DNA of 64,000 bases from Streptomyces coeruleorubidus. Lineage in GTDB: Bacteria; Actinomycetota; Actinomycetes; Streptomycetales; Streptomycetaceae. The stretch covers positions 2,976,001 to 3,040,000 of the forward strand of contig NZ_CP118527.1 in the NCBI RefSeq assembly GCF_028885415.1, read 5' to 3'. Positions within the stretch are counted from its first letter, which is position 1, and each line of letters begins with the position of its first letter. The notes beneath the pieces were generated by a model. That model did not search any database and had not been told where the DNA came from. It saw nothing but the letters and a program-made list of their open reading frames with translations. The position numbers were made by a program, and so were the translations under genes. This document shows positions 1 to 64,000 of the stretch, piece after piece.

Positions 1-34
1 GCGGCGCCTCCCCTTGCATGCGGGAAGGCGCCGC
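1..34. terminator. Hairpin at the window edge
   Basis: GCGGCGCC at 1-8 is repeated in inverse at 27-34, enclosing an 18-nt loop. It may terminate a gene lying left of the window. There is no U-tract, as is usual in Streptomyces. From 35 to 228 I see no gene. Confidence 0.35.
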
Positions 35-228
35 TCCGGCGTGTACGCCTGGACACGGCAGCCGGGTGACGACTCGGGACGAGGTGAACACTCGGTACCG
101 AACGTACGAGCCCCCCGTGAACCGCCCGTCACACCCCAGGCGTACGCTGTATGGCTGTCATCGGCCACTCCTGCCGCTCCGCCGCGCCACCGCGGCACGG
201 TCTGGCCCACGGGGGACGGGGAGTTGCG

Positions 229-825
229 GTGCTGGAGCATGTGGGGTCGCTGTTCGGCAGCCCATGGATCTACGCGGTGGTGGCCCTGTCGGTCCTGTTC
301 GACGTGTTCCTGCCGGTGCTGCCCAGCGGTGTCCTGGTGATCACGGCGGCGACGGCGGCGGCCGCGGGTTCGGCGGCCGACGTGCCCGACATCCTGGTGC
401 TGACCCTCTGCGCGGCCACCGCCTCCGTCCTGGGCGACCTGGCCGCCTGGCGCCTCGCCTGGCGCGGCGGCGAACGTCTGGACCGGGCGATCTCCCGCTC
501 CCGGCGCCTGACCACCGCGCAGGAACGTCTCGGCACGGCCCTCGCACGGGGCGGCGGCGCCCTCGTCGTCCTCGCCCGCTTCGCCCCCGCCGGCCGCTCG
601 GTCGTCTCCCTCGGCGCGGGCGCCGCCCACCGCCGCGCCCGCGACTTCCTGCCCTGGTCGGCCCTGGCGGGCCTCACCTGGGCCACGTACAGCGTCGCCC
701 TCGGCTGGTTCGGAGCCCACTGGCTGGGCGCGAGCTGGCTGGGGACGGCGGTGTCGGTGGGGGCGCTGTTCGGGGCGGGGGCGGGCGCGGCGTACCTGAT
801 GCGCAGGGAGCCGCGGGCGTCGTAG
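229..825 (+). CDS. DedA/VTT-like membrane protein
   Basis: A 198-residue polytopic membrane protein resembling the DedA family, whose members act in membrane lipid and proton homeostasis. After the first helix it has a proline-containing re-entrant-like stretch (FDVFLPVLPSG, about residues 24-34), and a later LARFAPAGR segment corresponds to the F-x-G-R-x-x-P-x-x-R region of DedA proteins. The last third is two hydrophobic helices. I chose the GTG at 229 because GGGGGACGGGGAG lies just upstream; an ATG at 151 is possible but lacks a ribosome site and would add a non-hydrophobic leader. The acidic residue of the family's E-N-x-x-P motif is Asp here. The family is fairly sure, the role unknown. 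Confidence 0.7.
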   Translation: MLEHVGSLFGSPWIYAVVALSVLFDVFLPVLPSGVLVITAATAAAAGSAADVPDILVLTLCAATASVLGDLAAWRLAWRGGERLDRAISRSRRLTTAQERLGTALARGGGALVVLARFAPAGRSVVSLGAGAAHRRARDFLPWSALAGLTWATYSVALGWFGAHWLGASWLGTAVSVGALFGAGAGAAYLMRREPRAS

Positions 826-862
826 ACCTGGGGTCCGGAGGTGCCCTGGGTGTCGGCCGGCG

Positions 863-1093
863 CTAGCTTGCCCGCTGGGCCCGGGCGCCACGGACCTCCA
901 GCCCGTCCAGCAACTCGGCCGTGGCCTGGGCGATGGCCTCCACGGCGCGTTCGAACACCTCCTGGTTGTGAGCGGCGGGGGCGCGGAAGCCCGAAACCTT
1001 CCGCACGTACTGCAACGCGGCAGCCCGAATGTCCGCTTCCGTGGCCTCTTCGGGCATCGCGGGCGGACGAAGGGTCTTGATACTCCGGCACAT
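863..1093 (-). CDS. DUF2277 family protein
   Basis: A 76-residue cytosolic protein that begins MCRSIKTLRPP and contains AALQYVRKVSGF, both hallmarks of the DUF2277 family (small bacterial proteins of unknown function, usually 70-90 residues). The reading frame stays open upstream, but the family always starts at MCR-I-K-T, so the ATG at 1093 is the start. The gene is divergent from the small gene at 1207, and the 113-bp gap between them holds an inverted repeat at 1130-1150. Function cannot be inferred. Confidence 0.85.
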   Translation of the reverse strand: MCRSIKTLRPPAMPEEATEADIRAAALQYVRKVSGFRAPAAHNQEVFERAVEAIAQATAELLDGLEVRGARAQRAS

Positions 1094-1129
1094 GCCCCCA
1101 GTCTCACCCCTGCGGCCCTCCGCCGGGAA

Positions 1130-1150
1130 CGAACGAGGAACACTCGTTCG
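1130..1150. promoter_or_regulatory. Inverted repeat, candidate operator
   Basis: CGAACGAG at 1130-1137 and CTCGTTCG at 1143-1150 form a perfect 8-bp palindrome with a 5-nt spacer, midway between the divergent DUF2277 gene and the gene at 1207. The spacing suits a dimeric repressor of the TetR type. No regulator is adjacent. Confidence 0.4.
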
Positions 1151-1194
1151 CATGAACCACGGGAGCAAACTCGCCCACTCAATTCGAACAGGCG

Positions 1195-1200
1195 TATCAT
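1195..1200 (+). promoter_or_regulatory. -10 box TATCAT, leaderless gene
   Basis: TATCAT occupies -12 to -7 relative to the GTG at 1207, so the transcript probably starts at the start codon. No clear -35 is seen. Confidence 0.45.
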
Positions 1201-1206
1201 TGAGCC

Positions 1207-1557
1207 GTGGCAACGACCTATGACTTTCCGAGTGACCTCCTCGCCGGTCAGGAGGAACTCCATCAGGTCCGGGCCGAGCTGTCGGCCCTGCTGAAGCGAC
1301 TCCCCTGGTCGGTGGAACCACTGGACGGCTTCAGCGACGACAACGGCTGGCGCAAGGTGGAGCGCCCCGCCTCCCCCGGCTGGACAGCCGACGAACAGGC
1401 CGAAGTGGAGAAGCTCCGGCGGCGTGAACACGAGCTCGCGGTGTTCGTCAGCACGCACCGCTACTGGTCCGAACTCACGGGTCCCGAGCGGGTGTCGGCC
1501 CGCTCGGCACTGAAACACGCGCACGAGGCTCCGCCGGAGGAGACCGGCGGAGACTGA
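1207..1557 (+). CDS. Small hypothetical protein
   Basis: A 116-residue soluble, charged protein. Residues 10-31 and 60-80 look helical (heptad-like Leu and Glu spacing), with a Trp- and Pro-rich middle. No signal peptide, metal motif or known domain is recognised. The GTG start lacks a Shine-Dalgarno site but has a -10 box at the right distance for leaderless translation, which supports this start. A strong hairpin follows at 1579-1612, so it is probably a single-gene transcript. It resembles conserved Streptomyces hypothetical proteins; no function is assigned. Confidence 0.65.
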   Translation: MATTYDFPSDLLAGQEELHQVRAELSALLKRLPWSVEPLDGFSDDNGWRKVERPASPGWTADEQAEVEKLRRREHELAVFVSTHRYWSELTGPERVSARSALKHAHEAPPEETGGD

Positions 1558-1578
1558 CGGAGATTGACGGAGGCTGAG

Positions 1579-1612
1579 AAGCGCCCCGGGCCGATGTGGG
1601 CCCGGGGCGCTT
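1579..1612. terminator. Strong hairpin terminator
   Basis: AAGCGCCCCGGGCC (1579-1592) pairs perfectly with GGCCCGGGGCGCTT (1599-1612) around a 6-nt loop. It lies 22 nt after the gene ending at 1557. Confidence 0.75.
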
Positions 1613-1758
1613 GTGACGATCCGATGGCAAGGCCTCCGCTCCCCAGAAGCGGACGCAACACACCCATTCGTGTCACAGGAACATCACTCTGCATCCACGC
1701 CCCCTTCACAGGGCGCATGATGCTCCCTCAGCACCTGCACCACACATGGGGGGACACC

Positions 1759-2391
1759 ATGATCAAGCGCACCACCACAGCCGCACTCGTCGCGGCCGCC
1801 CTGCTCACACTCACCGCCTGCGAAGGCACCGACACGAGCAACGGCAACAGCTCCAAGCCCAGCCAGGGCAGCAACGACAAGGCCGACACCAACAACGACA
1901 CCACGAAGGCCGAGACCGCCTCGCTGCCCGACATGACCGGCAAGGGCCTTCAGTCCGCGCAGGACCAGGCCCAAGAGGCAGGGTTCTACAGCCTCACCTC
2001 GCACGACGCCCTCGGCCGCGGACGCATGCAGGCGTTCGACCGGAACTGGAAGGTGTGCTCCCAGACCCCGAAGGCCGGCGAGCACTCCACCGACACCAAG
2101 GTCGACTTCGCCACGGTCAAGCTCGAAGAGGACTGCCCGGCCAAGGACGAGGGCGCCGCCCCTGAGGCGGCCGGCGGCACGATGCCCGACTTCAAGGGCA
2201 AGGCCGTCAAGGTCGCCCGCCAGGGCCTCGACGCTTCGACGAGCATCACCGTCAACGATGCCTCCGGCCAGGACCGCATGGTCCTCATGGAGTCGAACTG
2301 GAAGGTGTGCAGCCAGGAGCCCGCCGCCGGCGCAAAGCTGGACGGCCGGCCTGTGACGCTCACAGCGGTGAAGTTCGAGGAGTCCTGCTGA
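1759..2391 (+). CDS. Lipoprotein with two PASTA-like repeats
   Basis: A 210-residue secreted lipoprotein. Residues 1-21 form a lipoprotein signal (KR, hydrophobic stretch, LTLTAC with the lipidated Cys21), followed by an Asn/Ser/Lys-rich linker. Two homologous modules follow at about 55-125 and 145-210. Each starts (L/M)PD-(M/F)-x-GK and ends with NWKVCSQ-x-P-x-A-G, a PASTA-like pattern with a conserved Cys and a second Cys near the module end, so each could hold a disulfide. The protein ends at that last Cys. The ATG at 1759 has GGGGGGAC just upstream; an upstream open frame is ignored because it would bury the signal peptide. PASTA domains often bind cell-wall muropeptides, but ligand binding here is inference. 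Confidence 0.75.
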   Translation: MIKRTTTAALVAAALLTLTACEGTDTSNGNSSKPSQGSNDKADTNNDTTKAETASLPDMTGKGLQSAQDQAQEAGFYSLTSHDALGRGRMQAFDRNWKVCSQTPKAGEHSTDTKVDFATVKLEEDCPAKDEGAAPEAAGGTMPDFKGKAVKVARQGLDASTSITVNDASGQDRMVLMESNWKVCSQEPAAGAKLDGRPVTLTAVKFEESC

Positions 2392-2415
2392 CCTGATCCC
2401 CCGCTGACGGGCCCG

Positions 2416-2523
2416 GTGTCGTGCGCGAAGGCCTGGCAGGACGGCGCCTCCGAGCCCGGCACGTGGCAGCTGGAGACCACGGACACCGACCTCCCTCAGG
2501 CCGGGAGTGTCGGCATCCGCTCG
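2416..2523 (+). pseudogene. Fragment of a LamG-like domain gene
   Basis: An unoccupied stretch reads, without a start signal, as AKAWQDGASEPGTWQLETTD followed by a segment ending AGSVGIRSDLS. This strongly resembles the C-terminal strand pair of LamG/concanavalin-A-like domains in Streptomyces secreted enzymes (K-A-W-x-x-G-x-x-E-P-x-x-W-Q ... A-G-S-V-G-L-R). The similarity stops after about 36 codons. I read it as debris of a deleted gene. The identification is from memory of the family and is not certain. Confidence 0.45.
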
Positions 2524-2576
2524 GACCTGTCATCCGTTCGTCCGGATGCGGGAGGGGCCCTTTCCTCATGCCCGGA

Positions 2577-2582
2577 TACCCT
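2577..2582 (+). promoter_or_regulatory. -10 box TACCCT, leaderless gene
   Basis: TACCCT lies at -12 to -7 of the ATG at 2589; no Shine-Dalgarno site precedes that ATG. Confidence 0.4.
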
Positions 2583-2588
2583 GCCCCC

Positions 2589-3230
2589 ATGATTCGCGCT
2601 GTGGTCTTCGACGTCGGCGAAACCATCACCCGCGATGACCGGTACTGGGCATCCTGGGCCGACTGGCTCGACGTCCCTCGGCACACCCTGTCCGCGCTCG
2701 TCGGCGCGGTCGTTGCCCAGGGTCGCGACAACGCCGACGCCCTGCGTCTGGCCCGGCCAGGCATCGACGTTGCCGCCGAGTACCAGGCCCGCGAAGCCGC
2801 CGGCCGGGGCGAAAACCTCGACGAAAGCGACTTGTACGAAGACGTCCGCCCGGCTCTGTCACAGCTGCGCCGACTCGGCGCACGAGTCATCATCGCCGGA
2901 AACCAGACTGCCCGCACGGGTGAACTTCTGCGGGCCCTGGACCTGCCGGCGGATCTGGTGGTGACGTCCGGGGAGTGGGGTGTGGCCAAGCCTCAACCCG
3001 AGTTCTTCCAGCGTGTGATCGATGCAGCCGAGGCGGCACCCGGCGAGGCCGTGTACGTCGGCGACCACCCCGCCAACGACGTGGCCCCCGCAGCGGCAGC
3101 CGGGCTGCGCACCGCGCATCTAAGGCGCGGTCCGTGGGGGCACCTGTGGGCCGACGACCCGAGCGTTGCGGCGGCTGCGGACTGGCGGATCGACAGCCTC
3201 ATGGAGCTGACCGCGATCGTGGGCCGGTGA
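2589..3230 (+). CDS. HAD-superfamily hydrolase
   Basis: A 213-residue cytosolic hydrolase. HAD motif I is FDVGET with nucleophile Asp8. The usual second Asp (general acid) is Gly10, as in some dehalogenase-type or divergent HAD-IA members. A cap domain occupies roughly residues 15-85. Motif II lies near residues 100-107 (VIIAGNQT), motif III is Lys134 (GVAKPQPEFF) and motif IV is GDHPAND (158-164). The substrate cannot be told; small phosphorylated metabolites are typical. It is preceded by a gene relic and followed by the XRE regulator of the accessory block, so it may belong to the variable region. Confidence 0.8.
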   Translation: MIRAVVFDVGETITRDDRYWASWADWLDVPRHTLSALVGAVVAQGRDNADALRLARPGIDVAAEYQAREAAGRGENLDESDLYEDVRPALSQLRRLGARVIIAGNQTARTGELLRALDLPADLVVTSGEWGVAKPQPEFFQRVIDAAEAAPGEAVYVGDHPANDVAPAAAAGLRTAHLRRGPWGHLWADDPSVAAAADWRIDSLMELTAIVGR

Positions 3231-3327
3231 CTTGCCCCGCCCAGCCGGTGCCGGATGAGGCCGTCGTCATATCCGCCGCGTCACGGCGCCGCTACCGTTC
3301 GGAGTGGACGCACCGAACGGAGCCAGC

Positions 3328-4509
3328 ATGCCCAGCCCCAGCACGCGCGAGGTAGGTCAACGCATCGCCACGTTCCGCCGCGGCCGCCGGATGACACAGG
3401 CCGAACTCGCCCGGGCCGCTTTCGTCTCCCTTGCCACGGTGAAGGCCATTGAACGCGGCGCCCGCTCGCCGAGCGACGACACCCTCGACTCGCTCGCAGC
3501 AGCTCTCAGCGTCGACCCAAGCCACATCGTCACAGGTAGCACCCGCACCGATAGCCGCGTCCACGCAGCGATCCCCGCCATCTCAGCCGCCATCAGCGCC
3601 TACGACATCCCAACGGACACCATGCCCCGTCCACTGCCCGAGCTCGACTCCGCCGTCGGCGTGCTGGTGCAGTGGCGGCTGGGTGCCCAGTACGCGCGGA
3701 TCGCCGAGCGGGCCCCGCACCTCCTCTGCGATTCTCTCGCCGCGCTGCATCACGCCTCGGGCGCCGACCGACTCCGCGTCGCCCAGCTCCTCGCCGTAAC
3801 CGCACGGTCGGCCGATGCGGTCTCTTACAAGTTCGGGCACCACGACCTGTCTGCCCGCTTGATCGAGCTGATGCGATGGGCCGCCCAACAGACCGAGGAC
3901 CGCATCGCCCAGGCCACCGCCGCATACGTGCGCACCGAGACGTTCTTCGCTGCTCGCACCCACGCACAGGGCCTCACGGCCCTGGAGCAGGCCATCGACG
4001 CCAGCCCCAGCCCGTTGAGCCGGGTCGCGGCGGCAGCCCGCGGCGCACTGCACATGCGGGCTGCCGTGATCGCAGCCCGGGTGAGTGATGCCGACGCCGC
4101 GGCGCTTCACCTCCGCGAAGCCCACCGCCTCGGCGACTCGCTGCCGGAAGACGCCTACGGCGGCACGCAGTTCGGACCGGACACGGTGCGCGCGCACGAA
4201 GTGTCCGTAGCGGTCAGCCTGGGCCAAGAGCATCTCCAGCGAGCGCTGGACATCGCGGACGAGTGGACTCCTCCAGAGGACATGCCGGCCGAGAGACAGT
4301 CGGGATTCTGGATCGAGCTCGCTCGCGCCCAGGTCTGGGCCGGTCGCCCCGACGATGCCTTCGAGTCGCTGAAGGTGGCCAGGTCCATCGCACCCCAGCA
4401 CACCCGCGAGCACCCATGGGCGCGCGAAGCCGCTGCGACGGTGCGCCGCTTGAAGCGGTCAGACGCCGAGTCGCTGACCAGCTTCGCGGAATGGATCGGC
4501 GCCATCTGA
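3328..4509 (+). CDS. XRE-family regulator with TPR-like C-terminus
   Basis: A 393-residue DNA-binding protein. Residues 6-55 form a Cro/C1-type helix-turn-helix (QRIATFRRG, MTQAELARAA, VSLATVKAIERG). The remaining 330 residues are alpha-helical, alanine-rich and TPR-like, typical of large Streptomyces XRE regulators. I chose ATG 3328 because CGGAG lies 6 nt upstream; a GTG 24 nt earlier is less likely. The stop codon is directly followed by a perfect palindrome (4511-4529) ahead of three small genes and the graspetide cluster, which suggests it controls that operon. Such regulators are frequent beside ATP-grasp RiPP genes in Streptomyces (my recollection). The inducer is unknown. Confidence 0.8.
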   Translation: MPSPSTREVGQRIATFRRGRRMTQAELARAAFVSLATVKAIERGARSPSDDTLDSLAAALSVDPSHIVTGSTRTDSRVHAAIPAISAAISAYDIPTDTMPRPLPELDSAVGVLVQWRLGAQYARIAERAPHLLCDSLAALHHASGADRLRVAQLLAVTARSADAVSYKFGHHDLSARLIELMRWAAQQTEDRIAQATAAYVRTETFFAARTHAQGLTALEQAIDASPSPLSRVAAAARGALHMRAAVIAARVSDADAAALHLREAHRLGDSLPEDAYGGTQFGPDTVRAHEVSVAVSLGQEHLQRALDIADEWTPPEDMPAERQSGFWIELARAQVWAGRPDDAFESLKVARSIAPQHTREHPWAREAAATVRRLKRSDAESLTSFAEWIGAI

Positions 4510-4510
4510 G

Positions 4511-4529
4511 GGGATACACGCTGTATCCC
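4511..4529. promoter_or_regulatory. Palindromic operator candidate GGGATACA-N3-TGTATCCC
   Basis: A perfect 8-bp inverted repeat with a CGC spacer lies 2 nt after the XRE stop codon and 65 nt before the first small Cys-rich gene. TTGTGCC follows directly. It is well placed to be the binding site of the adjacent XRE regulator. Confidence 0.55.
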
Positions 4530-4593
4530 TTGTGCCTCTTGTAGCGGCCCATCATCTGTCCGTAGTCAGCGAACAGGCAGATGGGAGCCGGTG

Positions 4594-4800
4594 ATGAGCA
4601 GCCGCACCGAGCCGCTGGTCAGGGTTCACGGTCCGGTGAGTATCGCCCGTCTACATGGGCGGGCTTGCTGGTACTGCGGTGCCGTCAGCCGAGCTCTTTC
4701 CCCGGCAGGCCGCGCACAGCGAAGGGCTGGCCCTACGTGGAACATCGTGTCCTGCGGATGCCACAGGGTGCCCACGCCGACTGCTGGGCAGGCAAGCTGA
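4594..4800 (+). CDS. Small CxxC protein
   Basis: A 68-residue protein with CWYC at residues 25-28 and a later CGC, suggesting a small metal-binding knuckle. It has no signal peptide. GGGAG at 4583-4587 sits 6 nt before the ATG; an in-frame GTG is 3 nt earlier. Its TGA overlaps the ATG of the next gene (TGATG), a sign of translational coupling that supports both being real. No function is known; co-location with the XRE gene suggests a shared role in the accessory operon. Confidence 0.6.
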   Translation: MSSRTEPLVRVHGPVSIARLHGRACWYCGAVSRALSPAGRAQRRAGPTWNIVSCGCHRVPTPTAGQAS

Positions 4801-5123
4801 TGACGACCGTGGAAGGTGCCGGCGCTGCGGCCCTCGCCCTGCTGCCGCTGCCGAACGTCTCCACGCTGTCGGGGTTGCAGACCGAGGGCACGATCTGCGT
4901 GTGGTGCGGCGCCAGCCTGGTCCCGTACACGGCGCGGGACCTCGGCATCCGGCCCGGTCCGAACGGGGTGACCATCTTCCCCCGCGGCTGCGGTACCTGC
5001 GTCGGAGCCAAAGCGGCTGACGTGTACAAGATCCATGTCTCGGCGTGCGGCTCGTGCCTCCGTAACAGGCCCTGCCCTGAACGCACGGGCCTGCGCCGTC
5101 TCGCATCGGAGGGCGCGTCATGA
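4800..5123 (+). CDS. Cys-rich small protein, zinc-ribbon-like
   Basis: A 107-residue protein with CVWC near residue 39, CGTC near 72 and a C-terminal cluster CGSC...C, that is three Cys pairs that could hold zinc. The start is coupled to the previous gene by TGATG, and its end overlaps the next by ATGA. The reading frame is open further upstream, but the coupled ATG at 4800 is the natural start. There are no membrane segments. Function unknown; related small Cys-rich ORFs occur in other Streptomyces accessory operons (recollection). Confidence 0.6.
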   Translation: MTTVEGAGAAALALLPLPNVSTLSGLQTEGTICVWCGASLVPYTARDLGIRPGPNGVTIFPRGCGTCVGAKAADVYKIHVSACGSCLRNRPCPERTGLRRLASEGAS

Positions 5124-5335
5124 GCCCCGTTCTCCCGCATCCCACCGATCTGACGCATCTGCAGTACGCGGGTTGGAACTGCGTCCGGTGCAACGCCTCC
5201 CTCCGTAACGGCGGAGTCAGCGTGGGCTTCTCCCGTGGCGGCGTGGGCGCTTACGACCTCGACGTCGAGGTGTACGCCTGCGGCTCCAAGTGCCCGAAAC
5301 GCCCGGGGTCGAAGCCTGAGAGGAAGAACCGGTGA
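5120..5335 (+). CDS. Third small CxxC protein of the operon
   Basis: A 71-residue basic protein with NCVRC near residue 20 and ACGSKC near residue 54. It overlaps the preceding gene by ATGA. Like its two neighbours it looks like a miniature zinc-binding protein, and pieces are alike (W/V-x-C-x-x-C-x-A-S-L occurs in this and the previous gene), so the two may be paralogues. The graspetide precursor follows 110 nt later on the same strand. Role unknown. Confidence 0.6.
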   Translation: MSPVLPHPTDLTHLQYAGWNCVRCNASLRNGGVSVGFSRGGVGAYDLDVEVYACGSKCPKRPGSKPERKNR

Positions 5336-5445
5336 GCCGCGTCCACCGCGCCGTCACCGCCTGAGACTCCCGCCCTGGGCCCCCACCTTGGACGGTCAAG
5401 CCCGGGGCAGGTTGCACGCTCCATACCTACGACACTGGGAGAGGC

Positions 5446-5739
5446 ATGTTCGTTCACACCGACCGTCTGCCCACCAGCCCCGCGATCTCGCAGGGCCTCG
5501 TCACCGCCCGCCCATGGGGGCTCGGTCGCATGGCGCCCTACCCCACCATGGCCCCCGCTTACACCCGCGCCGAGCTGGACCCGGGCACGCAGACCGCCCG
5601 GTTCTACGACGGTGCCGGCCAGGTGCTGGAGATGGGCAAGCACGGCACCAGCACCGGTACGAGCCCGTCGACCGGCACCAGCCCGGACGGTGACGGCACG
5701 TCCCCTGACACCGACACGAGCAGCGACAGCGACCAGTGA
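5446..5739 (+). CDS. tgmA: Graspetide precursor peptide (ATP-grasp-modified RiPP)
   Basis: A 97-residue precursor. The leader (about 1-66) has the pattern of the putative ATP-grasp-modified RiPP family: RPWGLGRMAPYP at 22-33, DPGTQT at 45-50, RFYD at 52-55 and a closing MGKHGTSTG. The core (about 67-97) is almost only Thr, Ser, Gly, Pro and Asp: eight Thr and six Asp, including DGDG at 81-84. In graspetides the partner ligase joins Thr or Ser hydroxyls to Asp or Glu carboxyls, making macrolactones, and an Asp-Gly step is the favoured site for methylation-driven aspartimide formation. GGGAGAGG precedes the ATG. The stop overlaps the ligase start. Ring pattern and activity are not predictable by eye. 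Confidence 0.88.
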   Translation: MFVHTDRLPTSPAISQGLVTARPWGLGRMAPYPTMAPAYTRAELDPGTQTARFYDGAGQVLEMGKHGTSTGTSPSTGTSPDGDGTSPDTDTSSDSDQ

Positions 5740-6683
5740 GTGATCCGCGTCCGGTGTTGGTCGTCACCAGCCTGCACGACCCCACCGCCGACGTGGTGAT
5801 CGGAGAGTTGCACGACCGAGGTGTCCCGGTCGTGCGGCTCGACTCGGGGGACTTCCCCGCATCACTGTCGGTGGAGGCAGAGATCACCGAGCACGGCCTG
5901 CAGGGCAGTCTCCGCACGCCGTCGCGCACCGCGGACTTGGCGCGCGTCCGGGCCCTTTACTACCGCCGGCCGAGCGGCTTCGCGTTCCCGCACCTCGACA
6001 AGCAGGACGCACGGTTCGCCATCACCCAGGCCCGGTATGGACTCGGCGGAGTCCTGGCCTCACTGCCCGGCTGCCTCTACGTCAACCACCCGCACCGCAT
6101 CGGGGACGCCGAGTTCAAACCGGCCGGGTTGGCCGCAGCAGCAGCAGCCGGGTTCCTGGTGCCACCCACGCTCATCACCTCCAGCGCCGACGCGGCCCGG
6201 GCCTTCATCAAGGCGCACGGCTCGGTGATCTACAAGCCGCTGTACAACCCGGTGTACCGCGTCGATGGCGTCTCGTCCGTCGTCAAGGTCGCCGAGGTGT
6301 CCGCAGCGGACATCGACGACGACGTCGCGGGCACGGCGCACCTTTTCCAACAGCGCGTCGTCAAGACCGCCGACGTCCGGGTGACCGTCATCGGCGGGGA
6401 CGTCTTCTGCGTCCGTATCGACTCCGACCTCCTCGACTGGCGCACCGACTACAGCCGGCTGGCCTACACCCCGGTCGAAGCACCGCCCGGCATCCGGCCG
6501 GCGCTCCACCGCTACATGAACCGCTTCCGACTGGTCTTCGGGGCTTTCGACTTCGCTGTGGGCGAGGACGGCCGATGGTGGTTCCTGGAGTGCAACCCAA
6601 GCGGCCAGTGGCACTGGCTGGAGACCGAAACCGGCCTGCCGATGTGCGCGGCCCTGACGACCCTTCTTGAGAGGAAGACGTGA
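5736..6683 (+). CDS. tgmB: ATP-grasp RiPP maturase (graspetide ligase)
   Basis: A 315-residue ATP-grasp ligase of the MvdC/MvdD-like, SAV_5884 type that uses ATP to activate side-chain carboxylates of the precursor and form ester or amide cross-links. Visible signs: pre-ATP-grasp domain 1-115; ATP-binding Lys167 in VIYKPLYNP; DVRVTVIG at 213-220; DWRTDYSRL around 234-242; FGAFDFAV at 268-275; and the metal-binding ECNPSGQ at 285-291. GTG start within the 4-nt overlap GTGA with the precursor stop; its own stop overlaps the methyltransferase start in the same way, so the three proteins are translationally coupled. Length matches the family. Confidence 0.92.
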   Translation: MSDPRPVLVVTSLHDPTADVVIGELHDRGVPVVRLDSGDFPASLSVEAEITEHGLQGSLRTPSRTADLARVRALYYRRPSGFAFPHLDKQDARFAITQARYGLGGVLASLPGCLYVNHPHRIGDAEFKPAGLAAAAAAGFLVPPTLITSSADAARAFIKAHGSVIYKPLYNPVYRVDGVSSVVKVAEVSAADIDDDVAGTAHLFQQRVVKTADVRVTVIGGDVFCVRIDSDLLDWRTDYSRLAYTPVEAPPGIRPALHRYMNRFRLVFGAFDFAVGEDGRWWFLECNPSGQWHWLETETGLPMCAALTTLLERKT

Positions 6684-7798
6684 CCGATCAAGCACAGCTT
6701 CACCGGCAGCTGCTCGACAGGCTGACGGCGTCCGGCAGTCTCCGCACCGAGTCGTGGAAGCAGGCCGCTGAGGCCGCCCCCCGGCACGACTTCCTGCGCC
6801 ACGGGTACTTCCGGCGGGCGGTCGGCACGGAGTTCACCGCGTGGGAGCCCGTACGGGAAGGTGACGCGGGCTGGCTGGAAGGCTGCTACGCGGACGAGTC
6901 GCTGGTGACCCAGATCGCCGGCACGATCGTGCCGGAAGACATCTGCGGCCGGATCATGCGCGAGCCGACCAGCTCCAGCACGCTGCCCTCCCTCGTGCTG
7001 CGCATGCTGGAGGACCTCGAGGTCGAGGACGGGCACAGGGTGCTGGAGATCGGTACCGGCACCGGCTACTCGACCGCCGTCCTCTGCGCGCGGCTCGGCG
7101 CAGGGAACGTCACCTCGATCGAGTATGACCCGCGCGTGGCGTCGCGGGCTCGGGCCGCACTCGGCCACCTCGAGACGTACCCCACCCTCGTCACCGGCGA
7201 CGGGCTCCTCGGCCACCGAGCGGGAGCGCCGTACGACAGGGTCATCGCCACGTGCGGCGTACGTGCGGTGCCTCAGGCGTGGATCGAGCAGACCCGGCCC
7301 GGCGGCTTGATCCTGGCGACCATCTGCGGATGGCTCGGCTCCTCGGAACTCGCGCGCCTGACCGTCCATGAGGACGGCACGGCGGTCGGCCCGCTGCTGA
7401 GCGGCGGGGTGAACTTCATGCTCGCGCGCCCGCACATGCCGCCGCCGCTCGGCCTGCTCCCCGACCTCGACGACGGCAAGGAACGGGAGACCGTCACCGG
7501 CGCCGAGGTGCTGGACAACTGGTCTTCCCGGTTCGTCGTGCAGCTCGCCGCGCCGGGCGCCCAACGGCTGACGATGCAGCGGGACGGGCGCACCGAGGAC
7601 GTTCTGGTCGACATCGGCACCGGCTCATGGGCCGCGGTATTCGAGGACGGCGGCCGGTGGCGCGTCCGGCAGGGGGGACCGGAGCCCTTGTGGGACGCCG
7701 TGGAGGAGCAGTTCGGCCGCTGGTGCGCGGCCGGCGCACCGATGCTGGAGGACTTCACCGTCACCGTCACCCCGGAGGGTCAGACCATCAGCTGGTGA
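6680..7798 (+). CDS. tgmC: PIMT-like methyltransferase of graspetide cluster
   Basis: A 372-residue SAM-dependent methyltransferase homologous to protein-L-isoaspartate O-methyltransferase. TSSSTLPS near residue 97 matches the PIMT substrate-pocket segment, and VLEIGTGTGY at 121-130 is the SAM motif I, followed by the acidic IEYDP. About 140 residues beyond the PIMT fold are extra, as in the methyltransferases of ATP-grasp peptide systems. In the fuscimiditide pathway such an enzyme methylates an Asp of the already cross-linked peptide, which then cyclises to an aspartimide; the same outcome is inferred here because the core has Asp-Gly steps. Coupled to the ligase by GTGA. A hairpin at 7871-7900 ends the unit. 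Confidence 0.9.
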   Translation: MTDQAQLHRQLLDRLTASGSLRTESWKQAAEAAPRHDFLRHGYFRRAVGTEFTAWEPVREGDAGWLEGCYADESLVTQIAGTIVPEDICGRIMREPTSSSTLPSLVLRMLEDLEVEDGHRVLEIGTGTGYSTAVLCARLGAGNVTSIEYDPRVASRARAALGHLETYPTLVTGDGLLGHRAGAPYDRVIATCGVRAVPQAWIEQTRPGGLILATICGWLGSSELARLTVHEDGTAVGPLLSGGVNFMLARPHMPPPLGLLPDLDDGKERETVTGAEVLDNWSSRFVVQLAAPGAQRLTMQRDGRTEDVLVDIGTGSWAAVFEDGGRWRVRQGGPEPLWDAVEEQFGRWCAAGAPMLEDFTVTVTPEGQTISW

Positions 7799-7870
7799 TC
7801 CGAGGCGGTGCTGCTTGTCCCGCGCCGTCCTCGTCTTGTCTGGACTCTTTGTGGACTTCGATCACAGGTG

Positions 7871-7900
7871 AGGCTCTCCAGGAAAGTCCCTGGAGAGCCT
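7871..7900. terminator. Perfect hairpin, bidirectional terminator
   Basis: AGGCTCTCCAGG (7871-7882) pairs with CCTGGAGAGCCT (7889-7900) around a 6-nt loop, between the end of the graspetide operon and the 3' end of the tRNA gene on the other strand. Confidence 0.75.
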
Positions 7901-7921
7901 CTGACCTGCTGACTAATCCCG

Positions 7922-7993
<72 letters not shown>

Positions 7994-8150
7994 GGCTCCC
8001 GGGTCATGCGCCCAGGACGAGTCGACAGCCTACATTGCCCGGGGCACGGTCCCGCAAACCCGTATCCGTGGGCCGGCCCGGGGGATAACCCCACCTTGGA
8101 TCCGGGAGCGGCCCGGATCCCCCGGCGGGCCCTGGATCCATACGGTCGTA

Positions 8151-8170
8151 GAGCGCTCGAGAGCGCTCGT
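8151..8170. promoter_or_regulatory. Tandem palindrome GAGCGCTC
   Basis: The palindrome GAGCGCTC occurs twice in a row with a 2-nt spacer, about 25 nt before the start of the DUF4097 gene. This looks like a double operator overlapping the promoter. GAGCGCTC is also the core of CebR-type boxes, but no cellobiose gene is near. Confidence 0.4.
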
Positions 8171-8193
8171 CGTCCGTCCAGGGGGAGACCGTC

Positions 8194-9078
8194 ATGGCCC
8201 GCACCACTCGCACCACCGGCACAGCCACCACCGGCCCTGCAGCCACCACGGGCACCACCCGCCCGGTCTCTGCCCGCGCGGTCGCCGTCGCCGGTGCCTT
8301 CGTCGTGCTCGTCGGCGGTCTCAGCGCCTGCGGCGCGTCCGCCGGGGACGACGCCGATCCCGACCACCGGTCCTTCGGCCTCCAGAGCCGCACGCTCACC
8401 GTCGACTCCGACCACTCGGCCCTCGAGATCGTCGCCGCCGACTCGAACCCGGCGGGCCGGATCGAGGTCACCCGGTGGTTCCAGGGCTCGGTCGCCATCG
8501 GCAAGGAACCCAAGGCCACCTGGTCCATGCGGGACGACCGGCTGGTGCTGCGGCTGAAGTGCTCGGGGTTCGTCGTCGACTGCTCGGCCAAGCACCGCAT
8601 CGAGGTACCGCGCGGCGTCAGCGTGAAGGTCCAGGACGGCGACGGCAGCGTGCGCGCCCGCGGCTTCCGGGACCCGCTGAGCATCCGCACGGGCGACGGT
8701 TCGGTCCGTGTCACCGGCTCCACCGGCCCCCTGAACATCCGCACCGGCGACGGATCCGTCCGCGTCACCGACACCACCGGCCCCCTGGAGCTGCGCACCG
8801 GCGACGGATCCATCCGGGCGAACGTCTCCTCCCGTGACGTCCGCACCCGCACCGGCGACGGCTCCGTCCGCCTGGAACTCGGCGCCGTACCGGACCGCGT
8901 GGAGTCCCGCAGCGGCGACGGTTCCGTGACCATCGCGCTGCCCAAGGCCACCTACCGGGTGACCACCGAGACCGGTGACGGCGGCGTGGATGTGTCCGTC
9001 CCCCGTGACGAGAGCAGCTCCCATGTGGTGTCCGCCCGCACCGGCGACGGCAAAGTGACGGTCCGAACGGCGAACTAA
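8194..9078 (+). CDS. DUF4097 repeat lipoprotein
   Basis: A 294-residue surface protein. After a Thr-rich cytosolic start a hydrophobic helix (about 28-43) ends in GLSAC, a lipobox with Cys46. From about 148 on it carries eight units beginning with GDG-(S/G/K)-(V/I) spaced about 20 residues apart, the right-handed beta-helix pattern of the DUF4097 family (putative adhesin). The unit DNA is also repetitive (ACCGGCGACGG). GGGGGAGA precedes the ATG at 8194. The upstream tandem palindrome suggests regulation. It is probably exposed on the outer face of the membrane; function in the family is unproven. Confidence 0.82.
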   Translation: MARTTRTTGTATTGPAATTGTTRPVSARAVAVAGAFVVLVGGLSACGASAGDDADPDHRSFGLQSRTLTVDSDHSALEIVAADSNPAGRIEVTRWFQGSVAIGKEPKATWSMRDDRLVLRLKCSGFVVDCSAKHRIEVPRGVSVKVQDGDGSVRARGFRDPLSIRTGDGSVRVTGSTGPLNIRTGDGSVRVTDTTGPLELRTGDGSIRANVSSRDVRTRTGDGSVRLELGAVPDRVESRSGDGSVTIALPKATYRVTTETGDGGVDVSVPRDESSSHVVSARTGDGKVTVRTAN

Positions 9079-9152
9079 CCGGCCCGTGTGTTCGTCCTTA
9101 ACCGGTGGGAGAATGACACCGGGCAGGGTGGACCACAGCACGGGAGAGGGAT

Positions 9153-10556
9153 GTGACGGCGACTCCAGCGCAGCCGTACTCGCCGTCGGCGCCGCGTGCT
9201 CGCCGCCCGCGCCGCCGCCTCCCCCGTACTCCCGGCCCGTTCCGTGACGCGCTCACCCTGATGGGCCTGCCCCTGCTGGCCGCGCTGGCGCTGCCCGCCG
9301 CCTTCGCGGGCGGGGGCACCCGGCGCTGGTTCGGCGGTCGTGCCGAGAGCCAGCGGGCCGAGGCGCAGGCCGCGAAGGACGCCGCCGCGGCCGCCTTCTA
9401 CGAGCTCGACACCGCGCAGCGCGACCTGCGCATCTCGATCGAGACGATCACCGCCGTCGACGACTCCCCCGCCGCCCGGCGCGCCGTCGCCGACTTCGAC
9501 GCGCTCGGCCGGCGCATCGACGAGGCCAGCCACCAGTACATCAGCGCCGTCGACGCCCATGACCTCGACCGCGACGACCTGGAGGCCTCGGTCGCCTCCC
9601 GCGCCCGCAGCGAGCTGACCGCCGCCAAGGAGGAACTCGGCCGGGTCAAGCAGGAGCTGGACCGGTTCACCGACGGCCTCGGCCCGCTGCTCGGCAAGGC
9701 CGAGACCCAGCTGGCCCGCCTCGCCCCAGCGGTCGAGCGCGCCCGGCAGGCCCTGCTCGCCGCCTCCAACGCCCTCGACTCCGTCCGGGCGACAGGGCTG
9801 AAGGCGGACGACCTCGCCGCCCGTCTCGCCGCCCTGTCCCCCGAGCTCACCAAGCTGAACCAGGGCGCCGGACAGCACGGCGTACCGCAGACCCTGGAGC
9901 GGGCCGAGCGGGTCACGCGCGGGGCCGAAGCGGTCCGCGTGGAGGCCGAGCGGCTGCCGGAGCGCGCCGCCGAGATCGATCACCGGCTCGTCTCCCTGCG
10001 CACCCGCGCCCAGGCCCTCACCACCCGCTCCGAGCAGGTCGAACCGATCCTGAGCGAACTGCGCCGCCGTTTCACCGTGGCCTGCTGGCAGGACCTGCAA
10101 CGCCTCCCCGACATCACCGCCGAGAACGTACGCCAGGCCGAGACGAAACTGGCCGAGGCCCACACCGCCCGCGACGAACAGCGCTGGGCCGACGCCACGG
10201 CCCTGCTGTCGACCGTACGAGCCCTGCTGAACACCACCGACGAGGCCGTCTCGGCCGCCGGCGACCGCCTGCACCGCCTGAACGCCGTGCAGAAGGACCC
10301 CCAGCAGGAGATCGACCGCACCCGTTTCGCCATCCGCGACGCCCAGCGCCTCGCCATGGCCGGCCGCAACACGCCCGACCCGCGCCATGCCCGCCCCCTG
10401 GACGACGCGGTGTCCCGTCTGGACCGCGCCATCGCCACCCTGGAGGGCCGCCACCCCGACTACTGGCACTTCCTCACGGAGACCGAAGCCGTACGCCGGG
10501 CCGTGTCCCACGTGGTCTCCCAGATCCGCGAGGAACGGGGCGCCGCCGGCCATTGA
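9153..10556 (+). CDS. Membrane-anchored coiled-coil protein, unknown
   Basis: A 467-residue protein. A basic N-terminus of about 30 residues (RARRPRRR) precedes one hydrophobic helix at about 34-53. The rest is long, charged, Ala/Leu/Glu/Arg-rich and helical with heptad character, cytosolic by the positive-inside rule or extracytoplasmic if the first segment is a signal anchor. No catalytic motif was found. GTG start with GGGAGAGGG upstream. The FmdB gene follows 22 nt later but seems to have its own promoter. It resembles conserved Streptomyces coiled-coil proteins of unknown function. Confidence 0.7.
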   Translation: MTATPAQPYSPSAPRARRPRRRLPRTPGPFRDALTLMGLPLLAALALPAAFAGGGTRRWFGGRAESQRAEAQAAKDAAAAAFYELDTAQRDLRISIETITAVDDSPAARRAVADFDALGRRIDEASHQYISAVDAHDLDRDDLEASVASRARSELTAAKEELGRVKQELDRFTDGLGPLLGKAETQLARLAPAVERARQALLAASNALDSVRATGLKADDLAARLAALSPELTKLNQGAGQHGVPQTLERAERVTRGAEAVRVEAERLPERAAEIDHRLVSLRTRAQALTTRSEQVEPILSELRRRFTVACWQDLQRLPDITAENVRQAETKLAEAHTARDEQRWADATALLSTVRALLNTTDEAVSAAGDRLHRLNAVQKDPQQEIDRTRFAIRDAQRLAMAGRNTPDPRHARPLDDAVSRLDRAIATLEGRHPDYWHFLTETEAVRRAVSHVVSQIREERGAAGH

Positions 10557-10566
10557 CCGTGCCGGT

Positions 10567-10572
10567 TAACCT
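10567..10572 (+). promoter_or_regulatory. -10 box TAACCT, leaderless gene
   Basis: TAACCT at -12 to -7 of the ATG at 10579, with no ribosome site before that ATG. Confidence 0.45.
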
Positions 10573-10578
10573 GTGCGC

Positions 10579-10800
10579 ATGCCTCGCTACGAGTACCGCT
10601 GCCGGACCTGCGGCGACACCTTCGAACTCAGCCGTCCCATGGCGGAGTCCTCCGCTCCCGCGGCCTGCCCCTCGGGTCACGACGACACGGTGAAGCTCCT
10701 TTCCACGGTCGCGGTGGGCGGCTCGGCCTCCGCCCCGGCACCGGCCCCCCGCGCGGGCGGCGCAGGCGGCGGCTGCTGCGGAGGCGGCTGCTGCGGCTGA
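10579..10800 (+). CDS. FmdB-type zinc ribbon protein
   Basis: A 73-residue protein starting MPRYEYRCRTCG, the signature of the FmdB/CxxC_CxxC_SSSS family. C8 and C11 and the later Cys in AACPSGH form a zinc ribbon; in many members the second pair is CxxC, here one ligand is probably His. The C-terminus is Gly/Cys-rich (GGGCCGGGCCG). Such small proteins are thought to be regulatory, but no molecular role is established here. An in-frame GTG 6 nt upstream is less likely, given the -10 box spacing. Confidence 0.88.
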   Translation: MPRYEYRCRTCGDTFELSRPMAESSAPAACPSGHDDTVKLLSTVAVGGSASAPAPAPRAGGAGGGCCGGGCCG

Positions 10801-10835
10801 CGCTTTTCCTCAGGAATCCTTCAGCTTGGGTTTCC

Positions 10836-10841
10836 TAGCGT
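10836..10841 (+). promoter_or_regulatory. -10 box TAGCGT, leaderless gene
   Basis: TAGCGT at -12 to -7 of the DedA start at 10848; no Shine-Dalgarno sequence. Confidence 0.45.
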
Positions 10842-10847
10842 GGCGGC

Positions 10848-11630
10848 ATGACAGCCATCGCAGCGGACGCGGGACCGCAGTGGGTCAACGACCTGATGGA
10901 CGCGCTGGGCGCGCCTGGCGCCGGTCTCGCCATCGCCCTGGAGAACCTGTTCCCGCCGCTGCCCAGCGAGGTGATCCTGCCCCTCGCCGGATTCGCCGCG
11001 AGCAGCGGCCGGATGAGCCTGCTCGCCGTCCTGCTGTGGACGACGGCCGGCTCGGTGATCGGCGCGCTCGCGTTGTACGGGGTCGGTGCGCTGCTCGGTC
11101 GTGACCGGACGGTGGCGATCGCGGCCCGGCTGCCGCTGGTGAAGGTCGCGGACATCGAGAAGACGGAGGCGTGGTTCCTGCGGCACGGCACCAAGGCGGT
11201 GTTCTTCGGCCGGATGGTCCCCATCTTCCGCAGCCTGATCTCCGTGCCGGCGGGTGTGGAGCGCATGCGCCTGCCGGTGTTCCTGGCGCTGACGACCCTG
11301 GGCAGCGCGATCTGGAACACGGTGTTCGTGCTCGCGGGTTACGCGCTCGGCGCGAACTGGCACGAGGTCACGGCCGTCGTCTCCACCTACTCGAAGGTGG
11401 TCCTGGCCCTGGCCGCGCTGGCAGTAGCAGTCTTCGCCGGGGCACGGCTGCTGAAACGCCCCCGCGGGGCGCGGGGAACTGCGCGACAAGCCACAACACA
11501 CCCGCAGCCGCACCCGCATAACCACGGCACCTCCCGAGCTCCTAGGCGAACCGGCCAAGCCCAGCGGCAGCGGCCAGCTCCCGCAGGATCCGCTCCCCCG
11601 CAAGGACCCCCCGTTCGGGAAGCGCCCTGA
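10848..11630 (+). CDS. DedA family membrane protein with odd C-terminal tail
   Basis: A 260-residue DedA/VTT-domain protein. ENLFPPLPSE at 32-41 is the family's re-entrant acidic motif and FFGRMVPIFRS at 118-128 the second conserved arginine region; four to five hydrophobic helices end near residue 200. After KRPRGARG (from about 203) the frame runs through a dispersed repeat (11466 on) into a Pro/His/Arg-rich tail of about 55 residues that overlaps the convergent HAD gene by 89 bp. That tail is unlike DedA proteins and probably results from insertion of the repeat that removed the original stop. Family members act in lipid flipping and envelope homeostasis. Confidence 0.85.
   Translation: MTAIAADAGPQWVNDLMDALGAPGAGLAIALENLFPPLPSEVILPLAGFAASSGRMSLLAVLLWTTAGSVIGALALYGVGALLGRDRTVAIAARLPLVKVADIEKTEAWFLRHGTKAVFFGRMVPIFRSLISVPAGVERMRLPVFLALTTLGSAIWNTVFVLAGYALGANWHEVTAVVSTYSKVVLALAALAVAVFAGARLLKRPRGARGTARQATTHPQPHPHNHGTSRAPRRTGQAQRQRPAPAGSAPPQGPPVREAP
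11466..11505 (+). repeat. Dispersed repeat A, copy 1
   Basis: Starts with GGGGCGCGGGGAACTGCG and continues CGACAAGCCAC. The first 22 nt are identical to copies at 14120 and (inverse) 31256. Here it forms the 3' end of the DedA reading frame. Confidence 0.7.
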
Positions 11631-12360
11631 TCCCGGGCGCCGTCCAGCCGGTGTCGGCCAGCTCCCCGTGGCCGGGCCGCCAGCCCTGGTCGGCCGCGAG
11701 GAGCAGGTCGGCGTCGAGCAGGGAGTCACCGGCGGCGAGGGTGATATCGGCGCCGGTGCGACGGGCGATCTCGCGCATCGCCGCGCTCTTGGTGAGCGGC
11801 TTGGGCACGGCGTAGATCTTGCGGCCCTGGAGGGACACGGTCCAGCCGCGGTTCTCCGCCCACACCGCCAGTTCCTTCACCCAGTCCTCGTTGAGCAGTT
11901 CACGCTCGACGACGAGGTAGGCGAAGAGGTCGTCGGCGACGCGGTGCTTGCGCACCCAGACCGGGTCGGCGGCCCTCAGCAGGTGCTCCTGCACCTCGGC
12001 CAGGGGCGCGCACTGGTCGGCCAGCCGCGCGGTCACCTGTGCGTGCCAGTCGGGGTCGGACACGCCGTCCACCAGGATGTGGCCGCCGTTCGCGCAGATC
12101 GCGTAGGTGGGCGCGGGGCCCGGCAGGTTGATGCGCAGGTACTGCTTGCGCGTACGGGTCGTGGTCGGCACGAACACGGCGGCGTCGCCGAGGTCGGTCA
12201 GGAGCTGGGCCGCGGTCTCCGTCATGTACGACAGCGGCTTGCTCTCGTGCACCTCCACACACAGCAGCCGGGGCGCCCGTGCGTCCGGCATGGTCAGCGC
12301 CAGAGCCGCAGCGGAGTAGATCAGGGTGCGATCGAGGTCGCTCGCGACGAGTGCGGGCAT
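11542..12360 (-). CDS. HAD hydrolase of the Ter-linked module
   Basis: A 272-residue HAD phosphatase with nucleophile motif SDLDRTLIYS at residues 7-16, a Cof/SPP-type cap in the middle and GDSLLDADLL near 218-227 as the acidic motif IV. It overlaps the phosphoribosyltransferase gene by TGATG, so the two are coupled. In actinobacterial Ter loci a HAD enzyme accompanies phosphoribosyltransferases and a CitE-like aldolase, proposed in comparative genomics to make a nucleoside-like metabolite. Here it would dephosphorylate that product. The true substrate is unknown. Confidence 0.85.
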   Translation of the reverse strand: MPALVASDLDRTLIYSAAALALTMPDARAPRLLCVEVHESKPLSYMTETAAQLLTDLGDAAVFVPTTTRTRKQYLRINLPGPAPTYAICANGGHILVDGVSDPDWHAQVTARLADQCAPLAEVQEHLLRAADPVWVRKHRVADDLFAYLVVERELLNEDWVKELAVWAENRGWTVSLQGRKIYAVPKPLTKSAAMREIARRTGADITLAAGDSLLDADLLLAADQGWRPGHGELADTGWTAPGIRALPERGVLAGERILRELAAAAGLGRFA

Positions 12361-14966
12361 CAGAGCGTCACCGCCTTGCCGTCGGCGCCGGTCGCGCCCC
12401 GGGTGTACTTGGGGTGGATCAGGCCGACGCAGGTGTAGGGCAGTTCGGCCACCTCCTCGACGGGTACGCCGCGTTGCTCGGCCAGCAGGCGTACGTGGTC
12501 GAGGTCGCTGCCCGCCCCGGCGCGTGCCAGGACCTTCCAGGGCACGCGGCGCAGCATCACCCGGGTGGTCTCGCCGACGCCGGGCTTGACGAGGTTCACG
12601 TCGTGGATGCCGTACTCCTCGCTGATGCGCTCGACGGCGGCCCAGCCCTCCCAGGTGGGCGAGCGGTCGGCGGCGAGCAGTTCCTTGGCCTGGGCGCAGG
12701 CCGCGTCCGCGACCTCGGGGAAGCGGGCGGAGACGGCGTCCAGGAAGGTCACCGAGACGTCCGCGCCGGCGAGTTCGCGGTAGAACTTCGCGCCGTGGTA
12801 GTCGTGCGGTCCGACCAGGTCCGCCCGCAGGACGGTCCGCGAGATCAGGCCGGACACGGTCGAGTTGAGGCAGGCGGAGGGGATGAGGAAGTCCTCGCGC
12901 GTGCCGTAGGTCCGTACGCAGGAGCCCGGGTCGGCCAGCACCGCGATCTCGGGACTGAAGCCGGTGATGCCGTCGGACTTCTCGAACTCCTCCAGAGCCT
13001 GGGCGAGTTCACGGGTGATGGCGCCCTTGCCGGTCCAGCCGTCGACGAAGACGACCTCCCGGGGGTCGTGGTGCCCGGCGAGCCAGCGCAGGGCGTTGGC
13101 GTCGATGCCGCGGCCGCGGACGATCGACACGGCGTAGTGCGGCAGGTCGAGACCGTGCCGGTGCCGAGCCCAGCGGCGCATCAGGATGCCGACGGGTGTC
13201 CCGGCACGGGCCAGGGAGACCAGGACGGGGCGCGGCGACCGCTCCGCGAGGACCGTCTCGGTGACCACGCCGGCCGCCTGCGCGATGCGGGCCGCCGACT
13301 CCTCCAGCGCGGCGTGGAACAGCTCCTGGTACTGCTCGCTGGGCTGGTACTCCACGGGCAGCGACTCGGCGTAGTGGGCGCCGCCGCTCTGGATCGCCTC
13401 CTCGCGCTCCTCGGTCGGCGCCTCCAGTGTCACGTCCGAGAGGTCCTGGAGCAGCCAGCCGACCTCCTCGGGCGCGTACGAGGAGAAGGCGGGGCCGCGA
13501 AGGGGCTCGGGCAGCATGGAGGGCCTTTCGAAAGGCTGCGGGGTCGCGCGGACGGGCGAGGTCTCGGGGGCGTACGACGGCACGACGGCGAGGAGGACCT
13601 GCGGCGTGTGCGCGGCGAGCTGGGCCAGCAGGCCGTCGGGCGCGTGCAGCGGGGGCGTGTCCGCGGCCGAGTCGACGACGGCGATCACCGCGTCGAAGCC
13701 GGCGCCCGCGACGTTGTAGGCGTACCGCTCGCCGGGGCCGTCGGCGGGGTCGTCGTGGGCGGGGAAGACCAGGCGGGTGCGTATCGCGTAGCCGGGGTCG
13801 TCGACGGCGAGGACGGGCGAGCGGGTGGTGGTGGAGTAGCGGACCTCGGCGTCCGTGGTCCGCTCCAGGGCCTCGGCGAGCCGCAGCGGGGCGTACATGA
13901 GCTCCTCGAAGCCCAGTACGTGCACGCGCCGGGCCCCCTGGGGCAGCGCGTCGGCGATCCGGGCCGCCATCGCGGGCAGGACGGCCTCCAGGCGCTGCCG
14001 ATGCGCGGGTGTGAACCCGTGGCGTCCGCCGTCCGGCAGGTCGTGGGGCCAGCGCAGGTCTACGCGGGTGAGGTGGGGGTGGGTGCCGACGCCGTCCGGG
14101 TGCGGGCCGACGCCCTCAAGGGGCGCGGGGAACTGCGCGACCGGCCACGACGCGCCCGCGGACGACGGAGCACCTTCCGCGGCACTCTCCGCCTCGTGCC
14201 GCGTCACCAGCTCCTGCCCCTTCGACAGCACCCCCTCGGGCAGCCGCACGGTCCCCGAAGCCGCTGCCACGAGATCCACCCGCGCGCCGATCGCGCGGGC
14301 GAACTCCTCCAGCCGGCGGGCGTCGGCAACCGACCGCATGTCCACCAGCGCCACCACGACATACCGCCGCCGCGGATACCGCTCATGAAGATCCCGGACG
14401 GTGTTCAGCACCGTGTTCCCCGTGGAGAACTCGTCGTCGACCAGGACCAGCGGCCCGTCGCCGGCCAGCAGGGCCGGATCCTCCGGCAGCAGCAGATGAG
14501 ACGTGGCGTGGGAGTGGGACTCCTCGAAGCCGCCCGCGCGGGCGACGCCGGCGACGGGGCGGCGGGTGGAGTGCAGGTAGGGGGCCAGGCCCAGGCCGTC
14601 GGCGACACAGTGGCCGAGGCCGGTCGCGGTCTCCGCGTAGCCGAGGACGACCGCGCGGCGCGCCTCGTCGGCGCCCAGCAGGTCACGCACCCGGCGGCCC
14701 AGCTCGAAGCCGTAGCCGTAGACCACGGACGGCGACTGCGGGACGTGCTTGCCGAGCACGTTCGACACCAGCAGGTGTGCCCGCTTGGGGTTGCGGCGCA
14801 GGGCCAGTCCCAGCAGGTCGGTCAGCCGGTCGTCGCCGACGAGCCCGACGCCGAGCCGCTCGGCGACCCAGCTGCCCGGCCAGACACCCTCGGCACCGCC
14901 GGCCGTCCCGGCCCGCACCCCGTCGCGCACCTGGTGGTGCACCCCCTCGTTCACTGCCTTCTCCAT
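12360..14966 (-). CDS. Fused double phosphoribosyltransferase with PELOTA-like end
   Basis: An 868-residue protein. The N-terminal half (about 40-470) is an orotate-PRTase-like domain with PRPP loop LVLVDDEFSTGNT at 173-185 and a following TRSP-type region. The second half (about 490-780) is the StiP-type PRTase_1 domain with SLARAGTPVG at 584-593 and VDGWTGKGAIT at 641-651. Residues about 785-868 match the PELOTA-like RNA-binding domain of these proteins. In many genomes these are two genes; an internal ATG (13517) with AAAGG upstream could start the second half separately. Residues 276-285 (VAQFPAPLEG) come from dispersed repeat A inserted in frame. AGGGAA precedes the ATG. Probable role: base and ribose-phosphate chemistry in the Ter stress pathway. 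Confidence 0.85.
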   Translation of the reverse strand: MEKAVNEGVHHQVRDGVRAGTAGGAEGVWPGSWVAERLGVGLVGDDRLTDLLGLALRRNPKRAHLLVSNVLGKHVPQSPSVVYGYGFELGRRVRDLLGADEARRAVVLGYAETATGLGHCVADGLGLAPYLHSTRRPVAGVARAGGFEESHSHATSHLLLPEDPALLAGDGPLVLVDDEFSTGNTVLNTVRDLHERYPRRRYVVVALVDMRSVADARRLEEFARAIGARVDLVAAASGTVRLPEGVLSKGQELVTRHEAESAAEGAPSSAGASWPVAQFPAPLEGVGPHPDGVGTHPHLTRVDLRWPHDLPDGGRHGFTPAHRQRLEAVLPAMAARIADALPQGARRVHVLGFEELMYAPLRLAEALERTTDAEVRYSTTTRSPVLAVDDPGYAIRTRLVFPAHDDPADGPGERYAYNVAGAGFDAVIAVVDSAADTPPLHAPDGLLAQLAAHTPQVLLAVVPSYAPETSPVRATPQPFERPSMLPEPLRGPAFSSYAPEEVGWLLQDLSDVTLEAPTEEREEAIQSGGAHYAESLPVEYQPSEQYQELFHAALEESAARIAQAAGVVTETVLAERSPRPVLVSLARAGTPVGILMRRWARHRHGLDLPHYAVSIVRGRGIDANALRWLAGHHDPREVVFVDGWTGKGAITRELAQALEEFEKSDGITGFSPEIAVLADPGSCVRTYGTREDFLIPSACLNSTVSGLISRTVLRADLVGPHDYHGAKFYRELAGADVSVTFLDAVSARFPEVADAACAQAKELLAADRSPTWEGWAAVERISEEYGIHDVNLVKPGVGETTRVMLRRVPWKVLARAGAGSDLDHVRLLAEQRGVPVEEVAELPYTCVGLIHPKYTRGATGADGKAVTL
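14120..14159 (+). repeat. Dispersed repeat A, copy 2, inside a gene
   Basis: Same 22-nt start as copy 1, continuing CCGGCCACGACGCGCCCGC. It lies inside the phosphoribosyltransferase gene, read from the other strand as VAQFPAPLEG in a low-complexity linker between the two conserved regions. Confidence 0.7.
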
Positions 14967-15029
14967 GAATTCCCTGCGTCGATGTCGCCGGTCACTCCGG
15001 CGAGCCTGCGTTCTACGGATGCCGTGCGT

Positions 15030-16196
15030 TCAGTCGCGCAAGCCGGCCGCGAGCAGCTCCACGAAGCCGATGTCCTCGTTCGCCACGCCGAAAACCTCGG
15101 CACGCAGCAGTGTCCGCTCGGCCCAGGCCCGATGCGGCTTCACCTCGTTCATCTTGTTCGTGTACGCCGATCTCAGCACACCCCCGCCGCCGCGCTCGGG
15201 GCGCAGGATGTCCTGGGCGTCCGAGAACTCCTCGTGGCTGACGACCGACAGGGCGTGCACGGGCAGCACGTGCGAGGGGTGGATGCAGGTCTTGCCCAGC
15301 AGTCCGTTGGCGTGGTCCAGGGAGATCTCCCTGAGCAGGCCGTCCATGGCGTGCTCAATCAGCTTCTCGCGCAGTTCCGCGGCCTGCACCTCCAGGAAGG
15401 GGCTCTGCCGCAGCTGCGGCTTGAACATGCGCTCCTGGACCCGGAAGTACTCCCACACCGGCCCGGTCACGGTGAAGCCGGTCCCGTCGACGCGGCCCAG
15501 CATGTTCACCACGTCGGCGATCACGGAGGCGACGATCTGCACGTCGTAGGCCGTCATGTCGGGGCCTCTGCGCAGCCCGTAGGAGGAGCAGAAGTCCGTC
15601 ACGCCCAGGCGCAGGGCGAGCACGCGGTCGCGGTACTTGTCGACCGCCCGGGAGATGCCCTCCAGGGTGGCCACACGCGACTCGCGGTAGAGCAGCTCCG
15701 GCGACTCCAGCACCGGCATGGCGAAGAGGCGCCGGCCGCCTTCGGCCTCGGCGGTCGCCAAAGCCTCCAGGAAGGGTGTGCCGCGTTCCTCGGTGAACTT
15801 CGGCAGTACGAATCCGGACAGCAGCCGGGCGGCGGGCCCGAGGCGTCGTACCAGGTCGGGGATCTGCTCGGGGACGCGGACCCGGATGAAGAGCAGCGGC
15901 AGGTCCGCTCCCGGGAGGTCGGCGAGGGCCGTGAGCTGGCGGACGAGGTTCTCCTCGCCCGGGCCGACGTCCGCGTCGTCGATCGAGTCCTCCAGGCACA
16001 GGACCATGGAGACCACGCCGCGACCGGCCTGCTTGAGGATGTCGTCGGCGAGGCGTTCCCGGGTGGCCGGGCTGTAGAGCGTGGCGCCGAGGGCGGCCGA
16101 GAGCAGCCCGGCCGGCGAATCCGCGGTGAACGTGCACGGCTCGCGGTAGAAGAGACGCTTCCGCACCTCAGGGGCGATGTGCCCGAAATGACGCAT
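15030..16196 (-). CDS. HpcH/HpaI (CitE-like) aldolase family protein
   Basis: A 388-residue TIM-barrel protein related to citrate lyase beta/HpcH. Signs: MVLCLEDSIDDAD near 64-76 (metal and substrate acidic cluster), FIRVRVP near 103, LPKF near 131, MPVLESPELLYR near 160 with the metal-binding Glu, and KTCIHPSH near 302. It stands at the head of the minus-strand run with the fused PRTase and HAD. The gap to the PRTase is about 60 nt, so they probably form one operon. In Ter-linked modules this enzyme is thought to cleave or form a C-C bond on a PRTase-derived precursor; the substrate is unknown. Divergent from the TerD gene at 16426. Confidence 0.87.
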   Translation of the reverse strand: MRHFGHIAPEVRKRLFYREPCTFTADSPAGLLSAALGATLYSPATRERLADDILKQAGRGVVSMVLCLEDSIDDADVGPGEENLVRQLTALADLPGADLPLLFIRVRVPEQIPDLVRRLGPAARLLSGFVLPKFTEERGTPFLEALATAEAEGGRRLFAMPVLESPELLYRESRVATLEGISRAVDKYRDRVLALRLGVTDFCSSYGLRRGPDMTAYDVQIVASVIADVVNMLGRVDGTGFTVTGPVWEYFRVQERMFKPQLRQSPFLEVQAAELREKLIEHAMDGLLREISLDHANGLLGKTCIHPSHVLPVHALSVVSHEEFSDAQDILRPERGGGGVLRSAYTNKMNEVKPHRAWAERTLLRAEVFGVANEDIGFVELLAAGLRD

Positions 16197-16425
16197 GAAA
16201 CTCCCCCGTGGTGGTTGTGCGACCTGCGAATCGTCGAAAGCTGGCCGGTAATAGTACGTAGAAGTCCATGGCAGAGGTTCCCGTCAGGCATGAATTTCAG
16301 GTAACGCGGGCAAGCACAGCCGAGCCCGGCCATCACGACGGTAGTCCGCGAGGGGCGTCGGCGCCGCTCGTGGCAGCGCGGGCCCCGCGTTGTCGTGAGC
16401 AGGACCGAGAAGGCAGGATGACCGC

Positions 16426-17370
16426 ATGACGCACGCGATGCTGAAGGGGTCCAACGTCCCGCTGGAAGCCACCACGGTGCGCGCCGTGCTGCGCTGGACA
16501 CCCGGGCAGGGGGTTCCGGACGTCGACGCCTCCGCGCTGCTCCTCGGCCCCGACGGTCGTGTGCGCTCCGACGAGGACTTCGTCTTCTACAACCAGCCCC
16601 GGCACCCTTCCGGGAAGGTGTGGCGGCTCGGCAAGAAGCGGGTCGCCGAGGGCCTGACCGACACGATCCAGACAGATCTCGCCGGTGTCGAGTCGGGAGT
16701 CAGCCGGATTCTGCTGGTCGCATCGGCGGACGGCGTCACGTTCGACTGCGTACGGGCCCTGCGCATTCTGCTGTACGACGCGGCGGGCACCGGCGCGGAA
16801 GCTCTGGCGTACTTCGACGTCAAGCCCGAGACGGGCGAGGAGACCGCGCTGATCTGCGGCGAGCTGTACCGGCGCGGGGAGGGCTGGAAGTTCCGGGCGC
16901 TGGGCGAGGGCTATTCGAACGGGCTTCAGGGGCTCGCGACCGACTACGGCATCTCGGTGGACGAGTCGGAGGCGTTGGAAGAGACGGCCGGACAACCGAC
17001 CACGGCCGACGCGACCCAGCCCACGACCGCCGGCCCCGCACAGCCGACGACCTCCGCCCCCACCCAGCAGCCCCCGGCCCCGGCCCAGCCCTCCCCCGAG
17101 GTGTCCCGGCCGCTGCCGCCGGAGCAGCCGACCGCGGTGCCCGCGCAGCCCGGGTATGGATATCCGCCACAGCAGCCCCCGGCGACCCAGCCGGCGTACG
17201 GCTACCCGCATCCCACCAGCCAGCCCGCGTACGGCTACCCGCAGGCACCGGCGACGGCGGGCGTCACGGGGGCGCAGTCCGGCTACGGCTACCCGCAGCC
17301 GGTCGCAGCCGCGGCCCCCGACCCGGACTTCCGTCTGCCCCCGCAGGGCCCGCAGTTCATCGGTCGCTAG
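16426..17370 (+). CDS. TerD-domain protein with GYGYP-repeat tail
   Basis: A 314-residue protein. Residues 1-180 form a TerD domain ([34 protein letters not shown], a [19 protein letters not shown] signature), a calcium-binding fold of the tellurium-resistance family. Residues 181-314 are a disordered Pro/Gln/Thr/Ala tail in which (G/A)YGYP occurs at least four times. The gene is divergent from the CitE-like operon, with a 229-bp gap. The tail may mediate multivalent contacts; this is inference. ATG start at 16426; GGCAGGA lies 10 nt upstream. Confidence 0.88.
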
Positions 17371-17430
17371 GCAGGACCGGCGGCCGGCACCCGCAAGGGC
17401 CCGGCCCCCGGCCCCGCTCTCGTCCCGGCC

Positions 17431-18165
17431 TCAGCGCTGGACCTTCGTCTTGTAGCCCCGGCCCCACTGGAGCCCCCACCCGTACAACCGGTCCAGCTCG
17501 GCCTGGAACCCGTAGACGAACTTCGCCTCGCGGCGCACGATGATCTCGTCCTTGACCTTCTCGATCATGACGACGGCGCAGGAGCGGGCCTGCGGCTGGC
17601 GTTCGTCGAGGTGGATCTCGATGCGGGGGCCGTTGCTCGGGTAGAGGGTGACGATGGCGTGGGCGCGGTCGAAGGCGGGAGTCGCGTCGTAGATGTAGAC
17701 GAAGACCAGGAGCCGCTTGATGCTGTCGCGGTGGTCGAGGTTGATGTACATCGTCTCGCCGGTTCCGGAGCCGAAGCGGTCGTCGCCGCTGAGCTTGACG
17801 TACGGCGGGGCGTTGACATCGCCGAAGTAGCCGCCGAGGGGCTGGACGACGCCCTTGCTGCCGTCCTGGAGTTCGTACAGACAGCCCAGGTCGAGGTCGA
17901 CGTTGACCACGCTCTGGCTGTGGCCGATGACCTCGGGCGGTTTGAGGGCCCTGAAGGGGTGCCGCAGCAGACTCTCGCGCTGCGGGCCGCCGATGTCGGA
18001 GGTGCGCATCCGCCAGCTCAGGTTGACGCGGAGATGGCCGGTGGCCGCGTCCTGTTTGGTGAGTGATATCTGCGCGCGCCGCTTGGTCAGTTCGATCGCG
18101 TTGGTTGCCGCGTGACCCGAGTCGAACTGCACATCGCCACGCCGGAGTCCGTCGAACAGGCCCAT
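17431..18165 (-). CDS. TerA-like tellurium resistance protein
   Basis: A 244-residue cytosolic protein resembling TerA. It has IELTKRRAQISLTK near the start, LDLGCLYELQDGSKGVVQPLG in the middle, then INLDH and FVYIYD strands, and ends with YGWGLQWGRGYK. It is related to the TerD fold and usually works beside TerC-type membrane proteins in a membrane-linked metal-sensing complex. The ATG at 18165 (MGLFDGLRRG) follows GGGGGCGG; the frame is open further upstream but that part has a composition unlike a protein N-terminus. It lies 130 nt downstream of the DUF475 gene on the same strand. Confidence 0.82.
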   Translation of the reverse strand: MGLFDGLRRGDVQFDSGHAATNAIELTKRRAQISLTKQDAATGHLRVNLSWRMRTSDIGGPQRESLLRHPFRALKPPEVIGHSQSVVNVDLDLGCLYELQDGSKGVVQPLGGYFGDVNAPPYVKLSGDDRFGSGTGETMYINLDHRDSIKRLLVFVYIYDATPAFDRAHAIVTLYPSNGPRIEIHLDERQPQARSCAVVMIEKVKDEIIVRREAKFVYGFQAELDRLYGWGLQWGRGYKTKVQR

Positions 18166-18295
18166 TCCGCCCCCACGTTCACTTGGTGACCGCGGGTCCT
18201 CGCCGTACCCGCGGCCCTTGACGACCGACGGGGCGGCCGCCGAGGAGTTGCCTCGGTGGCCGCCCCGCACAGAGCGTTCCTCGTCCGGAGGGGTG

Positions 18296-19444
18296 TCACA
18301 CCCCGGACGAGACCTCAGTCTTGTCGCCCGAGCCCGCCGCTTTTCCCTCTGCCGCTGCCAGGGCGCGGTTGCGGCGGACGGAGGACCAGAAGGACCAGGC
18401 GATCAGGATGACGCCGACGGAGCCGGTGATGAACTCGTTGATCTCGTACCGGATGGTGACGAGCAGGATCATGGCGAGCGCGCCGATCGCGTAGTGCGCG
18501 CCGTGCTCCAGGTAGACGTATTCGTCGAGGGTGCCCTGGCGGACCAGGTAGACCGTGAGCGACCGGACGTACATGGCGCCGATGCCGAGGCCGAGGGCCA
18601 TCAGGACGATGTCGTTGGTGATGGCGAAGGCGCCGATCACGCCGTCGAAGGAGAAGGACGCGTCCAGGACCTCCAGGTAGAGGAACATGAAGAACGCGGC
18701 CTTGCCGGCCACGACGACCGCGGAGCGCGGCTTGCCGGCCCGGACGGCCTCTTCCTCCTGCTCGTGTTCGCGTTCCTCCTCCTCTTCGAGCTTGTCCTCG
18801 AAGTAGCCGGAGAGACCGCCCACGATCATGTACGTGATCAGGCCCGCGACGCCGGAGAGGAGGACCGTCTCCGCCTTGTCGACGTGCATGCCGCCGTGCT
18901 GGTGGGCGTGGGTCGCGAAGGTCATCGCGGAGATCAGCAGGATGATCAGCGCGATGCAGACCGACAGCATGTCGACCTTGCCGAGCTTGGCCAGGGGCCG
19001 CTCCAGCCAGCCCAGCCACTTGATGTCCCGGTCCTCGAAGATGAAGTCCAGGAAGATCATCAGCAGGAACATGCCACCGAACGCGGCGATCGACGGGTGG
19101 GCGTCGGTGACGAGCTCCTGGTAACGCTCCTTGTCGGTGAGCGCGAGGTCGACGGCCTCGATCGGCCCGAGTTGGGCACTGAGGGCGACGATCACGACAG
19201 GGAAGACCAGCCGCATGCCGAACACCGCGATCAGAATGCCGATCGTGAGGAAGATTTTCTGCCAGAAGGCACTCATCTTCTTCAGGATTCCGGCGTTGAC
19301 CACCGCGTTGTCGAAGGACAGCGAGATCTCGAGGACGGACAGGATCGCTACGAGCCCGAAGGCGGCCCACCCTCCGTAGAAGACCGCTGCGACCAGGCCG
19401 AGCGCGGTGACCGCGAACGACCACCCGAAGGTTTTCAGAACCAC
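18296..19444 (-). CDS. TerC-like DUF475 integral membrane protein
   Basis: A 382-residue membrane protein with about eight to nine helices. It has the TerC/DUF475 marks: LEISLSFDNAVVNAG near 40-54 and the partly symmetrical second half VLDASFSFDGVIGAFAITND near 262-281, each with an acidic pair in a helix. Between the halves lies a cytosolic, very acidic loop (EEEEEREHEQEEE). TerC-family proteins are implicated in metal-ion efflux and, with TerD proteins, in stress complexes at the membrane. GTG/ATG choice: ATG at 19444. Two TerD genes lie upstream on the same strand. Confidence 0.88.
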   Translation of the reverse strand: MVLKTFGWSFAVTALGLVAAVFYGGWAAFGLVAILSVLEISLSFDNAVVNAGILKKMSAFWQKIFLTIGILIAVFGMRLVFPVVIVALSAQLGPIEAVDLALTDKERYQELVTDAHPSIAAFGGMFLLMIFLDFIFEDRDIKWLGWLERPLAKLGKVDMLSVCIALIILLISAMTFATHAHQHGGMHVDKAETVLLSGVAGLITYMIVGGLSGYFEDKLEEEEEREHEQEEEAVRAGKPRSAVVVAGKAAFFMFLYLEVLDASFSFDGVIGAFAITNDIVLMALGLGIGAMYVRSLTVYLVRQGTLDEYVYLEHGAHYAIGALAMILLVTIRYEINEFITGSVGVILIAWSFWSSVRRNRALAAAEGKAAGSGDKTEVSSGV

Positions 19445-19572
19445 TGGCTACCCAATCGTGTGTGTACGGGTCTCTCCCGCGTCGCCGTACCCGGCTTTAC
19501 GAACTTTTGAAGCCGAAGTCTAGTCGGCCCCCCTTCGCACCCCACCGGGCCCCGGCTTTTGCTCATATCGCG

Positions 19573-20148
19573 CTACGAGACGTTGACTCCGAAGTCCAGA
19601 GCGATGCCCCGCAGCCCCGACGCGTACCCCTGCCCGACGGCCCTGAACTTCCATTCGTCCTGGTAGCGATAGACCTCGCCGAAGATCATCGCGGTCTCCG
19701 TGGAGGCGTCCTCGCTGAGGTCGTAGCGGGCGAGTTCCTGGCCGTCCGCCTGGTTCACCACGCGAATGAAGGCATTGCTGACCTGGCCGAAGGTCTGGCC
19801 GCGTTCGTCGGCCATGTGGATGGAGACGGGAAAGACGATCTTGTCGCACTGGGGCGGCACCTTGGAGAGGTCGATCAGGAGCGACTCGTCGTCGCCGTCG
19901 CCCTCGCCGGTGAGGTTGTCACCGGTGTGCTCCACGGAACCGTCCGGGCTCTTGAGCTGGTTGTAGAACACGAACCACTCGTCCCCGAGCACGCGTCCGC
20001 CGCCGCACATCAGGGCGCTGGCGTCGAGGTCGAAAGGGGCTCCGGTGGTGGAGCGCGCGTCCCAGCCGAGCCCGACCATCACCTGAGTGAGGTTCGGTAC
20101 GGCTTTGGACAGGGAGACGTTGCCTCCCTTGGCGAGCGTGACGCCCAT
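19573..20148 (-). CDS. terD: TerD family protein
   Basis: A 191-residue TerD protein of standard length. Key segments: [43 protein letters not shown] (calcium-binding acidic loop) and the C-terminal [19 protein letters not shown]. It is a close paralogue of the gene at 20243-20818, a tandem duplication. AGGGAA precedes the ATG. A strong terminator at 20189-20223 separates the two copies, so this one needs its own promoter. TerD proteins bind calcium and are tied to tellurite, phage and oxidative stress responses and, in Streptomyces, to differentiation. Confidence 0.93.
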
Positions 20149-20188
20149 GGTTCCCTCCCCGGGTGGTGTTTCTCAGGTGGTCCTGCAC

Positions 20189-20223
20189 GTCCGGCGCCGC
20201 ACGTAAACCGTGCGGCGCCGGAC
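20189..20223. terminator. Strong hairpin between terD paralogues
   Basis: GTCCGGCGCCGCACG (20189-20203) pairs perfectly with CGTGCGGCGCCGGAC (20209-20223) around TAAAC. It follows the stop of the upstream terD gene by 20 nt. Confidence 0.8.
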
Positions 20224-20242
20224 AGAGAGACCTTTGAGTGGC

Positions 20243-20818
20243 TCAGACGTTCACGCCGAAGTCCTGCGCGATGCCGCGCAGGCCCGAGGCGTAGCCCTGG
20301 CCGATGGCGCGGAACTTCCACTCCGCGCCGTGCCGGTAGAGCTCACCGAAGACCATGGCGGTCTCGGTGGAGGCGTCCTCGCTCAGGTCGTACCGGGCGA
20401 TCTCGGCGCCGCCGGCCTGGTTCACGACGCGGATGAACGCGTTGCGCACCTGGCCGAAGGACTGCTGGCGGGTCTCGGCGTCGTAGATCGAGACGGGGAA
20501 GACGATCTTCTCCACGTCGGCCGGGACGCCCGCGAGGTTGACCTTGATCTGCTCGTCGTCGCCCTCGCCCTCACCGGTGAGGTTGTCACCGGTGTGCTCG
20601 ACGGAGCCGTCCGGCGTCTTGAGGTTGTTGAAGAAGATGAAGTGCTGGTCGTTGGCGACCTTGCCCGAGTTGTTCAGCAGCAGCGCGCTGGCGTCCAGGT
20701 CGAAGTCCGTGCCGGTCGTGGTGCGGACGTCCCACCCCAGACCGATGATGACCGCGGTGAGGCCCGGCGCCTCCTTGGTCAGCGATACGTTGCCGCCCTT
20801 GCTGAGGCTGACTCCCAC
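20243..20818 (-). CDS. terD: TerD family protein
   Basis: A 191-residue TerD protein, first of the tandem pair. [45 protein letters not shown] and [18 protein letters not shown] are the family signatures. GTG start with GGAGGACTC directly upstream. A TAGGAT on the same strand at 20889-20884 may be its -10 box, giving a 5' leader of about 60 nt. The terminator just after it implies mostly monocistronic expression. Confidence 0.93.
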
Positions 20819-20965
20819 GAGTCCTCCATTGGTGTTCAGGGGCGGGATGCCCCGTTGTGCTCGGATGTCGGATCAACGAGTCGATCCTAGTGACGGGTTC
20901 CCGCCCCTCGCAGGCCCTGAAGCCGACAAATCAGCGGGTGTCGAGCGCATGACGCCCGACCGGCG

Positions 20966-21424
20966 TCACAGGGTGTCGAGCGCCTTCACGTAGTCGTTCA
21001 GGTCGCGCGCGTCCGGCAGGCCGTTGACGACGGTCCAGCGCACGACGCCCTCCTTGTCGATGACGAAGGTGCCGCGCACGGCGCAACCCTTGTCCTCGTC
21101 GAAGACGCCGTAGGCGCGCGAGACGTTGCCGTGCGGCCAGAAGTCCGACAGCAGCGGGTACTCCAGACCCTCCTGCTCGGCGAAGACGCGCAGCGTGTGG
21201 ATGGAGTCGTTGGAGACGGCGAGCAGCTGGGTGTCGCGGTCGGAGAACTGCGGCAGGTTGTCCCGCAGCTCGCACAGCTCGCCGGTGCACACGCCGGTGA
21301 AGGCGAAGGGATAGAAGAGCAGCACCACGTTCTTCCGACCGCGGAAGTCGGACAGCTTCACGCTCGCGCCGTGGTTGTCCTTGAGCTCGAAGTCGGGGGC
21401 CTTCTCGCCGACCTGGATCGCCAT
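20966..21424 (-). CDS. Peroxiredoxin (AhpE/BCP-like)
   Basis: A 152-residue thiol peroxidase that reduces peroxides. The active-site segment FYPFAFTGVCTGELC holds P39, T43 and the peroxidatic Cys46 (P-x-x-x-T-x-x-C), with a second Cys51 five residues later that could resolve as in bacterioferritin-comigratory proteins; the overall pattern is closest to AhpE-like 1-Cys enzymes. A conserved Arg follows near position 115 (AVRGTFVID). Start MAIQVGEKAPDF at 21424 is preferred over a longer frame. A terminator at 21494-21520 lies between it and the DUF3052 gene upstream. Confidence 0.9.
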   Translation of the reverse strand: MAIQVGEKAPDFELKDNHGASVKLSDFRGRKNVVLLFYPFAFTGVCTGELCELRDNLPQFSDRDTQLLAVSNDSIHTLRVFAEQEGLEYPLLSDFWPHGNVSRAYGVFDEDKGCAVRGTFVIDKEGVVRWTVVNGLPDARDLNDYVKALDTL

Positions 21425-21493
21425 CGCTGTGGGTCCCTTCGTGGGGCTTCTCGAATGGGACCCCACCCTACGCAGGGACCGGCGCAGACCGGT

Positions 21494-21520
21494 GGGCGGG
21501 CCGACGATGCCGGCCCGCCC
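21494..21520. terminator. Hairpin after DUF3052 gene
   Basis: GGGCGGGCCG (21494-21503) pairs with CGGCCCGCCC (21511-21520) around a 7-nt loop, between the DUF3052 stop and the peroxiredoxin start. Confidence 0.6.
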
Positions 21521-21555
21521 CTTCCGTACGACTGACGTGTGGACGTGCCGTACGG

Positions 21556-21993
21556 CTAACGCTTCGACTTGGCGGCTTTGGGCGTCGCCAGCCGGCTGCC
21601 GCTCCAGTCCTTGCCGACGCTGACGCTCTTCGACGCCGTCAGGCCCGCCGTCGTGGCGGCTTCCGAGATGTCGCTCGGCTCCACATAGCCCGAACGGCCC
21701 GTCTTCGGCGTGAGGAGCAGGATCGCGCCGCCCTCTTCGATGTACGTGGTGGCATCGACCAGCGCATCCGTCAGGTCGCCGTCGTCGTCACGGAACCACA
21801 GCACAACGGCGTCGGCCACGTCGTCGTAGTCCTCGTCCACCAGGTCGCCCTCGACGATTGCCTCAATGGCCTGGCGGAGCTCCTGGTCCACGTCGTCGTC
21901 GTAGCCGATCTCCTGGACCACCTGCCCGGGCTGGAACCCCAGCCTGGCGGCAGGGTTCGTCCGCTCCTCCGCGTGGTCCGCGGTCGCGCTCAC
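21556..21993 (-). CDS. DUF3052 family protein
   Basis: A 145-residue acidic protein of the actinobacterial DUF3052 family: RLGFQPGQVVQEIGYDDDVD near the start, then FRDDDGDLTDALVDATTYI and LLTPKTGRSGYVEPSDI. I chose GTG 21993 because a perfect AGGAGG sits 6-7 nt upstream; an ATG 18 nt earlier has none. The basic end (KAAKSKR) contrasts with the acidic body. It is divergent from aceE, an arrangement I recall from S. coelicolor. Function unknown. Confidence 0.88.
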   Translation of the reverse strand: MSATADHAEERTNPAARLGFQPGQVVQEIGYDDDVDQELRQAIEAIVEGDLVDEDYDDVADAVVLWFRDDDGDLTDALVDATTYIEEGGAILLLTPKTGRSGYVEPSDISEAATTAGLTASKSVSVGKDWSGSRLATPKAAKSKR

Positions 21994-22409
21994 GGGTTGC
22001 CTCCTGATCATGTCTTGGGAAATATCTCAGCCACGCGCGTGCGCGAAGCATTGGCCGTAGTCCACACGGGCGGGGCGGATCGCGCAAGTACCCGGCCGTT
22101 CAGACCGCCGAAACGGTGACGATCCTGGCGGTGTCGCCGCAACCGCAGGCACACCATCATGGACCAAGGTGACGCACACCACACCTTTCTGCCCTGTTTG
22201 GGCGTTTGGGAATCGTCTGTGGGTACGAGACTCGAAGGTATTCGTCCCATACGTCACGGAGCCGGTCCCGCGCCCGGGTTACCGCTGGGTAGAGATGACG
22301 TTTACGGCCCCGAGGTGGACCATGGGGAGCGGCGCGGCCAGAGCGACAACGACCGGCGACCCCAGCGAAACAGCGGCCCTCGCAGGCCCTCTGACAGGTA
22401 AGGAACAGC
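21994..22409. other. 416-bp divergent region between DUF3052 and aceE
   Basis: It must hold the promoters of both genes. I see AGGAGG for the minus gene at 22001-22006 and a possible -10 TAGAGAT near 22290 for aceE, but no convincing -35, palindrome or riboswitch fold. Short reading frames on the minus strand have no ribosome site or family likeness. Confidence 0.4.
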
Positions 22410-25157
<2,748 letters not shown>

Positions 25158-25161
25158 CGCG

Positions 25162-25185
25162 CTAGGGGGTGCGGACGCCCCCTAG
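25162..25185. terminator. aceE terminator hairpin
   Basis: CTAGGGGG (25162-25169) pairs with CCCCCTAG (25178-25185), loop of 8 nt, starting 5 nt after the aceE stop. Confidence 0.7.
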
Positions 25186-25194
25186 GGCCCTGAC

Positions 25195-25240
25195 AAGGGG
25201 TGGTGAGCCTCACGGGTGCACCGTGGGCACACCACCCCTT
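25195..25240. terminator. Second hairpin downstream of aceE
   Basis: AAGGGGTGGTG (25195-25205) and CACCACCCCTT (25230-25240) are perfect complements with a 24-nt loop. It lies just before the -10 box of the channel gene and may insulate it. Confidence 0.5.
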
Positions 25241-25249
25241 CACGTTTCC

Positions 25250-25255
25250 TACGAT
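25250..25255 (+). promoter_or_regulatory. -10 box TACGAT, leaderless gene
   Basis: TACGAT at -12 to -7 of the ATG at 25262. Confidence 0.45.
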
Positions 25256-25261
25256 TCGGCC

Positions 25262-25996
25262 ATGCAGCAGCAGTCGGCCCAACTCCGTTGGGAACAGCAC
25301 ACGCAGCGGCCCCTCTTCGGCCTGGCCCTGGCGTTCGCCGTCGCCTATGCCGTGCCGATCGTCCGGCCCGACGCCGACCGGGACGTGGTGGAGGTGTGCA
25401 CGGCCGTCGAGTGGGTGGTGTGGGGCGCGTTCGCACTCGACTACGTCGTACGGCTCGCGCTCGCCGAGCAGCGGCTGGTGTTCGTACGGACGCACTGGCT
25501 CGACCTGGGCGCGGTGTTGCTGCCGCTGCTTCAGCCGATGCGGTTGCTGCGGTTGGTGTCGACGCTGCTGCTGGTGGGGCAGCGGGCTCGGATGGCCTCG
25601 CAGATAAGGCTGACGACGTATGTCGGCGGTGCGGTGGTCGGGCTGCTGATGTTCGGGTCACTGGCGGTGCTGTCGGTGGAGCGGGACTCGCCGGACGGGA
25701 ACATCCGGACGCTGGGTGATGCCGTGTGGTGGTCGTTCACGACGATGACGACCGTGGGGTACGGGGATCATTCGCCGACCACCGGGTTGGGGCGGATGCT
25801 GGCGGTGGGGTTGATGCTGTCCGGGATCGCCCTGCTGGGTGTGGTGACGGCGAATATCGCGGCGTGGTTCATCGCGCGGTTCGAGAAGGACGATGTGGAG
25901 GAGCGGCGGCAGACGGAGGCGATACGGGAGTTGACGGAGGAGGTGCGGGCGTTGCGGGGGGAACTGGCGGCGTTGAAGGGGACGTCCATTGAGTAG
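25262..25996 (+). CDS. Voltage-gated-type potassium channel
   Basis: A 244-residue inner-membrane channel. Several hydrophobic helices come first (about 18-35, 47-66, 80-105), the fourth region with regularly spaced Arg (MRLLRLVS, QRARMASQIR), reminiscent of a voltage sensor. The selectivity filter is TTVGYGD at 163-169, followed by a last pore helix and a cytosolic, charged coiled coil (about 205-244) that may tetramerise the channel. Start ATG 25262 is supported by a -10 box at leaderless distance. It probably sets potassium flux and membrane potential. Confidence 0.88.
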   Translation: MQQQSAQLRWEQHTQRPLFGLALAFAVAYAVPIVRPDADRDVVEVCTAVEWVVWGAFALDYVVRLALAEQRLVFVRTHWLDLGAVLLPLLQPMRLLRLVSTLLLVGQRARMASQIRLTTYVGGAVVGLLMFGSLAVLSVERDSPDGNIRTLGDAVWWSFTTMTTVGYGDHSPTTGLGRMLAVGLMLSGIALLGVVTANIAAWFIARFEKDDVEERRQTEAIRELTEEVRALRGELAALKGTSIE

Positions 25997-26013
25997 TGCT
26001 AGGGCATGAGAAC

Positions 26014-26038
26014 GGCCCCCGGCTTGCCGCCGGAGGCC
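26014..26038. terminator. Hairpin between convergent genes
   Basis: GGCCCCCGGC (26014-26023) pairs with GCCGGAGGCC (26029-26038) with one mismatch, loop TTGCC. It serves the channel gene and the small membrane gene on the other strand. Confidence 0.55.
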
Positions 26039-26056
26039 CTCCCTCACTTCCCCGGG

Positions 26057-26365
26057 TCAGAACAGCATGCCGTTGCCCGGGGTTGTCGCTCCGGACAGCC
26101 AGATGATGGCCAGGAGCGTGTCGATGGCGCCCAGGATGAGGGCGACCACGGCCGTGGCCGGGCGGGAGCCCGACCAGGTGCGGCCCATGGCGAGCCAGCC
26201 GCAGACGATCGCCACGGGGCCGAGGATGATCCCCAGCACGAAGAATCCGGCGACCGCGCAGATGACTCCGATGATTCCGAGCGTCGCGCGATCCGGCCCG
26301 GTCCGTGACCACGTCCGGCCACGTGAGCGGGGGTGCCTGCGCGTACCGTGTCCGAAGCTCGCCAT
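26057..26365 (-). CDS. Small DUF4190-like membrane protein
   Basis: A 102-residue protein. A basic, hydrophilic start (about 28 residues) is followed by two hydrophobic helices (about 30-60 and 70-92) joined by a short loop (MGRTWSGSRP), the layout of DUF4190-type proteins. Three starts lie in a row (TTG 26371, ATG 26368, ATG 26365); GGGAG at 26376-26372 is best spaced for 26365. Function unknown. Confidence 0.7.
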   Translation of the reverse strand: MASFGHGTRRHPRSRGRTWSRTGPDRATLGIIGVICAVAGFFVLGIILGPVAIVCGWLAMGRTWSGSRPATAVVALILGAIDTLLAIIWLSGATTPGNGMLF

Positions 26366-26602
26366 CATCAACTCCCGTAAACCCTCAGTCGGTTGGGGTT
26401 CGGTTCGGGTACGACATGGCGAGTACCCCCAAAACGGGCCTCAATCCCGCTGCTTGCGCGCTGCCCCCCTCCAGCAGCACGCCGCAGCGTCCGTCCTCCA
26501 TGCCCTGCGGAGGACTTGACCCACTGTGACCTGCGATGCCCGCCGGAGGGGAGGGGTCCGCGGTCTTGTTCACCCTGATAGGCGAACACCCGGGAGAGAC
26601 CG

Positions 26603-28228
26603 TCAGATGTGCGCGGCGCCCGCGCCGGCGCCCGCGTTCTCACCGCGCTTGGTGAGGAACGCCACCAGCACCGCCACCACGGCGACGCCGGCGGCGACGA
26701 GGGACGCCGCGCTCATGCCGGAGATGAACGTGTCGTGCGCGACGCCCGTGATCTTCGCGGCGATCGCGTCCGGCGTCCCCGGCGCGACCGGCGGGACACC
26801 GACCTGGACGGCCTCGGACGCCTGGCTCTCCTGCTCCGGCGTCAGCGGCGGAAGCCCCGCCTTCGTCCAGTTGCCCGCGAGGTCGCTGTCGACCTTGGAG
26901 GCCATCACCGCGCCCAGCACGGCCGTACCGAGGCTGCCGCCGATCTGCATGGCGGCCTGCTGAAGACCGCCCGCCACGCCCGACAGCTCCATCGGGGCGT
27001 TGCCGACGATGACCTCGGTCGCGCCGACCATGACCGGCGCGAGACCGAGGCCGAGCAGGGCGAACCAGAGCGACATGATGCCGCTGCCGGTGTCCGTCTC
27101 CAGCGTCGACATCCCGAACATGGCGATCGCGGTGAACGCCATACCGCCCGCGAGCGGGATGCGGGGGCCGAACTTGGTGATCATCGCGCCGGCGAGCGGC
27201 GAGCCGACGATCATCATGCCGGTGAGCGGCAGCAGGTGCAGACCCGCGTCGATCGGGCTCATGCCGTGCACGTTCTGCAGGTAGAACGTCACGAAGAACA
27301 GGCCGCCCATGAAGGCGATGGCCATCAGGACCATCAGGACGACACCCGCGGACAGCGCCACGGAGCGGAACAGCGCGAGCGGGATCAGCGGCTCCTTCAC
27401 CTTCGCCTCCCAGAAGGCGAACAGCGCGAAGCCCAGCACGGAGGCGCCGAGGAACGCCAGCGTCTTGGCGTCGCCCCAGCCCCACTCGGACGGCGGGGCC
27501 TTGATGAGCGCCCACACCAGGCAGAACACGGAGGCCGACAGCAGGGCGATGCCCAGGATGTCGAAGGAGCGCGGGGCGTTCTCGGCGCGGTGGTCGAGCA
27601 GGATCCACACGCCGAGGACGACGGCGAGGACACCGACCGGCACGTTGATGAAGAACACCGACTGCCAGTTGACGTGCTCGACGAGCACACCGCCGAGGAT
27701 CGGGCCGCCCGCGGTGGACGCGCCGATGACCATGCCCCAGATGCCGATCGCCATGTTGAGCTTCTCGGCCGGGAAGGTGGCCCGCAGCAGGCCGAGCGCG
27801 GCCGGCATCAGCAGCGCACCGAAGAGACCCTGCAGAACGCGGAAGGTGACGACCAGCGCGATGCTGTCGGACAGACCGATGGCCCCCGAGGCGGCGGCGA
27901 AGCCGACGACGCCGATGAGGAAGGTCTGCCGGTGACCGAAGCGGTCGCCGAGTTTGCCCGCGGTGATCAGGGAGACCGCGAGGGCGAGGAAGTATCCGTT
28001 GGTGATCCACTGGACCTGGGCGAAGGTCGCGCCGAGGTCCTTCTGTATCGCGGGGTTGGCTATGGCCACGATGGTGCCGTCGAGGGCCACCATCATGACC
28101 CCCACAGCGACGGTGATGAGGGTGAGCCAGGGGTGCCCCCGCAGCCCCTTGCCCGGCGTCGCGCCCGACGGCGTCGCCGGTGCCTTGCCCCCCGACCCCG
28201 TCGTGTCGATGGTGGTCTGACTAGTCAT
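26603..28228 (-). CDS. MFS drug exporter, DHA2 (EmrB/QacA) type
   Basis: A 541-residue transporter with about 14 membrane helices. Motifs: ALDGTIVAIANPAIQKDL in helix 1 (motif D1), GKLGDRFGHRQTF in loop 2-3 (motif A) and a GPILGGVLVEHVNWQSVFFINVP stretch in helices 5-6 (motif C and its WRW-like loop). These are proton-driven multidrug or antibiotic exporters. It is divergent from a TetR gene with a 114-bp gap, the classic repressor-exporter pair, so it is probably induced by its substrate. The extracellular loop near residue 445-480 is long, as in this family. Confidence 0.92.
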   Translation of the reverse strand: MTSQTTIDTTGSGGKAPATPSGATPGKGLRGHPWLTLITVAVGVMMVALDGTIVAIANPAIQKDLGATFAQVQWITNGYFLALAVSLITAGKLGDRFGHRQTFLIGVVGFAAASGAIGLSDSIALVVTFRVLQGLFGALLMPAALGLLRATFPAEKLNMAIGIWGMVIGASTAGGPILGGVLVEHVNWQSVFFINVPVGVLAVVLGVWILLDHRAENAPRSFDILGIALLSASVFCLVWALIKAPPSEWGWGDAKTLAFLGASVLGFALFAFWEAKVKEPLIPLALFRSVALSAGVVLMVLMAIAFMGGLFFVTFYLQNVHGMSPIDAGLHLLPLTGMMIVGSPLAGAMITKFGPRIPLAGGMAFTAIAMFGMSTLETDTGSGIMSLWFALLGLGLAPVMVGATEVIVGNAPMELSGVAGGLQQAAMQIGGSLGTAVLGAVMASKVDSDLAGNWTKAGLPPLTPEQESQASEAVQVGVPPVAPGTPDAIAAKITGVAHDTFISGMSAASLVAAGVAVVAVLVAFLTKRGENAGAGAGAAHI

Positions 28229-28342
28229 GCCTCGAGGCTAATGACAGCCACTGACAATTGACAAACCAATTCACAAGTCGGTAACTGACACGACACTCCC
28301 CTATAGCCTGAACTGGGCAAACCCTTCAGAGAAAGGCACCTC

Positions 28343-28975
28343 TTGAACCTGCGCGAACGCAAGAAACAGCGCACACGGGACGCGCTGCTGCGGGCTGCCC
28401 TGGAACTGTTCGCCACGCGCGGGTACGAGGAGACGACCGTCGACGACATCGCCGCCGCCGTCGACGTGTCGCAGCGCACCTTCTTCCGCTACTTCGCCGG
28501 CAAGGAGGAGACGGCGTTCTACGTGCCGCGGCTCGCCGAGACGCAGGTCGTCGAGGCCGTACGGGCCCGGCCGCCGGGCGAGGCCCCGCTGGAGGCGCTG
28601 CGCCGGGCCGTGCTGGAGAGCTGGGACACGATCAACGAGACGATCGAGGAGATCGTGCCGGTCGACCTCCATATGCGCGTGTACCGGGTGATCGAGTCGA
28701 CGCCCGCGCTGCTCGCCGCCCATCTGCGGCGGGCGGCGGAACTGGAGGAGGAACTCGCCCGCATCATCGCCGAGCGCGAGGGGCTCGACGTGGACGCGGA
28801 TCCGCGGCCCAGGATCGTCGTGGCCCTCTTCGGCGGAGTGATTCGTGTCACCGAGCGGCTGTGGTCCGCGGGAGACGACCTCAGCCTCGAGGGAATGCGC
28901 CAACTGACCGCCACCTACCTCGATCAGGTGGGTCCGGCCCTGGCCGGGAACTGGCGTACGGGACAGTCCCCTTAG
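28343..28975 (+). CDS. TetR-family regulator
   Basis: A 210-residue repressor. The N-terminal helix-turn-helix reads ALELFATRGYEETTVDDIAAA then VSQRTFFRYFAGKEE, very close to the TetR consensus; the rest is the helical ligand domain. The start is a TTG at 28343 with GAAAGG 6 nt upstream; no ATG or GTG fits. It probably controls the divergent MFS exporter; the A+T-rich gap contains AATTG-N6-CAATT, a possible half of the operator. Confidence 0.87.
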   Translation: MNLRERKKQRTRDALLRAALELFATRGYEETTVDDIAAAVDVSQRTFFRYFAGKEETAFYVPRLAETQVVEAVRARPPGEAPLEALRRAVLESWDTINETIEEIVPVDLHMRVYRVIESTPALLAAHLRRAAELEEELARIIAEREGLDVDADPRPRIVVALFGGVIRVTERLWSAGDDLSLEGMRQLTATYLDQVGPALAGNWRTGQSP

Positions 28976-29048
28976 CACATACACCGAAACGTGATCCCGG
29001 TCACTTGGCTAACGCGAGACCCTCTCGTTCTCCTAGTGTGTCCTTTCA

Positions 29049-30257
29049 GTGACTTCCTTCGACACCACCCCGCAACTGAACGTCTGGCGCGCACTGCTCG
29101 CTCTGGCCGTCGTGTTCGTGATGCTGGCGACCAGTGGTTGGACGGCCCTGCGCAACCAGCGGGGCGACACGCCGCTCCAGGCCTCGCTCTCCGCCTGGGA
29201 GCACGGCCGGATCGACGGTCTCCGGCTGCCGGACCCGCAGTCCCGGCCGACGAAGCTGGCCCGTTTCTTCGCCTCGCTCACCGAGCGGGACCGCGCGAGC
29301 CTGGTCCACAAGTACCCGCTCGCGGTCGGCAATATGAACGGCGCCCCGGTCGAACTGCGCTACCGCGCCAATCGCATCGCGCTCGGCCAGGCACGCGAGG
29401 TCGAGCGGGAACGCATGCACGACAGCCGCCTCACCGCGGCCGGGAAGCACGAGGCCGGCCGCCGGATGCACCGCTTCGAGGACCTCATGGAGAAGGGCCG
29501 CCACATCCTCGCCTTCGACCCCGAGGGCTCGGGGCGGGTGGCGGAGGTCTTCGGCGACCTGCGCGAGGCGGACCGGGTCTCGGTCGTCGTGCCCGGCGTG
29601 GACACCGACCTGCTCACCTTCCAGCGCACCCAGCGCAAGTACTCGGCGCCCGTCGGCATGGCCGAGTCCCTGTACGCGGCCGAGCGGGCGGCGAGCCCCT
29701 CGACCCGTACGGCCGTGATCGCCTGGGCCGACTACACGGCCCCCAGCGGACTCGGCATCGACTCGGCCACGGCGATGCGCGCCGAGGAGGGGGCGGTACG
29801 GCTGAACACGCTGGTGCGGGCGCTGCCGGGCAGCTCGCCGGTCTCACTGTTCTGCCACAGCTACGGCTCCGTGGTGTGCGGGGTCGCCGCGCACTCGCTG
29901 CCGGGCCGGGTCTCCGACATCGCCGTGGCCGGCAGCCCCGGCATGCGCGTCGAGAAGGCCGCCCAGCTGCACACCACCGCCCGGGTGTGGGCGATGCGGG
30001 ACGCCGACGACTGGATCCAGGACGTGCCGTACCTGGAGGTCGGCGGGCTGGGCCACGGGGCCGATCCGGTGTCCACCGGGTTCGGTGCGCGGGTGCTGTC
30101 GGCGCAGGGTGCGAAGGGTCACGCCGGCTACTTCGAGCCGGGCACGGCAAGTCTGATGAATTTCGCAGAGATCGGCGTCGGCGCATACCGCTCGGTGCAC
30201 TGCGCGCACGAAGACGGCGTCTGCCGGACCGGTTTGTCCGGCACGGCGGCGGCCTGA
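29049..30257 (+). CDS. Membrane-anchored alpha/beta hydrolase (DUF1023 type)
   Basis: A 402-residue protein. One hydrophobic helix at 14-31 probably serves as signal anchor, so the enzyme faces outward. The hydrolase domain has VVVPGVDTDL near 178, the nucleophile elbow FCHSYGSVV near 268-276 (Ser in H-S-Y-G, an altered G-x-S-x-G), a later Asp in RDADDWIQD and a His in KGHAGYF. These match the DUF1023 alpha/beta hydrolases common in actinobacteria. The C-terminus contains two Cys (HCAHEDGVC). GTG start; TAGTGT lies 10 nt upstream. Substrate unknown. Confidence 0.82.
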   Translation: MTSFDTTPQLNVWRALLALAVVFVMLATSGWTALRNQRGDTPLQASLSAWEHGRIDGLRLPDPQSRPTKLARFFASLTERDRASLVHKYPLAVGNMNGAPVELRYRANRIALGQAREVERERMHDSRLTAAGKHEAGRRMHRFEDLMEKGRHILAFDPEGSGRVAEVFGDLREADRVSVVVPGVDTDLLTFQRTQRKYSAPVGMAESLYAAERAASPSTRTAVIAWADYTAPSGLGIDSATAMRAEEGAVRLNTLVRALPGSSPVSLFCHSYGSVVCGVAAHSLPGRVSDIAVAGSPGMRVEKAAQLHTTARVWAMRDADDWIQDVPYLEVGGLGHGADPVSTGFGARVLSAQGAKGHAGYFEPGTASLMNFAEIGVGAYRSVHCAHEDGVCRTGLSGTAAA

Positions 30258-30332
30258 CGCGCGTAGAGGCGAAGAAACTGCGGTCTGCTCGGGAGGGGGA
30301 CGGAGGAGCGCGTGCCGCATACGATGAGCCGC

Positions 30333-31187
30333 ATGGGTGACGTACTGGCCGGATTTCATGCCGCCTGGGAGTTCGAGTCCGACTCCGTGCTCATCCGCTA
30401 CGAACGGGGGATTCGAACACCCAAGCTTTTCCAGGCCCTGGGGGAACGTCGCGTGCCCCTGGAGGCGATCGCCGGGGTGACACTGACGCGCGGGAAACGC
30501 GGCACGGTGGTGCTGCGTGTCGAGCCGCGGCCCGGTGCGGATCCGTTGATGGAGGCGGCCGCCGGGCAGCTCAAGGACAGCGGCGATCCCTACCGGCTGG
30601 TGCTGCCCGCCGAGCGGGAGGTCCTCGCGGAGTACTACGCCGAGGAACTGCAGGGGCTGCTGACGGAGTCCGGGCCCGCGGACCGGTTCCTCGTGGAGCC
30701 GCCCAAGGGGCCGTTGTCGTTCAAGGCGTACGACGGGAAGGCCTCGTTCGACGGGCGGACCGTGAACTTCCGGTGGTTCTGGACGGGGGCGTCGTCGGCG
30801 AAGTGGAAGGCCGGGGACCAGAGCTTCTCCGTCGGGGAGCTGAACGGGGTGGAGTGGCGGTCGCCCGAGGTCTTCGAGGGGCATCTGCGGTTGCTGCGGC
30901 GCGATGGGGCGGGGGCGGAGGCTGCTGCGCAGGCCGACCAGGATCCTGCCGCGGTGGTGTTCGGGCTGGGGTACGGGCCCGTGCATGAGTCACTGCCGTT
31001 CGCCGCGGCGGTGTTGGCGGCGGTGCGGACGTCGAGCCCGGTGGCGGCCGTGTCCGCGGCCGGGCCGCGCCGGGATCCTGCGGATATCGCCGAGCGGATT
31101 CGGCATCTCGGGGAGTTGCATCAGGCCGGGTTGGTGACCGATGAGGAGTTCTCGGTCAAAAAGGCTGAGTTGTTGGCGGAGCTTTAG
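30333..31187 (+). CDS. DUF4429 protein with SHOCT domain
   Basis: A 284-residue protein. Two DUF4429 modules (PH-like, about 1-100 and 115-190; each with a W-x-F...V-x-I/F strand pattern such as FHAAWEFESDSVLIRYERG) are followed by an Ala-rich linker and a C-terminal SHOCT motif (IRHLGELHQAGLVTDEEFS). SHOCT ends are oligomerisation pieces; DUF4429 proteins have no proven role. A TACGAT box 8 nt before the ATG suggests a leaderless transcript. A longer in-frame start at 30324 is possible. Confidence 0.83.
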   Translation: MGDVLAGFHAAWEFESDSVLIRYERGIRTPKLFQALGERRVPLEAIAGVTLTRGKRGTVVLRVEPRPGADPLMEAAAGQLKDSGDPYRLVLPAEREVLAEYYAEELQGLLTESGPADRFLVEPPKGPLSFKAYDGKASFDGRTVNFRWFWTGASSAKWKAGDQSFSVGELNGVEWRSPEVFEGHLRLLRRDGAGAEAAAQADQDPAAVVFGLGYGPVHESLPFAAAVLAAVRTSSPVAAVSAAGPRRDPADIAERIRHLGELHQAGLVTDEEFSVKKAELLAEL

Positions 31188-31216
31188 CGTCTGCGGGGTG
31201 CTGCGCGCCGGCGAGC

Positions 31217-31256
31217 GCGGGTTGAGTGTGGCCGGTCGCGCAGTTCCCCGCGCCCC
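31217..31256 (-). repeat. Dispersed repeat A, copy 3
   Basis: On the minus strand it reads GGGGCGCGGGGAACTGCG and on to CGACCGGCCAC, matching copy 2. It lies between the convergent DUF4429 gene and aldo/keto reductase gene. Confidence 0.7.
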
Positions 31257-31267
31257 CTGGGGCCTTC

Positions 31268-32281
31268 TCACTCCCGTCCGGCGGAAGTGAAGGCCATGTC
31301 CGCGTAGCGGTTGCCCGCCACCTGGCCCGCGATCGGGTCCAGCAGGGACAGTTCCTCGTCCGTCAGGACGATCCTGGTCGCCGCCGTGTTCTCCTCCACC
31401 CTGGAGGGCTTGCGGGTGCCCGGGATCGGGATGACCGGGAGGTTGTGGACCGCTGCCTGCTGCTGGACCCAGGCCAGGGCGATCTGGCCCGGGGTCGCGC
31501 CATGGGACGAGGCGATCGTGCGGATCGGCTCCAACAGGGCCGCGTTCCTCGCCGCGTTGTCCCCCGTGAAACGGGGCTGCTGGCGGCGGAAGTCGTCGGA
31601 GGTCAGGTCCTCGGCCTTGGCGAAGGAGCCCGTGAGGAAGCCGCGGCCGAGCGGGGAGTAGGGGACCAGGGCGACGCCCAGGTCGCGGGCCGCGGGGACG
31701 ACCTTCGGCTCGATGTCACGGCTGAACAGCGACCACTCCGACTGCACGGCCGCGATCGGGTGCACCGCGTGGGCGGCGCGGAGTTCGTCCGCGGTGACCT
31801 CGCTCAGGCCCAGGTGCTTGACCTTGCCCTCGCGGACCAGGTCGGCCATGGTGCCGACGCTCTCCTCGATCGGCACGTTCACATCGCGCCGGTGCATGTA
31901 GTAGAGGTCGATGACGTCGACGTCGAGGCGCTTCAGGCTGGCCTCGACGGCCTGGCGGATGTAGGGCGGGTCGTTGCGGATGACGCGTCGCGTCGGGTCG
32001 TCCGGGGGAATCGACAGGGCGAACTTGGTCGCGATGACGACCTCGTCGCGGTGGGCCTTGAAGAACGGCGACAGGAAGCGCTCGTTCTCGCCGGCGCCGT
32101 ACGCGTCGGCCGTGTCGTAGAAGGTGACGCCCAGTTCGAGCGCCCGTTCGAGGGTGGCCCGGGACGCGTCCGCGTCCACGGGGCCGTAGGCGAAGCTCAT
32201 ACCCATGCAGCCGAGGCCCTGGACACCCACCTCGGGGCCGTGGTCGCCGAGCTTCGCCGTCGTGATCCTGCCGTCCGTCAT
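31268..32281 (-). CDS. Aldo/keto reductase
   Basis: A 337-residue NADPH-dependent oxidoreductase of the AKR superfamily. Catalytic tetrad segments are visible: FYDTADAYGAGENE (Asp and Tyr), VVIATKF (Lys) and LYYMHRRD (His). The C-terminal IPIPGTRKPSRVEEN binds the cofactor. It most resembles the YakC/AKR13-like group that reduces aldehydes and quinone-type compounds. It overlaps the MerR gene by ATGA and shares its promoter, so it is probably induced by the MerR ligand, perhaps an electrophile. Confidence 0.93.
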   Translation of the reverse strand: MTDGRITTAKLGDHGPEVGVQGLGCMGMSFAYGPVDADASRATLERALELGVTFYDTADAYGAGENERFLSPFFKAHRDEVVIATKFALSIPPDDPTRRVIRNDPPYIRQAVEASLKRLDVDVIDLYYMHRRDVNVPIEESVGTMADLVREGKVKHLGLSEVTADELRAAHAVHPIAAVQSEWSLFSRDIEPKVVPAARDLGVALVPYSPLGRGFLTGSFAKAEDLTSDDFRRQQPRFTGDNAARNAALLEPIRTIASSHGATPGQIALAWVQQQAAVHNLPVIPIPGTRKPSRVEENTAATRIVLTDEELSLLDPIAGQVAGNRYADMAFTSAGRE

Positions 32282-32742
32282 CGGGACCTCTCCGACGCCA
32301 GGGCACGCCCGGCGTCCGCGTAGAAACTGATCTTCCGGTCGAGCACGGCGAGCGTGCCCCGGAGTTCGTCGATCCTGGCCAGCACGTCCTCGCGGGTCGT
32401 CTTCAGCAGCTCGAAGCGCTCGCCGTAGGTGTGGTCGCCCTCACGTACGAGTTCCGCGTACCGGACCATGTCGGCGACCGGCATGCCCGTCAGGCGGAGC
32501 TTGCCGACGAGGTCGAGCCAGTCGAGGTCGCGGTTGGTGTAGCGGCGCTGACCGGTGTGGGACCGGTCGATGTGCGGCATCAGGCCGATGCGCTCGTACC
32601 AGCGCAGGGTGTGCGCCGTCAGGCCGGTCAGGGCGACGACCTCGCTGATCGTGTACTTGTCCTGGCCGTCCGGGCGCCGGTTCTGCTGCGGCGGGCCGGC
32701 GCAGGTGTCGGTACTGGTCCCCGGGGTCTCCATCACCGTCAT
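32278..32742 (-). CDS. MerR-family regulator
   Basis: A 154-residue activator. After a 27-residue extension comes the winged helix YTISEVVALTGLTAHTLRWYERIGLM, then the RRYTNRDL wing and a long dimerisation helix (about 108-140). It has no Cys in the C-terminal part, so it probably senses an organic or redox signal and not a metal. It shares a transcript with the aldo/keto reductase and is likely autoregulated through the promoter at 32750-32780. The ATG at 32742 is 7 nt from the -10 box, so translation appears leaderless. Confidence 0.9.
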   Translation of the reverse strand: MTVMETPGTSTDTCAGPPQQNRRPDGQDKYTISEVVALTGLTAHTLRWYERIGLMPHIDRSHTGQRRYTNRDLDWLDLVGKLRLTGMPVADMVRYAELVREGDHTYGERFELLKTTREDVLARIDELRGTLAVLDRKISFYADAGRALASERSR

Positions 32743-32749
32743 GGCCCCA

Positions 32750-32780
32750 ACGCTAGAACCTTGGAGTGCACTCCAAGCAA
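32750..32780 (-). promoter_or_regulatory. MerR-type promoter with 19-bp spacer and operator
   Basis: On the minus strand, -35 TTGCTT (32780-32775) and -10 TAGCGT (32755-32750) are 19 bp apart, the over-long spacing typical of MerR-activated promoters. CTTGGAGTG/CACTCCAAG, a perfect 18-bp palindrome at 32760-32777, lies mostly in the spacer. Confidence 0.75.
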
Positions 32781-32840
32781 GCGCCGACGGTAAGAAATCG
32801 GCAGGACACTTCTTGATCCGGCTGGTTAGCGTGGGGCGTC

Positions 32841-33308
32841 ATGAGTGTCGTACGCCGCGCCCTGCCCGAGGACGCCGAGGAAGTCCTCCGCCTGCGCCAG
32901 ATCATGATCGACTCGTTGTTCGGTGATCCCGCCACCGCCTGGCACGGGGAATCGCTTCCGACGCTGACGGCCGAACTGGGCGAGCCGGACGGGGACTTCA
33001 CGGCGTTCGTCGTGGACCACCCGGAGCGGCCGGGGACGCTGGCGTCCCTGGTGGCCGGGACGATCGACTACCGCATCGGGAAGTCGGGCGACCCGCAGGG
33101 CATGGTGGGCTTCGTGTTCAGCGTCGCCACCGACCCGTCCGCCCGGCGCCGTGGCTACGCGCGCGCGTGCATGACCACGCTGCTGGAGTGGTTCCGTGAG
33201 CGCGGTGCCCGGCGCGTGCAGCTCACCGCCTCGCCGGAGGCCGAGCCGCTGTACGTCTCCCTCGGTTTCCGGCCCAAGCCCGACCCCTTGCTGGAACTGA
33301 CGCTCTGA
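32841..33308 (+). CDS. GNAT N-acetyltransferase
   Basis: A 155-residue acetyltransferase. The acetyl-CoA pyrophosphate loop is DPSARRRGYARACM near 108-121 (R/Q-x-x-G-x-G/A pattern), preceded by the beta4 strand VGFVFSVAT and followed by AEPLYVSLGFRPKP, the usual GNAT end. The acceptor is unknown. A TAGCGT box lies 8 nt before the ATG, so the leader is very short or absent. Next gene 18 nt downstream. Confidence 0.87.
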   Translation: MSVVRRALPEDAEEVLRLRQIMIDSLFGDPATAWHGESLPTLTAELGEPDGDFTAFVVDHPERPGTLASLVAGTIDYRIGKSGDPQGMVGFVFSVATDPSARRRGYARACMTTLLEWFRERGARRVQLTASPEAEPLYVSLGFRPKPDPLLELTL

Positions 33309-33326
33309 GCGCATAGGCTCGAACGC

Positions 33327-34142
33327 ATGTCGCTGAAGAGCCTCGCGTTGATCGAGAACTGGCCGGTTCCCACCGCCGCGGCGGGTGTCGTACGGGCGGA
33401 CGGCACCGTCCTCGGCACCCACGGCCCGGCCGGACAGCGGTTCCCGCTCGCGTCGGTGACCAAGCCGCTCGCCGCCTACGCGGTGCTCGTCGCGTACGAG
33501 GAGGGCGCCATCGAACTCGACGAGCCCGCCGGTCCGGCCGGGTCGACGGTCCGGCACCTGCTCGCGCACACCTCGGGCCTCGCCTTCGACGAGCACAAGG
33601 TCACGGCCCCGCCCGGGGAACGGCGGCTGTACTCCAACGCCGGCTTCGAGCAGCTCGGCGACCACGTCGCGAAGGCGACCGACATCCCGTTCGGGGAGTA
33701 CCTGCGCCAGGCCGTGCTGGAGCCGCTGGGGATGGCCTCGACGACCCTCGACGGGTCTCCGGCCAAGGACGGGGTGTCCACGGTCGAGGACCTGCTGCGA
33801 TTCGCCGCCGAGGTGCAGGCCCCGCGTCTGCTGGACCCCCGTACGGTCGCCGAGGCGATGACCGTGCACTACCCGGGCACGAAGGGCGTTCTGCCGGGGT
33901 ACGGCCACCAGAACCCCAACGACTGGGGGCTCGGCTTCGAGATCCGTGACTCCAAGTCGCCGCACTGGACGGGCTCGACGTCCTCGCCGCGCACGTTCGG
34001 GCACTTCGGGCAGTCCGGGACGTTCCTGTGGATCGACCCCGACGCGCGGGCCGCGTGCGTCGCGCTGACGGACCGGGCGTTCGGGCCGTGGGCGATCGAG
34101 GCGTGGCCGGCGTTCACGGACGCGGTACTGGCCGACCTCTAG
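33327..34142 (+). CDS. Beta-lactamase-fold serine hydrolase
   Basis: A 271-residue class C-like serine hydrolase (esterase or peptidase type) without signal peptide, hence cytosolic. Catalytic motifs: SVTK near residues 43-46 (S-x-x-K), YSN near 110-112 (Y-x-N) and HFGQSG near 227-232 replacing the K-T-G triad. The length is short for the family. TAGGCT 7 nt upstream of the ATG indicates a leaderless start. It ends 4 nt before the pirin gene on the opposite strand, with overlapping 3' ends. Substrate unknown. Confidence 0.86.
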   Translation: MSLKSLALIENWPVPTAAAGVVRADGTVLGTHGPAGQRFPLASVTKPLAAYAVLVAYEEGAIELDEPAGPAGSTVRHLLAHTSGLAFDEHKVTAPPGERRLYSNAGFEQLGDHVAKATDIPFGEYLRQAVLEPLGMASTTLDGSPAKDGVSTVEDLLRFAAEVQAPRLLDPRTVAEAMTVHYPGTKGVLPGYGHQNPNDWGLGFEIRDSKSPHWTGSTSSPRTFGHFGQSGTFLWIDPDARAACVALTDRAFGPWAIEAWPAFTDAVLADL

Positions 34143-34789
34143 GACATCTCCCAGACCAGCAACTCGGTGTCGGTCACGCCCTCCGCCTCCAGGCCCTTGG
34201 CGTCGGTGATCCGGGCCGCGTCGCCGGCGCCCAGCGTCTCGCCGTCCAGGCGTACGTCACCGCGTACGACGTGCACGTACACGTACGCCGCGTCCGGTAC
34301 CGCCGTCCGCTCCCCCGCCCCCAGGCGCCGTACGTGCAGCATCGCGCCGGCCTCCGGGACGGCGTAGGGCGTCGAGTCGGCGATGCCGTGGACGACCTCG
34401 TAGTACGGGTCGCCGCCGGGCCGGAGCGGCGCCAGCCACATCTGGACGAAGGTGAGGGGGCCGGGGCCGTCGTTGCGCTCCACGTGGCGCACCCCGCCCG
34501 CCGAGCTCAGCCGCTGCACGTCTCCGTGGCGCACCACCGACTCGTGCCCGGTGGAGTCCCGGTGCGTCAGCTCGCCCTCGACCACCCACGTCACGATCTC
34601 GGTGTGGCTGTGCGGGTGCTCGTCGAAGCCGGCGCCGGGCGCCAGGTGCTCCTCGTTGCACGCGATCACCGCGCCGAAACGGAGGTTGTCCGGGTCGTAG
34701 TGGGGGCCGAAGGAGAAGGCGTGCCGGCTCTCGATTCCGGCCGCCGGGTCGCCACCCTGGTAGCGCTGATCAGCGCGCCGAATGTCCAT
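34139..34789 (-). CDS. Pirin-family bicupin
   Basis: A 216-residue pirin-like protein. The metal site is in the N-terminal cupin: FDEHPHSHTEIVTWVVEGEL gives the His ligands. The C-terminal cupin lacks a metal set. Related enzymes (YhhW) have quercetin 2,3-dioxygenase activity; others act as redox-sensing cofactors. A GTG directly before the ATG (34792) would fit a leaderless start 6 nt from a TACGGT box; the difference is one residue. An upstream open frame antisense to fasR is not part of the gene. Confidence 0.88.
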   Translation of the reverse strand: MDIRRADQRYQGGDPAAGIESRHAFSFGPHYDPDNLRFGAVIACNEEHLAPGAGFDEHPHSHTEIVTWVVEGELTHRDSTGHESVVRHGDVQRLSSAGGVRHVERNDGPGPLTFVQMWLAPLRPGGDPYYEVVHGIADSTPYAVPEAGAMLHVRRLGAGERTAVPDAAYVYVHVVRGDVRLDGETLGAGDAARITDAKGLEAEGVTDTELLVWEMS

Positions 34790-34850
34790 CACGAGGTCCA
34801 CCGTAGACCCGGCGACGCACCCTCCCGTCCGGATAAGGCAGTCTTGTCCC

Positions 34851-36056
34851 GTGCCCGAACCCGAAACCAGCAAGAACGAAGCCGCAGCGCACGACGTCCA
34901 CCCGCATGCCGCGACGCTGAAGCGGCTGGAGAAGTCGTCCGGATCGCTCGCCGCGCAGGCCATCGCGCGGATGGACGAGACGCTGCCCTGGTACCGGGCC
35001 ATGCCCCCGGAGAACCGTTCCTGGATCGGTCTGGTCGCGCAGGCGGGCATCGCCGCGTTCACCGAGTGGTTCCGGCGTCCGGACGCCCCGCAGGCCATCT
35101 CCACCGACGTGTTCGGAACCGCGCCCCGCGAGCTGACCCGGGCGATCACGCTGCGGCAGACCGTGGAGATGGTGCGCACCACCATCGAGGTCATGGAGTC
35201 CGCGATCGACGAGGTCGCGGCCCCGGGTGACGAGAGCGTGCTGCGCGAGGCCCTGCTCGTGTACGCCCGGGAGATCGCCTTCGCCACCGCCCAGGTGTAC
35301 GCGCAGGCCGCCGAGGCACGCGGCGCCTGGGACGCCCGGCTGGAGTCCCTGGTCGTGAACGCCGTGCTCAGCGGCGAGGCCGACGAGGGTGCCGTGTCGC
35401 GGGCCGCCGCCCTCGGGTGGAACTCGCCCGAGCACGTGTGTGTCGTGCTCGGGACGGCACCCGACGGGGACAGCGAGTTGACCGTCGAGGCCATACGGCG
35501 CGCCGCCCGGCACGCCAAGCTCCAGGTGCTCACCGGGGTGCTCGGCGAGCGGCTGGTCGTCATCGCGGGCGGCAGCGACAACCCGCTGGCCGTCGCCAAG
35601 TCGCTCATCGGCCCGTTCGCGGCCGGGCCGGTCGTGGCGGGCCCGGTGGTGCCGGATCTGCAGGCCGCGACCCGGTCCGCGCAGGCCGCCGCGGCGGGGC
35701 TGAAGGCGTGTTCCGCCTGGCAGGACGCACCGCGCCCTGTGCTGGCGGACGACCTGCTCCCGGAGCGGGCGATGGCCGGTGACCCCTCGGCCCGTGAGCA
35801 ACTGGTGGAGGAGATCTACAGACCGCTGGAGGAGGCCGGGGCCGCGCTCCTGGAGACCCTCAGCGTCTATCTCGAACAGGCGAGCAGCCTCGAAGGCGCC
35901 GCCCGGATGCTGTTCGTCCATCCCAACACCGTCCGCTACCGGCTTCGACGTGTGACTGACGTCACCGGCTGGTCACCCTCCGATGTACGCTCTGCGTTCA
36001 CACTGCGGATCGCGCTGATCCTGGGGCGTCTGGTCGATGGAGATCTCCAGCCCTAA
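34851..36056 (+). CDS. fasR: FasR, PucR-family activator of fatty acid synthesis
   Basis: A 401-residue regulator with a long N-terminal sensing domain, a GGDEF-like middle region (about 165-260) and the C-terminal PucR-type helix-turn-helix (SLEGAARMLFVHPNTVRYRL at about 345-364). Its position directly before fabD-fabH-acpP-fabF is diagnostic for FasR, shown in S. coelicolor to activate this operon. GTG start at 34851. A perfect 10-bp inverted repeat follows its stop codon by a single nucleotide and may be its own terminator or its target site at the fabD promoter. Confidence 0.92.
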   Translation: MPEPETSKNEAAAHDVHPHAATLKRLEKSSGSLAAQAIARMDETLPWYRAMPPENRSWIGLVAQAGIAAFTEWFRRPDAPQAISTDVFGTAPRELTRAITLRQTVEMVRTTIEVMESAIDEVAAPGDESVLREALLVYAREIAFATAQVYAQAAEARGAWDARLESLVVNAVLSGEADEGAVSRAAALGWNSPEHVCVVLGTAPDGDSELTVEAIRRAARHAKLQVLTGVLGERLVVIAGGSDNPLAVAKSLIGPFAAGPVVAGPVVPDLQAATRSAQAAAAGLKACSAWQDAPRPVLADDLLPERAMAGDPSAREQLVEEIYRPLEEAGAALLETLSVYLEQASSLEGAARMLFVHPNTVRYRLRRVTDVTGWSPSDVRSAFTLRIALILGRLVDGDLQP

Positions 36057-36081
36057 GGTTTTGTCGGGGCTCGACAAAACC
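36057..36081. promoter_or_regulatory. Inverted repeat at the fabD promoter
   Basis: GGTTTTGTCG (36057-36066) and CGACAAAACC (36072-36081) are perfect complements around GGGCT, starting right after the fasR stop and 65 nt before fabD. It is A+T-richer than its surroundings. It is a good candidate for the FasR binding site, or a terminator for fasR. Confidence 0.55.
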
Positions 36082-36145
36082 CCCTCGTGTTCTTCGTCCT
36101 TGTCCCCACGGGCGGCCGTGCCCGTCCCCAAGAGAGAGTGTGAGA

Positions 36146-37102
36146 GTGCTCGTACTCGTCGCTCCCGGCCAGGGCGCCCAGACGCCCGGCTTCCTGACTG
36201 CATGGCTCGACTTCCCCGGTGTCCGCGGTGCCCTAGAGGCCTGGTCGGACGCCGCGGGACTCGACCTGATCCGTTACGGCACCGAGGCCGACGCGGAGGA
36301 GATCCGCGACACCGCGGTGGCCCAGCCGCTGCTGGTCGCGGCCGGACTGGCGTCCGCGTCCATGCTCTTCGAGGACCCGGCCGACTTCCCGCGGAAGGTC
36401 GGCGCCATCGCCGGTCACAGCGTCGGCGAGTTCACCGCGGCCTCGCTCGCCGGGGTGCTCCCCCACGAGGAGGCGCTCCGCCTCGTCCGCACCCGCGGAC
36501 TCGCCATGGCCGAGGCCGCCGCCGTCACCGAGACCGGCATGGCCGCCCTCCTCGGCGGCGATCCCGAAGTGACGGTTCCGCACCTGGAGAGGCTCGGCCT
36601 GACCCCGGCGAACATCAACGGCGCGGGCCAGATCGTCGCGGCCGGCACCAAGGAGCAGCTCGCCGCGTTGGAGGCGGACAAGCCCGAGGGCGTGCGCAAG
36701 GTCGTCGCGCTGAAGGTGGCCGGCGCCTTCCACACCCACCACATGGCCCCCGCGGTCGACACGCTGGCGAAGGCCGCCAAGGCCCTGACGCCCGGCGACC
36801 CGACGGTCCCTTACGTCTCGAACAAGGACGGGCAGGCGGTCGCGGCCGGCACCGAGGTGCTGGACCGTCTGGTCGGCCAGGTCGCCAACCCCGTCCGCTG
36901 GGACCTGTGCATGGAGACCTTCAAGGAGCTCGGCGTCACGGCCCTGATCGAGGTGTGCCCCGGCGGTACCCTCACCGGTCTGGCCAAGCGGGCCCTGCCC
37001 GGTGTGAAGACGCTGGCCCTGAAGTCCCCCGCCGACCTCGACGCGGCTCGCGAGCTCATCGCCGAGACGCCAACACCCGCCGCTGACGCGGCGGGTGCCT
37101 GA
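36146..37102 (+). CDS. fabD: Malonyl-CoA:ACP transacylase
   Basis: A 318-residue acyltransferase that loads malonyl units onto ACP for fatty acid and, in Streptomyces, also polyketide synthesis. It has the APGQGAQ oxyanion motif at 6-12, the nucleophile elbow AGHSVGE near 94-100 (Ser) and a His in the FHTHHM region. I chose GTG 36146 (product starting MLVLVAPGQG) because AGAGAGAG is then 8 nt upstream; a GTG at 36140 is the alternative. It ends beyond the open frame of fabH but only overlaps non-coding bases before the fabH ATG, 16 nt away. Confidence 0.94.
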   Translation: MLVLVAPGQGAQTPGFLTAWLDFPGVRGALEAWSDAAGLDLIRYGTEADAEEIRDTAVAQPLLVAAGLASASMLFEDPADFPRKVGAIAGHSVGEFTAASLAGVLPHEEALRLVRTRGLAMAEAAAVTETGMAALLGGDPEVTVPHLERLGLTPANINGAGQIVAAGTKEQLAALEADKPEGVRKVVALKVAGAFHTHHMAPAVDTLAKAAKALTPGDPTVPYVSNKDGQAVAAGTEVLDRLVGQVANPVRWDLCMETFKELGVTALIEVCPGGTLTGLAKRALPGVKTLALKSPADLDAARELIAETPTPAADAAGA

Positions 37103-37118
37103 CAAGGAGCCGGAGAGC

Positions 37119-38120
37119 ATGGCGAAGATCAAGCCCAGCAAGGGCGCCCCGTACGCGCGCATCCTCGGCGTCGGCGGCTACCGCCCGACCCGGGTCGTGC
37201 CGAACGAGGTGATCCTGGAGACGATCGAGTCGTCCGACGAGTGGATCCGCTCGCGCTCCGGCATCGAGACGCGGCACTGGGCCTCGGACGAGGAGACCGT
37301 CGCCGCGATGTCGCTGGAGGCCTCCGGGAAGGCCATCGCGGACGCGGGCATCTCCGTCGAGCAGATCGGCGGCGTGATCGTCTCGACCGTCTCGCACTTC
37401 AAGCAGACCCCGGCCGTCGCCACCGAGATCGCCGACAAGCTGGGCACCGACAAGGCCGCCGCCTTCGACATCTCGGCGGGCTGCGCGGGCTTCGGCTACG
37501 GCCTCACGCTCGCCAAGGGCATGATCGTCGAGGGCTCGGCGGAGTACGTCCTGGTGATCGGTGTCGAGCGGCTGAGCGACCTGACCGACCTGGAGGACCG
37601 GGCCACGGCCTTCCTGTTCGGCGACGGTGCCGGCGCGGTCGTGGTCGGCCCGTCCCAGGAGCCCGAGATCGGTCCGACGGTGTGGGGCTCCGAGGGCGAC
37701 AAGTCGGACACCATCAAGCAGACCGTGCCGTGGACGGACTATCGCGACGGGACGGTCGAGAAGTTCCCCGCGATCACCCAGGAAGGCCAGGCGGTGTTCC
37801 GCTGGGCCGTGTTCGAGATGGCGAAGGTCGCCCAGCAGGCGCTGGACGCGGCCGGAATCACCGTGGACGACCTGGATGTCTTCATCCCGCACCAGGCCAA
37901 CGTGCGGATCATCGACTCGATGGTGAAGACGCTGAAACTGCCGGAGCACGTCACGGTCGCCCGTGACATCCGCACCACCGGCAACACCTCGGCCGCCTCG
38001 ATCCCGCTCGCGATGGAGCGGCTCCTGGCGACCGGCGAGGCGAAGAGCGGCGACACCGCGCTCGTCATCGGCTTCGGGGCGGGTCTCGTCTACGCCGCGA
38101 CTGTCGTTACCCTCCCCTAG
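37119..38120 (+). CDS. fabH: 3-oxoacyl-ACP synthase III
   Basis: A 333-residue condensing enzyme that starts fatty acid chains from acyl-CoA and malonyl-ACP. The catalytic Cys sits in ISAGCAGFGYG near residue 122, His in FIPHQANVRI near 256 and Asn in TTGNTSAASIP near 287. In Streptomyces this enzyme accepts branched starter units, which sets the iso/anteiso fatty acids. AAGGAGCCGGAG precedes the ATG. The next gene, acpP, follows 81 nt later after a hairpin. Confidence 0.95.
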   Translation: MAKIKPSKGAPYARILGVGGYRPTRVVPNEVILETIESSDEWIRSRSGIETRHWASDEETVAAMSLEASGKAIADAGISVEQIGGVIVSTVSHFKQTPAVATEIADKLGTDKAAAFDISAGCAGFGYGLTLAKGMIVEGSAEYVLVIGVERLSDLTDLEDRATAFLFGDGAGAVVVGPSQEPEIGPTVWGSEGDKSDTIKQTVPWTDYRDGTVEKFPAITQEGQAVFRWAVFEMAKVAQQALDAAGITVDDLDVFIPHQANVRIIDSMVKTLKLPEHVTVARDIRTTGNTSAASIPLAMERLLATGEAKSGDTALVIGFGAGLVYAATVVTLP

Positions 38121-38123
38121 GCA

Positions 38124-38156
38124 CTCCGTGCCGGATCATGCGGTCCGGTACGGGAG
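38124..38156 (+). other. Hairpin between fabH and acpP
   Basis: CTCCGTGCCGGA (38124-38135) and TCCGGTACGGGAG (38144-38156) can pair with one bulge. It might be a processing site or partial terminator that allows separate acpP levels. Confidence 0.35.
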
Positions 38157-38201
38157 CAACACCTGCCACACCCTCTGGAACATCTACGAAGGAGCGCCGA
38201 C

Positions 38202-38450
38202 ATGGCCGCCACTCAGGAAGAGATCGTCGCCGGTCTCGCCGAGATCGTGAACGAGATCGCCGGCATCCCGGTTGAGGACGTCCAGCTGGACAAGTCCTTC
38301 ACCGACGACCTGGACGTCGACTCGCTGTCCATGGTCGAGGTCGTCGTCGCCGCCGAAGAGCGCTTCGACGTCAAGATCCCGGACGAGGACGTCAAGAACC
38401 TCAAGACCGTCGGCGACGCGACCGACTACATCCTCAAGCACCAGGGCTGA
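38202..38450 (+). CDS. acpP: Acyl carrier protein
   Basis: An 82-residue acidic carrier protein. The 4'-phosphopantetheine site is DVDSLSM with Ser41, and four helices follow the usual ACP pattern. It carries the growing chain for FabD, FabH and FabF. GAAGGAG lies upstream of the ATG. It is flanked by gaps of about 85 nt, longer than elsewhere in the operon, in line with extra expression. Confidence 0.97.
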   Translation: MAATQEEIVAGLAEIVNEIAGIPVEDVQLDKSFTDDLDVDSLSMVEVVVAAEERFDVKIPDEDVKNLKTVGDATDYILKHQG

Positions 38451-38536
38451 TCGACCGATCAGGCCGCTGGGCTGACTGCCCCGCCACCCGGCGGTGGCGC
38501 CGCTTAATCCTCGTATCCGTTGGAGAAAGAATTCCC

Positions 38537-39808
38537 GTGAGCTCGACCAATCGCACCGTGGTCGTCACCGGTATCGGCGCAACCACACCGCTGGGTGGCG
38601 ACGTAGCCTCTACCTGGGAGGGCCTGGTCGCCGGACGTTCCGGCGTCAAGCCCCTGGAGCAGGACTGGGCCGCCGAGCAGGCGGTCCGGATCGCCGCCCC
38701 GGTAGCCGTGGAGCCGACCGAGGTCATCCCCCGGCCGCAGGCCCGCCGACTGGACCGCTCGGCGCAGTTCGCGCTGGTCGCGGCCAAGGAGGCATGGGCG
38801 GACGCCGGTTTCGAGGCGAAGGCCGGCGAGGACCCGGCCGTCGACCCGGACCGGCTCGGCGCCGTCATCGCCTCCGGCATCGGCGGCGTGACGACGCTCC
38901 TCGACCAGTACGACGTGCTCAAGGAGAAGGGCGTCCGCCGCGTCTCCCCGCACACCGTGCCCATGCTGATGCCCAACAGCCCGTCGGCCAACGTGGGGTT
39001 GGCCGTGGGTGCCCGGGCGGGCGTGCACACGCCGGTCTCCGCCTGCGCCTCGGGCGCCGAGGCCATCGGCTACGCCATCGAGATGATCCGCACCGGCCGC
39101 GCCGACATCGTCGTCGCCGGTGGTACGGAGGCGGCGATCCACCCGCTGCCCATCGCCGCGTTCGGCAACATGATGGCGATGTCCAAGAACAACGACGACC
39201 CGCAGGGTGCGTCGCGTCCCTACGACGTGGCCCGCGACGGCTTCGTCCTCGGCGAGGGCGCCGGTGTCGTCGTCCTGGAGTCCGCCGAGCACGCCGCCAA
39301 GCGCGGTGCCCGGGTGTACGCCGAGGCCGTCGGGCAGGGCATCTCCGCCGACAGCCACGACATCGTGCAGCCGGAGCCGGAGGGGCGGGGCATCTCGCAC
39401 GCCCTGCAGAACCTGCTGGAGCGCACCGACCTGGATCCGGCGGAGATCGTGCACGTCAACGCGCACGCGACGTCAACACCGGCCGGTGACATCGCCGAGC
39501 TGAAGGCGCTGCGGAAGGTGTTCGGTGACGACACCGACCACATCGCGGTGTCCGCGACCAAGTCGATGACCGGGCATCTGCTGGGTGGAGCCGGTGGTGT
39601 CGAGACGGTCGCGACCGTGCTCGCGCTGTACCACCGGGTGGCTCCGCCGACGATCAACGTGGAGAACCTCGACCCCGAGGCCGAGGCGAACGCCGACGTC
39701 GTCCGGGGCGAGGCTCGGAAGCTGCCGGTCGAAGGCCGTATCGCGGCGCTGAACGACTCGTTCGGGTTCGGCGGGCACAACGTGGTGCTGGCGTTCCGGA
39801 CGGTCTGA
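38537..39808 (+). CDS. fabF: 3-oxoacyl-ACP synthase II
   Basis: A 423-residue elongation ketosynthase. Catalytic triad: Cys in VSACASGAEA near residue 173, His in VNAHATSTPAGD near 309 and His in KSMTGHLLG near 345, with GFGGHN at the end. It condenses malonyl-ACP with acyl-ACP. GTG start with GGAGAAAG about 9 nt upstream. A strong terminator (39835-39870) closes the operon. Confidence 0.96.
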   Translation: MSSTNRTVVVTGIGATTPLGGDVASTWEGLVAGRSGVKPLEQDWAAEQAVRIAAPVAVEPTEVIPRPQARRLDRSAQFALVAAKEAWADAGFEAKAGEDPAVDPDRLGAVIASGIGGVTTLLDQYDVLKEKGVRRVSPHTVPMLMPNSPSANVGLAVGARAGVHTPVSACASGAEAIGYAIEMIRTGRADIVVAGGTEAAIHPLPIAAFGNMMAMSKNNDDPQGASRPYDVARDGFVLGEGAGVVVLESAEHAAKRGARVYAEAVGQGISADSHDIVQPEPEGRGISHALQNLLERTDLDPAEIVHVNAHATSTPAGDIAELKALRKVFGDDTDHIAVSATKSMTGHLLGGAGGVETVATVLALYHRVAPPTINVENLDPEAEANADVVRGEARKLPVEGRIAALNDSFGFGGHNVVLAFRTV

Positions 39809-39834
39809 GAAGGCCTGCTGCCCACCCATACGAC

Positions 39835-39870
39835 GTGAAGGGCCCTCACCGCTCGGTGAGGGCCCTTCAC
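39835..39870. terminator. Bidirectional terminator of the fab operon
   Basis: GTGAAGGGCCCTCACC (39835-39850) pairs over 16 bp with GGTGAGGGCCCTTCAC (39855-39870), loop GCTC. It sits between the convergent fabF and DUF3145 genes. Confidence 0.85.
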
Positions 39871-39886
39871 GCGTGCTGAAAAGTCA

Positions 39887-40381
39887 TCAGACCACCTGGT
39901 GGAGCCAGCGGACCGGGGCGCCTTCGCCTGCGTAGCGGAAGGGTTCCAGCTCGTCGTCCCATGGCTTGCCCAGGAGCTTGTTGAGCTCGGCCTCCAGGTC
40001 CGTTTCGCCGCGCTGGCTGCGTTGCAGGGCGGCGCGCAGGCGGTCCTCGGGGATGAGGATGTCGCCGTGGATGCCGGTGACGGCGTGGAAGATGCCCAGG
40101 TCGGGAGTGCAGCTGTAGCGTTCGCCCTCGGCGGTGGGACAGGGTTCCGCGGTGACCTCGAAGCGCAGGAGGTGCCAGCCGCGCAGCGCCGACGCCAGCT
40201 TCGACGCCGTGCCCACCTGGCCCTGCCAGGAGAACTCCGAGCGCCAGGTGCCCGGGGAGGCGGGCTGACGGATCCAGTCCAGGCTGACGCGCGTACCGAG
40301 CACTCCGGCGACGGCCCACTCGACGTGCGGGCACAGCGCACGCGGCGCCGAGTGCACGTACAGAACTCCACGTGTCGTCAC
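39887..40381 (-). CDS. DUF3145 family protein
   Basis: A 164-residue actinobacterial protein: MTTRGVLYVHSAPRALCPHV at the start, LDWIRQPASPGTWRSE, RFEVTAEP and PWDDELEPFRYAGEG near the end match the conserved DUF3145 family, nearly always found beside fabF in Streptomyces. It has two Cys and one C-P-T motif but no known activity. The start is the GTG or ATG at 40381, the first residue of the conserved family start. Confidence 0.9.
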   Translation of the reverse strand: MTTRGVLYVHSAPRALCPHVEWAVAGVLGTRVSLDWIRQPASPGTWRSEFSWQGQVGTASKLASALRGWHLLRFEVTAEPCPTAEGERYSCTPDLGIFHAVTGIHGDILIPEDRLRAALQRSQRGETDLEAELNKLLGKPWDDELEPFRYAGEGAPVRWLHQVV

Positions 40382-40640
40382 CGGAACCTCCGGGCAGAGC
40401 GGGACATCTTGGAAACGGGCGGAACGGCTGTGACCGGGCGGGTCACGTTGATGGCGAGGCTACCGTGCGGTGACGCAAGGAGTGTGACGTACGGTCGCTC
40501 CCGGTGCCGGGAAACGCCCGCCATTCACCCAGGGGGACGCTTGTACGGGTGTGAGCCGTTGCACCTGATCGGTCGGGAACCCTCGTGCGTTGTTATTGGT
40601 TGGGGAGACAGGCACGGCGCGGCGAGGGGAAGGACCAGGG

Positions 40641-41528
40641 ATGCGGAAGCGAAGCCACCGCTCACGCGTCGTTCTTGCCGTGGCCGTGGCGGCTGCCCTG
40701 GGTGTCGCCGGGTGTGACGCGGTCGGGGGCGACTCCCCCGCCCCGTCCGGCACCGCCAAGCCGTCCCCCAAGCCCACGCCCCTGTGGGACCGCAGCCCGA
40801 GTTCCGTCGCGGCCGTGGGCGACTCCATCACGCGGGGTTTCGACGCCTGTGACGTGCTGCAGGACTGCCCCGAGGCGTCCTGGGCGACCGGTGCGAGCCC
40901 CGAGGTGGACTCCCTCGCCGTCCGGCTGCTGGGGCGGGCCGGGGCCGCGGAGCGGAGCTGGAACTACGCCGTGACCGGGGCGCGGATGGCGGACCTGCCC
41001 GGGCAGATCGCCCAGGCGGTACGGCAAAAGCCCCAGCTGGTGACGGTGATGGTGGGGGCGAACGACGCCTGCCGGACCACCACCTCGGCGATGACCCCGG
41101 TCACCGAGTTCCGTGCCGACTTCGAGGACTCCCTGCGCAGCCTGCGCAAGGCGCTGCCCAAGGCCCAGGTGTTCGTGGCGAGCGTGCCGAACCTGAAGCG
41201 GCTGTGGTCCGAGGGCCGCACCAGCCCGATGGGCAAGCAGGTCTGGCAGCTGGGCATCTGCCCGTCGATGCTGGGTGACGCGGACGCCCTGGACTCGGCG
41301 GCGAACCTGCGGCGGAACACGGTGCAGAAGCGGGTGGAGGACTACAACAAGGTCCTGAAGGAGGTCTGCGCCGAGGACGAGCGGTGCCGCTACGACGGGG
41401 GCGCGGTGTACGACTACCGCTTCGGCACCGCCCAGTTGAGCCGCTGGGACTACTTCCACCCGAGCGTGAACGGACAGGCCCGGTTGGCGGAGATCGCGTA
41501 CCGGACCGTCACGGCGGAACGCCCCTGA
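40641..41528 (+). CDS. Secreted SGNH/GDSL lipoprotein hydrolase
   Basis: A 295-residue extracellular esterase or lipase-type hydrolase. Lipoprotein signal at 1-25 (RKRSHRSR, hydrophobic stretch, GVAGC). SGNH blocks: VGDSITRGF (Ser, block I) near 60, block II Gly in ARMAD, VGANDAC (Asn, block III) near 138, and DYFHPSVNGQ (Asp and His, block V) near 275. Cys pairs (DVLQDC, ICPS, CAEDERC) suggest disulfides, as in Streptomyces SGNH lipases. ATG at 40641 with AAGGACCAGGG upstream. Substrate unknown. Confidence 0.88.
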   Translation: MRKRSHRSRVVLAVAVAAALGVAGCDAVGGDSPAPSGTAKPSPKPTPLWDRSPSSVAAVGDSITRGFDACDVLQDCPEASWATGASPEVDSLAVRLLGRAGAAERSWNYAVTGARMADLPGQIAQAVRQKPQLVTVMVGANDACRTTTSAMTPVTEFRADFEDSLRSLRKALPKAQVFVASVPNLKRLWSEGRTSPMGKQVWQLGICPSMLGDADALDSAANLRRNTVQKRVEDYNKVLKEVCAEDERCRYDGGAVYDYRFGTAQLSRWDYFHPSVNGQARLAEIAYRTVTAERP

Positions 41529-41555
41529 CCCAGGGCCTGACTTAGAGTTCCGCAC

Positions 41556-42527
41556 ATGAACGAACTCTTCGGCACACTTTCCGACGGCACTGCGGTGCAC
41601 CGCTGGACCCTGGAACGGGCGGGCGTGCGGGTGCGGATCCTGTCGTACGGCGGAATCGTGCAGTCCGTCGAGGTGCCGGACCGGGACACGCGGGCCGGGA
41701 ACGTGGTGCTGGGGTTCGGCGACCTCGACGGCTATCTCACTCACCCGGATCCGTACCTCGGCGCCCTGGTCGGGCGGTACGCCAACCGGATCGCCGGTGC
41801 CCGGTTCCCGCTGGACGGACTGACGTACGCACTCGAACCGAACAACGGGCCGAACGCGCTGCACGGTGGAGTGCGCGGGTTCGACAAGCGGGTGTGGGAG
41901 GGGACGCCCGTCGAGCACGGTGTGCGGCTCGAGCGGATCAGTCCGCACGGGGAGGAGGGCTTCCCGGGGCGGCTGGAGGTCTCGGCGACGTACACGCTGC
42001 TGGAGAGCGGGGCGCTGCGGATCGTGTACGAGGCCGTGACGGACGCGCCGACCGTGGTGAATCTGACGAACCACAGCTACTTCAACCTGGCCGGTGCCGG
42101 CGACGCCGGCGGCCACGAGCTGCGGCTGGCCGCCTCCCGGTACACGCCGGTGGACGCGGACCTGATCCCGACCGGCGGCCTGGACGACGTGACCGGCACG
42201 CGCTTCGACTTCCGTGAGGCCCGCAAGGTCGGCGCCGGCTACGACCACAACTTCGTGCTCGACAAGGGTCTGACGGACGTTCCGGCCGAGGTCGCGGAGC
42301 TGTACGACCCGGCGTCCGGGCGGGTGCTGACGGTGGCGACCACCGAGCCCGGACTCCAGCTGTACACCGCCGACCATCTGGGCGAGCCCTTCGCGCCCGG
42401 CGACGGCATCGCGCTGGAGACCCAGCACTTCCCCGACTCCCCGAACCGGCCGGAGTTCCCGAGCACGGTGCTGCGGCCGGGCGAGGTGTACCGCTCGGAG
42501 ACGGTGTACGGGTTCGGCACGCGCTGA
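41556..42527 (+). CDS. galM: Aldose 1-epimerase
   Basis: A 323-residue mutarotase that interconverts alpha and beta anomers of hexoses. Signs: GRYANRIAGARF near 68, ALHGGVRGFDKRVWE (first catalytic His) near 96, TNHSYFNLAG (second His) near 170, and the Glu in IALETQHFPDSPN near 290. It lies 27 nt after the lipoprotein gene, with TAGAGT about 8 nt before the ATG, so it may have its own leaderless promoter. It faces the GH3 glucosidase, which releases glucose, a sensible pairing. Confidence 0.94.
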   Translation: MNELFGTLSDGTAVHRWTLERAGVRVRILSYGGIVQSVEVPDRDTRAGNVVLGFGDLDGYLTHPDPYLGALVGRYANRIAGARFPLDGLTYALEPNNGPNALHGGVRGFDKRVWEGTPVEHGVRLERISPHGEEGFPGRLEVSATYTLLESGALRIVYEAVTDAPTVVNLTNHSYFNLAGAGDAGGHELRLAASRYTPVDADLIPTGGLDDVTGTRFDFREARKVGAGYDHNFVLDKGLTDVPAEVAELYDPASGRVLTVATTEPGLQLYTADHLGEPFAPGDGIALETQHFPDSPNRPEFPSTVLRPGEVYRSETVYGFGTR

Positions 42528-42551
42528 GCGCCCGCGGGTGGGCGGACCACG

Positions 42552-42587
42552 AGCCCCGGTCCAGGGGTCAGGTCCCGGACCGGGGCT
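42552..42587. terminator. Terminator between galM and GH3 gene
   Basis: AGCCCCGGTCC (42552-42562) pairs with GGACCGGGGCT (42577-42587), 14-nt loop, between convergent genes. Confidence 0.7.
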
Positions 42588-42611
42588 GCTCGGTGGGGAA
42601 CTCGTCCCGGA

Positions 42612-45062
42612 TCAGACGTTAATCGTCGCGGTGATCCTGCGGTCCGTGATCGAGCGCCCCACCTGGATCTCGTACGAACCCTTCACAAACGACCACGACT
42701 TGGTCGTCTCGTCCCAGATCTCGAAGGCCCGGCGCGGCAGTTCGACGGTCGCCTCGACGCTCTCGCCGGGTCCTGCGTCCACGCCCGCGAAGCCGGCCAG
42801 CCAGCGGGCCGGACGGGTGCGGCCGGGCTCGCTCGGGGCGAGGTAGACCTGGACGACCTCGTGGCCGGGGCGGTCGCCGGTGTTGCGGAGGCGGACCTTG
42901 GCGGTGGCCCCGTCGGCGGCGCCTTCGACCTCGACCGACTCGTAGGTCCAGTCGGTGTAGCCGAGGCCGTGGCCGAAGGGGTAGGCGGGGGTACGGCCGT
43001 GCTTCTCCCAGGCGCGGTAACCGATGAAGACGTCCTCGTCGTAGGGGAGTTCGCCGTCCACCGGGACGACCTGGGTGACGGGGGCGTCGGCCAGGGAGCC
43101 CCAGGTGGTGGGCAGGCGGCCGCCGGGCTCGTGGGTGCCGGTGAGCACGTCCGCGAGGGCCGCGCCGCCCTCCTGGCCGGGGAACCAGGTGAGGAGCACG
43201 GCGGCGACGTCGTCGCGCCACGGCATTTCCACCGGGGAGCCGGAGTTGACGACCACGACGGTATGGGGGTTGGCGGCGGCGACGGCGCGGACCAGGTCGT
43301 CCTGGCGGCCGGGCAGGCGCAGATCCGTGCGGTCGAAGCCCTCGGACTCGACGCGGTCGGTGGTGGCGACCACGACGACGGCCGTGTCGGCGGCCCGGGC
43401 GGCCGCGGCGGCCTCAACGATCAGCTCGTCGGGGTCGCGCTGCGGGTCCTGGTGGGCGAGGGTGAAGCCGATGGTCCGCATGGGGTGGTCGCTGGGCGGC
43501 GGGACGGTGTAGGTGAGGGAGACCTCGACCGGGTCGCCCGTGGTCAGTTCGACCCGGGCGTGGGGCACGGGGGCGCCGAAGAACGCCGCGAAGGGGTCGC
43601 CGTCCTCGGCGGGGCGCTGGACGTCGTCGAAGTACGTGGTGCCCGCGACGGTCAGCCGGAAGGGGCCGAGGCCCTTGATGCCGAAGGTGTGCGTGCCGGT
43701 CTCGCGCGGGGTGAAGGTGCCCGCCAGCTCGACGGTCGCCAGGGTTTCGTGGGTGACGCCGCCTGGGAGGTCGTCGCCCATCCACTGGATGTGGCCGCTG
43801 GGGGCCGAGCGGGTGCCGATGACGGTGCCCTCGCTGTCGCGGCAGACGGCGCGCAGTTCGAAGCCCTGGCCGGCGACGGGGAGTTCGGTGTTCGGGTCGG
43901 CGCCGAGGGCATAGGTGAGGCTGCCGTCGGGGAGGGCGGCGGTGAGGCCGTCGAGCGGGGAGACGACCCGGGCGGGGAAGACGGTGGCGGAGCCGCCGCC
44001 GAGGACGCGGGCGTCGCGGGCGGCGGCTCCGATCAGCGCGATCCTGCCGGGCTTCAGCGGCAGCGCGCCGTTGTCGTTGCGGACGAGGACGAAGGAGCGG
44101 CGGGCGATCTCGCGGGCGAGCGACTCACCGTGGACGGGCCCGGGCAGGTCGGTGACGGCCGGTTCGGCGCCCTCCAGGACGCCGACGCGGGCGGCGAGGC
44201 GCAGGACGCGGCGGACCGCCTCGTCGACCTGGGTCTCGTCGGCCCGGCCGTCCCGTACGGCGCGGGCGAGGGCCTCGCCGTAGACGGTCCGCGGGCCGGG
44301 CATGGCGATGTCGAGGCCGCCGGCGAGGGCGCCGGTGGTGGAGCGGGCGGCGGTCCAGTCGGAGACGTTGATCCCGTCGAAGCCCCACTCGCCGCGCAGG
44401 ACCTCGATGACCAGGTGGTGGTGCTCGGTCATCGTCGTGCCGTTGACCGTGTTGTAGGCGGTCATGATGCCCCAGGGGTGGGCGTTCTCGACGATCGCCT
44501 CGAAGGGGGCCAGGTACAGCTCGCGCAGGGCGCGTTCGCTCAGGAGGTTGTTCACCGTGAGGCGGTCGGTCTCGGCGTCGTTGGCGACGAAGTGCTTGAC
44601 GGTGGTGCCGACGCCGCCGGACTGGACGCCCCGGACGTACTCGGTGCCGATCCGCCCCGTGAGGTACGGGTCCTCGCTGTAGGCCTCGAAGTGGCGGCCG
44701 CCGAGCGGGGAGCGGTGCAGGTTGACCGTGGGGGCGAGCAGGACGTGGACGCCCTTGCGGCGGGCCTCCTGGGCCAGCAGCACGCCGGCCCGGTGGGCGA
44801 GCCCCGGGTCCCAGGTGGCGGCGAGGGCGGTCGGTGAGGGCAGGGCGACGGACGGGTCGTCGGCGCTCCAGTGCACCCCGCGGACGCCGATCGGGCCGTC
44901 GGACATGACGAGGGACTTCAGGCCGATCTCCGGCAGCGCGGGCAGGGACCACATGTCCTGGCCGGCCAGCAACCGGGCCCTGGCGTCCAGGTCGAGCTTG
45001 CGGAGGGCGGCCTCGACGGCCGCCTCGCGGGTCTCGTCGGCCGTTTCCTGCGGTGCCGCCAT
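42612..45062 (-). CDS. GH3 beta-glucosidase with PA14 domain
   Basis: An 816-residue cytosolic glycoside hydrolase (no signal peptide). GH3 N-terminal barrel: MSDGPIGVRG near 53, KHFVANDAETDR near 165, and nucleophile Asp in GFDGINVSDWTA near 237. The C-terminal alpha/beta sandwich is interrupted by a PA14 domain (about 375-540, FGIKGLGPFRLTV) and ends with a fibronectin-III-like domain (from about 700). ATG 45062 has GAGGAGG 5 nt upstream. It is divergent from a TetR regulator that probably controls it. It likely cleaves imported beta-glucosides. Confidence 0.92.
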   Translation of the reverse strand: MAAPQETADETREAAVEAALRKLDLDARARLLAGQDMWSLPALPEIGLKSLVMSDGPIGVRGVHWSADDPSVALPSPTALAATWDPGLAHRAGVLLAQEARRKGVHVLLAPTVNLHRSPLGGRHFEAYSEDPYLTGRIGTEYVRGVQSGGVGTTVKHFVANDAETDRLTVNNLLSERALRELYLAPFEAIVENAHPWGIMTAYNTVNGTTMTEHHHLVIEVLRGEWGFDGINVSDWTAARSTTGALAGGLDIAMPGPRTVYGEALARAVRDGRADETQVDEAVRRVLRLAARVGVLEGAEPAVTDLPGPVHGESLAREIARRSFVLVRNDNGALPLKPGRIALIGAAARDARVLGGGSATVFPARVVSPLDGLTAALPDGSLTYALGADPNTELPVAGQGFELRAVCRDSEGTVIGTRSAPSGHIQWMGDDLPGGVTHETLATVELAGTFTPRETGTHTFGIKGLGPFRLTVAGTTYFDDVQRPAEDGDPFAAFFGAPVPHARVELTTGDPVEVSLTYTVPPPSDHPMRTIGFTLAHQDPQRDPDELIVEAAAAARAADTAVVVVATTDRVESEGFDRTDLRLPGRQDDLVRAVAAANPHTVVVVNSGSPVEMPWRDDVAAVLLTWFPGQEGGAALADVLTGTHEPGGRLPTTWGSLADAPVTQVVPVDGELPYDEDVFIGYRAWEKHGRTPAYPFGHGLGYTDWTYESVEVEGAADGATAKVRLRNTGDRPGHEVVQVYLAPSEPGRTRPARWLAGFAGVDAGPGESVEATVELPRRAFEIWDETTKSWSFVKGSYEIQVGRSITDRRITATINV

Positions 45063-45172
45063 CGGTGCCTCCTCGTTGAAGTCCGTTCGGTGCCCTACCC
45101 ATCGTGCACCTGCCACCTGTAGGCCGGTAGGTTTCGTTATCTTGGCGTTACGTTTTGATGTTCGAGATGCCG

Positions 45173-45178
45173 TACGGT
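45173..45178 (+). promoter_or_regulatory. -10 box TACGGT, leaderless gene
   Basis: TACGGT at -12 to -7 of the TetR start at 45185. Confidence 0.45.
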
Positions 45179-45184
45179 GACGCC

Positions 45185-45742
45185 ATGAACGCCAGGACGA
45201 GGAGCGCGGAACGACGCGCCGAGATCGTCGGAGCCGCCCTGGAGGTCATCGCCGAGCGCGGCTACCGGGGGGCGAGCCTGGCCGCCGTGGCGGAACGGGT
45301 CGGGCTGACCCAGCAGGGCCTGCTGCACTACTTCCCGACGAAGGACGCGCTGCTCGTGGCCGTCCTGGAGGAGCGGGACAAGTGGGACGCGGTGCCCGTC
45401 GGGCCGTGGCGGACCGATCTGCTCGCGTCACTCGTCGAGTACAACGCCATGCGGCCCGGCATCATCCAGACCTTCTCGGCGCTGCTCGGCGAGAGCGTGA
45501 CGGAGGGGCATCCGGCACGGGCGTACTTCACCGAGCGGTACGGCCGGGTGCGGGAGTCGATGGCGACGGTCCTGCGCACCGAGTACGGCGACCGGCTGCC
45601 GAACGGCCTCACGCCCGAGCGCGCGGCTCCCCTGCTGGTCGCGGTGATGGACGGGCTGCAGTACCAGTGGTTGCTGGACCCGGAGTCGGTGGACATGGCG
45701 GCGGCGTTCCGGGACTTCCTGGGGTTGCTGGGCGAGGAGTGA
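45185..45742 (+). CDS. TetR-family regulator of the GH3 gene
   Basis: A 185-residue repressor. The helix-turn-helix reads GAALEVIAERGYRGASLAAVAERVGLTQQGLLHYFPTK in two pieces (about 15-52). The frame is open 30 nt further upstream, but the -10 box places the transcript start at the ATG 45185. The divergent 122-bp gap to the glucosidase contains near-repeats (CGTTATC, CGTTACG) that could be operators. A glucoside-responsive role is inferred from position only. Confidence 0.85.
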   Translation: MNARTRSAERRAEIVGAALEVIAERGYRGASLAAVAERVGLTQQGLLHYFPTKDALLVAVLEERDKWDAVPVGPWRTDLLASLVEYNAMRPGIIQTFSALLGESVTEGHPARAYFTERYGRVRESMATVLRTEYGDRLPNGLTPERAAPLLVAVMDGLQYQWLLDPESVDMAAAFRDFLGLLGEE

Positions 45743-45800
45743 ACGGCCCTCCACGGCTACGGACCTCGCCATGCTGATGTCGCCCTCCTGAGCCGCACCC

Positions 45801-45815
45801 CATGGCGTAGACCAC
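45801..45815. promoter_or_regulatory. Possible DasR-type site
   Basis: ATGGCGTAGACCACT at 45802-45816 resembles the DasR responsive element (consensus A(C/G)TGGTCTAGACCA(C/G)T), with about four mismatches, roughly 70 nt before the peptidase-like gene. Confidence 0.3.
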
Positions 45816-45885
45816 TTCTGTCACGCGATACTGCCGCCGTTCGGTATCAGCGCTTCCCCACGGCGACAGAAGGACCTGAACTGCC

Positions 45886-47202
45886 TTGACTTCCATACGC
45901 GTTCGGATCGGCGTGCTCGGGCTGGCCCTGTTGGCGGGGCTGGCTGCGCCCACGACCACGGCGACGGCCGACACCGCTCCCTCGCCCACCGTCGAGGAGC
46001 AGCGGCTCGATGGGGCCGTGCCCCAGGAGATCCTCGGACGTTCCGGATTCGACGCCACGGCGGGGAAGTTCGCGAGGACGCTCACCGCGGCCCGCTCCTA
46101 TGCCGAGGCCCGCAGCGTCGTAATACGCGAAGGGTCGGCGCTGTGGCGGCGGGCCGTCGACCGGGCGCAGGGACGCGGCCCGGCGGGATATGAAGGGCGC
46201 GAAGCGCTTCCTTGGAAGGGTGGTGGCGGGCGGCGGGCGGGCCTCAGCCGGGACGACGACCGGCCGCTGTACTGGGCGCGGCTCGGCATGACGCGTGAAG
46301 TGCGCACCTGGGAGCCGGAGTTCGGTCTGACGGACCGGCAGCGGGCCGCGCTGCTGGACGAACTGGAGCGCACCTCGCGCGGCCAGACGGCCGTCATCCC
46401 CCACTCTCGGCTTCGCTCGAGCGGGGGGACCCCCATCCCGCAGGGCAAGGGCCTGAAGCGGATCCTGGTCACCGGCTTCGACCCGTTCACCCTGGACCGC
46501 GACATCCGCATCTCCAACCCGTCCGGCGCCACCGCGCTCGCCCTCGACGGCACGGTGATCGAGACGGCGGACGGCCCGGCCCGGATCGAGACGGCCGTGT
46601 TCCCGGTGCGCTGGCGGGACTTCACGGACGGGACGGTGGAGCGGACCCTGCGGCCCCATCTCGAGAAGGTGGATCTGTTCATGACCGTGAGCCAGGGCCG
46701 GGTCGGCCGGTTCGACATCGAGCGGACCAACGGGGCCTGGCGCGGCGGCTTCGGGGACAACGACAACGTCGGCCGCACCGAGACGATCCCCGTCACCGAC
46801 CCGGCCTCACAGCCCCAGTGGACGACGACCACGCTGCCGTACCGCGCGATCGTGGCCGCGGACACCGGCCGTTTCCCGGTGTACGACAACACCAGTGTCA
46901 CCGAGATCCCGGCGGGCGGCACCGAGCCCGTCGTACGCCCGGAGGGCCCGACCCCCTGCTCGACCGCTCGCGCGGGCGGCGGCGGTGACTACCTGTCCAA
47001 CGAGATCGCCTACCGGGCGACGCTGCTGCGGGACCGGCTGGGGCTGCACGACGTCCTGCCGGGCGGGCATGTGCACACGCCCGTGCTGCAGTTCGGCGCC
47101 GGGAACACCACCGAGGTCACCGACCCGGAGTTCGTGCGCAACCGGCTGGACATCATCGCGCAGGTGAGGACGATCCTGAGGGTGGCTGCGGAGGAGTCGT
47201 GA
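45886..47202 (+). CDS. Secreted pyroglutamyl-peptidase-like protein, active site altered
   Basis: A 438-residue exported protein. Signal peptide at about 1-29 (RVRIGVLGLALLAGLAAP, cleavage near ATADTA). A 150-residue N-terminal region of unknown type precedes the C15-like fold: ILVTGFDPFTLD near 198, NPSGATALAL near 212 and HVHTP near 402 (the family His). At the position of the catalytic Cys (family AG-x-Y-x-CN) I read AGGGGDYLSNEIAYR, so it is Ser. Activity is therefore doubtful or different. Residues of about 173-187 (HSRLRSSGGTP) derive from a dispersed repeat. TTG start with AAGGA upstream. The end overlaps the convergent EI24 gene. Confidence 0.75.
   Translation: MTSIRVRIGVLGLALLAGLAAPTTTATADTAPSPTVEEQRLDGAVPQEILGRSGFDATAGKFARTLTAARSYAEARSVVIREGSALWRRAVDRAQGRGPAGYEGREALPWKGGGGRRAGLSRDDDRPLYWARLGMTREVRTWEPEFGLTDRQRAALLDELERTSRGQTAVIPHSRLRSSGGTPIPQGKGLKRILVTGFDPFTLDRDIRISNPSGATALALDGTVIETADGPARIETAVFPVRWRDFTDGTVERTLRPHLEKVDLFMTVSQGRVGRFDIERTNGAWRGGFGDNDNVGRTETIPVTDPASQPQWTTTTLPYRAIVAADTGRFPVYDNTSVTEIPAGGTEPVVRPEGPTPCSTARAGGGGDYLSNEIAYRATLLRDRLGLHDVLPGGHVHTPVLQFGAGNTTEVTDPEFVRNRLDIIAQVRTILRVAAEES
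46398..46437 (+). repeat. Dispersed hairpin repeat B inside a gene
   Basis: The stretch CCCCCACTCTCGGCTTCGCT, then CGAGCGGGGGGACCCCCATC, with complementary C5/G5 ends and CTC/GAG, is a motif I recognise as widely repeated in Streptomyces genomes. It is inserted in frame in the peptidase-like gene. Confidence 0.6.
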
Positions 47203-47980
47203 CGGCCCCGTCGCCCTCCTCGCCGCCCTCCCGGATCTCCTCACCCAGCAGTTCCCGCGCCATGAGGGTGGCGCCGGCGACGGCTCCCGGCATCAGGAAC
47301 ACCGCGACGAACGGGACCAGGAAGGCCACGGCCAGCGGCGTGCCGAAGCCCCAGACCAGGGTCTTGCGGGAGCGGAGCAGACCGAGGCGGGTGCGCAGTT
47401 CGACGCTGCGGCGCTGGAGGGCGACGGCGGTCAGCTCCTCGGTGAGGAAGAACCCGGTGACGAAGAACCCGATCATGGGTACGGCCGTCTGGCCGACGAC
47501 GGGGATGAAACCGCACGCGAACAGCAGCACGCCCCACAGGGCGGCCCGGACGACGATCCGGAGGCTGTCCCGGGCGGAGATCCACAACTCGCGCCAGAGC
47601 GGCAGGCCCGACTCGGGGGCGTGGCCGTCCGGGGACACGTCCCGGTCGACCTTCTCGGAGAGGTTCTCGTAGAAGGGCTGCCCGATCAGCAGGGTCACCG
47701 CGGTGAACGTCACGACGGAGAGGAGCAGGGCGAGGGCGAACAGCACGGCGGTCAACAAGCCGCGGAAGAGCCCGAGCCACGGGCTCGACCAGTCGTCGGC
47801 GAACGGGGTGGCCCAGGCGACGGCGTCCTCGCCCCACAGCGCCAGCGCGACGAGCGCCGCCGCGTACAGGACGAGGGTGATCAGGCCCGGGAGCAGCCCG
47901 AAGCCGTACTGCTTGCCGTGCCGGGCCACCCACCGCTGGCCCTTCAGCAGGTACCGGAAACCCACCCCGAGATCGCTCAT
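47153..47980 (-). CDS. EI24/CysZ-family membrane protein
   Basis: A 275-residue integral membrane protein with four to six helices: GLLPGLITLVLYAAALVALAL, LLTAVLFALALLLSVVTF, a long amphipathic middle around SEKVDRDVSPDGH, then LLFACGFIPVVGQTAVP and a last hairpin. The pattern matches the EI24 domain (CysZ), which in enterobacteria moves sulfate. The 3' end is Ser/Pro-rich and overlaps the peptidase-like gene by about 50 bp. TAGGGT exactly 6 nt before the ATG (47987-47992) indicates a leaderless transcript. Confidence 0.88.
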   Translation of the reverse strand: MSDLGVGFRYLLKGQRWVARHGKQYGFGLLPGLITLVLYAAALVALALWGEDAVAWATPFADDWSSPWLGLFRGLLTAVLFALALLLSVVTFTAVTLLIGQPFYENLSEKVDRDVSPDGHAPESGLPLWRELWISARDSLRIVVRAALWGVLLFACGFIPVVGQTAVPMIGFFVTGFFLTEELTAVALQRRSVELRTRLGLLRSRKTLVWGFGTPLAVAFLVPFVAVFLMPGAVAGATLMARELLGEEIREGGEEGDGAVTTPPQPPSGSSSPAR

Positions 47981-47986
47981 GGGAAA

Positions 47987-47992
47987 ACCCTA
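47987..47992 (-). promoter_or_regulatory. -10 box TAGGGT, leaderless gene
   Basis: Minus-strand TAGGGT followed by TTTCCC and the ATG at 47980. Confidence 0.45.
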
Positions 47993-48123
47993 TCGGGGCA
48001 GGCCAAGCCACTCCCCGACAGGGCCGTACGGGTCACCGGTGACACCAAGGCGGCCTTGTTGCCGTTGAGTCGAACCGGTACACCTCGCCGTACCGATCTC
48101 AGGAAGCCCCGTTGGAGGTACGC

Positions 48124-50703
48124 GTGCGCACCACGAGAACCGTTCCTGCGAGACCTGTACTGATCGTGACCGTCACGCTCGCCACGGCGGGTTCGCTTCT
48201 GCTGGGCCCCGACGCCGCCCGCGCGGACCCGAAGCCCGTCACCCGCGAGGGTGCCGCCGTGGACGACCGCGCGGCCGAGGCTCCCGCGAGCGCGGCCCGG
48301 CGCGCACTGGCCGCGAAGACACCGGCCGAGACCTCCACCGCTGCGCCCGCCCGCGGCTATCCGCGCCGCCAGGTCCTCTCCCCCGACCCGGAGAACCCCG
48401 GCGACAAGTCCCTGAAGCTGGGCCTGACTCCGTACCACGCGATCGCCCCGAAGCTGAACGCCCTGCAACGCCTCGGCGACCGGGTGAGCGTGGAGGTGAC
48501 CGGCCGCTCGGCCGGCGGCCACCGCCTCTACCTCGTCACCGTCACCGCCCCGGAGACCACCCGCCAGGCCCGCGCCCAGGAGCGCATGCGCGAGCTGATC
48601 GAGAAGGCGCCCGCGGCGGCCGCGAACTCCCCTGGGATCAAGCACTCTTACAAGACGCCGGTCTTCGTCAACAGCAACATCCACGGCAACGAGTGGGAGG
48701 GCACGGACGCCTCCCTGAAGATCGTCGAGCAGCTCGCGACGGCGAAGGACGCCAGGACCCGCGACCTCCTCGCGCACAGCCGCCTGTACTTCAACATCAC
48801 GGCCAACCCGGACGGCCGTATCGCCGGTACCCGCGCGAACGCGAACGGCTTCGACCTGAACCGCGACTTCGTCACCGCCTCGCAGCCCGAGACCCGCGCG
48901 ATGCGGCAGATCGAGCTGGACAAGCAGCCGGCCGTCCTGCTCGACCTGCACGGCTACGTGAACGGCACGCTCATCGAGCCCACCACTCCCCCGCACGGCG
49001 AGAACTACGAGTACGACCTGTTCCTGAAGAACAGCTATGCCAACGCCCTCGGCATGGAGTCCGCGGTCAACGCCCTCGGCTACACGGCCGCGAAGGACGG
49101 CGTCGAACCGGTCCAGATCCCGTTCCGCGACCAGGAGGAGGGCTGGGACGACTGGCCGCCGATCTTCACCCCGCAGTACGCGGCCTTCCACGGCACGGTC
49201 GCCGCGCACACGGTGGAGATCCCGCTGGCGGTGAACAACGAGGAGTACGACGAACTCCCCGTCCCGGAGCTGCGCCGCCGCTCGGCCGTCAACACGGCCG
49301 TGGCGGGCGCGGCGATCCGCGCGACCCTGGACCACGTCCGGGAACACCGCACTTCGCTCCTCACCGACCAGATCGAGGTCTTCCGCCGCGGCGCGGCCGG
49401 CGCCCCGCAGGTACCGGTGTCACCGGAGACGGTCCCCGGTGTCCCCGGCATCGGCCCGGAGGACGTCTACACGACCACCTTCCCGCGCGCCTACGTCATC
49501 CCGCCCGGCGACTCCCGCACCCAGCGCTCGGCCCCGGCGGTGGCCCGTCTCGTCGACCACCTCCTCGCCAACGACGTCCGCGTCAGCCGCGCCACGCGCC
49601 CCTTCCGGCTCGCCGGACGGACGTACCCCCGGGGCTCGTACGTCGTCGACATGCACCAGCCCAAGCGCGGCATGGCGAACACGCTGCTGGCCGACGGGCG
49701 GGACATCAGCGGCAAGGTGTCGGTGATGTACGACATCTCGGGCTGGAGCCTGGGCCGCCTGTGGGGCGCCACGGTCGAGCAGGTGCCCTCGGGCAGCCTG
49801 CGGGGCGCGTCCCTGCGCCCGGTCACCGAGGCCGCACCGGTCGCCCATGTGCCCGGTCACGGCAACCTCCGCCTGCGCCTGACCGATCCGCGCGAGATCG
49901 CGGCCCTCAACTCCCTTCTCCGGCAGGGCGTTGCGGTACGCCAGGGGCCGGACGGCAGCGCGATCGTCCCGGCGTCGGCCCGCCGCGAGGCGATCGCGGC
50001 CGCCCGCACGCACGACGTCTCCTTCACGGCGACGCGCCTCACCGGCGGCACACCCCTGCACCGCCTGAGGGTCGCCGCCGCCGTCACGCCGGGTGAGCTG
50101 TTCGCCCTGCGGGAGATGAACTTCGATGTCACGCCGGTCTCGACGGCCGTCCTGAACGCGGGCTTCGACTGGTCCGGCACGGACGTGCTGTTCGTGTCCG
50201 CCGGCCTGGACCACGCCGCCCTGACCGCCCCCGCCCGCAGGGCCCTGGACGCCTTCCTCGACGACCACGGCCTGGTCGGCCGGGGCGCGAGGGGAGCTGC
50301 CCTGAACGCGGCGGCGGACCGGCTGGCCGTCATGCCGGTCGAGGGCAACACGGACGCGAACGGCGTCGTGCGGACGCAGAACACCGGCCGCGTCACGCAC
50401 GACGCTCCCGCGCACGCCTTCGTCTACGCCCCGCTGTGGTTCACCGGCCTCGGCCCCGGCGTGCGGGTGGAGCAGTCGTACGCGACCGGGAACCCGCTCG
50501 TCTCCGGGCACTGGCGCCCGCTCCGGGACGGCACCGGCGGGCCCGCGGCGGCAGCGGGACAGGCCTCGGTGGTCAGCGGCGGCCGGACGGTCCTGTTCGG
50601 CACCGAACCACTGTTCCGAGACCACCCCAAGGGGGAATTCCCGCAGGTGGCGCGGGCATTGTTCACAGTGGCACACAGCGGTTCAGTTGAGGAGAGCGGA
50701 TGA
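48124..50703 (+). CDS. Secreted M14 zinc carboxypeptidase
   Basis: An 859-residue exported peptidase. Signal peptide about 1-34 (RTTRTVPARP, hydrophobic stretch, ending ARAD). The M14 domain starts near 95 (YHAIAPKLNALQRLGDRV); zinc ligands are in NIHGNEWEG (His and Glu) near 185-193 and the later His of DLHGYV near 275; the catalytic Glu is in HTVEIPLAV near 363. About 450 more residues follow, of unknown fold and probably binding or inhibitory. GTG 48124 has GGAGGT 4 nt upstream; a TTG 12 nt earlier is unlikely. It overlaps the next gene by ATGA. Confidence 0.9.
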   Translation: MRTTRTVPARPVLIVTVTLATAGSLLLGPDAARADPKPVTREGAAVDDRAAEAPASAARRALAAKTPAETSTAAPARGYPRRQVLSPDPENPGDKSLKLGLTPYHAIAPKLNALQRLGDRVSVEVTGRSAGGHRLYLVTVTAPETTRQARAQERMRELIEKAPAAAANSPGIKHSYKTPVFVNSNIHGNEWEGTDASLKIVEQLATAKDARTRDLLAHSRLYFNITANPDGRIAGTRANANGFDLNRDFVTASQPETRAMRQIELDKQPAVLLDLHGYVNGTLIEPTTPPHGENYEYDLFLKNSYANALGMESAVNALGYTAAKDGVEPVQIPFRDQEEGWDDWPPIFTPQYAAFHGTVAAHTVEIPLAVNNEEYDELPVPELRRRSAVNTAVAGAAIRATLDHVREHRTSLLTDQIEVFRRGAAGAPQVPVSPETVPGVPGIGPEDVYTTTFPRAYVIPPGDSRTQRSAPAVARLVDHLLANDVRVSRATRPFRLAGRTYPRGSYVVDMHQPKRGMANTLLADGRDISGKVSVMYDISGWSLGRLWGATVEQVPSGSLRGASLRPVTEAAPVAHVPGHGNLRLRLTDPREIAALNSLLRQGVAVRQGPDGSAIVPASARREAIAAARTHDVSFTATRLTGGTPLHRLRVAAAVTPGELFALREMNFDVTPVSTAVLNAGFDWSGTDVLFVSAGLDHAALTAPARRALDAFLDDHGLVGRGARGAALNAAADRLAVMPVEGNTDANGVVRTQNTGRVTHDAPAHAFVYAPLWFTGLGPGVRVEQSYATGNPLVSGHWRPLRDGTGGPAAAAGQASVVSGGRTVLFGTEPLFRDHPKGEFPQVARALFTVAHSGSVEESG

Positions 50704-51845
50704 CGCAGGAGATCCACGGCACGGTAGCCGACGGCTTCCAGGGGGTGCGCGAGGAGTTCGCCGCGTTCGTGGCCGGGGAGCGCCCCGACTACGAGGGCCA
50801 GCTGTGCGCCTACGTCCACGGCCGCAAGGTGGTCGACCTGTGGGCGGGGACCGACGCGGACGCCCTCTACGGGGTGTTCTCGTCCACGAAGGGCGCCGCC
50901 TACCTGGTCGTGGCCCTCCTCGTCCAGGACGGCACGCTCGAACTGGACCGCAAGGTGACGTACTACTGGCCGGAGTTCGCGGCCGAGGGCAAGGGCGCCC
51001 TGACCTTGCGCGACCTGCTCGCGCACCGGGCCGGCGTGGTCGGCACGGACACCGGCTTCACCCTCGCGGAACTGGCCGACGACCGCCAGCTCGCCGAACG
51101 CCTCGCCGACCAGCGGCCGTTCTGGCGCCCCGGCACGGCGTTCGGCTATCACGCGCTGGTCAGCGGGGCCCTGGTGGGCGAGGTCGTACGCCGTGCCACG
51201 GGCCGCACGCTCCAGGAGGTCTACCAGGAGCGGATCAGGACCCCGTACGCCCTGGACTTCCACCTCGGCCTGCCCGCACCCCACGAGCCCCGCTTCCGCA
51301 CCACCCAGCCGATGGACCCGACCCCGGAGCAGCAGACCCTCCTCGACGCGACGCCCACGGGTCCGCACTCGCTCACCTCGATCGCCTTCAACCGCAACGC
51401 CACGGAACCGACCGACCTCGCCTCGCTGCCCAACATGCCGCTGATCCGCGCCAAGGGCCCGGCCTCGGTGGGCGGGGTGGCGTCGGCGCGGGGCCTGGCC
51501 GGGATGTACGCGGCGGCGATCAGTGAGGTGGGCGGGCAGGCGCCGCTGCTGAAGCCGGACACGGTGGCGGAGTTCGGCCAGTTCCACTCGGTCGGCTACG
51601 ACCTGGTGGCACGTGCCCACAAGTCGTTCGGCCTCGGCTTCCAGATCACGGCCGACGCGTGGCACCCGTTCCTCGGCGCCGGGACGATCGGACACAGCGG
51701 CGCGAGCGGCTCACAGGCCTTCGCGGACCCGTGGAGCGGCCTCGCGTACGGCTACACGCGCCGCCGTTTCGCCTTCCCGGGCGGCGCGGCCCCGGAGAAC
51801 GACCGCCTGGCGCTGGCGATCCACAAGGCGGCGCTCGCCCTGTGA
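50700..51845 (+). CDS. Serine hydrolase, EstB/class C beta-lactamase fold
   Basis: A 381-residue cytosolic hydrolase without signal peptide. S-x-x-K is FSSTKGAA near 61-68, the Tyr of Y-x-N is in FGYHALVSG near 141-149, and a later GHSGASGSQAF near 325 takes the K-T-G place. These fit EstB-like esterases and related enzymes. Coupled to the carboxypeptidase gene by a 4-nt ATGA overlap with AGGAGAGC upstream. A terminator follows at 51863. Confidence 0.88.
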   Translation: MTQEIHGTVADGFQGVREEFAAFVAGERPDYEGQLCAYVHGRKVVDLWAGTDADALYGVFSSTKGAAYLVVALLVQDGTLELDRKVTYYWPEFAAEGKGALTLRDLLAHRAGVVGTDTGFTLAELADDRQLAERLADQRPFWRPGTAFGYHALVSGALVGEVVRRATGRTLQEVYQERIRTPYALDFHLGLPAPHEPRFRTTQPMDPTPEQQTLLDATPTGPHSLTSIAFNRNATEPTDLASLPNMPLIRAKGPASVGGVASARGLAGMYAAAISEVGGQAPLLKPDTVAEFGQFHSVGYDLVARAHKSFGLGFQITADAWHPFLGAGTIGHSGASGSQAFADPWSGLAYGYTRRRFAFPGGAAPENDRLALAIHKAALAL

Positions 51846-51862
51846 CCCCCGGGCACGGGCGA

Positions 51863-51893
51863 AGGCCGCACCCCACGTCCAAGGGTGCGGCCT
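51863..51893. terminator. Hairpin terminator
   Basis: AGGCCGCACCC (51863-51873) pairs with GGGTGCGGCCT (51883-51893) around a 9-nt loop, 18 nt after the hydrolase stop. Confidence 0.75.
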
Positions 51894-51914
51894 CCGCGTA
51901 CGCAACGACTCTCG

Positions 51915-51968
51915 TCAGACCAGCGTCACGGTGATGTTCCCGCGGGTGGCCTTCGAGTAGGGACACAC
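51915..51968 (-). pseudogene. Relic of an OsmC/Ohr gene (17 codons plus stop)
   Basis: Read on the minus strand, the segment encodes VCPYSKATRGNITVTLV and a TGA. This is the typical C-terminus of organic hydroperoxide resistance proteins, including the resolving-Cys motif CPYS-x-ATRGN-I. Upstream of it no further Ohr sequence is left; two bases on begins the stop codon of the oxidoreductase gene. A deletion appears to have removed the rest of an ohr gene. Confidence 0.75.
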
Positions 51969-51969
51969 G

Positions 51970-52992
51970 TCAGAGCTTGACGATCATCTTCCCGGTGTTG
52001 TCGCCGCGCAGTACACCCAGGAACGCCTCGAGGTTGTTCTCGATGCCCTCGACGACGGTCTCGCGGTACTTCAGCTCACCGGAGGCGACCCAGGGGGCGA
52101 CCTCCTGCACGAACTGCGGCTGAAGGTCGTAGTGGTCGGTCACGACGAACCCCTCCATGCGGCCACGGGTCGCGATCAGCCGGGCGAGGTTCTTGGGCCC
52201 AGGAGCGGGCTCGGTGTTGTTGTACACGGAGATCATCCCGCAGACGGCGATCCGCCCGCCCTCGTTGAGCGCGCCGAGGGCGGCCTCCAGGTGATCGCCA
52301 CCCACATTGTCGAAGTACACGTCGATCCCGTCGGGAGCGGCGGCACGCAGCTGCTCGTTCACGGGCCCGGCCTTGTAGTTGAAGGCGGCGTCGAAGCCGT
52401 ACTCGTCGACGAGCAGTTTCACCTTCTCCTCCGACCCGGCGGACCCGATGACCCGCGAGGCACCCTTCAGTCGGGCTATCTGCCCGACCTGGCCGCCCAC
52501 GGCACCGGCGGCACCGGACACGAACACGGTGTCGCCCTCCTTGAAGGAGGCCACCCGCAGCAGCCCCGCGTAGGCGGTGAGCCCGGTCATGCCCAGCACG
52601 CCGAGGTACGTCGACAGCGGCGCGGCGTCCGGGTCCACCTTGACGGCGTTCTTCGCGGCCACGACGGCGTACTCGCGCCATCCGAGGAAGTGCAGCACGT
52701 GATCACCCACGGCCAGGCCCTCCGCGTTGGAGGCCACGACCTCGCCGACGGCACCGCCCTGCATGACCTTGCCGACCTCGAAGGGGGCGACGTAGGACTT
52801 CGCGTCGCTCATACGGCCGCGCATGTACGGGTCCACGGAGAGGTACTTGTTCCGCACGAGGACCTGCCCCTCACCCGGCTGCGGAACCTCCGCCTCGACG
52901 AAGGCGAAGTCCTCGGGCTTCGGCCAGCCGACGGGGCGGCTGACAAGGTGCCACTCGCGGCTGACGGCGGGGAGGACGGAGGTGTCGGTCAT
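51970..52992 (-). CDS. NADP-dependent oxidoreductase (zinc-free MDR)
   Basis: A 340-residue medium-chain reductase of the leukotriene-B4-dehydrogenase/YfmJ type. REWHLVSRPVGWPKPEDF starts the GroES-like fold; the Rossmann motif is SGAAGAVGGQVGQIARLKG near 155-173; YFDNVGGDHLEAAL near 228 and EGFVVTDHYD near 280 are family marks. No zinc Cys set. It reduces alpha,beta-unsaturated ketones or aldehydes. The start is ATG 52992 (AAAGG upstream). It is divergent from a MarR gene, with two palindromes between, so it is probably MarR-controlled and electrophile-inducible. Confidence 0.92.
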   Translation of the reverse strand: MTDTSVLPAVSREWHLVSRPVGWPKPEDFAFVEAEVPQPGEGQVLVRNKYLSVDPYMRGRMSDAKSYVAPFEVGKVMQGGAVGEVVASNAEGLAVGDHVLHFLGWREYAVVAAKNAVKVDPDAAPLSTYLGVLGMTGLTAYAGLLRVASFKEGDTVFVSGAAGAVGGQVGQIARLKGASRVIGSAGSEEKVKLLVDEYGFDAAFNYKAGPVNEQLRAAAPDGIDVYFDNVGGDHLEAALGALNEGGRIAVCGMISVYNNTEPAPGPKNLARLIATRGRMEGFVVTDHYDLQPQFVQEVAPWVASGELKYRETVVEGIENNLEAFLGVLRGDNTGKMIVKL

Positions 52993-53031
52993 GATGCGCC
53001 TTTCCACTGACTCGATTGGCTCGATGCGGAT

Positions 53032-53048
53032 GTTTCAGTACCTGAAAC
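53032..53048. promoter_or_regulatory. MarR operator candidate 1
   Basis: GTTTCAG-TAC-CTGAAAC, perfect 7-bp arms, in the divergent region of the oxidoreductase and MarR genes. Confidence 0.6.
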
Positions 53049-53057
53049 AACCATGCT

Positions 53058-53072
53058 CCTGAAAATTTCAGG
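53058..53072. promoter_or_regulatory. MarR operator candidate 2
   Basis: CCTGAAA-A-TTTCAGG, perfect 7-bp arms sharing the half-site CTGAAA with candidate 1, centred 25 bp away, close to two helical turns. Confidence 0.6.
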
Positions 53073-53101
53073 TTGTCAAATAACCGGGTACCCTCGATTT
53101 C

Positions 53102-53548
53102 ATGGCCTCCACCACATCCACCTCCCAGCACAGCCACCGCCCCGATCCGCTGACCCTTGAGGTCGTCGAGCTCATAGGGGAGGTCGTGGCGCGGTTCCAT
53201 CAGGACTACGAGGACGCGGCGGCGGAACATGCGCTGACCGGGGCGCAGGCGCGGTTGCTGAGCCTGCTGTGCCTCGAGCCGCTGCCGATGCGGAGGCTTG
53301 CGCAGAGGTTGAAGTGCGAGCCGTCGAATGTCACGGGGATCGTGGACCGGCTGGAGGCGCGGGGGCTGGTGGAGCGGCGGCCGGATCCCGCGGACCGGAG
53401 GGTGAAGGTGGCGGCGGCGACGGGTGAGGGGCGGCGGGTGGCTCGGAGCCTGCGGGAGTCGCTGCGGTTCGCTCGGGAGCCGTTGGCCGGGCTTTCGGAG
53501 GGGGAGAGGGTGGCGCTGCGGGATGCGTTGCGGGGGATGTTGGGGTGA
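53102..53548 (+). CDS. MarR-family regulator
   Basis: A 148-residue winged-helix regulator: ALTGAQARLLSLLCLEPL, RRLAQRLKCEPSNVTGIVDRLEARGLVERR and the wing DPADRRVKVAA match the family. Two Cys (in LLCLE and LKCEP) could make it redox-responsive, but it lacks the N-terminal Cys of OhrR. TACCCT 7 nt before the ATG indicates a leaderless transcript. Likely target: the two palindromes upstream and the divergent oxidoreductase. Confidence 0.9.
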   Translation: MASTTSTSQHSHRPDPLTLEVVELIGEVVARFHQDYEDAAAEHALTGAQARLLSLLCLEPLPMRRLAQRLKCEPSNVTGIVDRLEARGLVERRPDPADRRVKVAAATGEGRRVARSLRESLRFAREPLAGLSEGERVALRDALRGMLG

Positions 53549-53564
53549 GGCTGGGGTGGTGGCG

Positions 53565-55145
53565 TCAGGCCAGCTCGCGCAGCGCCTCGCCGAGCGCCGC
53601 CACTCCTTCGGCGATGGCCCCCGGCGGGGTGGCCGCGTAGCCGAGGACGAGGCCGGGGCGGCCGGGCAGCTGCCGGTGCCACGACAGCGGCTGGCACTTC
53701 ACGCCCCGGGTGAGCGCGGCGGCGGCGAGCTCGGTGTCAGGCACCTCCGGCGCATACGTGACGGTGAGGTGCAGGCCGGCCGCCGCGCCGTGCACGACCG
53801 CGCCCGGCAGGTGCTCGGTGATGGCGTCGATCATCGCGTCGCGGCGCCGCCGGTGACGGCCGCGCAGCAGATGCAGGTGCCGCTCCAGGTCGCCGGACTC
53901 CATCAACCGGGCGAGCACCAGCTGCGGCAGCACGGCGTTGCCCAGGTCGGTGAAGCGTTTCGCGTCGGTCAGTGCGTCGAGGTGGCGGGGCGGCGGGATC
54001 ACCCAGCCGATCCGCAGCGCGGGCGCGAGCAGCTTGGACACGCTGCCCATGTAGCACACCTGGTCGGCCAGCAGTGCCCGCAGCGCAGCCACCGGCGGCC
54101 GGTCGTAGCGATGCTCCGCGTCGTAGTCGTCCTCCATGATCAACCCGCCGTCCTTCGCCCAGAGCATCAGCTCGCGGCGGCGCTCGCCACTCGTCACGAC
54201 GCCGGTGGGGAACTGGTGAGCGGGCGTGAGCAGCACCGCGGGGGCACCGGTGGCGCGCAGTGCGTCGACGCGCACTCCACCGTCGTCGACCGGTACCGGT
54301 GGGGTGGCCAGGGCCCCGTTCTGCAAGTGCTGGCGGGTGCCGAGCGAGCCGGGGTCCTCGACCGCGACGCTGTCGATGCCGTCCGCCCGCAGCACGGGGT
54401 GCAGCAGCGTGAGGGCCTGCGCGGTGCCGGCGACGACCAGCACCTCGTCCGGCTCCACCCGGATGCCGCGGCTGGTCGCCAGCCAGGTCGCGACGGCGCG
54501 GCGCAGTTGTGGGGCTCCGCGGGGATCGCCGTAGCCGAGGTTCTCGGCGGACAGCTGGGCGAGCACGGCCCGTTCGGCGCGCAGCCAGGCCGCGCGGGGG
54601 AACGCGGTGAGGTCGGGCTGGCCGGGGGTGAAGTCGATGCGCGCGCGGGCGGCGCGCAGCGCGTCGAAGACGTCGGCATCGGGTTCACCGGCGAACAGCG
54701 TGGCCGGCACGGCACGGTCGGCGGTGACGGGCGCCTGGTCCCGGCACCGCCTGGTCCCGCCGGGCGCCGACGGCTGGACAGGAGGCGCCGCGACCACCAC
54801 CGTCCCACCGCGCCGACGCCCCTCGACGTGGCCGTCCTCGGCGAGCCGCCGGTACGCCTCGGTGACCACCCCGCGTGACACGCGCAGTTCGGCGGCCAGC
54901 ACCCGGGTCGGCGGCAGCCTGCTGCCCACCGTCAACTGGCCGTCGGCTATCGCCTGCCGCAGCCGCCGGGCCAGCCAGTCCGCCTTGCCGCCGACGGGTG
55001 CGTCACCGGCGTCGAGCTGCAGGAAATCGGAGCCGTAGGCCGGGGATCCGCAGTCCGCCGACGCGGCTGGCGTCATGGGTACGTCGGCCGTCCCGTGCGC
55101 TCCCTGTCTCCCCTCGTTCACCGGGCCGATGGTGTCATACGCCAC
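53565..55145 (-). CDS. MocR-type regulator (GntR plus aminotransferase domain)
   Basis: A 526-residue PLP-dependent regulator. The GntR winged helix spans about 55-122 (LARRLRQAIADGQL, LPPTRVLAAELRVSRGVVTEAYRRL). The fold-type I aminotransferase domain follows from about 165: PGQPDLTAFP, VEDPGSLG, IMEDDYDAEHRYD (PLP Asp) and SVSKLLAPALRIGW (PLP Lys). GTG 55145 has GGAGG 5 nt upstream. It lies 27 nt downstream of the B3/4 gene on the same strand, so it may be cotranscribed with it and the LysE gene. Members sense pyridoxal phosphate or amino acids such as GABA or taurine; the ligand here is unknown. Confidence 0.92.
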   Translation of the reverse strand: MAYDTIGPVNEGRQGAHGTADVPMTPAASADCGSPAYGSDFLQLDAGDAPVGGKADWLARRLRQAIADGQLTVGSRLPPTRVLAAELRVSRGVVTEAYRRLAEDGHVEGRRRGGTVVVAAPPVQPSAPGGTRRCRDQAPVTADRAVPATLFAGEPDADVFDALRAARARIDFTPGQPDLTAFPRAAWLRAERAVLAQLSAENLGYGDPRGAPQLRRAVATWLATSRGIRVEPDEVLVVAGTAQALTLLHPVLRADGIDSVAVEDPGSLGTRQHLQNGALATPPVPVDDGGVRVDALRATGAPAVLLTPAHQFPTGVVTSGERRRELMLWAKDGGLIMEDDYDAEHRYDRPPVAALRALLADQVCYMGSVSKLLAPALRIGWVIPPPRHLDALTDAKRFTDLGNAVLPQLVLARLMESGDLERHLHLLRGRHRRRRDAMIDAITEHLPGAVVHGAAAGLHLTVTYAPEVPDTELAAAALTRGVKCQPLSWHRQLPGRPGLVLGYAATPPGAIAEGVAALGEALRELA

Positions 55146-55172
55146 CGCGGCCTCCGCGTGCTCGCCAAGGGC

Positions 55173-55874
55173 CTAGTCACCAAAGACGAATTCCGGTGAG
55201 GACGGGGTGAGAACGGTCGCCGCGGGGTCGGTCGGCCAGTGCGCGGCCAGTTCCTCGGCCACCGTCTTCAACAGCTCCGGCACGAGCTCGGCTCCGCCGT
55301 CGTGCATGGCCTCCGCCACCACCAGGATCCGGCTCGTGCGCTCACCTACGGCGGAGTGGCCGCTCTGCCGGTTGGTCCAGCGGCGGGCGTGCGCATGTCC
55401 GGCGCCGTCGGCGAAGATCACCTCGCCGGGGCGGGGGTGCTCGGTGCCGCCACCGAAGGTCGTGTACTGCTCGTCGCCGCAGGCGTGGCGCACCTCCAGC
55501 AGCGGGCCGGCGATGCGGTCCGCGTCGAGGACCGCCACCGGCACCGCGTAGGCGACCGACATCGCGTTGCACAGGTCGACCACCGGATGGATGCGCGGCA
55601 GTTCTCCCTCCTTCCTCAGCCGCCGCAGCAGCGACTCCGAGGCGCAGCGGTACTGCGTCGGCTTGAGCCCCATCCGGGAGAACGCCCGCCGCCAGGCCAG
55701 CACTTCGGGGAACTCGCTCTCGCCGTAACCGGCCAGCCGCGCCGTGGCACGGGCCGTGTATTCAGCGACGCGCGCGCCGACATCGGCGGCGGCATCGACG
55801 CCGGTGGCCCACAGCGCACCGGCGGCGAGCCCGGGGTGGTCGGACCAGATCGCGTCCGCGTGTCGGAAGCGCAT
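55173..55874 (-). CDS. B3/4 domain protein
   Basis: A 233-residue protein with the B3/4 domain known from the beta subunit of phenylalanyl-tRNA synthetase but free-standing: FSRMGLKPTQYRCASESLLRR near 65-85, IHPVVDLCNAMSVAYAVPV near 94-112 and FADGAGHAHARRWTNRQS near 152. The domain may bind tRNA or an amino acid; free-standing forms have no proven role. Stop codon of the LysE gene is 1 nt before its ATG, so the two are one transcript. Confidence 0.85.
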   Translation of the reverse strand: MRFRHADAIWSDHPGLAAGALWATGVDAAADVGARVAEYTARATARLAGYGESEFPEVLAWRRAFSRMGLKPTQYRCASESLLRRLRKEGELPRIHPVVDLCNAMSVAYAVPVAVLDADRIAGPLLEVRHACGDEQYTTFGGGTEHPRPGEVIFADGAGHAHARRWTNRQSGHSAVGERTSRILVVAEAMHDGGAELVPELLKTVAEELAAHWPTDPAATVLTPSSPEFVFGD

Positions 55875-55875
55875 C

Positions 55876-56493
55876 TCATCCCACCGCCAGCCACGCGCTC
55901 AGGCCCACGAAGCAGGCGGCGAACCCCCGGCGGATGCCGGTCATCACCCTCGGCCTGGCCAGCACGCGATGTCGTACGGCGGCGGCGCACATCCCGTACG
56001 CGGCGAAGACGACGAAGGTCAGCGCCATGAAGACGGCACTGAGCCGGAGCATCGCTCCAAGGGAGCCGGGCTCGTCGGCGGGCACGAACTGCGGCAGGAA
56101 CGCGACGAAGAAGATCGTGAGCTTCGGGTTGAGAAGGTTGATCAGAACCCCGGAAACGATCACACGGGCCGCCGGCCGCGGCTCGGCCTCACCCTCGACG
56201 GACAGCGCCTCCTTGTCGCGAAGCGTCGCCCACGCCATGTACAGGAGGTAGGCGACACCCAGGTACTTCACCACCTCGTAGGCGACGACGCTGGTGTGCA
56301 GCAGCGCGGCGAGCCCGGTGATCGTCGCCACCAGATGCGGCACGATGCCGAGGGTGCAGCCGAGGGCGGCGACCACGCTCGCCCGCCGGCCGTGGGACAA
56401 CCCGGCAGCCAGGGTGTACACCACACCGGTGCCGGGGGTGACCACCACGACCAAGGTGGTCAGCAGGAACGCGATGCTCAAGGAGGCCTCCAC
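55876..56493 (-). CDS. LysE-family exporter
   Basis: A 205-residue transporter with six hydrophobic helices. TPGTGVVYTLAAGLSHGRRA near 19-38 is the LysE/RhtB family's first loop, and INLLNPKLTIFFVAFLPQFV near 118-137 is the second signature. It exports amino acids or their analogues. The GTG start at 56493 gives the family's usual length; a longer frame adds a non-conserved segment. Coupled with a B3/4-domain gene and a MocR-type regulator, it suggests amino-acid-responsive export. Confidence 0.88.
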   Translation of the reverse strand: MEASLSIAFLLTTLVVVVTPGTGVVYTLAAGLSHGRRASVVAALGCTLGIVPHLVATITGLAALLHTSVVAYEVVKYLGVAYLLYMAWATLRDKEALSVEGEAEPRPAARVIVSGVLINLLNPKLTIFFVAFLPQFVPADEPGSLGAMLRLSAVFMALTFVVFAAYGMCAAAVRHRVLARPRVMTGIRRGFAACFVGLSAWLAVG

Positions 56494-56575
56494 AGAGTTC
56501 GAGGTCCTCCCACCCTGCCTCGGCCATGGTCCGGCGGACAGAGCCAAAGATTGCCGAGTCGACGGGGCCATAAAC

Positions 56576-57256
56576 TCAGCGCAGCCGGCGCACGCGCAGC
56601 ACCAGGTCGTCGGTGTGGTGTGCGCCGGCGCCGCCGTCGGGTGCCACGCGTGGCCGTTGTTCGTTCACCTCCACCTTCCAGTCGTCGTCGAGTGCGTCGA
56701 TGACCATCGAGGGCCAGACGTAGTCAGCCGGATCAAAGCCGCTGTCGTGCGCCTGCTGGGTGTCCATCCCCGCGTGGTGTACGACCAGCAGCACGCCGCC
56801 GGGCGCGACGGCAGCGAGCAGTGCTCGTTGCGCCGCGGCGTCGGGGGTGCGCAGCAAGGCGGGGTACTGGGCGGAAACCAGGTCGAAGGAGGCCGGCGGG
56901 AGCGCCGCCTCGGTGAGTTCGGCGTGTACCCAGTGAACGGCGAGGCCGGCGTCCCGCGCGTGCCCGGCCGCCCGCTCCAGCGCGATGCCCGAGACCTCGA
57001 GCGCGGTCACGTCCCAGCCGCGGCGCGCGAGCCAGACGGCGTCCGCGCCCTCGCCGCAGCCGACGTCGAGTACCCGCCCGGGTGTGAGCCCGGCGACCTC
57101 CGCCACGAGCGCGCCGTTGGGCCGGCCGCTCCACAACTGTTGCCGGTCGGCGTACCGATCGTCCCACTCCGCCTGCACTGCGGGGTCTCCGACGTATCCG
57201 TCGGAGACCGAGGGGATTCCGGACGCGGACGATGCTGCTGCGATGTTGTCGGTCAC
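56576..57256 (-). CDS. Class I SAM methyltransferase
   Basis: A 226-residue methyltransferase. Motif I is RVLDVGCGEGADAVWLARRG at 61-80, followed by the acidic LEVSGIALERA, the post-motif FDLVSAQYPALL and PGGVLLVVHH. It resembles the UbiE/tellurite-resistance TehB-like small methyltransferases. The upstream frame is open and Arg/Pro-rich (antisense to another gene's surroundings), so GTG 57256 (product MTDNIAAAS) is chosen; it has only a weak GGTGGG site. Substrate unknown. Confidence 0.82.
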   Translation of the reverse strand: MTDNIAAASSASGIPSVSDGYVGDPAVQAEWDDRYADRQQLWSGRPNGALVAEVAGLTPGRVLDVGCGEGADAVWLARRGWDVTALEVSGIALERAAGHARDAGLAVHWVHAELTEAALPPASFDLVSAQYPALLRTPDAAAQRALLAAVAPGGVLLVVHHAGMDTQQAHDSGFDPADYVWPSMVIDALDDDWKVEVNEQRPRVAPDGGAGAHHTDDLVLRVRRLR

Positions 57257-57365
57257 GGGCCCACCGTCACCCACCGGCTCACCGGTCTGCCACTGTTGTT
57301 GCCGATCCGGCAAACCTTCGGTGGCGATCGGTCGAGGGTCGATGGCGCGGGCCCTCACCCCGGCG

Positions 57366-58151
57366 CTACGTGCACCACCACAGCAAACGGTTGCAGGTCT
57401 CCGACGGGGACGGTTCCGGTTTGGGGGGTGCGGGCGTCGGGTCCGGGGTTCGCGTCGGGGCCGGGACCGGCCGGGCGGCCGTAGGGGCCGATGTCGGGCG
57501 GGTGGGGGACGTGTCCGCCGAGGTCGGGTCGGAGTCCTTCGGCGTCTCGGCGTCCTTGGCATCCTTGGACTTGTCGGCCTTCGGGGACTTGGAAGCCGAC
57601 GGGGAATCAGACACATCCGGAGAAGGAGTCCTTGACGCCTCGTCACTCGGGAGGCCGCCCGTCTCGCCCGCCTCCGTCGACGCGTCGCCGTCCGCCGATT
57701 CGCCCTCGGCCGCCGCCGGCTTCGGCGTCGACTTGGGCGCGTCCATGCCGAGCTCCGCGAGGCTCAGTCCACCCGCCGCCAGCACGAACCCCGCCGCGAC
57801 GAACAGCGTCCGGCGCCGCCGCCGACGATGCGCCGCGGCCTTCCGGTCCCGCCGGCTCGTCCCGCCACCCGGGCCATCGGCGACCGACCCATGCTCACGT
57901 CCACGCCCACGCCGTCGGGCAGCACGCCCCGACGGCTCACCGTCGTCGTCGCGGTCGTCGTCGGACCGGTCCGACACGTCCGGCCGGTCCGAGCCGTCCG
58001 GCCCGTCGTGATCGCCCTCGCGGCCCTCGGGAACAGCCTCGTACCCGCCGTACTCCGGCTCACGCCAGCGCAGCGCATCGGCTGAGGTGCCGCACCCGGG
58101 GCAGGCGAGCGCGCCGTTGAGGTGCCGTCGGCACGGGTCGCAGTAGTCCAT
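57366..58151 (-). CDS. SCO2400-family zinc-ribbon membrane protein
   Basis: A 261-residue protein. It starts MDYCDPCRRHLNGALACPGC, a zinc ribbon with Cys4, Cys7, Cys17 and Cys20 and the family's hallmark. A long acidic Asp/Arg-rich linker (40-110) with RRRRRR leads to one membrane helix at about 114-130, then an extracellular Ser/Thr/Pro/Lys-rich tail ending in a disulfide-like pair (ETCNRLLWWCT). The topology suggests that the zinc ribbon is cytosolic and the tail outside, possibly wall-spanning. Function unknown. Confidence 0.85.
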   Translation of the reverse strand: MDYCDPCRRHLNGALACPGCGTSADALRWREPEYGGYEAVPEGREGDHDGPDGSDRPDVSDRSDDDRDDDGEPSGRAARRRGRGREHGSVADGPGGGTSRRDRKAAAHRRRRRRTLFVAAGFVLAAGGLSLAELGMDAPKSTPKPAAAEGESADGDASTEAGETGGLPSDEASRTPSPDVSDSPSASKSPKADKSKDAKDAETPKDSDPTSADTSPTRPTSAPTAARPVPAPTRTPDPTPAPPKPEPSPSETCNRLLWWCT

Positions 58152-58230
58152 GACGCGGGAAGATTAAGTTCCGCGCCGGTAACGTTCCTAGATCCAGCTG
58201 TGAAGGTTCTGTAGGGACACGCCGCCCCCG

Positions 58231-58253
58231 CGGTTTCGAAACTGTCGAAACCG
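58231..58253. promoter_or_regulatory. Sugar-locus motif, site 1 (perfect inverted repeat)
   Basis: CGGTTTCGA-N5-TCGAAACCG, 9-bp perfect arms, about 140 nt before the enolase-superfamily gene. The strongest of five CGAAA-type sites in the locus. Confidence 0.6.
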
Positions 58254-58308
58254 TTATGCGCGCGACCCATTGACACTCCCACCGCCACGTCCTTACTGTC
58301 ACGCCAGC

Positions 58309-58336
58309 ATTTCGAACGTGTGCCGAAATCTCGAAC
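58309..58336. promoter_or_regulatory. Sugar-locus motif, site 2
   Basis: ATTTCG (58309-58314) and CGAAAT (58324-58329) as inverted arms, and CCGAAATCTCGAAC at 58323-58336, a form repeated at 60709. Confidence 0.5.
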
Positions 58337-58394
58337 ACGGTCGAACTGAATGATTGACAGAACTGAGCCGACGAAGCTGCGAGGGACAACCGCC

Positions 58395-59558
58395 GTGCGC
58401 ATCACCGGAATCAGCACACACGTGGTCGGGACGCCGTGGCGCAACCTGACGTACGTCCAGGTGCACACCGACGAGGGCATCACCGGAGTCGGCGAGACCC
58501 GGATGCTGGGACACACCGACGCCCTTCTCGGTTACCTGAAGGAGGCCGAGGCCAATCACATTCTCGGCTCCGACCCCTTCGCTGTCGAGGACCTCGTCAA
58601 GCGGATGAAGTACGGCGACTACGGCCGCGCGGGCGAGATCGTGATGTCCGGTATCGCCGTGATCGAGATGGCCTGCTGGGACATCAAGGGCAAGGCCCTC
58701 GGCGTCCCCGTCTGGCAGCTGCTGGGCGGCAAGGTCACCGACAAGGTCAAGGCGTACGCCAACGGCTGGTACACCACCGAGCGCACCCCGGAGGCGTACC
58801 ACAAGGCGGCCCAGGGGGTCATGGAGCGCGGCTACCGGGCGCTCAAGATCGACCCCTTCGGCACCGGCCACTTCGAGCTGGACCACAAGGACACCCTGTA
58901 CGCCGTCTCCCTGATCGAGGCGGTCCGGGACGCCATCGGCCCCGAGGCCGAGCTGATGTTGGAGATGCACGGCCGCTTCTCCCCCGCCACGGCCGTCCGC
59001 CTGGCCAAGGAGCTCGCGCCGTTCAAGCCGGCGTGGCTGGAGGAGCCGGTCCCGCCGGAGAACCTCAAGGCCCTGGAGAAGGTCGCCGCCAAGGTCGACA
59101 TGCCGGTCGCCACCGGCGAGCGCATCCACGACCGGATCGAGTTCCGCGAGCTGTTCGAGAGCCAGGCCGTGGACATCATCCAGCCGGACGTCGGCCATAT
59201 CGGTGGAATCTGGGAGACCCGGAAGCTCGCCGCGACGGCCGAGACCCACTACATGCTGGTGGCTCCCCACAACGTGGGTGGCTCGGTCCTGACCGCCGCG
59301 TCCCTCCAGGTCGGGTTCACCTCCCCGAACTTCAAGATCCTTGAGCACTTCAACGACTTCGCGGACGCGGAGATCAAGAAGGTGGTCAAGGGCGCCCCGC
59401 AGGTGAACCCGGAGGACGGCTGCTTCCGCCTCTCCGACGCCCCGGGGCTCGGCGTGGAACTGGACGTCGACGCCGCCGCCGAGTTCCCCCAGCAGCAGGC
59501 CCGCTTCGACCTGTGGGCGGAGGGCTGGGTGCAGCGCAAGCCCAAGGGCTCCCAGTGA
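58395..59558 (+). CDS. Enolase-superfamily (mandelate racemase-like) dehydratase
   Basis: A 387-residue metal-dependent enzyme acting on sugar acids. N-terminal capping domain: VVGTPWRNLTYVQVHTDEGI. Barrel: ALKIDPFGTG near 150 (the K-x-K position reads K-I-D), LMLEMHGRF near 195 (acidic ligand and His), WLEEPVPPEN near 217, ATGERIHDR near 240 and PHNVGGSV near 292. It resembles galactonate-dehydratase-like members, but the exact sugar acid is unclear. GTG 58395 has GAGGGAC upstream; the frame is open earlier but does not match the family. First gene of the locus; regulated by sites 1 and 2. Confidence 0.88.
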   Translation: MRITGISTHVVGTPWRNLTYVQVHTDEGITGVGETRMLGHTDALLGYLKEAEANHILGSDPFAVEDLVKRMKYGDYGRAGEIVMSGIAVIEMACWDIKGKALGVPVWQLLGGKVTDKVKAYANGWYTTERTPEAYHKAAQGVMERGYRALKIDPFGTGHFELDHKDTLYAVSLIEAVRDAIGPEAELMLEMHGRFSPATAVRLAKELAPFKPAWLEEPVPPENLKALEKVAAKVDMPVATGERIHDRIEFRELFESQAVDIIQPDVGHIGGIWETRKLAATAETHYMLVAPHNVGGSVLTAASLQVGFTSPNFKILEHFNDFADAEIKKVVKGAPQVNPEDGCFRLSDAPGLGVELDVDAAAEFPQQQARFDLWAEGWVQRKPKGSQ

Positions 59559-59590
59559 CCGTCCGGCCCCCGGAAACCCGGACCCGGCAA

Positions 59591-59606
59591 CCGAAAGCTT
59601 CGAAAC
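59591..59606. promoter_or_regulatory. Sugar-locus motif, site 3
   Basis: CCGAAAGCTTCGAAAC, just before the dehydrogenase gene. Confidence 0.4.
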
Positions 59607-59619
59607 TCCCAGGAGCGAC

Positions 59620-60624
59620 GTGAGCACCGCCGTAGTGATCGACACCCCGGGCGAGCACCGTCTCGTCCCGCACGAGCCCCGGCAGCCCGAGGCCGGCGAG
59701 GCGCTCGTCCGTGTCCACGCCTCCGGCATCTGCGGCAGCGACCGCGAGGTCTACCAGGGCAACCGCCCCGAGGGCTACGTGCGCTACCCGCTCACCCCGG
59801 GCCACGAGTGGTCGGGGACGGTCGAGGCGGTGGGTGCCGGTGTCCCCGGGTCCCTCGTGGGCCGCAAGGTCGTCGGTGAGGGCTTCCGCAACTGCCAGGT
59901 CTGCGACCGCTGCCACGCGGGCGACACGACCCTGTGCACGGCCGGCTACGAGGAGACCGGGTTCACCCAGCCGGGTGCGATGGCGACCACGCTGACGCTC
60001 CCCGCCCGTCTCCTGCACGCCCTCCCGGACGACTGCGACCTCACGGCCGCGGCCCTCCTGGAACCCGCCGCGTGCATCGCGGCGGCCGCGCTGAAGGGGA
60101 ACGCGCAGCCCGGCGAGCGCGTCGCCGTGGTGGGCACCGGCACGCTGGGCATGTTCGCCGTGCAGTTCCTGAAGGCGAACTCGCCGGCGGAGCTGCTGGT
60201 CGTCGGCACCCGCCGGGACCGTGAGGCACTGTCGCGGCAGTACGGCGCGACGGACTTCCGGACGAAGGACCAGGAGCTCCCGGACGACTTCGACGTGGTG
60301 ATCGAGACGGCCGGGTCCGCGGACGCCGCCCGGATCTCCGCCGCCCTGCTCCGGCGCGGCGGCCGGCTGGTCCTGACCGGCATCCCGGCGCCGGGCGCCG
60401 ACGGCCTCGACCCGACCGATCTCGTCGTACGGCAGCTGGAGGTGCACACCGTCTTCGGTGCTCCGCCGGACGCCTGGGCGCACACGGTGCGGGTGTTCGC
60501 CGCCGGTCTGCTCGACCCGCTGCCGCTGGTGACGCACGAGCTGCCGCTCGCCGAGTTCTCGCAGGCCATCGAGCTGGTGGGAGCCGGCGATCCGAAGGTG
60601 GGCAAGGTGTTGCTCCGCCCCTAG
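59620..60624 (+). CDS. Zinc-dependent alcohol (polyol/sugar) dehydrogenase
   Basis: A 334-residue MDR dehydrogenase. Catalytic zinc: ASGICGSDREVYQG (Cys) near 34 and PGHEWSG (His, Glu) near 60. The structural zinc lobe is NCQVCDRCHAGDTTLC near 91-106. Rossmann VGTGTLGMFAVQF near 171. It belongs with sorbitol/galactitol- and rhamnonate-type dehydrogenases. GTG start with AGGAGCG upstream, 61 nt after the enolase gene. A 16-bp terminator follows the stop, so the unit ends here. Confidence 0.92.
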   Translation: MSTAVVIDTPGEHRLVPHEPRQPEAGEALVRVHASGICGSDREVYQGNRPEGYVRYPLTPGHEWSGTVEAVGAGVPGSLVGRKVVGEGFRNCQVCDRCHAGDTTLCTAGYEETGFTQPGAMATTLTLPARLLHALPDDCDLTAAALLEPAACIAAAALKGNAQPGERVAVVGTGTLGMFAVQFLKANSPAELLVVGTRRDREALSRQYGATDFRTKDQELPDDFDVVIETAGSADAARISAALLRRGGRLVLTGIPAPGADGLDPTDLVVRQLEVHTVFGAPPDAWAHTVRVFAAGLLDPLPLVTHELPLAEFSQAIELVGAGDPKVGKVLLRP

Positions 60625-60626
60625 AC

Positions 60627-60672
60627 GTACGCCGGTACGGGGGCGACCTGACGGCTCCCCGTACCGGCGTAC
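60627..60672. terminator. Strong terminator after the dehydrogenase
   Basis: GTACGCCGGTACGGGG (60627-60642) pairs over 16 bp with CCCCGTACCGGCGTAC (60657-60672). Confidence 0.8.
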
Positions 60673-60708
60673 ACCCAGCCTTGCCGTACCCAGAGCCGCG
60701 AACTTCGT

Positions 60709-60723
60709 CCGAAATATCGAACC
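60709..60723. promoter_or_regulatory. Sugar-locus motif, site 4
   Basis: CCGAAATATCGAACC, 14 nt before the U32-like gene; differs from site 2 at one base over CCGAAATnTCGAAC. Confidence 0.5.
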
Positions 60724-60736
60724 AAAGGACATTCCT

Positions 60737-61705
60737 GTGACCGACGCTTCCGCCACGGCAGCCCGAAGGCCCGGTGAGCAGGCGCTCACCACGCTGGGCC
60801 TGAACGCGCCCGCCCTCGACCCCGCCGACGCCTCGCCGCACTCCTTCCCCGGCGGCGGCCGCTGGCGCACCGAGATCCCCTCGTGCGAGGGTCCCGAGGC
60901 GCTGGCGGTGGTCCTGAAGGAGGCCTCGCGACTGGACGTGCCGATCCACCGGATCAGCCAGGGCAGCGGCGTGTGGATGCTGACCGACGCCGAGATCACC
61001 GAGATGGTCGAGGCGACCGGCGAGCGCGACATCGAGCTCTGTCTGTTCACCGGCCCGCGCGGCACGTGGGACATCGGCGGCTCGACGCGCACCGACTCGC
61101 GGGGGGCCGGACTGCGCGCCCGCGGCCACGACGCCGTCGCCGGAAGTGTCGAAGACGCCGTCCGGGCAACGGAGTTGGGCGTCAAGTGCCTGCTCGTCGC
61201 CGACGAGGGCGTGCTGTGGACGCTGCACCGGGCGAGAGCCGCCGGCATCATCCCGGCCGACACGACCCTCAAGGTGAGTGCGCTCATCGGGCCGGTCAAC
61301 CCGGCGGCGTACGCGGTGTACGAGCGGCTCGGCGCCGACTCGGTCAACGTGCCGAGCGACCTGACGCTCGATCACCTCACCGAGATCCGCCGGGTTTCCG
61401 GCGCTCCGATGGACATGTACATCGAGGCCCCCGACGACCTCGGCGGCTACGTCCGGATGTACGAGGTCGCCGAGCTCATCCGGCGCGGCGCACCGCTCTA
61501 CCTGAAGTTCGGCCTGTCGAAGGCGCCCGGAATCTACCCCTACGGGCACCACATGCGGGAGCTGACCCTGACCACGGCCAAGGAACGCGTGCGGCGCGGC
61601 CGGCTCGCTCTGGATCTTCTGGCCCGCCACGGGGCCGACGGCGACATGGCGCCGCTCGGTTCGCGGCTGCCTGGCGATCTACAACGGTTCGAAATCTCGT
61701 CATAA
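60737..61705 (+). CDS. U32-peptidase-like protein of the sugar locus
   Basis: A 322-residue cytosolic TIM-barrel-like protein related to the peptidase U32/YhbU-type family: [15 protein letters not shown] near 72, [15 protein letters not shown] near 97-111, [14 protein letters not shown] near 200 and [19 protein letters not shown] near 221-239. Most U32 proteins act on collagen-like or RNA-modification substrates; some sit in catabolic loci with unknown role. Its own CGAAA site and a terminator before it show a separate, co-regulated transcript. GTG start with AAAGGA 10 nt upstream. Possible roles: an aldolase or epimerase-like step; not established. Confidence 0.75.
61687..61701. promoter_or_regulatory. 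Sugar-locus motif, site 5
   Basis: GTTCGAAATCTCGTC, overlapping the end of the U32-like gene, about 150 nt before the transporter binding protein gene. Confidence 0.4.
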
Positions 61706-61847
61706 CGTTCCGGATACTCGCCTTCACAAAAGAAGACACAGCCGACCACAATCCGACACATCTCTTCTCGGTCTTTTCCGGCCCGACCCCCCGGAGCGAC
61801 TTCGCACCCTCAGACCGAGCCCTGCACACACATCAAGGATGATGACC

Positions 61848-62957
61848 ATGCGTAACCGCAGAGCCGCCCTCGCCGCCATAGCCGGAGCCGCGTCCCTCGC
61901 CCTGACCCTGTCCGCCTGCGGCCAGAACAGCGAGGGCGGCAGCGAGGAGAGCGGGGACAGCGCCAAGGGCGGCACCATCGGCATCGCGATGCCGACCAAG
62001 TCCTCCGAGCGCTGGATCGCCGACGGCAACAACGTCAAGAAGGACCTGGAGTCCAAGGGCTACAAGACCCAGCTGGTCTACGGCGAGGACGACCCGGACC
62101 AGCAGGTCTCGCAGATCGAGAACCTGATCACCCAGGGCGTCAAGGCGCTGATCGTCGCGGCCATCGACAACAAGTCGATGAACAACGTGCTCCAGCAGGC
62201 CAAGGACGCGAACATCCCGGTCATCTCCTACGACCGCCTGATCCTCGGCTCGCCGAACGTCGACTACTACGCCTCCTTCGACAACGAGAAGGTCGGCGAG
62301 CTCCAGGGCAACTACATCGTCGAGAAGCTCGGCCTGAAGGACGGCTCCAAGAAGGGCCCCTTCAACATCGAGCTGTTCGCCGGCTCCAACGACGACAACA
62401 ACACCCGCTACTTCTTCCAGGGCGCGATGAACGTCCTGCAGCCCTACATCAACAAGAAGCAGCTCGTCGTCCGCTCCAAGCAGACCAAGCTGAACCAGGT
62501 CACCACCCTGCGCTGGGACGGCGGCACCGCCCAGAAGCGCATGGACGACATCCTGACCTCGGCCTACAAGCGCGACCGGGTCGACGCGGTCCTCTCCCCC
62601 TACGACGGCATCTCCATCGGCATCCTCTCGGCGCTGAAGTCGGACGACTACGGCTCCAAGAGCAAGCCGCTGCCGATCGTCACCGGCCAGGACGCCGAGC
62701 TCGCCTCGGTGAAGTCGATCATCGCCGACCAGCAGTCGATGACCGTCTACAAGGACACCCGCCAGCTCGCCAAGGTCGCCTCGAACATGGTCGACGCGCT
62801 GCTGAACGACAAGAAGCCCGAGGTCAACGACACCAAGACCTACGACAACGGCTCGAAGGTCGTCCCGGCCTACCTGCTCGAGCCGGTCGCCGTCGACAAG
62901 ACCAACTACCAGAAGGAAGTCGTCGACTCCGGCTACATCAAGGCAAGCGACCTCTAA
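61848..62957 (+). CDS. chvE: ChvE-type sugar-binding lipoprotein
   Basis: A 369-residue periplasmic-type sugar-binding protein of ABC importers (multiple monosaccharide type). Lipoprotein signal at 1-25 with TLSAC. The binding domains have [36 protein letters not shown], and the hinge [12 protein letters not shown] near 275, as in the ChvE/XylF family, which bind xylose, glucose or galactose. I chose the ATG at 61848 because AAGGA is 8 nt upstream; two ATGs lie 6 and 9 nt before. The ATPase gene follows 34 nt later. Cargo sugar unknown. Confidence 0.93.
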
Positions 62958-62991
62958 AACCGCCGGCACACTTTGATTGGAAGGCACGACC

Positions 62992-64000
62992 ATGGCGGGA
63001 CCCGTCCTGGAAATGCGCTCGATCGTCAAGACCTTTCCCGGCGTCAAGGCGCTGTCGGACGTCACGCTGACCGTCCAGCAGGGCGAGGTCCACGCCATCT
63101 GCGGGGAGAACGGCGCCGGTAAGTCGACCCTGATGAAGGTCCTCTCCGGCGTCCACCCGCACGGCACCTACGAGGGGGACATCCTCTTCGAGGGGGAGGT
63201 CTGCGAGTTCAAGGACATCCGGGCGAGCGAGCAGCGCGGCATCGTCATCATCCACCAGGAGCTGGCGCTGTCGCCGTACCTCTCCCTCGCGGAGAACATC
63301 TTCCTCGGCAACGAGCACGCCAAGGGCGGGTTCATCGACTGGAGGGAGACGCTGCGGCACGCCACCGAGCTGCTGCGGCGGGTCGGGCTCAGCGACCACC
63401 CCGACACCCGCGTCGCCGACATCGGCGTGGGCAAGCAGCAGCTCGTGGAGATCGCCAAGGCCCTGTCGAAGAAGGTGAAGCTGCTCATCCTGGATGAGCC
63501 GACCGCGGCCCTGAACGACGAGGACAGCGACAAACTCCTGGATCTCATCCTGGAGTTGAAGAAGCAGGGCATCACCTCGATCATCATCTCCCACAAGCTC
63601 AACGAGATCCGCAAGGTCGCCGACTCGGTGACGATCCTCCGGGACGGCCAGACCATCGAGACCCTCGATGTGAAGGCCCCGGAGACCACCGAGGACCGGA
63701 TCATCAGCGGCATGGTCGGCCGCGACCTGGAGCACCGCTTCCCGGAGCGGTCGCCGCACCAGCCCGAGGAGGGCGTGGCACCCGCCCTGGAGATCCGGGG
63801 CTGGACCGTGTTCCACCCGATCGACCAGCAGCGCAAGGTCGTCGACGACGTGTCCCTGGCGGTGCGGCGCGGCGAGATCGTCGGCATCGCGGGCCTGATG
63901 GGCGCCGGCCGCACCGAACTCGCGATGAGCGTCTTCGGGCGGACGTACGGCCGGTACGCGGGCGGCACGGTCCTCAAGGACGGCACGGAGATCCGTACGA
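62992..64000 (+). CDS. mmsA: Sugar ABC transporter ATPase, truncated by window
   Basis: At least 336 residues, cut by the window end. The first cassette is complete: Walker [10 protein letters not shown] near 42-50, a Q-loop [10 protein letters not shown] near 85, the signature [11 protein letters not shown] near 143 (G-K-Q-Q in place of S-G-G-Q, as in MglA-type ATPases), Walker [12 protein letters not shown] near 162 and the switch His in ISHKLNEI. A second cassette begins near 265 (ALEIRGWTV ... [19 protein letters not shown]), the degenerate second domain of this family. It powers import with ChvE; the permease gene should lie to the right. TTGGAAGG lies upstream of the ATG. Confidence 0.93.

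Follow-up and report, generated by a model that had tools for sequence, protein, structure and literature searches.

Within the window, by which we mean the whole 64,000-nucleotide stretch of Streptomyces coeruleorubidus DNA analysed here, three genes on the forward strand encode a precursor peptide of the tgmA type (positions 5446..5739, 97 amino acids, ATG start), an ATP-grasp peptide ligase of the tgmB type (5736..6683, 315 amino acids, GTG start) that is predicted to install side-chain esters, and a PIMT-like L-aspartyl O-methyltransferase of the tgmC type with a C-terminal extension (6680..7798, 372 amino acids, GTG start). Both the precursor/ligase and the ligase/methyltransferase junctions are 4-nt GTGA overlaps, and the genes and their overlaps are as the original prediction had described them. 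The precursor matches TIGR04186 (NCBIfam; 87.5 bits against a cut-off of 25) and PF14408 (Actino_peptide, Pfam; 62.6 bits against 25), the ligase matches TIGR04187 (NCBIfam; 428.4 bits against 350) and the MvdD pre-ATP-grasp family of Pfam, and the methyltransferase matches TIGR04188 (NCBIfam; 443.2 bits against 380) and PCMT (Pfam; 92.7 bits). Because all three proteins exceed curated NCBIfam cut-offs, the gene set represents more than a chance association. The window lies above the cut-off for all three models of the NCBI tgmA/tgmB/tgmC ATP-grasp RiPP set, from which no difference was found in the features tested, and tgmA/tgmB/tgmC are annotated in five of the eight plasmid records among the matches listed (DNA identity of 71.2-79.7% over 78-82% of the query).

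The solved chains closest to the ligase are 9bou, followed by 7m4s (AMdnB), 5ig9, 5ig8 and 7mgv (CdnC), and the ECNPSGQ motif that had been reported in this enzyme is present at 6588..6608 (forward strand), where it aligns with ECNQSGQ in 9bou. In the methyltransferase, we located a GTGTG SAM-binding motif of the GXGXG type at residues 125-129 (7052..7066, forward strand) and, at residue 348 (7721..7741, forward strand), the sequence WCAAGAP, an instance of the published WXXXGXP motif of RiPP-associated PIMTs. The closest solved structure is 1dl5, a Thermotoga maritima PIMT described in the literature as bearing a similar C-terminal extension. These motifs, together with the TIGR04188 score, bear out the earlier description of PIMT motifs plus an extra C-terminal part. 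An orphan or ordinary protein-repair PIMT was considered and rejected, as the protein falls well below the cut-offs of the corresponding models (TIGR00080, 81.6 bits against 159.05; NF001453, 94.3 bits against 188) and exceeds that of TIGR04188 instead.

The precursor carries both of the leader motifs that had been named for it, RPWGLGRMAPYP at residues 22-33 (5509..5544, forward strand) and DPGTQT at residues 45-50 (5578..5595, forward strand), and both are similar in the relatives listed. Its predicted core comprises residues 66-97, HGTSTGTSPSTGTSPDGDGTSPDTDTSSDSDQ (5641..5736, forward strand), its start being set at the Lys65 site on the model of the SsfA fragment 66-97 discussed below. For residues 66-97 the calculated linear neutral monoisotopic mass is 3054.193, and the predicted [M+H]+ values are 2965.147 once five waters are lost, 2979.163 for the corresponding methyl ester and 2947.137 for the aspartimide. 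The core is laid out as a Thr arm, a loop holding the predicted modified Asp and an Asp arm. The loop, SPDGDGTSP, has nine residues and two Asp-Gly pairs: the predicted methylation and aspartimide site Asp81-Gly82 (Asp81 codon at 5686..5688, forward strand), at the same position as Asp81 of SsfA, and a second pair beginning at Asp83 (codon at 5692..5694, forward strand), a residue that is Asn83 in SsfA by comparison.

Searches of a protein database returned 89 precursor homologues at E<=1e-3 among 147 candidates, with up to 88% identity over the full length. Named relatives were found by their ligase, and the best 80 of 182 were taken with their flanks; the ligase of S. afghaniensis, 90% identical to that of the window, is among the closest of these best 80. 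Precursor, ligase and methyltransferase occur in order on one strand in 74 of the 80 named loci (best 80 of 182). Conservation of the precursor beside the ligase had been set beforehand as a test capable of refuting the prediction, and a precursor lies directly upstream of the ligase in 78 of the 80. No precursor was detected in L063 and L019, whose ligase matches start at query residues 44 and 52; no methyltransferase match was detected beside the precursor and ligase of L069 and L044, and L078 and L027 hold a methyltransferase fragment only. Across the genus, precursor matches at E<=0.001 were detected in 107 of 150 sampled genomes, and in 105 of these the match is over the cut-off.

Group 13 graspetides are a published group, also named graspimiditides (PMC13001092, PMC10787088), for which a 2026 review gives 1326 clusters in one study and 962 and 1432 in others, with four characterised products (PMC13001092). 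By the first of these counts, and by the frequency of precursor matches in the genus, the cluster studied here is ordinary for its kind. The NCBIfam and Pfam matches, the solved structures and the tgmA/B/C records therefore place it among the group 13 graspetides, and the sequence supports this feature by feature, since each tested feature of an aspartimide-type cluster is present. We hold with high confidence that the three genes form a complete operon for a group 13 graspetide (graspimiditide), whose product would carry a nested ladder of Thr-Asp esters and a methylated Asp81. Gene content, family membership, motifs, conservation and the symmetry of the arms across core classes are observed directly, and the chemistry would follow that of characterised relatives.

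The most informative of these relatives is SsfA, the precursor of the SsfA/SsfB/SsfM cluster of Streptomyces sp. F-3 (PMC10787088). According to the available part of that report, a GluC fragment 63-97 and a fragment 66-97, which we infer to be tryptic, were obtained; Asp81, which precedes Gly82 and is followed by Asn83, is modified through the action of SsfM; the peptide loses 90 Da and undergoes up to fivefold methanolysis; and its last 12 residues hold only four Asp and no Glu (PMC10787088). A fifth SsfA ester, at the C-terminal carboxylate, is a postulate only, mass spectrometry having left the ring connectivity unsettled (PMC10787088, PMC13001092). We compared the window with the published coordinates of SsfA rather than with its sequence, and the two agree in the three genes, in a C-terminus at residue 97, in E62 and K65 of the window, which fit the fragments 63-97 and 66-97, in Asp81-Gly82, and in the last 12 residues, where the window precursor also has four Asp and no Glu; they differ at residue 83, which is Asp in the window and Asn in SsfA. 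In S. thermovulgaris, a precursor with a TTG start (L015) agrees with the SsfA coordinates including Asp-Gly-Asn, and we regard it as a probable stand-in for SsfA.

Comparison of coordinates thus supports SsfA as the best fit among the characterised products with checkable coordinates; amycolimiditide and albusimiditide are known to us by description, and either could be as near. As described, both resemble the predicted product in a stem-loop of nested Thr-Asp esters, a methylated Asp-Gly in the loop and a ligase plus methyltransferase (PMC13001092, PMC13003496), and amycolimiditide differs in having four esters, that is four cross-links (PMC13003496), where four or five are predicted for the window. 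The original prediction had taken fuscimiditide of Thermobifida fusca as its model. The kinship stands, in that fuscimiditide too is made with a ligase and a methyltransferase and holds an aspartimide in a long loop (PMC12291112, PMC13001092). As the closest model, however, it was set aside, since the parts of the literature available describe a 22-residue peptide with two esters and a 10-residue loop (PMC12291112), whereas the window has four or five predicted esters and a loop of nine and matches the SsfA coordinates better among the products checked.

To compare the two arms of the hairpin across the family, we took 163 distinct cores from 193 distinct precursors (loci and protein matches), using a pattern of His, then Gly/Asn/Lys/Arg, then Thr/Lys/Ser/Arg, the last being offset -10. 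Two sequences lie outside this pattern: L030, whose core reads like a frameshift, and P0003, with Leu for His and Pro at offset -8. Three classes account for 156 of the 163 cores and seven belong to none. The window's class (128 cores) is defined by a DQ end and an Asp at the inner place, and the two others (28 cores) by a terminal Asp (offset +10) and an Asp at the inner place. Across the cores of the window's class (n=128), Thr/Ser at -0, -2, -6 and -8 stands opposite Asp at +0, +2, +6 and +8 in 511 of 512 cells, and Thr/Ser is found opposite 232 of 768 cells without an acid; when the register is slid by 1 to 3, the mirrored fraction drops to 0.26-0.75. The fit is looser in the other two classes, with Thr/Ser opposite 119 of 134 cells with an acid against 78 of 174 without, and a slid register yields 0.20 to 0.69. 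Since related sequences are not independent, we attach no probability to the arm symmetry.

The weight of the symmetry argument rests on the comparison between classes, in which other subclasses shift their spacing on both arms together. At offset 4, class HG_xD has Thr in 19/19 cores with Asp in 18/19, and the window's class has neither Thr/Ser nor Asp there, with Pro/Leu on the left and Gly/Ser on the right in 128/128. Loop length varies from 8 to 16 across cores and the arms remain constant. Mirror symmetry judged from the window core alone was discarded as evidence, as shuffling the core produced at least four mirrored pairs in 2596 of 5000 trials. Nor does a conserved Thr prove a bond, because extra Thr occur without a facing Asp, as at offset 2 of HG_xD (Thr in 16/19, Asp in 3/19).

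We propose that the ATP-grasp enzyme would bind the leader of the 97-residue precursor, activate Asp carboxylates by phosphorylation and join them to Thr hydroxyls, giving a nested hairpin ladder of T78-D88, T76-D90, T72-D94 and T70-D96. A probable fifth ester would link T68 to the C-terminal carboxylate of Q97, a placement that we suggest because of the offset-10 pattern and the five esters of SsfA. The methyltransferase would then recognise the cross-linked hairpin and methylate Asp81 in the nine-residue loop, and the methyl ester would close to an aspartimide that may hydrolyse for the most part to isoAsp. Proteins encoded elsewhere would have to remove the leader and carry out any export. 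The predicted cross-linked aspartimide peptide is supported by the features tested, at the level of sequence and with the product itself a prediction; instead of a stable aspartimide, however, the peptide may finally carry isoAsp, given that SsfA was recovered as an isoAsp/Asp mixture (PMC10787088).

The outermost rung is a tentative part of this scheme. The window's class ends at +9, yet every one of its 128 cores keeps Thr at offset -10, a place where the pattern allowed Thr, Lys, Ser or Arg. We tentatively suggest, at a little under an even chance, that throughout the class the Thr that precedes the inner Thr by ten residues (T68 in the window) is esterified to the peptide's own C-terminal carboxylate, which would replace the mirrored Asp of the sister classes. 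Ser69, conserved in 126 of 128 cores of the class, is an alternative donor for this ester. A product with four esters only, in which Thr68 is free but structurally conserved and the C-terminus is free as in amycolimiditide, appears unlikely, though it deserves weight: the four cross-links described for amycolimiditide (PMC13003496) and the unpaired conserved Thr of HG_xD are both consistent with it, but SsfA, which shares the coordinates of the window, lost 90 Da with up to fivefold methanolysis in the published account (PMC10787088), the Thr at -10 is invariant in the window's class, and the Asp-ending classes, one residue longer, oppose their terminal Asp with Thr/Ser in 28 of 28 cores. If the C-terminal closure is correct, a class-wide side-chain-to-C-terminus ester would constitute a distinct graspetide ring type, so far postulated for one peptide. 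Thr/Asp arms mirrored across subclasses suggest a place for the unproven fifth bond of SsfA, and the window offers a clean test case, its mirrored arms hinting at the ring connectivity that mass spectrometry left unsettled and its loop placing Asp at the position of the spontaneously isomerising Asn of SsfA.

Asp81 is the preferred methylation site by analogy with SsfA. Asp-Gly is present in 119 of 128 loops of the window's class and some Asp in 126 of 128, and among nine-residue loops of the class Asp-Gly lies at 81-82 in 54 of 54, with position 83 mostly Asn. The window departs from this at Asp83, where SsfA has an Asn that becomes isoAsp spontaneously (PMC10787088). It is improbable that Asp83-Gly84 is methylated in place of Asp81-Gly82, or that both are, giving a doubly modified loop; the two Asp-Gly pairs of SPDGDGTSP and the spontaneous change at Asn83 of SsfA lend this some substance, but SsfM targets Asp81 in the available account, the invariant pair at 81-82 argues against it, and a DGD reading, with its second Asp-Gly at 83-84, is a minority feature found in 7 of 128 cores.

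Three ligases in the genome that holds the window (one contig of 9,411,092 bases) score over the cut-off, as do two methyltransferases, which are accompanied by two weaker long matches. Because no window-type methyltransferase was found in the stretches surrounding the other two ligases, the window holds the only full set in its genome by this test. Those further graspetide ligases lie in L124 (G000:C1:3720500-3728500) and L125, and one is accompanied by a precursor with a different core (compare L003). The second full-length homologue of RiPP-type PIMTs (L123, 4479-5693; G000:C1 near 5510500) scores 412 bits for TIGR04188, and no window-type ligase or precursor match was found in 10 kb around it; by our reading, the ORFs beside it resemble a broken hydrolase and a transposase divided between two frames. 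That the operon, complete by sequence, is decayed or unexpressed and non-functional in this strain seems very improbable, for although the frameshift-like core of L030, the methyltransferase fragment far downstream in L027 and the stray methyltransferase copy beside transposase-like ORFs in the same genome point that way, none of the three frames is shortened, their motifs are conserved, the overlaps are tight and every ladder position is kept.

Upstream of the operon, an XRE-type helix-turn-helix protein of 401 amino acids (3304..4509, forward strand; HTH_31, 38.1 bits against a cut-off of 27) is a candidate linked regulator. We clustered the neighbours of 81 loci (the 80 named loci and the window) over up to 8 kb per side. 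Of the 81 loci, 30 have a divergent XRE-type regulator family in their flanks and 17 a histidine-kinase-like ATPase; the window's own XRE type is present in 14, counting the window itself, and a DUF5753 XRE family likewise in 14. The 4 kb upstream of the clusters often hold XRE-type proteins, which belong to three families or more; regulators within 4 kb were found upstream in 57 of 76 loci against downstream in 6 of 69, figures biased by profiles built from clusters recurring near the operon, so that we offer this enrichment as a lead only. DUF5753 regulators and histidine-kinase-like ATPases near such clusters have already been published (PMC8939145, PMC13097080), and the two XRE families other than DUF5753 are not named in the available parts of the published accounts of these clusters. 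Two small cysteine-containing ORFs with a mutual 4-nt overlap (4581-5123 and 5120-5335; 180 and 71 amino acids) lie between the regulator and the precursor, and neither has an NCBIfam or Pfam match above cut-off. They were rejected as parts of the system: among 114 loci, and leaving aside the window's own copies (L001 and L108), L006 had a match to both and L016 a match to the first alone.

The absence of a nearby transporter or protease, also predicted, holds for the 13 neighbouring window ORFs scanned with Pfam, among which no RiPP exporter or leader peptidase was found and two VTT-domain membrane proteins were. For the 30 most common neighbour clusters of the 81 loci, the Pfam search covered representatives of 13, not counting the window's genes (L045 and L029 represent one cluster), and the others were assessed by visual inspection of the first 70 residues. 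These common clusters gave no match to a peptidase family, and their sole transporter component was an ABC ATPase, which occurs in 6 of 81 loci and varies in position. Within this survey no exporter or leader protease was commonly shared near the operon, although a rarer one may occur. The window also encodes, 4.5 kb downstream on the minus strand (12360-13967), a StiP/PELOTA/TRSP-domain protein, a StiP-family 'cysteine protease' of a stress (tellurite-like) family. A DUF6087 protein of about 100 amino acids (L066, 10163-10465, and eight other loci) lies about 2.1 kb past the ligase start in eight of nine loci. Linking aspartimide RiPPs to a biological function is regarded as the bigger challenge in the review cited above (PMC13001092).

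Directly downstream of the cluster, a tRNA-Val gene (anticodon tac; 7921-7993, minus strand) has its 3' end facing the cluster. An integrated element at this tRNA is not supported by a repeat test, as a 19-base stretch from the 3' part of the gene was not found again elsewhere in the window at <=3 mismatches. In L016, L019 and L052 the same tRNA-Val follows the ligase at a distance of 1.3-1.9 kb, and tRNA genes of seven kinds occur in the flanks of 12 of the 80 named relatives.
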